A stretch of 26,591 nucleotides of DNA from a virus: positions 1 through 26,591 of the IMG/VR virus record IMGVR_UViG_3300031351_000016. The stretch is one strand, 5' to 3'. Numbering within the stretch: position 1 is the first letter of the stretch; every line of letters starts with the position of its first letter. Shown here piece after piece: positions 1 to 26,591 of this stretch. The position numbers were made by a program, and so were the translations under genes. Under the pieces are notes generated by a model. The model was not told the origin of the DNA. It searched no databases and worked only from the letters and a program-made list of their open reading frames with translations.

Positions 1-828
1 AAAGTTATTAAAAAAATAGAAGGGCAGGAAATAGAACTTATAGGTGTTCCTTCAGGTATTACTTTATTGGATAGGCTTACACTGGGTTTTCAGAAGTCGG
101 ATCTGATACTTATTGCCGGCCGCCCGTCGATGGGTAAAACTGCATTCTCACTTTTCATTTCACGTGAAGCAGCAATGCAAGGATATAAAATATTGTTATT
201 TTCACTTGAAATGAGCAAGCGTCAATTGTCATATCGACTTCTGGTTGATCGGTTCACGGATATTAATGAACTCAAACTGGGCAAAGATATTAACTGGGAT
301 AGTGTAAATAAACAGAACGGCGATTATGCACAGAATATATTTGTTGATGATACACCGGCACTCCGGGCAATGGAAATTCGCAGTATATCACGTAAGTTTA
401 AGAAGAAAACCGGTATTGATATGATAATTGTTGACTATCTGCAGCTGGCACGTGGTAATGATGCTTATCGCAAATCGGGCAACAAATATGCAGAAGTGGG
501 CGATATTAGTAAAGTATTTAAATCTATTGCTAAAGAACTTGATATACCTGTAATTGCTGTTAGCCAATTAAGCCGCAAGGTTGAGGATCGTTCTAACCCT
601 TTTCCAATACTTTCAGACCTGCGTGAAAGCGGTGAATTGGAACAAGATGCGGATATTGTAATATTCCTTACCCGTTTTATCCGTTTGCCTGAAAAATATT
701 GGATAGATCTTACAACAGGTGATGATATGCGGGATAAAGCCTATATTGATGTGGCAAAGAATCGTCAAGGTAAATGTGATAAAATATTAACTACAGCATC
801 AGATGATGCTATGTTTTGGAATTATTAA
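1..828 (+). CDS. dnaB: Replicative DNA helicase, DnaB-type, C-terminal domain (5' end cut by window)
   Basis: This is the RecA-like motor domain of a DnaB-family helicase, which unwinds DNA ahead of the replisome as a hexamer. The frame is open from base 1, so the gene is 5'-truncated by the window; the TTG at 67 is an internal Leu codon, not a start. Visible family motifs are G-V-P-S-G-x-T-x-L-D-R-L (49-84), the Walker A GRPSMGKT (118-141), Walker B MIIVDYLQLA (421-450), a Q/S-containing segment AVSQLSRKVE (553-582) and the sensor-like SDLRESGELEQDAD (619-660). The N-terminal primase-binding domain would lie upstream, outside the window. It heads the replication side of the phage genome, with small accessory genes following in the same direction. 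Family assignment is very secure; phage rather than host origin is inferred from the neighbours. Confidence 0.95.
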   Translation, partial: KVIKKIEGQEIELIGVPSGITLLDRLTLGFQKSDLILIAGRPSMGKTAFSLFISREAAMQGYKILLFSLEMSKRQLSYRLLVDRFTDINELKLGKDINWDSVNKQNGDYAQNIFVDDTPALRAMEIRSISRKFKKKTGIDMIIVDYLQLARGNDAYRKSGNKYAEVGDISKVFKSIAKELDIPVIAVSQLSRKVEDRSNPFPILSDLRESGELEQDADIVIFLTRFIRLPEKYWIDLTTGDDMRDKAYIDVAKNRQGKCDKILTTASDDAMFWNY

Positions 829-844
829 AATATAAATTATTAAA

Positions 845-1195
845 ATGAAATACACAATCGAAGTAGACGGCCAGCCTTTACAAAGTTCGAACGGCAAAAT
901 CTATGAATATGATAACTATGTTATAGCATCAGACAATTATCACATGTGTTATAACGAAAGTGAAAATATACTGATTGTTGCACATGGTGATGATTATGAT
1001 AATATGCCTCATTTTTTTGCAGAATTTCTGAAAGCACATCCCAAAGGAACTAAAGGGTTGCAGCATTTTAATAAGTGGTTTAACTCAAAAGACAAGGAAT
1101 TTCAGGAAATCTATTCACGGTCAAATAAAAATTATAATTCCCGGTTCCTGGGGTGGTTACAAAGAGGTATTGAGGCACAGAAAGAACTGTTTTAA
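845..1195 (+). CDS. Hypothetical protein, 116 aa
   Basis: I do not recognise the family. The protein is soluble-looking, rich in Asn, Tyr and acidic residues, with an N-terminal strand-rich part (MKYTIEVDGQPLQ) and an aromatic, more basic C-terminal half (HFNKWF, FLGWLQRG). No signal peptide, membrane segment or metal-binding pattern is seen. The start ATG follows an A/T-rich leader in which the 11-mer ATTATTAAAAT occurs twice (821-831 and 836-846). The same ATTATTAAAATG precedes the gene at 25129, so this may be a preferred SD-free leader. It is 16 nt behind the helicase stop and 2 nt before the next ATG, so it is probably cotranscribed with both. Confidence 0.75.
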   Translation: MKYTIEVDGQPLQSSNGKIYEYDNYVIASDNYHMCYNESENILIVAHGDDYDNMPHFFAEFLKAHPKGTKGLQHFNKWFNSKDKEFQEIYSRSNKNYNSRFLGWLQRGIEAQKELF

Positions 1196-1197
1196 GC

Positions 1198-1986
1198 ATG
1201 GAAAATAAAAAAGAAATATTGAATATAATTTCATTAGGAGCAGGTAGGCAAAGTTCTTATATGCTTTTGACAGCACTTGAGGGAGCATATAAATATATAC
1301 CTGATCTTGCTATATTTGCAGATACAGGTTGTGAACCTCAATATGTTTATGATTATCTTGTATGGTTGAAAGATTATGTTAAAGACAAATATGATTTTGA
1401 TATTATAATTGTTTCCGGTGGTGATTTAATACAAGATACTATTGATTATTTAGATGCCAAAAACAAAAGGGGTGCATCGTTGCCATTTTTTTTATCTCAG
1501 GGGGGAATGATACGCCGTCAATGCACAAGTGAATATAAAATAGCACCAATTAAACGATATTATCAAAAAATCAGAAAAGGTAAAAAAATAAGACAATGGA
1601 TTGGGATTTCACTTGATGAAATACAGCGGGTAAGAGATAGCTTTGCAAAATATATTGAAAATTATTATCCTTTAATTGAAAACAGAATTACAATAAGTGA
1701 AATAACAGACTGGTTCAGCAAACAAGGATTAAAAGTACCTGGTAAAAGTTCCTGTATTGTTTGCCCGTATCATTCTAATAATTATTGGCGCAGGTTTAAA
1801 AAGGAATTTCCAGACGAATTTGAAAGAGTTTGTATATTCGATGAACAAATACGAAATCATCCGAAACTTGAAAGCCAATGTTATTTACATAGAACATTAA
1901 AGCCTTTAAGAAATATTAATTTTGATTTTGAACCAACGTTATTCCCTGAACTTATTGAGGAATGTGATGGAATGTGTGGGCTTTGA
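1198..1986 (+). CDS. PAPS reductase / PP-loop adenine-nucleotide hydrolase family protein, 262 aa
   Basis: PP-loop ATPase fold protein of the phosphoadenosine-phosphosulfate reductase family. Visible motifs: PP-loop SLGAGRQSS (residues 12-20), ADTGCEP (41-47), CTSEYKIAP (109-117, the family's CTxxxKIxP), IGISLDEIQR (135-144), and a Cys pair in SSCIVCPYH (C186, C189). The C-terminus ends CDGMCGL (C256, C260). Known members activate sulfate or thiolate nucleic acids by adenylation; phage-encoded members are common but mostly of unproven role. With C109, C186 and C189 it could bind an Fe-S cluster, as DndC- or TtcA-type proteins do (inference). There is no Dnd-like neighbour here, so DNA phosphorothioation is not supported. 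It sits just downstream of the helicase and ends at a palindromic element. Confidence 0.88.
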   Translation: MENKKEILNIISLGAGRQSSYMLLTALEGAYKYIPDLAIFADTGCEPQYVYDYLVWLKDYVKDKYDFDIIIVSGGDLIQDTIDYLDAKNKRGASLPFFLSQGGMIRRQCTSEYKIAPIKRYYQKIRKGKKIRQWIGISLDEIQRVRDSFAKYIENYYPLIENRITISEITDWFSKQGLKVPGKSSCIVCPYHSNNYWRRFKKEFPDEFERVCIFDEQIRNHPKLESQCYLHRTLKPLRNINFDFEPTLFPELIEECDGMCGL

Positions 1987-1999
1987 TGTTTTAAAACAT
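1986..1999. promoter_or_regulatory. 14-bp perfect palindrome, candidate operator
   Basis: ATGTTTTAAAACAT is a perfect palindrome that begins on the last base of the stop codon of the PAPS-reductase-like gene and lies about 60 nt before the next gene. A near-identical palindrome, ATGTTTTATAACAT (one base different), lies at 5452-5465 over the candidate promoter of the packaging genes. This suggests a shared repressor or activator site (inference). A TTTG at 1982-1985 and TATTAGTA at 2007-2014 could form a weak flanking promoter. Confidence 0.5.
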
Positions 2000-2047
2000 A
2001 CGAAAATATTAGTACACTAACAAGTTATTAACTAAATTGCATTAACC

Positions 2048-2061
2048 AAGGAGGAATAGAT
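2048..2061 (+). promoter_or_regulatory. Strong Shine-Dalgarno leader
   Basis: AAGGAGGAATAGAT directly precedes ATG 2062. It is nearly the same 14-nt leader as at 11670-11683 (AAGGAGGAATAATT), while most genes in this window have no recognisable SD. It fixes the start of the 56-aa membrane protein. Confidence 0.8.
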
Positions 2062-2232
2062 ATGACAACAGTAGAAACAATATCATTTGCATTGATAGCA
2101 GTATTTGTATTTCTCGGTATAGTATTGAGTATATTCCCCCGCAACCGTCAAAAGCAGGAATATCCCAAATATAGGCAAAGCGGAAGGAAATACAAGAGAA
2201 GGACGAGACATTATGCTAAAAAAGAGAAATAA
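2062..2232 (+). CDS. Small single-span membrane protein, 56 aa
   Basis: This short gene encodes MTTVETISFA followed by a hydrophobic segment (about residues 7-25, rich in Ile, Val, Phe, Leu) and a very basic C-terminal tail with many Lys and Arg (about residues 27-56). The layout predicts one transmembrane helix with the positive tail in the cytoplasm. The start is supported by one of the only three strong Shine-Dalgarno sequences in the window, 7 nt upstream of ATG. Function is unknown. Candidates are a host-takeover or superinfection-exclusion protein, but nothing in the sequence decides this. Confidence 0.75.
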   Translation: MTTVETISFALIAVFVFLGIVLSIFPRNRQKQEYPKYRQSGRKYKRRTRHYAKKEK

Positions 2233-2265
2233 ACAAGCGAATTGACAATAATAAAATCGAACAAA

Positions 2266-2490
2266 ATGAGTGTATCAATTATGGAAGCCTTACAAAATGC
2301 TGATTACAACTTGCAAAACAATGCAGGGTTGGGACTGGTAATTGCAAAAAGCCAGGTGCATAATGCAACAGTGCTACTTGGTAAAGGATATGGAATTTGG
2401 ACAAAAGTAGAACCGCTTTTAGAAAAATGGGGGCGCGTTGAAGATGTTCCTGAATTGGATGATAATAATGATATTAACCAAGATGAATAA
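2266..2490 (+). CDS. Hypothetical acidic protein, 74 aa
   Basis: I choose ATG 2266 (MSVSIMEALQNADYN) rather than the in-frame TTG at 2242, because an ATG is available and the preceding residues add nothing recognisable. The body looks helical (ALQNADYNLQNN, LGLVIAKSQVHNATVLLGKG) and the C-terminus is strongly acidic (VEDVPELDDNNDINQDE). No motif is recognised. Its last codons form part of a 21-bp repeat that recurs 48 bp downstream (2485-2553). Confidence 0.65.
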   Translation: MSVSIMEALQNADYNLQNNAGLGLVIAKSQVHNATVLLGKGYGIWTKVEPLLEKWGRVEDVPELDDNNDINQDE

Positions 2491-2553
2491 TACGGATGTG
2501 TACAAAGTATTTTAGCCGCGGTAATTTGCAGCGAATAATACGGATGTGCACAA
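2485..2553. repeat. Two copies of a 21-bp direct repeat
   Basis: GAATAATACGGATGTGTACAA (2485-2505) recurs at 2533-2553 with a single T to C change. The first copy includes the last codons of the 74-aa gene; the second leads into the start of the next gene. Each copy contains TGTGYACAA, whose complement TTGTRCACA resembles a DnaA box (TTATCCACA, 7 of 9 for the second copy). This is noteworthy because a DnaA domain IV gene lies about 600 bp downstream, but the link is only an inference. Confidence 0.6.
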
Positions 2554-2567
2554 CAAAAACTTGAGCC

Positions 2568-2786
2568 ATGATAGATGAATTTGAAATATTTGAGGATACA
2601 AAATGCTGGATGGGATTTGAGGGAGAAAGCGAAGATGAAACACTTTGGGTTTATTGTAGGTGTCCTGAATGTGGTAGGTATTTAAAAAGAGGTGAATGTT
2701 GGATTAACCTTAATGGGGATTTTAAACTAAAAAAATTTATATGCAAAAAGCACGGTGAGGTCGATCCATTTAGTATTGTAAATTAA
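2568..2786 (+). CDS. Small zinc-ribbon-like protein, 72 aa
   Basis: An acidic N-terminus (MIDEFEIFEDTKCW) is followed by a Cys-rich block: CRCPECGRYLKRGEC around residues 30-44 and CKKHGEV near residue 60. C-x-C-x2-C plus a distant C-x2-H is compatible with one structural zinc site, as in many small phage proteins. No catalytic motif is seen. It is the first of five genes in this region that share the leader AACAAAAACYTGA-N3-ATG (2552-2567 here), which supports the chosen start. Function unknown; DNA or RNA binding would be a guess. Confidence 0.7.
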   Translation: MIDEFEIFEDTKCWMGFEGESEDETLWVYCRCPECGRYLKRGECWINLNGDFKLKKFICKKHGEVDPFSIVN

Positions 2787-2800
2787 CAAAAACCTGAATC

Positions 2801-3019
2801 ATGAAAAATGAATACATAGAACAAGACTTGAAAGATGAATATGTGCAGGCCGTAAGGCGGAAAGGCAAATTATATGCAGAGGGGTATTTAGAGGGTTTGA
2901 TTGATGGTAATAATCTATCATTTAATTTATGGGATATTATAAAATCGGTTTGTGAACATGAAAGAACCAGAGGATGCGATGGACTTTATTATTGTGAAAA
3001 ATGCGGGATCCCAATGTAG
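2801..3019 (+). CDS. Small protein with C-terminal zinc-knuckle-like motif, 72 aa
   Basis: Residues 1-45 look helical and charged (QDLKDEYVQAVRRKGKLYAEGYLEGLIDG). The C-terminus carries C-E-H-E-R-T-R-G-C-D-G-L-Y-Y-C-E-K-C-G, with four Cys and one His within about 20 residues, which fits a compact zinc site. The helical segment (RRKGKLYAEGYLEG) has the same flavour as RKGYLAGFQKGED in the DnaA-C protein encoded just downstream, a weak likeness only. The leader AACAAAAACCTGA-N3 at 2785-2800 supports ATG 2801. Function unknown. Confidence 0.7.
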   Translation: MKNEYIEQDLKDEYVQAVRRKGKLYAEGYLEGLIDGNNLSFNLWDIIKSVCEHERTRGCDGLYYCEKCGIPM

Positions 3020-3037
3020 CAAACAAAAACTTGAAAT

Positions 3038-3157
3038 ATGAGAAACGCAATAGAAGAACCAGCAGAAGGCAAGGGATGTTTAATATGGATAATACGGGTA
3101 ATATTCATTATCCTCGCTGTTGGGGCAATATTAATTTTAAAAGCATTGTTATTATGA
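3038..3157 (+). CDS. Tiny single-span membrane protein, 39 aa
   Basis: ATG 3038 opens a 39-aa protein: MRNAIEEPAEGKGC, then an almost uninterrupted hydrophobic stretch (residues 15-39, Leu/Ile/Val/Ala). It has the conserved leader AACAAAAACTTGA-N3 at 3022-3037, identical in position to that of the genes at 2568 and 2801. Its stop overlaps the ATG of the DnaA-C gene in an ATGA junction (3154-3157), the usual sign of translational coupling. The longer frame that begins at 3001 and covers this region is therefore unlikely to be the true start of the downstream gene. Function unknown; a small membrane-inserted regulator is possible. Confidence 0.65.
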   Translation: MRNAIEEPAEGKGCLIWIIRVIFIILAVGAILILKALLL

Positions 3158-3582
3158 AAACACCTGAACAATATGCCGAAGAGTTTATACTTAGTGAATT
3201 TCCTGAAGCAAAAGCAAATGAAGTATTCCTTTTAAGAAAAGGATATCTTGCTGGTTTTCAAAAGGGTGAGGATTTAAGAATGCAACGCATATCACCTTAT
3301 GAATATATTATAGGAGTTATTTCTTCATATCAAAGTATTCCTATTGAAATAATGAAACAAAAAACCAGGAAACGGGAAATTGTTTTTGCACGGCAATTAT
3401 GCTATTACTTTGGGAAAAAGTCTACAAACCTGTCATTATACATGCTTGGTAAACCTTTTGATCAGGATCATGCAACAGCACTTCATGGCATACAGGTTAT
3501 TGATAATTTAATATTTACAGACAGGAATATGCGGACAGAAATAAATGAGATAAAGGGGAAAATTGAAGAAAAATTAAAATAG
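3154..3582 (+). CDS. Stand-alone DnaA domain IV (Bac_DnaA_C-like) protein, 142 aa
   Basis: Residues about 44-130 match the DnaA box-binding domain IV. There is a first helix region (ISPYEYIIGVISSYQSIPIE), then KTRKREIVFARQLCYYF (69-85; compare K-S-R-K-R-E-I-V-x-A-R-Q in DnaA), NLSLYMLGKPF, and the signature DHATALHGIQVI (105-116, DnaA D-H-[ST]-T-V-x-H). No AAA+ ATPase domain is present. Residues 1-43 (PEQYAEEFILSEFPEA, RKGYLAGFQKGED) form a helical extension that I do not recognise. The start at 3154 is chosen because of the ATGA overlap with the tiny membrane gene. In the family this domain binds DnaA boxes by helix-turn-helix. Here it could load or regulate replication with the nearby DnaB-type helicase, or compete with host DnaA (inference). 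Confidence 0.85.
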   Translation: MKTPEQYAEEFILSEFPEAKANEVFLLRKGYLAGFQKGEDLRMQRISPYEYIIGVISSYQSIPIEIMKQKTRKREIVFARQLCYYFGKKSTNLSLYMLGKPFDQDHATALHGIQVIDNLIFTDRNMRTEINEIKGKIEEKLK

Positions 3583-3587
3583 CAATC

Positions 3588-3953
3588 ATGAAAACAGCAA
3601 AAGAATTTTTAGAGGAAAATAGTATTTGGGCTAAGGTGGACGATGATAATTTGACTAAAAAGGTTTTAATAGAATTTGCAGAACAATACGCCAAGCAATA
3701 CTGTGAGGAGAAGATGAAAGAAATAGAAAATGAACCCAAAGAGCCTTATTTTGGATGGTGCGATGTTGAGGGATGTAATAAAGAAGGTTGTTCTGGCGGT
3801 ATGGCATGGAATGATACGGGATATTGGACTGTATGTACTGAACACTCGCAAGACTATAGAGCAGGCAAACCCCAACCTAAAATGAAACAGGAAGCAATAG
3901 ACAGGGAGAAAAGTAGGGATAAAAAAACAGGATGGTTAACCAATAAACAATAA
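3588..3953 (+). CDS. Hypothetical protein with Cys/His cluster, 121 aa
   Basis: The N-terminus is a charged helical segment (MKTAKEFLEEN, LTKKVLIEFAEQYAKQYCEEK, about residues 1-45). It is followed by a compact Cys/His region, WCDVEGCNKEGCSGGMAW and then VCTEHSQDY (about residues 57-90), that could bind one zinc. The tail is polar and basic. The layout of helical leader plus small zinc module recalls other tiny phage accessory proteins, but I cannot name a family. It lies 5 nt after the DnaA-C stop, so it is probably cotranscribed. Confidence 0.75.
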   Translation: MKTAKEFLEENSIWAKVDDDNLTKKVLIEFAEQYAKQYCEEKMKEIENEPKEPYFGWCDVEGCNKEGCSGGMAWNDTGYWTVCTEHSQDYRAGKPQPKMKQEAIDREKSRDKKTGWLTNKQ

Positions 3954-3957
3954 AGCT

Positions 3958-4152
3958 ATGGAAAAATTAGCAGAAACAATATTAATTGAATTAGTAAAAA
4001 TTGCAGAAACGGACATAAAATGGATAAGAGCGACAAAGGAATGTGCAGAAAAGGAGGGTGTAAATTATAATTATTATGTTGCAACAATAGCTTGGGCTTA
4101 TGCATTACAATTTCAAAAAGTTAAGGAAAAAATATTAGCCGAAAAAAACTAA
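3958..4152 (+). CDS. Hypothetical helical protein, 64 aa
   Basis: A wholly alpha-helical-looking small protein: MEKLAETILIELVKIAETDIKW, a short turn, then NYYVATIAWAYALQFQKVKEKI. No signal peptide, metal site or known motif is visible; the central segment is hydrophobic but too short and too broken for a sure membrane span. It starts 4 nt after the stop of the preceding gene. Function unknown. Confidence 0.65.
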   Translation: MEKLAETILIELVKIAETDIKWIRATKECAEKEGVNYNYYVATIAWAYALQFQKVKEKILAEKN

Positions 4153-4166
4153 CAAACACCAAGACC

Positions 4167-4463
4167 ATGAGTGAACCGATATTAGCCCCAATCAAGGCAA
4201 GTGAGGAATTGCCGAAAGAAGATGGTAGTTACATTATATATAATAATAAGACTGGCTATGATATTTATTTCTTTGAAGTAGGTTGGTCTGAAGATTTTTG
4301 GCTTAAAAGACATCAACTTTGGTACAAACCAGTATCAGTAGATGAATATAAGAAAGAGATAATACTGAATTTTCTTAATTGGTATTATTCATCAAATATT
4401 GCAGGTACAAATAATAAGATAATAACTGAAAATTACATAAAATCCAAATTAACAGAGAAATGA
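4167..4463 (+). CDS. DUF551-like small protein, copy 1, 98 aa
   Basis: MSEPILAPIKASEELPKEDGSY, then variable strand-rich sequence, then LWYKPVSVDEYK and a helical tail. The pattern 'P-I-x-A-S-E-x-L-P-x-x-D-G ... W-Y-x-P-V' resembles the DUF551 type of small phage protein (typically W-I-x-V-x-x-x-L-P ... W-x-P-x). That likeness is by eye only. The start is fixed by the shared 16-nt leader AACAAACACCAAGACC at 4151-4166. It is the first of two tandem paralogues (second at 4499). Its stop forms an ATGA overlap with an in-frame upstream ATG (4460) of the second copy. Function unknown. Confidence 0.75.
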   Translation: MSEPILAPIKASEELPKEDGSYIIYNNKTGYDIYFFEVGWSEDFWLKRHQLWYKPVSVDEYKKEIILNFLNWYYSSNIAGTNNKIITENYIKSKLTEK

Positions 4464-4498
4464 AGAAAATAAATAAAAAACCAACAAACACCAAGACC

Positions 4499-4753
4499 AT
4501 GAGTGAACCGATTTTAATACCGATAAAGGCAAGTGAAGAATTGCCGAAAGACAAAACTTTAGTTTATACAAATGAAGGAGAAGCAATTTATGATTCTTAT
4601 TATGAATATTGGTATGATAATAATGGAGAAACGGTATATGGTATTTTGTATTGGTACAAACCAGTATCAGAAGATGAATATAAAATAGGGATAAGAAAAG
4701 AATTGTTAAATGAATTAAGAGAAGAAGGTTTTAATATACCTGAATATTGTTAA
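4499..4753 (+). CDS. DUF551-like small protein, copy 2, 84 aa
   Basis: Paralogue of the preceding gene: MSEPILIPIKASEELPKDKTL at the N-terminus and WYKPVSEDEYK near the C-terminus are shared, while the centre (YTNEGEAIYDSYYEYWYDNN) is different. I prefer ATG 4499 because the 16 nt before it are identical to the leader of copy 1 and because MSEPIL is the conserved N-terminus. The in-frame ATG at 4460 (13 residues longer, overlapping the upstream stop as ATGA) is a real alternative. The divergent acidic/aromatic middle against conserved ends suggests that the ends form a structural core and the middle a changing interaction surface (inference). Confidence 0.7.
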   Translation: MSEPILIPIKASEELPKDKTLVYTNEGEAIYDSYYEYWYDNNGETVYGILYWYKPVSEDEYKIGIRKELLNELREEGFNIPEYC

Positions 4754-4770
4754 ATCCAAACTAACAGAGA

Positions 4771-4782
4771 AAGGAGAATAAC
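4771..4782 (+). promoter_or_regulatory. Shine-Dalgarno leader
   Basis: AAGGAGAATAAC directly precedes ATG 4783. With the base before it, AAAGGAGAAT (4770-4779) is exactly complementary to ATTCTCCTTT at 5306-5315, the 3' arm of a hairpin in the candidate small RNA downstream. Confidence 0.7.
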
Positions 4783-4959
4783 ATGAAAATCGAAGAACTT
4801 ACAAGTTATAAACTGAATCACCAGGCACTACAAATGATGGCAATGGTGAAGGAACAATACCCGGAAATGAAAACCGTGCTTATGCACCTCAAGACTATAA
4901 GCAATGAATTAAATGGTCAAACCATTAAAGAAATAACCGGCGAAAATGGAAATGATTGA
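4783..4959 (+). CDS. Hypothetical protein, 58 aa
   Basis: A small helical-looking protein: MKIEELTSYKLNHQALQMM, a hydrophobic/charged middle (VKEQYPEMKTVLMHLKTISN), and a polar end. No domain is recognised. The start is set by a clear Shine-Dalgarno (AAGGAG, 7 nt before ATG), unusual for this window. Its end overlaps the next gene by 14 bp (or 8 bp if that gene starts at 4952), so the two are probably translationally coupled. Confidence 0.65.
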   Translation: MKIEELTSYKLNHQALQMMAMVKEQYPEMKTVLMHLKTISNELNGQTIKEITGENGND

Positions 4960-5182
4960 TCTTAAACCAGGCGATCTTGTATTAATAGACTGGAACGGCA
5001 ATCTTTATCACAAGGTTCAGCATTATCATATTGTGGAAGTATCAAAAACCACTATCCGGGCAATAGTAGCGAAAAACGAGCCTTCAGACACTGATATTCA
5101 CATTAATATACCAATAAAGGATAGTGAACTACCTCGCATTGATATTATTTATATATTTGCAATATATAGTTCTTTAAAATAA
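4946..5182 (+). CDS. Hypothetical small beta-rich protein, 78 aa
   Basis: The sequence MEMIDLKPGDLVLIDWNGNL followed by alternating strand-like segments (HYHIVEVSKTTIRAIVAKN, DIIYIFAIYSSL) suggests a small SH3-like or other beta-barrel fold. The 'L-K-P-G-D-L-V' opening is common in such folds. No catalytic or metal-binding residues stand out. The start could equally be ATG 4952 (M3). It is the last gene before the 324-bp gene-free region, and its 3' end contains a perfect TATATTTG -7 promoter element (5152-5159). Function unknown. Confidence 0.65.
   Translation: MEMIDLKPGDLVLIDWNGNLYHKVQHYHIVEVSKTTIRAIVAKNEPSDTDIHINIPIKDSELPRIDIIYIFAIYSSLK
5152..5159 (+). promoter_or_regulatory. TAnnTTTG -7 promoter element, candidate
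   Basis: TATATTTG exactly fits the Bacteroidetes -7 consensus TAnnTTTG. It lies inside the end of the 78-aa gene, about 36 nt before the first stem of the candidate small RNA. I see no good TTTG -33 partner at 19-21 nt upstream, so the call is tentative. Confidence 0.4.
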
Positions 5183-5194
5183 AATATTGTAAAA

Positions 5195-5386
5195 GGCAAG
5201 TGGAAGCTACTTCTTGATTTTGCAGGCGGTTTAGCGAATAAAAAAAGCCACTATTGCCTAAGAAGAAAAAGGAGAATTAGTAAGCCGCACAGTTAGCTTC
5301 TGTAAATTCTCCTTTAATAAAAATACTCATCTTCCAATTCGTAAGTGGAGAAGGAGTTCGAGAGCCACCTTTGGGAGGCTTTTGTT
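5195..5386 (+). ncRNA. Candidate structured small RNA ending in an intrinsic terminator
   Basis: The gap between the genes at 4946 and 5507 contains no convincing reading frame but three ordered hairpins. Stem A is GGCAAGTGG (5195-5203) with CCACTATTGCC (5248-5258), nine pairs with a 2-nt bulge. Stem B is AAAGGAGAATT (5268-5278) with AATTCTCCTTT (5305-5315), 11 perfect pairs, with a possible inner AAGC/GCTT helix. Stem C is a terminator at 5363-5386. A perfect TAnnTTTG element at 5152-5159 could start a transcript of about 215-220 nt. The 3' arm of stem B is exactly complementary over 10 nt to the SD of the gene at 4783 and also resembles an anti-SD. Target regulation in trans, or a leader attenuating the structural operon, are both possible. 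No known RNA family is recognised. Confidence 0.5.
5363..5386 (+). terminator. Intrinsic terminator
   Basis: AGCCACC (5363-5369), loop TTTG, GGAGGCT (5374-5380), one A-A mismatch in seven positions, followed by TTTGTTTCTT. It would end transcription of the early/accessory genes or of the small RNA just before the promoter region of the packaging genes. Confidence 0.7.
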
Positions 5387-5425
5387 TCTTATTATATATC
5401 AGCATCTTACAACAATAAATAATAA

Positions 5426-5466
5426 CTTGCTTAAAAAATTATGCAAAACGTATGTTTTATAACATA
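5426..5466 (+). promoter_or_regulatory. Candidate promoter of the packaging/structural operon with overlapping palindrome
   Basis: CTTG (5426-5429), then a 21-nt spacer, then TATGTTTT (5451-5458), close to the Bacteroidetes TTTG / TAnnTTTG pattern. The -7 element is half of an inverted repeat TATGTT-TTAT-AACATA (5451-5466), whose core ATGTTTTATAACAT differs by one base from the palindrome at 1986-1999. A regulator bound here would cover the -7 element. The first ATG is at 5507. It follows the terminator directly, as expected for a late-operon promoter. Confidence 0.5.
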
Positions 5467-5506
5467 AAAAAATTATAACTTACGCAATTAATATAGTAAC
5501 AATACT

Positions 5507-5677
5507 ATGAAAAACTTAATATTGTTGTACAGAGAATATATCAAGTTCCTTGAAGATAATATAGATAGTAATGCTGTGTTCTTAAATATTCATCATATAC
5601 CTCCGGATAAGAAATATATTGAAGAAAAGAAGGAATTAAGGAAGAAGATCGAAGAAGCTGAAGAAAAACTACTATAA
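5507..5677 (+). CDS. Hypothetical protein, first gene of the packaging operon, 56 aa
   Basis: MKNLILLYREYIKFLEDNID, a short middle (NAVFLNIHHIPPDKKY), and a charged coiled-coil-like C-terminus (IEEKKELRKKIEEAEEKLL). No family recognised. The ATG follows the candidate promoter, and the stop is 1 nt before the ATG of the small terminase gene, so it is almost certainly transcribed with it. The coiled coil would suit an oligomeric packaging accessory, but that is a guess. Confidence 0.7.
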   Translation: MKNLILLYREYIKFLEDNIDSNAVFLNIHHIPPDKKYIEEKKELRKKIEEAEEKLL

Positions 5678-5678
5678 T

Positions 5679-6119
5679 ATGCCAACACAGAAAAACATAA
5701 AGCCTCCAGAAAAACTATATGAGTATTTTGAACAATACAAAGTGGATTGTAAGAATAGTCCCAAAAAAGAAAATTTCTATTCCAGTAGGGCAGATAAACA
5801 AGTCTCAGTAGACAGAGAGATACCACTAACCTGGGATGGCTTTGAAATATGGCTACGAAAGAAGGGGATCATCGCAAAACTGGATGATTATATATTCAAT
5901 ACAGATAACAAATATTCAGAATATTCGGCTATCATACGTGCGATAGACAAGGAAATATATGAGGATAAGTTCAGTGGAGCAGCAGCGGGTATATTCCAAC
6001 ACAACATTATAGCTCGTGACCTGGGGCTTGTGGACAAGAAAGTAATAGCTGGTGAAAGCGGTAGTCCGTTAATAGTTTTTAAAGACTTTAAGAATGATAG
6101 AAGTATCGACAAAGTTTAA
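5679..6119 (+). CDS. Terminase small subunit (probable), 146 aa
   Basis: The small subunit recognises phage DNA and hands it to the large subunit motor. Evidence is position (directly before and overlapping the large subunit by 26 bp), length, and a composition seen in Bacteroidetes phage small terminases. An N-terminal charged segment (PPEKLYEYFEQYKVDCK) is followed by LTWDGFEIWLRKKGII, a helical core (YSEYSAIIRAIDKEIYEDKFSGAAAGIFQHNIIARDLGLVDK, about residues 79-121), then a hydrophilic tail. The 'G-I-F-x-x-N-I-I-A-R-D-L-G-L' stretch is the most characteristic part. The N-terminal half would contain the DNA-binding helix-turn-helix, which I cannot delimit. Confidence 0.8.
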   Translation: MPTQKNIKPPEKLYEYFEQYKVDCKNSPKKENFYSSRADKQVSVDREIPLTWDGFEIWLRKKGIIAKLDDYIFNTDNKYSEYSAIIRAIDKEIYEDKFSGAAAGIFQHNIIARDLGLVDKKVIAGESGSPLIVFKDFKNDRSIDKV

Positions 6120-7335
6120 ACCAATGTTTCAATTGTTTGATGATAAGTTTCATTCTGATATTGATACTGTCATCATTACCGGTGGCCGGTATTCACTAAA
6201 ATCATTCACTGTATCAGTATTTGCACTTACGGCACTTGTTAATTTCGGTTGGAACGTGTTATATACCAGGTTTACCAGTATGTCTATTGTTGATTCGGTA
6301 AAGCCTGAAGTAAGCGATAAGATAGAACTACTCGGCATCGAGGACAAAGTTATTGATACATTGACCCATATCGAGCGTAATGGCAACAGGATATCGTTTA
6401 AGGGGATCAAGACAGGGAGCAAAGGGCAAACAGCTAATCTTAAATCATTATCAGGGTTCAATTTGTTCATTAATGATGAAGCCGAGGAGCTGCCGGATTA
6501 TAAGACGTTTAAAAAAATATTCTATTCCATCCGGTCCTTTAATAAACGCAACCTTACAATCCTGATACTTAACCCGACAACAAAGCAGCACTGGATATTC
6601 AAGGAGTTCTATGAAAAGAAAGGACTACAAGGAGGAGAGAATTGTGTTAAGGATAATGTAATGTATATACACACCAGCTACCTGGATGCTGACCTGGATA
6701 AGATACCCAAAAATATACTGGCTGATTATAACCGGTTAAAAGACGATGATCCCAAAGAATATGATAATATTGTTATGGGAGGGTGGGTATCAGAGATTGA
6801 AGGGCAGGTATTTCCACTAAGTAGTCTGAAGCGATACAAAGAGTTCCCGGAGAACACTGAATACTTCACTATTGCCTTTATTGATGCTGCTGATGAGGGT
6901 GAGGATCATTTTTCAATGCCTATTGCCCGTGTATATGGTGACAGGATATACATTACTGATGCTATATTCGATCAGGATAACTTAACTATACAGGAAGGGC
7001 AGGTGCAAAGTAAAGTTAAGGAATTCAAGATAAGCAATATTGTTGTTGAAACAAACAGCTTTGGTGCTTACTTTACCCGCAGGTTAAGAGAACTAATACC
7101 AGGCATTGAGGTATTCGGTCAATTTGCAAAGGCTAACAAGATGGCACGGATACTTGCTAATTCAGGGCTTGTTAAAATGTATTTTTACTTTCCTAAAACA
7201 CCTAATGTTACATTGCAAAAGCTAATGGACCAGGCATGTAAACTGTTAAAGACAGATAATGAAGAAGATGACGCTGCTGATTCGCTTGCAGGACTGGCTG
7301 CTTATCTTGAAAAGTATCACGGATTGTTTAAATAG
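6094..7335 (+). CDS. terL: Terminase large subunit (PBSX/Terminase_3-like), 413 aa
   Basis: The DNA-packaging ATPase and nuclease. ATPase half: FKPMFQLF leads into Walker A GGRYSLKS (residues 30-37, with Tyr and Leu where PBSX-type enzymes usually have small residues) and Walker B FNLFINDEAEEL (about 122-133, acidic pair D128/E129). Motif III is probably ILNPTTKQHWIFKEFY. Nuclease half: AFIDAADEGEDH supplies the first metal-binding Asp, IVVETNSFGAYFTRRL the central region, and EDDAADSLAGLAAYLEK the last Asp group near the C-terminus. The start at 6094 overlaps the small subunit by 26 bp and keeps the S-T-K-F-K-P segment typical of the family. Length is normal. Packaging takes place at the portal encoded at 7687. 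Confidence 0.95.
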   Translation: MIEVSTKFKPMFQLFDDKFHSDIDTVIITGGRYSLKSFTVSVFALTALVNFGWNVLYTRFTSMSIVDSVKPEVSDKIELLGIEDKVIDTLTHIERNGNRISFKGIKTGSKGQTANLKSLSGFNLFINDEAEELPDYKTFKKIFYSIRSFNKRNLTILILNPTTKQHWIFKEFYEKKGLQGGENCVKDNVMYIHTSYLDADLDKIPKNILADYNRLKDDDPKEYDNIVMGGWVSEIEGQVFPLSSLKRYKEFPENTEYFTIAFIDAADEGEDHFSMPIARVYGDRIYITDAIFDQDNLTIQEGQVQSKVKEFKISNIVVETNSFGAYFTRRLRELIPGIEVFGQFAKANKMARILANSGLVKMYFYFPKTPNVTLQKLMDQACKLLKTDNEEDDAADSLAGLAAYLEKYHGLFK

Positions 7336-7340
7336 AAACT

Positions 7341-7694
7341 ATGAACTGGAAAAAAAAATGGCGACAAATAGAAAATAAATATCCAAAGGCATATGCTTTA
7401 TGGATGCAATTTGATTCACCAGAAGTAAAAATATGTATAACCTATCGAGACCTCTATGATTTCTTTGATGAGCAAATATTATTTATTGAAGTAACTCCAA
7501 AAATACAATATACAAGAGATGTAGATGAAGACTATAGAAATCCACATTATCATATAGACGAATGGGGTTATGAAATAAACGATAATAGTTTTGCGTTAGC
7601 AATGGATTTCGGGTTTGAATCTCGTAAAGAATCTGAAGAAGAAGCATTTACAAAAGCATTTGAAATATTAGAAGAAAAACTAAATAATGATTAA
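7341..7694 (+). CDS. Hypothetical protein inserted between terminase and portal, 117 aa
   Basis: MNWKKKWRQIENKYPKAYALW, a strand-rich middle (VKICITYRDLYDFFDEQILFIEVT), YRNPHYHIDEWGYEIN, and an acidic helical end (SRKESEEEAFTKAFEILEEKL). I do not recognise a family. The DNA is visibly more AT-rich than terL and the portal gene on either side, with many AGA and ATA codons, which is how moron-type insertions look. It starts 5 nt after terL and its end overlaps the portal start by 8 bp, so it has been fitted into the operon. It may act outside the virion. Confidence 0.75.
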   Translation: MNWKKKWRQIENKYPKAYALWMQFDSPEVKICITYRDLYDFFDEQILFIEVTPKIQYTRDVDEDYRNPHYHIDEWGYEINDNSFALAMDFGFESRKESEEEAFTKAFEILEEKLNND

Positions 7695-9015
7695 ATCATT
7701 TTATACATTATCAGAATTTTTTTACCGCCTCTCCGGAATATCCAGAAGCTCATTTAATCGTTTTAATTATCAATACCTGGTTGATCGTCCCGCATGGCTC
7801 TCACTGTCTGATGGTCATGACCACCGTGAAGCAGTATCACAAAACCCTGTATTGTTCGGTTGTATCGACATACTTTCCAGTGCTGCTGCTAATGGTAAAA
7901 AGTACCTTGTTGACCTTAATGGGGAAGAAATACCGTGGAATGAAAAGAAAACGGGAGTAGAAAATGCAAGAAAACTATTTGTTGAAAGACCAAACCCGCT
8001 GCAGTCGATCAAAGAATTCAATCACGAACATTACTATATGTTCTTTACATTTGGTAATAATTATATTTATCTGAATAACCCGTTAAAGTCATTTGAAACA
8101 GATATAACCAATGTACAAACAATGATGAACCTGCCATCAGAATGGGTAACGGTTAAACAGACAGGCAAACTATATGATCAGATAGATATAAAGGGAATTA
8201 TTGAACTGTACAGTTTAACAAACACAAAGCCGGCTAAAGAATTTGATCCCGGACGCATTATACACTTCAATGATATTAACACTTCCGATATTGGTACTTC
8301 GATAATGGGTACTTCCAGGCTTGGTAATCTCAAATATCCAATTACTAATACACAGCTGGCTTTTGAAGCAATGAACGTTATACTAAAGTCACGTGGCATG
8401 CAGGGTATAATTTCAGCCAATAATAAAGATGCTACTGGTACAATGATACCAATGCGACAAGAAGCAAAGGATGAGATTGATTCTACATTTAAGAACCAGT
8501 ACGGTTTACGTGAAAAGCAGAAGCAATTCCTGATATCATATTCCGATATACGGTATACAAAGACTATAATGAATTCCCGTGAGCTGGGTATATATGATGA
8601 ATTTTCGAATAATGCTATGATAATTTCTAACGGCTTTAAGATCCCTCCTGAACTTTATAAGACATATACTAAAGGGGCAACATTTGAAAACCAGGTGCAG
8701 GCTGTAAGGCGTTTATATCAGGATACCGTTATACCACTGGTTGAAAACGAGGATCAGTATTATACAGATCGTCTGAATATGCGTAAATATGGTTTTGAAT
8801 TACGGACAGACTTTTCACACGTGCAGGCTTTACAGGATGCTTTTCAGGATAAGGCTGAAGCATTGTCAAAGAATACAGCATCGGCCGAGCAGGCTTACAA
8901 TAATAATATTATTACATGGAATCAGTATCTTGAACTGATAGATATGGAACCGGTTAACGGTGGTGATATTTATAAATTTGAAAGGGATAAGTCAAGTAAT
9001 ACAATAGAAGAATGA
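7687..9015 (+). CDS. Phage portal protein, HK97-type, 442 aa
   Basis: Dodecameric portal at the capsid vertex through which DNA is packaged and ejected. Typical pieces: an N-terminal clip lead-in with the Pro/Trp-rich DRPAWLSLSDGHDH, NPVLFGCIDILSSAAAN (about residues 54-70), then ERPNPLQSIKEFNHEHYYMF and GNNYIYLNN. A central stem-like region (IIHFNDINTSDIGTSIMGTS, residues about 191-210) is followed by IISNGFKIPPELYKTYTKG and an acidic/amphipathic C-terminus with YNNNIITWNQYLELIDMEPV. Length fits HK97-family portals (about 400-450). It lies between terL and the prohead protease, the classic order. Its stop overlaps the next ATG (ATGA). Confidence 0.9.
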   Translation: MIKSFYTLSEFFYRLSGISRSSFNRFNYQYLVDRPAWLSLSDGHDHREAVSQNPVLFGCIDILSSAAANGKKYLVDLNGEEIPWNEKKTGVENARKLFVERPNPLQSIKEFNHEHYYMFFTFGNNYIYLNNPLKSFETDITNVQTMMNLPSEWVTVKQTGKLYDQIDIKGIIELYSLTNTKPAKEFDPGRIIHFNDINTSDIGTSIMGTSRLGNLKYPITNTQLAFEAMNVILKSRGMQGIISANNKDATGTMIPMRQEAKDEIDSTFKNQYGLREKQKQFLISYSDIRYTKTIMNSRELGIYDEFSNNAMIISNGFKIPPELYKTYTKGATFENQVQAVRRLYQDTVIPLVENEDQYYTDRLNMRKYGFELRTDFSHVQALQDAFQDKAEALSKNTASAEQAYNNNIITWNQYLELIDMEPVNGGDIYKFERDKSSNTIEE

Positions 9016-9254
9016 AAAAATTAGGTAAAATAAGAATTTCGGATGTTTTGTTTGAAAGTAATTTAGGATCGTTACAATTATTATTTGCTAACTTTATTCC
9101 TATCCACATAGAACATAGACCACACATGAGAGATGAAGTATATACAGGCCAATCAGAATATTTTGACCCATTAAATGAAGGGGAAGAAATACCATTTTAT
9201 ACTTGTACTATTATAGATGAAGAAAAAATAAAATTTGAAAAAGAAACATCATGA
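9012..9254 (+). CDS. Hypothetical protein, 80 aa
   Basis: MKKLGKIRISDVLFESNLGS, a hydrophobic centre (LQLLFANFIPIHIEH), then an acidic C-terminal half (YFDPLNEGEEIPFYTC, IIDEEKIKFEKE). No recognised domain. It overlaps the portal stop and the next gene's start by ATGA junctions. It is AT-rich compared with the portal and, like the gene at 7341, may be a later insertion into the head operon. Confidence 0.65.
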   Translation: MKKLGKIRISDVLFESNLGSLQLLFANFIPIHIEHRPHMRDEVYTGQSEYFDPLNEGEEIPFYTCTIIDEEKIKFEKETS

Positions 9255-9364
9255 GTAAAAAGGATAAAAAGAAAACAAGGCTTTTTAAAAGGCTTCGGGA
9301 GATCAAACAGAAACAGCTTGAGGAACGTGAATTTATTAAAAAGAAAAGTGATGGAAAAGTATAA
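9251..9364 (+). CDS. Tiny highly basic protein, 37 aa
   Basis: MSKKDKKKTRLFKRLREIKQ and a Lys/Glu-rich continuation to the stop; about half the residues are Lys or Arg. The ATGA overlap with the upstream gene and the 14-bp overlap with the protease gene suggest translational coupling. A charged helix of this kind could contact DNA or assist scaffolding, but no function can be assigned. An out-of-frame chance ORF is possible, yet the coupling on both sides argues for a real gene. Confidence 0.55.
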   Translation: MSKKDKKKTRLFKRLREIKQKQLEEREFIKKKSDGKV

Positions 9365-10157
9365 CGATCAAGAATTTAAAACCAAGAAGGAGCTATTCGG
9401 GTTTATAGTTGACAATAAGGATAAGCTGACGGCTCAGAAAAAGGCTGTAATGAAACAAGCGGACTGCCCTGTTATCATTAAGCCGACAATTATTCATGAT
9501 TCCAAAACGGCTGCCCGTAAGGCTGCCGGTGAAACTATTGAGGCATCAGAGATAAATTCGCTTAATGTTGAAGTAGTTATTAATACTACTAATTTCATGG
9601 ATTCTAATGATGACGTACATTTACCTGGTATATGGAACAGGAGCTTACAGAATAATAAAATGATAATGCATATCCAGGAACACATGATGGAATTTTCCAA
9701 AGTTATAGCAGACGGCGACCAGCTAAAAGCATATACTAAAACATTTACATGGAAAGAACTTGGATATGATTATGAAGGAACAACCGAAGCACTGATTTTT
9801 GAATCTGAAATACTGCGCAAACGTAATGGATATATGATGCTTCAATATGCTAATGAATGGGTAAGGAACCATTCTGTTGGTATGTATTATGTTAAACTGG
9901 ACATTGCTATTAACGATGAAGATTACCCGAATGAATATGAAGCATGGAACAAGTATTACCCTGAGATAGCTAATAAGGAAACGGCTGATGAAAAGGGCTA
10001 TTTCTGGTACGTTCTGGAAGCTAAACTTATTGAGGGATCCAGTGTGCCGTTAGGAAGCAACACAGCCACACCGACAATAAACACAGGGAAGAATGATCCG
10101 GAAAGTGAAAGAATGGGAATTGATTATAAATATATTATTGAAAGTTTGAAAAAATGA
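9351..10157 (+). CDS. Prohead protease (HK97/U35-S78-like), 268 aa
   Basis: Likely serine protease that trims the capsid N-terminal scaffold during head maturation. Support: position between portal and major capsid gene; a candidate catalytic His in MHIQEH (about residues 104-109); the N-H-S-V-G-M-Y-Y segment, which matches the family's [NR]-x-S-x-G-[FM] catalytic Ser region; and the downstream EAKLIEGSSVPLGSNTATP, which matches the E-x-S-x-V-x-x-x-x-N strand. I start at ATG 9351; the TTG at 9318 lies inside the tiny upstream gene. The N-terminal about 50 residues (Lys-rich helix) are longer than the minimal protease. The C-terminus ends soon after the core, so no fused scaffold domain is present. 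Its stop overlaps ATG 10154. Confidence 0.8.
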   Translation: MEKYNDQEFKTKKELFGFIVDNKDKLTAQKKAVMKQADCPVIIKPTIIHDSKTAARKAAGETIEASEINSLNVEVVINTTNFMDSNDDVHLPGIWNRSLQNNKMIMHIQEHMMEFSKVIADGDQLKAYTKTFTWKELGYDYEGTTEALIFESEILRKRNGYMMLQYANEWVRNHSVGMYYVKLDIAINDEDYPNEYEAWNKYYPEIANKETADEKGYFWYVLEAKLIEGSSVPLGSNTATPTINTGKNDPESERMGIDYKYIIESLKK

Positions 10158-10231
10158 AAGAAATAAAATATTATAAAGAATATGCAAATTTGAACATACT
10201 CGCAGACCCGTCACTTAGACACTCTGCTTAA
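10154..10231 (+). CDS. Possible leader peptide, 25 aa, with an internal hairpin
   Basis: ATG 10154 overlaps the protease stop as ATGA and opens a 25-aa frame starting MKEIKYYKEYANLN. The end of the frame contains an imperfect hairpin, GCAGA (10202-10206) with TCTGC (10223-10227) and an inner GTC/GAC helix, followed by TTAAAAAA. It may be a coupled mini-ORF, or simply part of the 146-nt leader of the capsid gene with RNA structure. I cannot decide between these. Confidence 0.3.
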   Translation: MKEIKYYKEYANLNILADPSLRHSA

Positions 10232-10303
10232 AAAAACTGACCCGGGTTACACCCACTCAGATCGACTATAATTATTTATTAACCAAATTAAAAAATTAAA
10301 ATA

Positions 10304-11662
10304 ATGGCAAAAGAAGAAACAAAAACCGACAAAGAACTTTTGTTGGATGAAATAAAGGGGCTTATCGCTGACTCTAATAAAGAGGGAGTGAAAAAAGCTG
10401 ACCTTGACGCTCGCGTTGAAGAAATCAATAAAGAGTTGAAAGTAATCAATGACCGTGAAGATAATCGCGAAGAGGTGAAAACACTCAAAGAGAATGTCGA
10501 TAAAATATTGCAAGTAACGGCTGAAAATGCTGCTGCTATAAAAGCAATGAATGAATCACCTGCTAAAAAGGCTGATGAAAAGCCGATGACTTTCAAGGAG
10601 GCCCTTCTTGCAAGTATTGAGGAAAGTGCTAAAAGCGTCCCATTACTAGTTACAGAAAGAACCGAAGATGGTGTTAAGAAGATATCGATGAAGGATTATT
10701 TTAACAAGCTGGGGAATAAGAACACTCCCGAAATGATTGTTAAAGCAGGCGTCGATATGCTTGAAACTACTATCGTAAACAGCGAAGTAGCAGACATAAG
10801 GATGACAATTCTTGATCCGAGTATAGTAGGCACACCGCTTACTGTTTACCAGCATGTGGTTGACTGGATGCCGGTAAAGGGGATTGCTAACAAGTACATG
10901 AGTATTCTGGTCGTTTATGACTATCAGGATGGATCAGGTACTAAAACTCAGGGATCAGCTGCCGGCAAATCCAGCTTCTTACTCAAGACTATTCAGTTTG
11001 TCAGTGCAACTATCGGTACATATTTCAGGTTATCTGATGAGTCACTTGATGATCTTCCAGAAGCAATGGATGAGATTTCCAGGGTTGCTCCTTCAAAAAT
11101 AAAGGACAATATTGACTATCAGATACTTGGATCAGCCGGTGACGATACAGCTACAATCAAAGGATTGTATGCAGCGAGTAAACACACCGACTTCGCCGGG
11201 GGTACTACTTATGCTGATACTATTCCAAATGCTAACAAGGTTGATGTTGTAGTAACAATGAAACTACAGGCAGAAGCAGCCGGTTATATGGCAGATGCAT
11301 TAATTTTGAATCCGCTGGATATTGTCAAAATTGCTGCCGAAAAGGACCAACTCGATAATAGTAAAATTGACCGCAGGGTTGTATTTGACATACTCGGTAA
11401 CCCGATTGCGATAGGTGGGCTTATTATAAGGAAAAACTCTAAGCAGACAGTCAATACTCTTACAGTTGTGGCAAGAAAAGAGCTCCAGATAGGTGACAGA
11501 AAGGCTATGACAATGGAGGTAGGCCTTGACGGCAATGATTTCACAGAGGGATACAAAACTGTCCGTATCAATGTAAGATTAGCATTTGCTGTTCGTGATC
11601 CTCTTGCAGTAGTTTACTGTGATGATCTTGATCAGGGTGTAGATGATATAACTAAAGTTTAA
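10304..11662 (+). CDS. Major capsid protein, HK97-fold, 452 aa
   Basis: Builds the icosahedral shell. Residues 1-90 are a Lys/Glu-rich coiled coil (DELLLDEIKGLIADSNKEG, VEEINKELKVINDREDN, and so on), the delta/scaffolding domain that the upstream protease is expected to remove. The mature part shows the usual landmarks: FLLKTIQFVSATIGTYFRLS then DESLDD (spine-helix region), the unit IDYQILGSAG, the A-domain segment ALILNPLDIVKIAAEKDQ, and the closing block GLDGNDFTEGYKTVRINVRL and FAVRDPLAVVYCD. A Sec signal or decoration domain is absent. The gene has an A-rich SD-less leader. Length and position are normal for an HK97-type phage with a fused scaffold. Confidence 0.93.
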   Translation: MAKEETKTDKELLLDEIKGLIADSNKEGVKKADLDARVEEINKELKVINDREDNREEVKTLKENVDKILQVTAENAAAIKAMNESPAKKADEKPMTFKEALLASIEESAKSVPLLVTERTEDGVKKISMKDYFNKLGNKNTPEMIVKAGVDMLETTIVNSEVADIRMTILDPSIVGTPLTVYQHVVDWMPVKGIANKYMSILVVYDYQDGSGTKTQGSAAGKSSFLLKTIQFVSATIGTYFRLSDESLDDLPEAMDEISRVAPSKIKDNIDYQILGSAGDDTATIKGLYAASKHTDFAGGTTYADTIPNANKVDVVVTMKLQAEAAGYMADALILNPLDIVKIAAEKDQLDNSKIDRRVVFDILGNPIAIGGLIIRKNSKQTVNTLTVVARKELQIGDRKAMTMEVGLDGNDFTEGYKTVRINVRLAFAVRDPLAVVYCDDLDQGVDDITKV

Positions 11663-11669
11663 TCAAATA

Positions 11670-11683
11670 AAGGAGGAATAATT
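11670..11683 (+). promoter_or_regulatory. Strong Shine-Dalgarno leader
   Basis: AAGGAGGAATAATT directly before ATG 11684. It is nearly identical to the leader at 2048-2061. It is unusual because the very highly expressed capsid gene just upstream has no SD at all. Confidence 0.8.
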
Positions 11684-12109
11684 ATGAAACGTTTACTTAT
11701 AATAACTTTAATGCTAATTGCTGCATTTACATTGAACGCGCAGGATAAAACTATCAGGTATGGAGGAACAGCTGGTGTAACATTTGCTGTTGCTGATACT
11801 GCTGCCGCTGCTTATACTTATACTTATAGGGTAAATTTTACAGCTCCTTATTATTATACCTATTCAGTACAACTGGATGACAATACAGGGAGTAATACTG
11901 CTGCTGCAGTATTAGCTGGTTCTGTTGACGGTACTAATTATAAGACTATTACCACAGTAAGTTATACCGGGGTGGGTACTGATACTACTATTATAGGAAA
12001 TATAACTAGTGCACCACTAACATATAATTATCTGAAATGGACAATTACACCGACAGATACTATATGGGTCGGTAGTATATGGATGGACATTGTACCAGTA
12101 AGAGAGTAA
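11684..12109 (+). CDS. Secreted-type protein following the capsid gene, 141 aa
   Basis: MKRLLIITLMLIAAFTLNAQ is a textbook Sec signal peptide with the Bacteroidetes-type A-Q end, so cleavage near residues 19-20 is expected. The mature part is rich in Thr, Ala, Tyr and Val, with alternating strand-like stretches (YTYTYRVNFTAPYYYTYSVQ, YLKWTITPTDTIWVGSIWMD) and looks all-beta. By position (directly after the major capsid gene) it should be a head decoration or fibre protein. By its signal it should be exported to the periplasm or cell surface. The two predictions conflict and I cannot resolve them. A strong SD supports the start. A strand-rich, Thr-rich sequence does resemble capsid decoration proteins. 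Confidence 0.75.
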   Translation: MKRLLIITLMLIAAFTLNAQDKTIRYGGTAGVTFAVADTAAAAYTYTYRVNFTAPYYYTYSVQLDDNTGSNTAAAVLAGSVDGTNYKTITTVSYTGVGTDTTIIGNITSAPLTYNYLKWTITPTDTIWVGSIWMDIVPVRE

Positions 12110-12113
12110 AGCA

Positions 12114-12296
12114 ATGGAATCAAAGTCAAAGAAAGACGGAAAAATATTCACTGGGAAATTCGCAAGCCTGGCCGTTAAGATCGGGCTTGCTGATCCCATT
12201 GAAGAAGCCGGTGAAGTACCTATTAAAAAACAGGTCAAAAAGCCGGCAAAAACTAAGAAGCCTGTAAAAAGGCAAGTTAAAAAAGTAAAAAAATAG
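12114..12296 (+). CDS. Lysine-rich small protein, 60 aa
   Basis: Residues 1-35 are mixed (GKIFTGKFASLAVKIGLADP, IEEAGEVP). Residues 38-60 are a histone-like tail with repeated K-P/K-K-x-V units and end in KKVKK. The tail could bind DNA or the acidic inside of the head. It sits between a secreted-type protein and a connector candidate within the head operon. No family recognised. Confidence 0.65.
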   Translation: MESKSKKDGKIFTGKFASLAVKIGLADPIEEAGEVPIKKQVKKPAKTKKPVKRQVKKVKK

Positions 12297-12299
12297 GAT

Positions 12300-12911
12300 A
12301 TGGCATTTATAGATTATTCATATTTTACGGGTGATATTAATGTTTCAAACGCTGTTGATCAGAACCTTTTATTACAGGCTATCGAGCAGTATGAAAAAAA
12401 AATACTGATCAAACTACTGGGCTATGAACTGTATGCTTTATTGCAGGCAGACCTGACCGATGGCGTTCCACAAACACAGATTTATAAAGATTTGGTTAAT
12501 GGCGCAGCTTTTACTCATGAGTTCAGGGACCAGGATATATCCCTGAAATGGGAAGGGCTGAAAAATGATGCAAAAGTATCTTTGATCTCATACTATGTAT
12601 TCTTTAATTTTGTTGAACGTGACATAACTCCTTATTATGGTACAGGCATATCCTTTGCGCCGAAAGGTAAAGACTGGGAACGTGCCGAACCTGTTAATAA
12701 GCTGTGTTACGTCTGGGAAAAGATGCGTGAGTTGTATGGTAAGATACCCGTTGAATATAAGGATAGTTTTAAATATCCTATCAAGGGATCCGATATGGGG
12801 TATGTTTTTAACACTGCCCCTTCGGCCTATAACTTTCTTTACGCTAACAAGGATGATTACCCTACATGGATATTCACTCCTTTATGGAATATTAATGTTT
12901 TTGGAATTTAA
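12300..12911 (+). CDS. Head-tail connector candidate (DUF6712-like), 203 aa
   Basis: MAFIDYSYFTGDINVSN, then LLLQAIEQYEKKILIKLLGY (helical pair typical of adaptor proteins), a loop, LKWEGLKNDAKVSLISYYVF (about residues 80-101), and a Tyr/Pro-rich C-terminus (YPTWIFTPLWNINVFG). The arrangement and its place after the capsid genes agree with the head-tail adaptor proteins found in Bacteroidetes phages, often annotated DUF6712. That name is from memory and unverified. Such proteins form a ring under the portal. It is not related by eye to gp6 of HK97 at the sequence level. Confidence 0.6.
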   Translation: MAFIDYSYFTGDINVSNAVDQNLLLQAIEQYEKKILIKLLGYELYALLQADLTDGVPQTQIYKDLVNGAAFTHEFRDQDISLKWEGLKNDAKVSLISYYVFFNFVERDITPYYGTGISFAPKGKDWERAEPVNKLCYVWEKMRELYGKIPVEYKDSFKYPIKGSDMGYVFNTAPSAYNFLYANKDDYPTWIFTPLWNINVFGI

Positions 12912-12922
12912 TACTAAACAAT

Positions 12923-13258
12923 ATGAATTTATACGGTGATCAAATTGACGAACTGTTGGCAAGGAGCGGAACCTTTGATATAACCGGTACAGCGGCCGTG
13001 AGTAATATGAATTTTTTTGCCTTTACTCCTTCTGATGGTGCAGTGCTGGAAGCTATTAAAGGCATTCCATTGAAAAGTGCAGCATCAACAACAACAGAGA
13101 TAACATCTGCAGAGGTTGATCTGGCAACATATTTTTTGACCGCTTTAACAGATCCGCTTGTTAATGAACTATACCGTGTGCCTGGTTATATTATTACTCA
13201 TATAAAACTGACCAGTGGCACGATACATGGTTATTTAGCTGAAGATCAGCCGACATGA
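12923..13258 (+). CDS. Hypothetical structural protein, 111 aa
   Basis: Short acidic start (MNLYGDQIDELLARSGTFD), a strand/loop middle (AAVSNMNFFAFTPSDGAVLE, GIPLKSAASTTTEITSAEVD) and a hydrophobic C-terminal part ending GTIHGYLAEDQPT. Thr/Ser/Ala-rich and probably beta; it may be a minor head, neck or decoration protein from its place in the operon. The ATGA overlap with the next gene suggests coupling. No recognised family. Confidence 0.65.
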   Translation: MNLYGDQIDELLARSGTFDITGTAAVSNMNFFAFTPSDGAVLEAIKGIPLKSAASTTTEITSAEVDLATYFLTALTDPLVNELYRVPGYIITHIKLTSGTIHGYLAEDQPT

Positions 13259-14067
13259 TCGTTATAAAGGTAAATAGAAAAAGGTATAAAGGTGTTTATG
13301 GATGGGATGATATTACACTGAAGCTCTTTAGTGAGCTGGCGATGATAGAAATGCCTCCGAAATACGAGGCTTTTATTTTAGCTCATGGCAGTATGGATAC
13401 TGAAAAGAAAGAAAGCATTGATTATTTTATCAAAGTGGCCTCGGAGATTAGTGATAAAGAGTTAAACATCGCCTTCCCTGCTTATTATAAAAAAGTTATT
13501 CAGTGCTTGACAAATATACCTGATAGTGTTTTAAGCCGGGCAACGAGTGATGATATTACTGACCTTTATGATAAGTATTTTAAGCACTTTGTAGTTTCAT
13601 TGATTTACCATGTACCGGTTGAAAGGCTTCTGGGGCGTACTGTTGAATATATTCCACCGTATCCCAGGAGCTTCAGGATAGGTGGTGAAAGGTTTTATTT
13701 ACCATTAACGATACGTATAATGGATCAGGACATACCACTTGCTGACGAGCCGATAATAAGCTATACTGAAGCAAGTGATATTTTCAGGAATATGCGTATA
13801 TCAAAGGATGATGTTAAGCGACTGGCATTATTTATGGCTATTTATTGCCGCAAACGCCGGGAAAAATATGATGAAAAAACAGTGTTACAACGGTCTGAAC
13901 AATTTATGGCAACAAAGATGAGCATTGTCTGGTCGGTTTTTTTTTACACTGTTCGGCGAATGCCCGATGCCGTGCTGACTACCCGGTTATTTGGCGACCT
14001 CCCAAGACCGATCCGGGAAATCGTGTCTCAGGTGCGGACCTACAAAAGTATGGCAACCGGGGCCTGA
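13255..14067 (+). CDS. Tail assembly chaperone candidate (0-frame product), 270 aa
   Basis: MIVIKVNRKRYKGVYGWDDI followed by TLKLFSELAMIEMP resembles the opening of phage tail-assembly chaperones, an 'N-G/R-K-x-Y-x ... W-D-x-[IL]-T-L' strand-turn pattern. The rest is helical (DSVLSRATSDDITDLYDKYF, DDVKRLALFMAIYCRKRREK). Such chaperones load the tape-measure protein and usually have a second, longer form made by programmed -1 frameshifting. Here a T9 tract (13937-13945) lies at codons for F229-F230. The -1 frame is then open to 14180, with no start codon except an ATG 18 codons from its end. The 0-frame product ends TYKSMATGA. It lies before a tail-terminator-like gene. The family call is by pattern only; alternatives are a neck or tail-completion protein. 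Confidence 0.6.
   Translation: MIVIKVNRKRYKGVYGWDDITLKLFSELAMIEMPPKYEAFILAHGSMDTEKKESIDYFIKVASEISDKELNIAFPAYYKKVIQCLTNIPDSVLSRATSDDITDLYDKYFKHFVVSLIYHVPVERLLGRTVEYIPPYPRSFRIGGERFYLPLTIRIMDQDIPLADEPIISYTEASDIFRNMRISKDDVKRLALFMAIYCRKRREKYDEKTVLQRSEQFMATKMSIVWSVFFYTVRRMPDAVLTTRLFGDLPRPIREIVSQVRTYKSMATGA
13937..13945 (+). other. Slippery T9 tract, candidate programmed -1 frameshift site
   Basis: In the 0 frame the reading is GTT TTT TTT TAC, so T-TTT-TTT forms an X-XXY-YYZ slippery heptamer on which both tRNAs can re-pair one base back. A small CGGC/GCCG hairpin (13954-13957 with 13969-13972) starts 8 nt downstream and might act as a stimulator. A homopolymer read-length error would look the same. 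Confidence 0.55.
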
Positions 14068-14180
14068 TATACGAGGTTGCAGGTTATGGCGGGGGAATAG
14101 CGGATATACCGGTTATTGAACGGATGAAACTGTATGATTTTTATAACTATCTGGCATATAAACGTAGTGAAAGGATTTAA
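13938..14180 (+). CDS. -1 frame extension of the tail assembly chaperone (start-less)
   Basis: After a slip on the T9 tract, translation would continue for 78 codons in the -1 frame, giving a fusion of about 308 residues. The -1 frame is open from 13899 to 14177 and stops at 14178, 2 nt before the next ATG. It therefore neatly fills the otherwise empty 115 bp after the 0-frame stop. It has no ATG, GTG or TTG except ATG 14124. The distal part reads like a real protein: GNRGLIYEVAGYGGG, then DIPVIERMKLYDFYNYLAYK and a basic end. A C-terminal 'L-Y-D-F-x-x-Y-L-A' helix suits a tape-measure-binding domain (inference). The overlap zone 13945-14065 is also visibly richer in G+C than its neighbours, as expected for dual coding. 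Confidence 0.6.
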   Translation, partial: FFLHCSANARCRADYPVIWRPPKTDPGNRVSGADLQKYGNRGLIYEVAGYGGGIADIPVIERMKLYDFYNYLAYKRSERI

Positions 14181-14182
14181 TA

Positions 14183-14611
14183 ATGACGCTTGCACAACTC
14201 GAAACAAAGTTACAAACACTAACTGGCACTTCAATAGCAGAAGTTATTGTTGATTCTGATATTTATTTCACTATCGGACGTGAAAAAAACTATCCTTTCA
14301 TATTATGGATGCTTGACGGGGCCAGGTTCGATAAGGATTACCGTAACTCTACAATACAGGATATTAAGATAATAACTATTACAGCATTTATCGTTACTAA
14401 TTATGATCATGACAGTGACAATAAACTTGAGGTATGGGATACTATCGAAGAGTATTTTAAGGTATATATAAACAAGATCAATGAACTGTCATATATTCAG
14501 GTAGTTAATATTAATGCTTTAAAAGGCACATATATTTGGGAAGGGGAACGGTCCCCGGATAAAGAACTGGGTATAATGTTTCCTGAAATTATTATAAAAA
14601 TGTTCTGCTAA
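14183..14611 (+). CDS. Tail terminator / tail completion-like protein, 142 aa
   Basis: MTLAQLETKLQTLTGTSIAE, a strand-rich core with a hydrophobic run (IKIITITAFIVTN) and polar loop (DHDSDNKLEVWDTIEEYF, about residues 73-90), then a strand-rich end (YIWEGERSPDKELGIMFPEI) that stops IIIKMFC. A size of about 140 with a central 'D-x-L-E-x-W-D-x-I' helix between strands is like the tail-terminator and neck proteins that cap the tail tube. Its place between the chaperone candidate and an HK97 gp10-like gene agrees. Its stop overlaps the next ATG (TAATG). Sequence identity to known terminators is not evident by eye. Confidence 0.5.
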   Translation: MTLAQLETKLQTLTGTSIAEVIVDSDIYFTIGREKNYPFILWMLDGARFDKDYRNSTIQDIKIITITAFIVTNYDHDSDNKLEVWDTIEEYFKVYINKINELSYIQVVNINALKGTYIWEGERSPDKELGIMFPEIIIKMFC

Positions 14612-15150
14612 TGAGTATTTATACAGAAATAGAAAAACTGCAGCTTGTATTAACAGAGCTTTTGACCGAGGAGTTTGAAGCACAGGGGCATACTATGACT
14701 AATAAGCTCATTGAAGATATTGAATACAAGGTACGGTTTGAGATTGAGACAATAATTATCGAGGGAGCAATGTATCCTTATGGCAGCATATTAAATGCAG
14801 GTGTTAAACCCGGCAAAGTACCATTCAGCGGAACGGGCAAAAAAGGCGGCGTGAGCCTTTACATAAAAGCATTACAAAAATATGCCATGTTAAGAATGAA
14901 TATCGGTGATGACCGTGAGGCTCTGGGAGTGGCTTTTGCTATTGCTCATACGCAACGCCGTGAGGGTATGCCCACTTATGACAGTTATCGTTTTTCAAGC
15001 ACTGGTAAACGCATGGACTGGATCGAGGAGGCATTACGCAAGGAACGTTTAACACAGGCTGTAACGACTTTATCCTTTAATATTTACAGCATGGATATTG
15101 ATACTTTTGTTAGAAAATGGAACGTAGAATTAAATAAAGCAGCATCATGA
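14611..15150 (+). CDS. Neck / HK97 gp10-like protein, 179 aa
   Basis: A helical N-terminus (MSIYTEIEKLQLVLTELLTE), then IEYKVRFEIETIIIEGAMYP, and a Gly/Lys-rich loop VKPGKVPFSGTGKKGG. These precede KALQKYAMLRMNIGDDREAL, GVAFAIAHTQRREGMPTYDS and YRFSSTGKRMDWIEEALRKE. The 'A-F-A-I-A-x-x-Q-x-[RK]-E-G-M-P-T' block is characteristic of a neck-gene family common in Bacteroidetes phages, related in position to HK97 gp10. It probably joins head to tail. It overlaps the next start by ATGA. Confidence 0.6.
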   Translation: MSIYTEIEKLQLVLTELLTEEFEAQGHTMTNKLIEDIEYKVRFEIETIIIEGAMYPYGSILNAGVKPGKVPFSGTGKKGGVSLYIKALQKYAMLRMNIGDDREALGVAFAIAHTQRREGMPTYDSYRFSSTGKRMDWIEEALRKERLTQAVTTLSFNIYSMDIDTFVRKWNVELNKAAS

Positions 15151-16892
15151 GCCTCACAGTGAACAGCAACCCGAATAATATTGACAATTCAGGAGCATAT
15201 AATGTGACAACATCACTTACCGAGGACGGTGATCATGTTAACCTCCGTGTACGTGCCGACATTACTATTGATGCCGTTGTTGTGACAACGATAGAAAAGC
15301 CCAAAGGATTGGCTGATTTTGATTTTTTCGATATTCTTAAAAGCCATGTTACAGGTATAAGTTTTGCACGTAATTCGGGTGTGGTATATAAAGTATCCGG
15401 AGGTAGTCCTTTGATAGCTTATACAATACTTTTCACAGAGGTTTACGAAGATGCCGATGGAGCAACACAAACAGGCGATACGGATAATGCTTCGGGAACT
15501 ACTTATTATTTTGTGCCGGCTGTTGGTGATGATAAAGCATTTTCAAACTACGTGCTTTCAACATCTATATCATTGTTTGCCAATAAAACACTCAGGAACA
15601 ATGTCGTTAAATTTTACCCTGCTTACGAATACTGGCTCGTATTTTTTACAGAGATAGGGACCGTGCAGTTATTCTATTCTAAGGACGGCGGGGCTTATGA
15701 TGATTCAATAACATTTGACCCTACTAATAATTGGGGAGTAATAGTAATCAATATACAGGGACTAATGGCTGATGTTACTTCAAACCTGCGTATCCAGATC
15801 GGTGAAGATGGCGGTGATAAGATCAGTGAAGTAATAACAATTTATATTGACAGTGGTATTATTGATGAACGTGTAGTGCTTGAATATGATGGTTATGTTG
15901 GCGGAAAAGAATATCTTGCTTTTGAAGGGATCAAATTACAGGAATTTCGATCAATAAGAAATTACTATACCGGCATATTAAAGAATCGTAAGCCACTTTC
16001 ATTATTCGGGATGAATCGCCAAAGACTCGAAACAAGATTTAAAGACATTAACAATGCCGAATATTTAAAGAGTTTATTAATGAGCGAAACGGTTAAAAAG
16101 CTTGAGCCGTTATTTGTAGATCCCAGTGATGTTACTATAATTACAGATAATGTTAAGATAGCAGCATCAGATATGTTTACTAATGAAATAGATATTGAAT
16201 ATTCAAATGATCCCACAGCAACCGATCTGTTTACCTTGGTACTTGAATCAACAGGAACTGGTGCGGGCGTAATAACCTTCAAGCTTAAAGTTGCTGAAAG
16301 CATAGTATTAACGCTTGATGGCGAAGGTAAATTTTATGATGACCTTGCAGCAACTGTTAATGAAGGAACAACTCGTACAATTACCGCCGGTGCCTTGCGT
16401 ACGGTATATATAAAAGTGGCCTCCGGAACATCTAACCTTACTTTTTCAAATGAGTTGGCTGTAATAATGATAGGGGAAACCGCAACAAACGGATGGTTAA
16501 GCCCGGCAAATGGTCCAATGGTAAATATAAGCAAGATAAGCAAGATGCTTAATTTAACCAATATAACACTAACCAGTGGTTCGACGAGAGTGGTTGGTGA
16601 TTTTAGCGGATGTTATACATTAACGCAATTAACTTTTCTTAATATTGGCTCAAACACTATTGATTTTGATTATATCCGCACCTGGCCGGCACTTAATATG
16701 GGCATTTATTGTTACTTGAATTATAATGCAATGACAGCCACCCAGGTGGACAATGCTCTTATAGCATTTGCCAGTGGCCCTTTTGCGAGCACTACTATTA
16801 ATTTAGCCGGTACGAATGCTGCCCGCACAAGTGTCTCTGATGCAGCAGTGGCTATATTAGAAGCAGCAGGATGTACTATTGTAACAACTTGA
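15147..16892 (+). CDS. Large tail/baseplate protein with LRR-like C-terminal cap, 581 aa
   Basis: The N-terminal three quarters is beta-rich and Asp/Thr/Val-rich (GDHVNLRVRADITIDAVVVT, YEYWLVFFTEIGTVQLFYSK), and includes a Gly/Lys/Arg zone at residues 265-300 (YYTGILKNRKPLSLFGMNRQ). The last about 80 residues hold a single leucine-rich unit (GDFSGCYTLTQLTFLNIGSN) followed by a cap. This is clearly homologous to the end of the LRR fibre protein at 22550 (shared QVDNALIxFAxGP, GTNAART, SDAAVAxL and AAGCT). The protein probably belongs to the tail tip or a fibre. No catalytic motif is seen. It lies before another large tail protein and the tape measure, an order common in Bacteroidetes phages. 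Confidence 0.7.
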   Translation: MSLTVNSNPNNIDNSGAYNVTTSLTEDGDHVNLRVRADITIDAVVVTTIEKPKGLADFDFFDILKSHVTGISFARNSGVVYKVSGGSPLIAYTILFTEVYEDADGATQTGDTDNASGTTYYFVPAVGDDKAFSNYVLSTSISLFANKTLRNNVVKFYPAYEYWLVFFTEIGTVQLFYSKDGGAYDDSITFDPTNNWGVIVINIQGLMADVTSNLRIQIGEDGGDKISEVITIYIDSGIIDERVVLEYDGYVGGKEYLAFEGIKLQEFRSIRNYYTGILKNRKPLSLFGMNRQRLETRFKDINNAEYLKSLLMSETVKKLEPLFVDPSDVTIITDNVKIAASDMFTNEIDIEYSNDPTATDLFTLVLESTGTGAGVITFKLKVAESIVLTLDGEGKFYDDLAATVNEGTTRTITAGALRTVYIKVASGTSNLTFSNELAVIMIGETATNGWLSPANGPMVNISKISKMLNLTNITLTSGSTRVVGDFSGCYTLTQLTFLNIGSNTIDFDYIRTWPALNMGIYCYLNYNAMTATQVDNALIAFASGPFASTTINLAGTNAARTSVSDAAVAILEAAGCTIVTT

Positions 16893-16893
16893 T

Positions 16894-18918
16894 ATGAATA
16901 TTGAACTATATATAGGAACCGAACAACTGGACTTTAACGAATCGTTTAATGCTGTTTTCTCTATTGGTGATATACGTGACCTGTCGCTTGGTAATCTTAA
17001 TAGGTCATATACACTTAATGTGCCGCTTACAAAAACCAATAGAAGTATATTAAAACATAGTGAAATACCGGGCAGTACTGATGAAATTACAAATAAAGGA
17101 AGGCTATATGTTAATAAAATGTTAATTATTGCCGGAGTTATAACAATACTTGCAATAACAGCCGATTATGCCAAAGTTATTATTAATGCTGATGACTGGA
17201 TGGAGACAATGAAAAATACCAATCTTCGGGATATTGACTTTTCGGACGAGGATCATGAGTTGACAAAAGCTGTTATCGTAGCTTCATGGTCTGCTGCTAA
17301 TGCTTTTTACCGTTACCCGATGGTCAACTTTGGACAATTGGTTATACCGGTAACGGGATTGCAGCCGCATGACTGGACAGTACAGGACTTTGTGCCGATG
17401 TTCCGTATAATAGATATTATGGAATATATTTTTGCACCTTGGACAATAGTTAGTGACTGGATAGCAACCACTTATGCTAAAAAATTATATATTCTGGCAC
17501 CCGAATCAAAAGAGGACAGTGATTTTATTGCTAATAAAGCCCTGGAAGTTGGTCCAAATTCAGATACTGATAATTATAACCGCGTAAATATTGCAGGATT
17601 AGCAACGGATAATAACACATTAAGTAAAAATCCTGTTGTCCTGGATACCATAACTACTGATGAAGGCAATGATTTTAATACAGGTACTTATCGTTACACT
17701 GTTCCTGAAGCCGGTACTTACCGGTTTGTTTTTCAATGGAGTAATATAGGGGTGGGTGAAGGAGCATTTTTTACTGTTAATAGTAGTAGTTACACAGCAC
17801 AGATACTCAAAAACGGGGCTGTTCAATTAGCTGCAGATAGTGATAGTGACGCTGGTGGTGGTAGTTGTATAGACGGAGGAACAACATACGAGATGGATAC
17901 CGGATATATACATCTTGAAACAGATGATTATATCACTATTCAAGTAAGTGTTACTGGTAATATAACAAATGATGATACCAGTGCCCGCTGGTATGATATA
18001 CGTTTATTAGCAACAAATACCGTTCTTACCAACGTATGGACGGAATGGAACAGGTATCCCGGAAAAGGAAAAACGATTACAGCAAGTGATTATATGCCTG
18101 ATATATCAGCAATTGATTTTATCAAGGCTATTAAACAATTAGCTAATCTACGGTTTTTTGCTGATTACCAGAATCAGAATATTTATATCGAGCCGGCACA
18201 GACCTTTTTTGCTATTGACGGGGAAACTGATCTATCAGAACTGCAGGATAATGAAGATTATACGCTTGAGCCCATTAGCCCGAATTATAAAAAATCAATA
18301 ATACTGGGTCTTATAGAGGATATTGCTGATAAGGCATACAAGGAATATAAGGAATACTGGGGCGTTAATGATCAAAAAACAATAACCCTTACAAGTGAAT
18401 ATGTCGAGGATGGGGAACAGGAGATGATAAATACACTATTTGCTCATTCCGGCACCGGGTTTTTTCATGAAATACTGGCCTATGGTCTTTCGGTTATTAA
18501 AATATTCGGTGATCAGGAATATATAAGTGACGAAAAGCCTTATCCGACATACAGGGCTACAGGATGGGAGCCCCGCCTGGTAACATGGGAAGGGCTAACA
18601 GCGGGTATCAGTTTTGATATTGATGATACAACATATAATACTTACCCTAAAATATTAGCTGCTGATTTTGATGATCTTTATAGTAACTACTGGATAACAA
18701 GTATTCACAGACTTGACAAAAATATGATACTGACAATAAAGATAAAGTTACCACAAGGAGCAATAAATCAGTTGCGTACGGTTATTGATGATAGCGCAAA
18801 AGAAGGTTTTCGTACACGATATAAATTACTTATTGCAGGGCAATATATTTACGGATATTTAAACAAAGTTACAACAGACGGGGATATTTCTGAATGTGAA
18901 TTTATACTTAAAAATTAA
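16894..18918 (+). CDS. Large tail/baseplate protein, 674 aa
   Basis: The opening MNIELYIGTEQLDFNESFNA, then VFSIGDIRDLSLGNLNRSYT and LNVPLTKTNRSILKHS, is a start I associate with tail-tip/baseplate-hub proteins of Bacteroidetes phages and prophages. The middle has two beta-sandwich-like stretches, including a signal-less galectin- or CBM-like segment (residues about 255-380) with YRYTVPEAGTYRFVFQWSN, FFTVNSSSYTAQ and DDYITIQVSVTGNI. The last third has EDYTLEPISPNYKK and an alternating beta pattern to the end. It may act as baseplate hub with a sugar-binding insertion (inference). The stop overlaps the tape-measure ATG (TAATG). Confidence 0.65.
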   Translation: MNIELYIGTEQLDFNESFNAVFSIGDIRDLSLGNLNRSYTLNVPLTKTNRSILKHSEIPGSTDEITNKGRLYVNKMLIIAGVITILAITADYAKVIINADDWMETMKNTNLRDIDFSDEDHELTKAVIVASWSAANAFYRYPMVNFGQLVIPVTGLQPHDWTVQDFVPMFRIIDIMEYIFAPWTIVSDWIATTYAKKLYILAPESKEDSDFIANKALEVGPNSDTDNYNRVNIAGLATDNNTLSKNPVVLDTITTDEGNDFNTGTYRYTVPEAGTYRFVFQWSNIGVGEGAFFTVNSSSYTAQILKNGAVQLAADSDSDAGGGSCIDGGTTYEMDTGYIHLETDDYITIQVSVTGNITNDDTSARWYDIRLLATNTVLTNVWTEWNRYPGKGKTITASDYMPDISAIDFIKAIKQLANLRFFADYQNQNIYIEPAQTFFAIDGETDLSELQDNEDYTLEPISPNYKKSIILGLIEDIADKAYKEYKEYWGVNDQKTITLTSEYVEDGEQEMINTLFAHSGTGFFHEILAYGLSVIKIFGDQEYISDEKPYPTYRATGWEPRLVTWEGLTAGISFDIDDTTYNTYPKILAADFDDLYSNYWITSIHRLDKNMILTIKIKLPQGAINQLRTVIDDSAKEGFRTRYKLLIAGQYIYGYLNKVTTDGDISECEFILKN

Positions 18919-21329
18919 TGGCAGATGAAAAAAACATAGGGTTCAGTGTTACTATACGAGGAGTAAGTAAAGAGGCTCAGGAACTGGCTCGGCTTGAAGT
19001 ACAGATGAAATCACTGCGTAAAGCTAAACTTGATCTGATCAAGCAATCACAAAAAGAAGGTCAGGTATCAGCAGAAAATGCCCGTAAAATAGCTAACCTG
19101 ACCACTCAAATAAATGCCAATGCTGCCAGTCAAAAGCAACTGAAACGTGCAATAACACCTGTTCAAAGTTCGTTTGTCAGGCTCGGCAAAACGCTACTTA
19201 CTTCAATGGGTATATTTGCATCAGCAGCAATGATTGTAAGGAGCTTTTTCAGGGTAATAAAAAATGGCTTTGAAACATCAATTAAGTTTGAATATGCCAT
19301 GAGCCAGGTGAAGGCTATAACAAAAGCCACAAGCGAAGATTTTAATTTATTAAAGAATGATGCTATAGCATTGGGCGGGGCTACTAAATTCACTGCTTCT
19401 GAAGTAGCAGGATTACAAAAAGAATATGCTAAACTTGGTTTTACAATACCTGAAATTTTAAGAATTACTAAAGCCACTCTTGATCTGGCAGCAGCTTCCG
19501 GTACGGATTTAGCTACATCAGCAAAAGTGGCTGGTGCAACGCTGAGGCAGTTTCAATTAGATGCTTCAAAAATGGGCCATGTTGTTGATGTTATGGCATT
19601 GAGTTTTTCAAGTTCAGCTCTCGATATGACTAAATTTGAAACATCTATGCAAAATGCCGGTCCTGTTGCAAAAGCCGTTGGAGAAACTATTGAATCAACA
19701 TCGGCAAAATTAGCAGTTCTTGCAAATAGCGGTCTTGATGCTTCTATATCAGGTACATCATTAAGAAATATATTCCTTGAGCTTGAAAGACGTGGCCTTA
19801 CCTGGGACCAGGCTATGAAAAAAATACAGGGGTCACAAAATAAAGCAAGTACGTCACTTGAATTATTTGGCAAACGTGGGGCTGTTGCCGGAATTATTTT
19901 AGCTGATAATAATGAAAAAATAAAAGAATTTGATGAGTCATTCCAAAAAGCTGATGGATCGGCAAAAGAGATGGCAGATACAATGCTTGATAATGTACAG
20001 GGATCAGCAACAATATTAAAAAGTGCTTGGGAGGGACTTATATTAAGAACAAATCAATCAAACGGTGCTCTTAAAGGCTTTATTGATACTTTAACGCTTC
20101 TGGTATCAGTAATAAATACAAAGGGGAAGCCATCAATTGACAGTTTATTTGAACCCAGACAAATTGTAACTTTTTCAGATCGCATGCGTTTTGCCGCAAC
20201 AACAGGTATGGGGTTTTGGGGATCTTTAACATCTGCAATATTCAGAAGCAATAAAGCATTGCAGGAATATTCTGATGGTTTGTCAGAAATTATGGAAAAG
20301 GAAAGAGAAAAGTTTGAAGAAGAAGAAAGAATAAGACTGGAAAAAGATGAAGCAGAAAGAACAGCAAAAGAGGAAGAACTTAAAAGAATACAAGGTCTTG
20401 TTGAAGCAGAAGAAAAACGCCGTAAACAAATAGAAACCGATTTTAAACAAAGAATTGAAAATATACAGGAAGAAGGAGCGGCACTTAAAGAGGAAGAAAG
20501 CTTTTATGACGCAATGGATGCCCGGATAATGAAAAGCATAATTGATAATGCCAAAGCGAGGAAAGATGCCAGGGAAGAAGAAAAAGAAGCCAGGAGATTA
20601 GATAATGAGCAGTTACGCAATGATATTATTGCCCGCACCGACTTAGAAATTGCCGAGCTTGAGCGCAGGAATGAAGCAATAGAAATACTTGAGCAGGCTA
20701 ATAAAGATGCTAAAATAAGAATAGCTCATGCTGTAACTGATGTATTAGCTGGTATAGCAGGCAAAAATAAAGCATTGCAAAAAGCATCACTGATAGCAGA
20801 TAAAGCATTAGCAATAGCCGAAATTATTATACAGACAAAAAAAGCTAATGCAGCAATGACTTTTTATGGATCTATTATGGCAGGACCAACTTTGGGTGGC
20901 AGTATTATTGCAGCTAAGGCAATTAACACACTTAATAATATAGCTGCAGGATTAAGTATAGCTGCTATTATTGCCGCAACAGCTACCGCATTGTCAAGTT
21001 TCGCAAAGGGAGGAAAAATAAACCGAGGCATCCCGGTAAATACAGGAACAAAGGATGATACTTTAATAGCGGTTAACAAAACAGAAACAGTACTAACTCA
21101 GGATCATGTTACACGGTTAGGGGGACCAGGAGTAATGAAAAGCATCGGTGTACCCGGTTATGCTCAGGGGGGATACATAGGCCAGACCTCCCCGGATATT
21201 CATTCTTCAGGGTTTGATATCAACCAGCTTGCCGATCTTATGAACTCTATTGAGGTAACATTGAATCTTAACAAGGTCGATTCAGGACTTAAGGAATTGG
21301 GTGTTATTAATAAAACACAACCATTATGA
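18918..21329 (+). CDS. Tape measure protein (TP901-type), 803 aa
   Basis: Sets tail length and forms the tail core. Architecture: an N-terminal charged coiled coil (residues 15-85); a hydrophobic segment LLTSMGIFASAAMIV (about 92-106); then the conserved TP901-type domain with AMSQVKAITKATSEDF, LGGATKFTASEVAGLQ, KEYAKLGF, AASGTDLATSAKVAG and MQNAGPVAKAVGETIESTSA (about 130-270); then IFLELERRGLTWDQA. A long Glu/Lys/Arg coiled coil follows (about 455-590), then Ala-rich hydrophobic segments (about 620-695) and a C-terminus with FAKGGKINRGIPVNTGTKDD, where the G-G and GYAQGG motifs are typical. With the usual rule of about 0.15 nm per residue the tail would be near 120 nm. It lies after the chaperone and baseplate genes. 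Confidence 0.92.
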   Translation: MADEKNIGFSVTIRGVSKEAQELARLEVQMKSLRKAKLDLIKQSQKEGQVSAENARKIANLTTQINANAASQKQLKRAITPVQSSFVRLGKTLLTSMGIFASAAMIVRSFFRVIKNGFETSIKFEYAMSQVKAITKATSEDFNLLKNDAIALGGATKFTASEVAGLQKEYAKLGFTIPEILRITKATLDLAAASGTDLATSAKVAGATLRQFQLDASKMGHVVDVMALSFSSSALDMTKFETSMQNAGPVAKAVGETIESTSAKLAVLANSGLDASISGTSLRNIFLELERRGLTWDQAMKKIQGSQNKASTSLELFGKRGAVAGIILADNNEKIKEFDESFQKADGSAKEMADTMLDNVQGSATILKSAWEGLILRTNQSNGALKGFIDTLTLLVSVINTKGKPSIDSLFEPRQIVTFSDRMRFAATTGMGFWGSLTSAIFRSNKALQEYSDGLSEIMEKEREKFEEEERIRLEKDEAERTAKEEELKRIQGLVEAEEKRRKQIETDFKQRIENIQEEGAALKEEESFYDAMDARIMKSIIDNAKARKDAREEEKEARRLDNEQLRNDIIARTDLEIAELERRNEAIEILEQANKDAKIRIAHAVTDVLAGIAGKNKALQKASLIADKALAIAEIIIQTKKANAAMTFYGSIMAGPTLGGSIIAAKAINTLNNIAAGLSIAAIIAATATALSSFAKGGKINRGIPVNTGTKDDTLIAVNKTETVLTQDHVTRLGGPGVMKSIGVPGYAQGGYIGQTSPDIHSSGFDINQLADLMNSIEVTLNLNKVDSGLKELGVINKTQPL

Positions 21330-21562
21330 TAAATATCCGTGCTGATGCTGCAAAAATGTTAAAGGCTGAGTTTGGTATCCCGCCTGAAACTACTGCAATG
21401 CTTTTTGAAAAAGGCATAATTCGTGAACCGGAAATTAAAAAAGTGCTATTACGTGAAGAATATTTAAGAAGTGTGGGCAGGAATGGTAAGCAGATATTAC
21501 GTAATAAATTGGCTTCAAAATATTGTGTATCAGTGTCTTTGGTCGAAAAGACGGTGTTATAA
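21326..21562 (+). CDS. Small basic protein after the tape measure, 78 aa
   Basis: MINIRADAAKMLKAEFGIPP opens a wholly helical protein whose end (NGKQILRNKLASKYCVSVSLVEKTVL) reads like a short helix-turn-helix. Overlap with the tape-measure stop by ATGA suggests coupling. It could be a DNA-binding regulator of later genes or a small tail component; the evidence does not decide. Its stop lies in the inverted repeat GTGTT-ATAAA-AACAC (21554-21568). Confidence 0.6.
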   Translation: MINIRADAAKMLKAEFGIPPETTAMLFEKGIIREPEIKKVLLREEYLRSVGRNGKQILRNKLASKYCVSVSLVEKTVL

Positions 21563-21576
21563 AAACACGTAAAAAA

Positions 21577-21612
21577 TTTGCGTAAAATGAATTGAAATAA
21601 ATTATATCTTTA
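21577..21612 (+). promoter_or_regulatory. Candidate promoter before the tail tube-like gene
   Basis: TTTG (21577-21580) and TATCTTTA (21605-21612) resemble the Bacteroidetes -33/-7 pair TTTG / TAnnTTTG, but the 24-nt spacer is longer than usual and the last base is A. A hairpin GTGTT-ATAAA-AACAC lies just before it at 21554-21568. It would give extra transcription of the tail-tube-like gene at 21644. Confidence 0.4.
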
Positions 21613-21643
21613 CATAAACTGAAATAATATAAAAATTACAAGT

Positions 21644-22300
21644 ATGAAAAAAATTGCTAAATACGCAGGCTACATTGTAGGGTTTGCTTTGCTGGTAGCT
21701 ATGGTATTCCCGGAATTATTTCTACCGGCTGGAATTGTGGGAGCTTTTGCCCTTGCAATATTCACCCAGACATGTGCGAAAAACGTATCAGGGGCCTCAA
21801 AGGTTTTTATAGCAGAGAAATCTGTTGCAACAGCTTTTACAATAACAGCCGGAGAGATTAGTGCAATAACAGGCACCACTCCTTTCATGAGGGTTGATGC
21901 TGTACAGGATTCGGTAAGCTGGTCAGAGCTTGGTGAGTTGATAGGGCTTAATAATTGGAAAATCACCAATACTATTGAGCTTGATATTATGCCACCTGCT
22001 ACCGCAACAAGTACCTTTTTGCAGGCTCTTATTGACGGATCACCATGTGGATTCTTTGCCATAATTATTGATGGTAATGGTCAATGCTGGGTTGTTGGTC
22101 ATAATGAAACGGATGTGCGTGAACGCCCGTTGCGTCTCAGTGGCCAGGATCATAAAACAGGCAAGGGACTTTCAGAAGCTGAAGGCAATACTGTCAGGAT
22201 CACATTGACTAATGAATGTGGTGGACTGGCTTTACCACTAGATGCTACTCTTAATGCTAGTACTCTTGATGGAACAGGCACACATATTAAATGGGCATAA
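21644..22300 (+). CDS. Tail tube-like protein with hydrophobic N-terminus, 218 aa
   Basis: Residues about 46-218 read like the tail tube proteins of Bacteroidetes phages: NVSGASKVFIAEKSVATAFT, ITAGEISAITGTTPF, TATSTFLQALIDGSPCGFFA, IIIDGNGQCWVVGHNETDVR and ERPLRLSGQDHKTGKGLSEA. Residues 1-44 are a very unusual addition: two hydrophobic segments (8-22 and 25-41) split by F-P-E-L, ending in TQTCAKN with a Cys at 44, like a membrane anchor or lipobox-type leader. No internal ATG would remove this region. A promoter-like sequence and an A-rich leader lie upstream. The family call is by pattern and position, and the mature subunit may be processed (inference). Confidence 0.65.
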   Translation: MKKIAKYAGYIVGFALLVAMVFPELFLPAGIVGAFALAIFTQTCAKNVSGASKVFIAEKSVATAFTITAGEISAITGTTPFMRVDAVQDSVSWSELGELIGLNNWKITNTIELDIMPPATATSTFLQALIDGSPCGFFAIIIDGNGQCWVVGHNETDVRERPLRLSGQDHKTGKGLSEAEGNTVRITLTNECGGLALPLDATLNASTLDGTGTHIKWA

Positions 22301-22302
22301 TC

Positions 22303-22476
22303 ATGGCAAAATTAATAGTTAGAAAAGACAAAATAGATTCCGAAGTAGCGTATAGCCACAATGGATCGAGTTACAGCTTAAAGCTGAGTAAAGCTACCCA
22401 GGCACAATTAAAGATACTGGATGAGATCGGTGTTGATGTTTTTGAAAAGCCTGATAATAAGCCTGAAAAGGTTTAA
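22303..22476 (+). CDS. Hypothetical small protein, 57 aa
   Basis: I choose ATG 22303 (MAKLIVRKDKIDSEVAYSHN), 2 nt after the stop of the preceding gene; ATG 22291 overlaps it and only adds MGII. The protein is basic at the start, strand-like, with a helical SKATQAQLKILDEIGVDV segment and a Lys/Pro end. It could be a small partner of the tail-tube-like protein. A strong terminator follows. No family recognised. Confidence 0.65.
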   Translation: MAKLIVRKDKIDSEVAYSHNGSSYSLKLSKATQAQLKILDEIGVDVFEKPDNKPEKV

Positions 22477-22497
22477 TGAGAGATTGGAATAAACTTT

Positions 22498-22536
22498 AAG
22501 GGAGGAGCAGGGAATGAATTCCTTCCTCCCTTTTTT
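22498..22536 (+). terminator. Intrinsic terminator
   Basis: AAGGGAGGA (22498-22506) pairs perfectly with TCCTCCCTT (22524-22532). An inner GGAA/TTCC helix lies within the loop, and six Ts (22531-22536) follow. It closes the tail-tube pair of genes before the LRR fibre gene, which starts only 14 nt later and must use read-through or a promoter not recognised here. Confidence 0.88.
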
Positions 22537-22549
22537 AATATAAAATATT

Positions 22550-23704
22550 ATGCCGGGAATATCAATATCAATAAGTCCGTTTTTAAGTAAAAAAGGCAGT
22601 GGATGGGATTCATCTATTGTTGCTCTTACAATAGCTTACACAGATACGCAGTTTACTTTTAAATTCAAACTGCCTTCGATAAAAAATATTACTATCTACT
22701 GGGGTGATGGTACAAGCGAGAACGTAGTCGGTCAGGATGCGGCACTGATAACAAAGGTCAGCACTTATGCGGCTCCCGGCACTTTTTCTTTCTGGCTAAA
22801 GGGTGATGTTATTGACCTTACCTATATTGATATTTCGAATCAGGCTCATGTATCAGGTGACGTTAGTGGCTGGAGTGCTTTGACTTCTTTAACTTATTTG
22901 AATTGCTACAGCAATTCATTAACAGGTGACGTAAGTGGATGGAGTGCTTTGACTTCTTTAACTTATTTACGTTGCTACAGCAATTCATTAACAGGTGACG
23001 TAAGTGGCTGGAGTGCTTTGACTTCTTTAACTTATTTGTATTGCTCCAGCAATTCATTAACAGGTGACGTAAGTGGATGGAGTGCTTTGACTTCTTTAAC
23101 TACTTTTAATTGCTCCAGCAATTCATTAACAGGTGACGTGAGTGGATGGAGTGCTTTGACTTCTTTAACTACTTTGTATTGCTACAGCAATTCATTAACA
23201 GGTGACGTGAGTGGATGGAGTGCTTTGACTTCTTTAACTACTTTGTATTGCTACAGCAATTCATTAACAGGTGACGTAAGTGGATGGAGTGCTTTGACTT
23301 CTTTAACTGCTTTGTATTGCTACAGGAATTCATTAACAGGTGACGTGAGTGGATGGAGTGCTTTGACTTCTTTAACTGCTTTGTATTGCTACATCAATTC
23401 ATTAACAGGTGACGTGAGTGGATGGAGTGCTTTGACTTCTTTAACTGCTTTTTTAGCTGATCTCAATGCACTGGATTTTGACGCTTCACCGGCCTGGGCC
23501 GCACTTAATTGCGGAGTGAATTTTAACCTGGCTAATAATGGCATGACCTCCGGCCAGGTGGATAATGCTTTAATATCCTTTGCACAGGGACCGATAACAA
23601 ATACAACAATAACAATGAACGGCACCAATGCGGCCAGGACAGGAACTTCAGACGCTGCAGTAGCTACACTGATAGCTGCAGGATGTACCGTAATAACAAC
23701 ATAA
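22550..23704 (+). CDS. Leucine-rich-repeat tail fibre protein, 384 aa
   Basis: Probable receptor-binding fibre. Residues 1-100 contain a PKD/Ig-like beta region with IKNITIYWGDGTSENVV, typical of Bacteroidetes surface LRR proteins. Residues 103-309 are nine 23-residue units of the form GDVSGWSALTSLTxLxCxxN followed by SLT (the last unit diverges). The C-terminal about 75 residues form the cap shared with the protein at 15147. Variation between units is concentrated in the L-x-x-L-x-x-x-x-N strand (Y/T/A, L/F, N/R/Y, Y/S, S/R/I), the face that binds ligand in LRR proteins. It starts 14 nt after a terminator. No tail-attachment domain or catalytic motif is seen. It is followed by a small partner gene. 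Confidence 0.75.
   Translation: MPGISISISPFLSKKGSGWDSSIVALTIAYTDTQFTFKFKLPSIKNITIYWGDGTSENVVGQDAALITKVSTYAAPGTFSFWLKGDVIDLTYIDISNQAHVSGDVSGWSALTSLTYLNCYSNSLTGDVSGWSALTSLTYLRCYSNSLTGDVSGWSALTSLTYLYCSSNSLTGDVSGWSALTSLTTFNCSSNSLTGDVSGWSALTSLTTLYCYSNSLTGDVSGWSALTSLTTLYCYSNSLTGDVSGWSALTSLTALYCYRNSLTGDVSGWSALTSLTALYCYINSLTGDVSGWSALTSLTAFLADLNALDFDASPAWAALNCGVNFNLANNGMTSGQVDNALISFAQGPITNTTITMNGTNAARTGTSDAAVATLIAAGCTVITT
22856..23476 (+). repeat. Nine tandem 69-bp repeats coding 23-residue LRR units
   Basis: Units start at 22856, 22925, 22994, 23063, 23132, 23201, 23270, 23339 and 23408. All keep exact 69-bp phase, and units 5 and 6 (23132 and 23201) are identical in sequence. Unit 9 diverges in its second half into the cap. 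Near-identity at the DNA level, with changes limited to a few codons, indicates recent expansion and likely copy-number change by recombination or slippage. Confidence 0.95.
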
Positions 23705-23707
23705 GAT

Positions 23708-24007
23708 ATGGCAGACGTAAGAATACAAAATAAGTACCTGGTAGTTATCAATGATGATAACTCTTTGGCCGTTAATGATTATATTATTAAGGCCCGTTGC
23801 GAAACCCTGCAGAGGGTGAACGTGTATGACACCATAGCTGATGTAAAAACTGACTGCCTGCCTGAACTGCCTGCAAAGGGTGAACAGGTCGAGAAGGATA
23901 AGCTGTATAAATACAAAGGCAAAGTAGTTCACTGTATTAAGTCTCATACTATGGATACCTTCGATGATAAGAACTTTATTAAACAGGCTGTAATGATAGA
24001 ACCATGA
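23708..24007 (+). CDS. Small protein following the LRR fibre gene, 99 aa
   Basis: MADVRIQNKYLVVINDDNSL with a beta-rich body and the C-terminal segment GEQVEKDKLYKYKGKVVHCI then KSHTMDTFDD. The segment is reminiscent of the short carbohydrate-binding or chitin-binding-like modules in phage tail proteins ('Y-x-x-G-x-x-V-x-x-x-G-K-x-x-x-C'), but this is a weak likeness. It is 3 nt behind the LRR gene and overlaps the next by ATGA. A fibre-associated or chaperone function is plausible. Confidence 0.6.
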   Translation: MADVRIQNKYLVVINDDNSLAVNDYIIKARCETLQRVNVYDTIADVKTDCLPELPAKGEQVEKDKLYKYKGKVVHCIKSHTMDTFDDKNFIKQAVMIEP

Positions 24008-24375
24008 AAATACTTATTTTATATATAGTCTCAATAATCCTTGCAGCAGTCGCTGACGGATGTATGGATAGTGGTATTAAGATAGCTGGGCATTCTGCAG
24101 AGGCAGTATCAATACTGGCACTCTTGATTGTACCTTTTGTTCAAAAATACAGAGGCGGTTGGGGATGGTATATTGCAGCATATCTTTTTCTGAGGATAGG
24201 AATGTTTGATATTGTTTATAACCTGGCGGCAGGTCAAGAGGTATTTTATCACGGATCGACAAGTATATGGGATATATCTATTTCGTTCTTTAAGCCACCG
24301 ATAGGAGCCGAGATATTTGGTAGGGCTATATTTTTGTTTGCAGGAATAATTATACCGATACAACAGATAAAATGA
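24004..24375 (+). CDS. Multi-span membrane protein, 123 aa
   Basis: Three to four hydrophobic spans: MKILILYIVSIILAAVADGC (1-20), VSILALLIVPFVQ (about 35-47), WGWYIAAYLFLRIGMF (about 53-70) and IFGRAIFLFAGIIIPIQ (about 103-121). Loops are short and few residues are charged. It is the first gene of the lysis/membrane cassette and overlaps its neighbours by ATGA. A holin, antiholin or superinfection-exclusion membrane protein are all possible; nothing distinguishes them. Confidence 0.65.
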   Translation: MKILILYIVSIILAAVADGCMDSGIKIAGHSAEAVSILALLIVPFVQKYRGGWGWYIAAYLFLRIGMFDIVYNLAAGQEVFYHGSTSIWDISISFFKPPIGAEIFGRAIFLFAGIIIPIQQIK

Positions 24376-24728
24376 AGAAAATACTCAGCATATTAAAATC
24401 AATAGGGATTATTGCCGGAGCAGGGACTTTGATTGTAAGTCTCACGATTACCTTTAATAACAGTAAGCATCGGCAAAATGATATGCTTGTAAGAACGGAA
24501 AAAAATACCATGGTATTACAAGATGTCCAATCATGTCTTAAAAAAGTTGTTGTCAATGATTCATTACAGGATATTAAATGGGATGCACTCAGGAATAGTT
24601 ATGTTAATAAATCATACGATGAATTGAGCAAGAAATTATTAACAACAGAGGAATTTATCAGCTATATGCATGGGATAGGCTTTGAGGACATAAAAAAAAA
24701 CAGCGACAAGATAGCATCCGGGCAATAA
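24372..24728 (+). CDS. Single-span membrane protein with coiled-coil-like tail, spanin-like, 118 aa
   Basis: MKKILSILKSIGIIAGAGTL is a basic start and hydrophobic span (about residues 8-28). It is followed by a polar periplasmic region (NSKHRQNDMLVRTEKNTM, VLQDVQSCLKKVVVND) and a helical C-terminus. This N-in/C-out topology with one span and a helical periplasmic domain is that of an i-spanin, but there is no lipoprotein partner (no lipobox) nearby, so the call is weak. It ends at a TAATG junction with a tiny ORF. Confidence 0.5.
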   Translation: MKKILSILKSIGIIAGAGTLIVSLTITFNNSKHRQNDMLVRTEKNTMVLQDVQSCLKKVVVNDSLQDIKWDALRNSYVNKSYDELSKKLLTTEEFISYMHGIGFEDIKKNSDKIASGQ

Positions 24729-24775
24729 TGGATACAATAAAATTAAATATAACTGTTAAAAAGATAAAGAAATGA
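24728..24775 (+). CDS. Possible 15-aa mini-ORF
   Basis: A frame coding MDTIKLNITVKKIKK starts at a TAATG junction with the upstream stop and ends in an ATGA junction with the next start. Its only support is coupling at both ends; it may be a leader bridging two genes or have no product. No independent SD. Confidence 0.2.
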   Translation: MDTIKLNITVKKIKK

Positions 24776-25041
24776 GACGTAAAAAAGCAGACAGGTATGA
24801 CATTGACAAGATTCCCATAAGAGAAGAATTAAGAAATGCAATAAAGACCAGGAAGTTAGTTGAGATAGCGGCAATAGACGTATATCAGGGCATTGGAAGA
24901 ATGCAGGGCATACAGGATGAGTTTATTCAGGAACTGATTGATGGGGTCTTGGATAAGATTGCAGCATTACAGACGGATATAACGGCTATAAAGGGCTGTC
25001 TTGAAGAGAGGATTGCTGTTCTTGAAGAAAAAGTAGCATAA
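24772..25041 (+). CDS. Hypothetical coiled-coil protein, 89 aa
   Basis: MRRKKADRYDIDKIPIREEL then NAIKTRKLVEIAAIDVYQGI. The rest is a regular heptad-like helix (FIQELIDGVLDKIAALQTDI, then CLEERIAVLEEKVA) that should form a coiled coil. It has no membrane span or signal peptide. It may be a cytoplasmic partner of a membrane protein encoded next to it. No known family. Confidence 0.6.
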   Translation: MRRKKADRYDIDKIPIREELRNAIKTRKLVEIAAIDVYQGIGRMQGIQDEFIQELIDGVLDKIAALQTDITAIKGCLEERIAVLEEKVA

Positions 25042-25043
25042 TC

Positions 25044-25095
25044 TGTTATAACATACTTAATAGCAGTAATTATTCAGAAAATTTATGTAAATTTG
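25044..25095 (+). promoter_or_regulatory. Candidate promoter/operator before the lysis genes
   Basis: TGTTATAACA (25044-25053) is a 10-bp perfect palindrome with the same TGTT/AACA half-sites as the palindromes at 1986 and 5452, but with closer spacing. TAAATTTG (25088-25095) exactly fits TAnnTTTG. No good TTTG -33 element is found. The first ATG is at 25129. Confidence 0.4.
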
Positions 25096-25128
25096 TCATT
25101 GAAAAAATATTCACTTAAAATTATTAAA

Positions 25129-25539
25129 ATGAAAAAACTGATTTTTGTATTTGCATTATTGATTATACCGGCAATATTGCTGCTGGGTCAGGTGGTTGAG
25201 CCTCCGGAATCATGGGCAGAAGTATTTATGAATCCCGTGCAGTGGTTCAGTGGTCTTGCTGGTATTGCAGCATTAACGGCATTTCTGGCTGCATTCCTTA
25301 ATGGATTGTTAAATGTAACAAGTAAGATTACCAAACAGCTTATTTCGTGGGCAGTAGCTATTATATTACTTGTAGGCAGTGACCTTTTAAATATAGGATA
25401 TGCTGCTGAATTCCCTATTCTTTTGGCCGCTGTTCATGGCCTGGGTGCCGGGTTAATATCTAATGGTATATTTGATATACCGATAATAAAAGCAATATTG
25501 GACTTTATTGAAAGTTTATTTAAAAAACAAAAAGCATGA
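25129..25539 (+). CDS. Holin candidate, 136 aa
   Basis: Starts at ATG 25129; the in-frame TTG at 25093 is part of the TAAATTTG -7 element. MKKLIFVFALLIIPAILLLG is a signal or first span. WFSGLAGIAALTAFLAAFLN (about 39-58) and LISWAVAIILLVGSDLLNIG (71-90) are clear spans, and FPILLAAVHGLGAGLISNGI (95-114) is likely a fourth. It ends with the basic tail FKKQKA. Length, topology and place next to a DUF5675 gene fit a phage holin or related pore former. Its stop overlaps the next ATG (ATGA). Confidence 0.65.
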   Translation: MKKLIFVFALLIIPAILLLGQVVEPPESWAEVFMNPVQWFSGLAGIAALTAFLAAFLNGLLNVTSKITKQLISWAVAIILLVGSDLLNIGYAAEFPILLAAVHGLGAGLISNGIFDIPIIKAILDFIESLFKKQKA

Positions 25540-25997
25540 AAAAATTAATCGTACTATCATTAACACTGTTTCTGACCATTGGACTATTCGCTCAGGGGCC
25601 GTTTACTGGATTCCTTAAACCGAGCTCTGAACTTGAAATTACAAGTTTGACATTGAAAGCTGATGGCGATACATCACATGAGTGGTATTTCCGGCCGGCG
25701 GCTCAGATGACAGCTATCCAGTTTACCTATAATAAGGATCTGAAACTGTTTGAATCTTCAACATTCAGTTCTGCAGGATTAGGTATAGGACTTCAGCATT
25801 ATGTTGAAAAGAACGGCGTACCCGTTAATAACTATGGATTCAATGCATTAATCATTATTGACGGATCACAGAGTTCAAATGGTGGTGTCGGAATAGCGGC
25901 AACAATAAACGCTTTACAATTTGTGAATATCGGAGCCGGTTATGATATGACTAATAAACAGTTTTTCCTACTGACTGGTGCTATTTACACTTTTTAA
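25536..25997 (+). CDS. Secreted protein with outer-membrane beta-barrel features, 153 aa
   Basis: MKKLIVLSLTLFLTIGLFAQ is a signal peptide with the Bacteroidetes A-Q end. The mature part has amphipathic alternating strands (EWYFRPAAQMTAIQFTYNK, SAGLGIGLQHYVEKNG, GGVGIAATINALQFVNIGAG, NKQFFLLTGAIYTF) and ends in aromatic F, as integral outer-membrane beta-barrel proteins do. It sits between a holin candidate and a DUF5675 gene, so it may act in lysis of the outer membrane or alter the receptor (inference). No paralogue of this protein is seen in the window. The beta-barrel call rests on the strand pattern and terminal Phe only. Confidence 0.6.
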   Translation: MKKLIVLSLTLFLTIGLFAQGPFTGFLKPSSELEITSLTLKADGDTSHEWYFRPAAQMTAIQFTYNKDLKLFESSTFSSAGLGIGLQHYVEKNGVPVNNYGFNALIIIDGSQSSNGGVGIAATINALQFVNIGAGYDMTNKQFFLLTGAIYTF

Positions 25998-26007
25998 TTA
26001 ATCAATG

Positions 26008-26036
26008 AGTACCGGTTTAACCGCCGGTACTTTTTT
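26008..26036 (+). terminator. Intrinsic terminator in front of the DUF5675 gene
   Basis: AGTACCGG (26008-26015) pairs perfectly with CCGGTACT (26024-26031), loop TTTAACCG, followed by TTTTTT (26031-26036). It starts 10 nt after the stop of the beta-barrel gene and ends 4 nt before ATG 26041, so it would end or attenuate transcription immediately before the next gene. Confidence 0.9.
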
Positions 26037-26040
26037 AATA

Positions 26041-26463
26041 ATGGAGCTTCGGCTCAGACGTTTATATCCAAAAGAAACATATACTATTGGCAAATTATAT
26101 GTCAATGGTAAATCTTTTTGTGATGTACTCGAGGATCCTGTCCGGGACCTGAACAAAGATGGCGACCTTGATGATGAAGGCGAAGGCAAGATACCGGGTA
26201 ATACAGCTATACCATACGGAACATATAATGTCATTTTATCAATGTCGCCGAAATTCAGACGGGTTTTACCATTACTACTGGGTGTTCCGCATTTTACAGG
26301 GATCAGGATTCATGCTGGCACAAAGAGTGACGGATGCCTGGTTATTGGCGAAAACACAATACCCGGCGGTGTTGTAAACGGGGAGAAATACGAGACTGAA
26401 CTTATTCAATTAATGCTTGATGCTATTTATAATAATGAATCAATACGAATCATAATAACATAA
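26041..26463 (+). CDS. DUF5675 family protein, YkuD-like His/Cys motif, 140 aa
   Basis: MELRLRRLYPKETYTIGKLY, VNGKSFCDVLEDPVRD, GKIPGNTAIPYGTYNV (TAIPYG at residues 55-60) and IRIHAGTKSDGCLVIG (90-103, H91 and C99) are the landmarks of DUF5675. This family is often found in phage lysis regions, and its His ... G-C motif resembles L,D-transpeptidase YkuD enzymes. A peptidoglycan-active role is thus plausible but not proven for the family. I start at ATG 26041, because the in-frame ATG 26005 would put the perfect terminator hairpin inside the coding sequence. No RBS can fit between the hairpin and this ATG, so the gene must rely on read-through or on local structure. It is followed by a partial gene. 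Confidence 0.85.
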   Translation: MELRLRRLYPKETYTIGKLYVNGKSFCDVLEDPVRDLNKDGDLDDEGEGKIPGNTAIPYGTYNVILSMSPKFRRVLPLLLGVPHFTGIRIHAGTKSDGCLVIGENTIPGGVVNGEKYETELIQLMLDAIYNNESIRIIIT

Positions 26464-26465
26464 TT

Positions 26466-26591
26466 ATGGGACGACCCACTTCATTTATTGCAAAGATAAT
26501 TTTTGAATATCTTGACAAATGGCCTAATTTACCTAATCTGACTTTGGCCAAAAAGATATATAAAGAAAATTCAAAAGCATTTACAGGCGTT
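26466..26591 (+). CDS. Partial gene, N-terminus with helix-turn-helix-like start
   Basis: Open from ATG 26466 to the right edge: MGRPTSFIAKIIFEYLDKWP, then LPNLTLAKKIYKENSKAFTG. The 'F-P/W-P-N-L-P-x-L-T-L-A-K-x-I-Y-x-E-N' segment suits a small DNA-binding N-terminal domain that I recall at the start of larger phage proteins, such as metallophosphoesterases of Bacteroidetes phages. With 42 residues visible I cannot go further. It lies 2 nt after the DUF5675 stop. Confidence 0.6.
   Translation, partial: MGRPTSFIAKIIFEYLDKWPNLPNLTLAKKIYKENSKAFTGV

Follow-up and report, generated by a model that had tools for sequence, protein, structure and literature searches.

A conserved frame switch at a nine-thymine tract in a gene upstream of the tape-measure gene of uncultured phages

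A gene ahead of the tape-measure gene of an uncultured phage carries a run of nine thymines (T9) at which its reading frame would be switched to -1. The T9 site was unchanged in all 15 related phages compared here, and from this we conclude that the frame switch is, on comparative grounds, a real and selected device. Besides the site and its conservation, the comparisons revealed selection on the -1 frame, probable selection on the 0-frame tail and homology of the domain encoded in the -1 frame to a domain that is encoded in the normal way in other phages.

Results

Description of the frameshift gene

The window, i.e. the whole stretch of DNA that was analysed, comprises 26,591 nucleotides of a viral record (IMGVR_UViG_3300031351_000016). 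The gene lies on the + strand. Its 0-frame open reading frame (13255..14067), which corresponds to a short product of 270 aa, starts at ATG 13255 and ends at 14067 as previously described, with the stop TGA at 14065..14067 evident from both reading and translation. The slip site consists of the 0-frame codons GTT TTT TTT TAC (13936..13947), which hold the T9 tract (13937-13945) and, as had been proposed, a heptamer of the type X_XXY_YYZ in the correct 0-frame register, T_TTT_TTT at 13938-13944. Translation of the -1 frame confirmed that it is open, from 13899 to 14177, with the stop TAA at 14178-14180 and the following ATG at 14183; its sole ATG, GTG or TTG is ATG 14124, the one exception named in the earlier statement that it has no usable start codon. 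The -1-frame extension past the tract (13944..14180) comprises 78 codons and the stop, and a fusion at T9 would have 230 residues encoded in the 0 frame and 78 in the -1 frame, giving the 308 aa predicted in the preliminary description. By translation, the peptide YGNRGLIYEVAGYGGGIADIPVIER is encoded in the -1 frame of this gene. In the overlap (13945..14064, GC 0.59), 40 codons are open and conserved in both frames. Its previously noted GC richness is genuine, since 13946-14064 has a GC content of 0.59, compared with 0.37 for the window, and lies above 99.98% of all 119-nt stretches.

Conservation of the site

Relatives were collected from IMG/VR by a scan with the 0-frame protein followed by alignments, and were reduced to 15 distinct lineages (the window, L002, L009, L011, L012, L014, L015, L016, L017, L018, L023, L024, L029, L036 and L039); the T9-type relatives are all uncultured contigs. 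Identity of the 0-frame proteins to that of the window ranged from 82 to about 32%. The preliminary description proposed to look for the slippery tract and the open -1 frame in homologous phages, and both are kept in 15 of the 15 lineages. The tract is exactly T9, never T10, and in identical register throughout; the first slip codon is GTT in 14 lineages and CTT in L029, and the fourth is TAC or TGC. No homologue was found in which the distal segment has a start of its own. A search with the -1 peptide only, using patterns located entirely 3' of the tract, which could have detected straight or separately started versions, led to the same site, with T9 upstream in all 15 matches examined (some of which are the same contigs). 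In the lineages measured, the -1 extension has 78-80 codons, except in L018 (89 codons). The distance from T9 to the 0-frame stop is the same in nine of the 13 distinct lineages with a readable stop; the other stops lie 3 nt closer or 27-39 nt further on, that of L029 also being close. The coding DNA of 14 lineages, 159 kb in total, contains 14 runs of at least nine Ts, each of which is the slip site. Scans of bacterial and archaeal genomes yielded no prophage relatives, and tblastn with three members against 50,697 phage records yielded no relatives.

Selection on the -1 frame and probable selection on the 0-frame tail

At positions before the site that encode the same residue, the same codon was used in 42.5% of pairwise lineage comparisons. 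Codon identity was 100% at the four slip codons (366 same-residue comparisons) and 57% at same-residue positions after the site, with 60-66% in the overlap bins. For the 15 lineages together, the -1 frame contained 20-44 stops per 20-codon bin upstream and none in codons 241-260. Given the 0-frame protein, the probability that the -1 frame is open by chance over the overlap was P = 0.003-0.08 per lineage, values that cannot simply be multiplied because the lineages are related, though their upstream silent sites have strongly diverged, as judged from codon identity. Between the window and L002, dS dropped to 0.14 in the overlap, compared with 0.76 upstream. The dN/dS of the -1 frame was 0.15 within the overlap and 0.04 past the 0-frame stop, where it exceeded 1 in the other two frames. 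From these substitution patterns, we conclude that the -1 frame is under purifying selection. In every lineage, the 0 frame continues without a stop for 38-53 codons beyond the site; given the -1 protein (P 0.03-0.61 per lineage), this is weaker evidence, and the 0-frame tail is likely under selection as well. The GC content of the overlap is higher than that of the upstream gene in 13 of 14 lineages and equal in the remaining one. By these measures, the approximately 120 nt between the slip site and the 0-frame stop code in both frames.

Relatives with a single reading frame

AlphaFold2 predicted an N-terminal beta hairpin, a helical bundle, a beta-rich middle and C-terminal helices for the 0-frame protein (mean pLDDT 73), and four helices for the -1 segment (mean pLDDT 68). 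In a Foldseek search of BFVD, the 0-frame model matched unnamed viral proteins, including R9VW65 of Flavobacterium phage 6H (E 4e-4), and only through this match to phage 6H were isolate relatives reached. R9VW65 is followed, in a different frame, by a second stretch that looked similar to the -1 peptide. One straight ORF of 270-301 aa is found in FPSV-F7 (a close relative of 6H), laban6-1, Ingeline_1 and Bacteroides phage BT-TP2, and 13 further gut-phage copies from IMG/VR also consist of one straight ORF. Phages of Flavobacterium, Cellulophaga and Bacteroides carry the C-terminal domain in one uninterrupted gene. The -1 peptide aligned with the C-terminal domain of the straight-ORF proteins (hhalign probability 95-96%, E 5e-8 to 2e-9), while the controls gave at most 0.4% for the 0 and +1 frames, 0.07% for the reversed profile and at most 1.6% for 100 column shuffles. 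Because only the -1 frame matches this domain, the frame switch would join a real, largely helical domain to the body of the protein. The N-terminal parts could not be aligned by sequence to the straight-ORF proteins (hhalign 1%), and a relation between them is suggested by the Foldseek match of the predicted structure together with the gene position.

The phrog_25418 family, which comprises single-ORF proteins of Duneviridae (e.g. FPSV-F7, laban6-1 and Ingeline_1) and of BT-TP2, resembles the window gene in having a C-terminal domain homologous to the -1 peptide and a like gene position, past the adaptor and ahead of small neck-like genes and the tape-measure gene. It differs in its straight ORF without T9 and without a frame switch, both of which the window gene has. 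With hmmscan, none of the lineages matched phrog_25418. Scans against Pfam and PHROG with both frames, singly and with all aligned members, gave nothing significant; likewise, no match was obtained in a PDB profile search with the 0 frame or in a Foldseek search of the 0-frame model against PDB, and the -1 model gave nothing below E 0.2 against BFVD. The -1 profile matched the PDB only over short segments of designed proteins (SAKe), which we dismissed as chance matches.

In Flavobacterium phage 6H (KC959568; L042, 10047-10927), the gene is split into a 191-aa ORF and an unannotated downstream segment, where near-identical phages including FPSV-F7 (L043, 9001-9882) have one 293-aa ORF. This split is probably an indel or a sequencing error in the 6H record.

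Sequencing error and separate genes

Straight single-ORF homologues in isolated phages, the error-prone nature of homopolymers and the apparently similar split of phage 6H relative to FPSV-F7 would all agree with a sequencing or assembly error in the window, the true genome having T10 and one straight ORF. This is extremely improbable, as the same T9 was recovered in 15 lineages from many independent metagenomes. Moreover, a straight gene would not be expected to keep the 0 frame open for some 40 codons beyond the site in every lineage, nor to evolve slowly at 0-frame-silent sites in the overlap. Hardly more probable is an arrangement of two separate genes, in which translational coupling would let the distal segment start either at a TTG or CTG that overlaps the 0-frame stop or at ATG 14124. 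A TTG overlaps the stop in L002 (4192), L009 (5747), L012 (4216) and L015 (6801), but the window has CTG there, and the -1 frame of L011 is devoid of any ATG, GTG or TTG. Constraint on the -1 frame also sets in at T9, ahead of every such start codon, and in other phages the -1 peptide corresponds to the C-terminal domain of a longer protein. On the evidence of conservation, selection and start codons, we consider both a sequencing error and a separate gene to be excluded for practical purposes.

Gene context

The gene order is a DUF6712-like head-tail adaptor candidate, a 111-aa gene, the frameshift gene, a 142-aa gene, a 179-aa gene, two long genes and the tape-measure gene; the adaptor candidate, the 142-aa gene and the tape-measure gene lie on the + strand. 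The adaptor candidate (12300..12911), two genes upstream of the frameshift gene, had a weak match below the curated cut-off. The 142-aa gene (14183..14611) adjoins the frameshift gene in relatives too, and has the same position as a small DUF1834 family gene (gp33) in Bacteroides phage BT-TP2. The tape measure protein (803 aa, PF10145; 18918..21329) is encoded 4.7 kb and four genes downstream.

Several neighbouring genes were observed in passing. A small unannotated helical ORF (e.g. KESKIKLIDHILNSLCKCELTDKGREYLIRLKDDI), just past the -1 stop, separates the frameshift gene from its downstream neighbour in L011, L012, L014, L015, L017, L018 and L023; it was not seen in the window, L002 or L009. 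A GIY-YIG-like endonuclease sequence (ISGIYKIQSKIKPERIYVGSA) occurs directly past the frameshift gene or slightly further on (L016 from ~6927; L040, 10090-10887). Past the tape-measure gene, the window encodes a 218-aa protein without a family match (21644-22300), which by eye could be a tail-tube protein and would then make the tail gene order unusual, and a protein with many near-identical repeats (SNSLTGDVSGWSALTSLT; 22550-23704).

Discussion

The switch was initially described as a programmed -1 frameshift. That a conserved, selected switch at T9 fuses the -1 segment to the protein is upheld by our results; the ribosomal level at which it was placed is not established, as slippage of the polymerase fits equally well. 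We lean slightly towards tandem -1 tRNA slippage of the ribosome on T_TTT_TTT. The motif U_UU.U_UU.U is one of those that shift at a rate above 0.10% in E. coli when no stimulator is present (PMC4066793), and -1 shifting for tail chaperones is widespread among tailed phages (PMC5009743). Downstream of the site, no conserved RNA structure was found among pseudoknot-free folds (RNAalifold -1.1 kcal/mol) and single-sequence folding z-scores were scattered around 0; the 24 nt upstream showed no evident Shine-Dalgarno-like element. Some -1 ribosomal frameshift sites do without a stimulator.

Programmed transcriptional slippage, in which RNA polymerase would add one U (or lose two) at T9 and some mRNAs would yield the 308-aa protein by normal translation, is a real possibility that falls somewhat short of probable. 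It requires no stimulatory RNA structure, and none was found here. In none of the 15 lineages does the tract deviate from nine Ts; in vivo, bacterial RNA polymerase slips very efficiently on nine As or Ts, and the two dnaX products of Thermus result from slippage at a nine-base run (PMC5009743). Thermus dnaX and Shigella mxiE share with the window gene a nine-base homopolymer switch and two products, but their slippage has been experimentally shown, whereas the window site is known from its sequence and its register also fits ribosomal slippage. The length of the tract, however, is not independent evidence for transcriptional slippage. It is nearly forced by the flanking codons and undiagnostic, because Val or Leu before the two Phe codons and Tyr or Cys after them extend the heptamer to nine.

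A census of run lengths in the 159 kb of coding DNA from 14 lineages including the window, with the slip site masked, was compared with synonymous shuffles. Consistent with transcriptional slippage, runs of at least eight Ts were below expectation (1 versus 7.1; none of 300 shuffles was as low), and T7 runs in the slippery register were only mildly reduced (12 versus 16.3). Runs of at least eight As, on the other hand, were not avoided (15 versus 16.6 expected), and the sole T8 register without an in-frame heptamer was not depleted (1 versus 1.1 expected). Because this heptamer-free register is undepleted and the counts per register are too small, the census favours neither mechanism. Because replication errors hit both strands alike, the avoidance of long T runs but not of long A runs nevertheless suggests that selection acts on RNA or on translation. 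The same coding DNA is also poor in T6 runs in register 1 (3 versus 13.2 expected).

The gene had further been described as tail-assembly-chaperone-like. In favour of this identity are the two-frame gene and the -1 extension without its own start. It is not supported by any Pfam, PHROG or PDB match, and the gene does not stand beside the tape-measure gene. Like lambda gpG/gpGT and related chaperone genes, the window gene lies in the late structural region, would specify two products with a common N-terminal part, and encodes its C-terminal domain in a -1 frame without a start, with a slippery tract close to where the first ORF ends. It differs from them in the lack of detectable homology, in a T9 tract without conserved RNA structure and in the distance from the tape-measure gene. 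Genes of the lambda type have a few dual-coded codons after the site; the slip site lies on average 26 and 36 nt from the in-frame stop in the PRFect chaperone data sets (PMC10885494), compared with 120 nt from the heptamer to the 0-frame stop in the window. By analogy, there is a moderate probability that the gene works like a lambda-type chaperone gene, though it is not filed as one. The earlier proposal of a C-terminal helix that binds the tape measure is at odds with the lambda model, in which the tape measure is the partner of the G part and the major tail protein that of the T part (PMC5009743); if the analogy holds, the proposed partner should be reversed.

Alternatively, and more tentatively, the recoded protein could be a neck or connector component, with the long form as a minor structural variant. 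The position of the gene, after the adaptor-like gene and before small neck-like genes in both the window and its relatives, is in line with such a role, as are the non-adjacent tape-measure gene and the lack of chaperone homology. Two products that differ by a C-terminal domain through a -1 switch are, on the other side, the classical chaperone design, and two chaperone-named matches in BFVD also argue against a neck protein, although these are weak (E 0.3 and 3.9) and carry little weight.

As the most likely explanation, we propose that two proteins with a common 230-residue body would be made from one gene. Most expression would stay in frame and end at 14067, giving the 270-aa protein with a 40-residue tail, and a fraction would shift to -1 on T9 and run to 14180, giving the 308-aa protein, of which the last 78 residues form the conserved, largely helical domain. 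The short and long products would most likely act as a tail-assembly chaperone pair, like lambda gpG and gpGT, in a fixed ratio set by the slip frequency. We infer the production of both proteins from the genome sequences, and their function as a chaperone pair is suggested by the gene position and the two-product design. The scheme as a whole, with two products made by a ribosomal slip and acting as a chaperone pair, has in our view an even chance of being correct. That RNA-polymerase slippage on T9, instead of ribosomal frameshifting, sets the ratio of two tail-assembly proteins across a 40-codon stretch encoding two conserved tails is rather unlikely. The relatives with a single straight ORF indicate that the two-product design is not universal in the wider group.

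The results document a conserved frame switch in a clade of uncultured phages in which no recoded gene had been annotated. With standard gene callers, the 78-residue extension would go unnoticed in every one of these genomes. With its long dual-coded stretch and no evident stimulator, the gene is a good test case for distinguishing ribosomal from transcriptional slippage. The one-frame relatives in isolated phages furthermore provide a natural control. In those phages the same C-terminal domain is fused constitutively, and here it would be fused by slippage; the role of the short form can therefore be asked directly.
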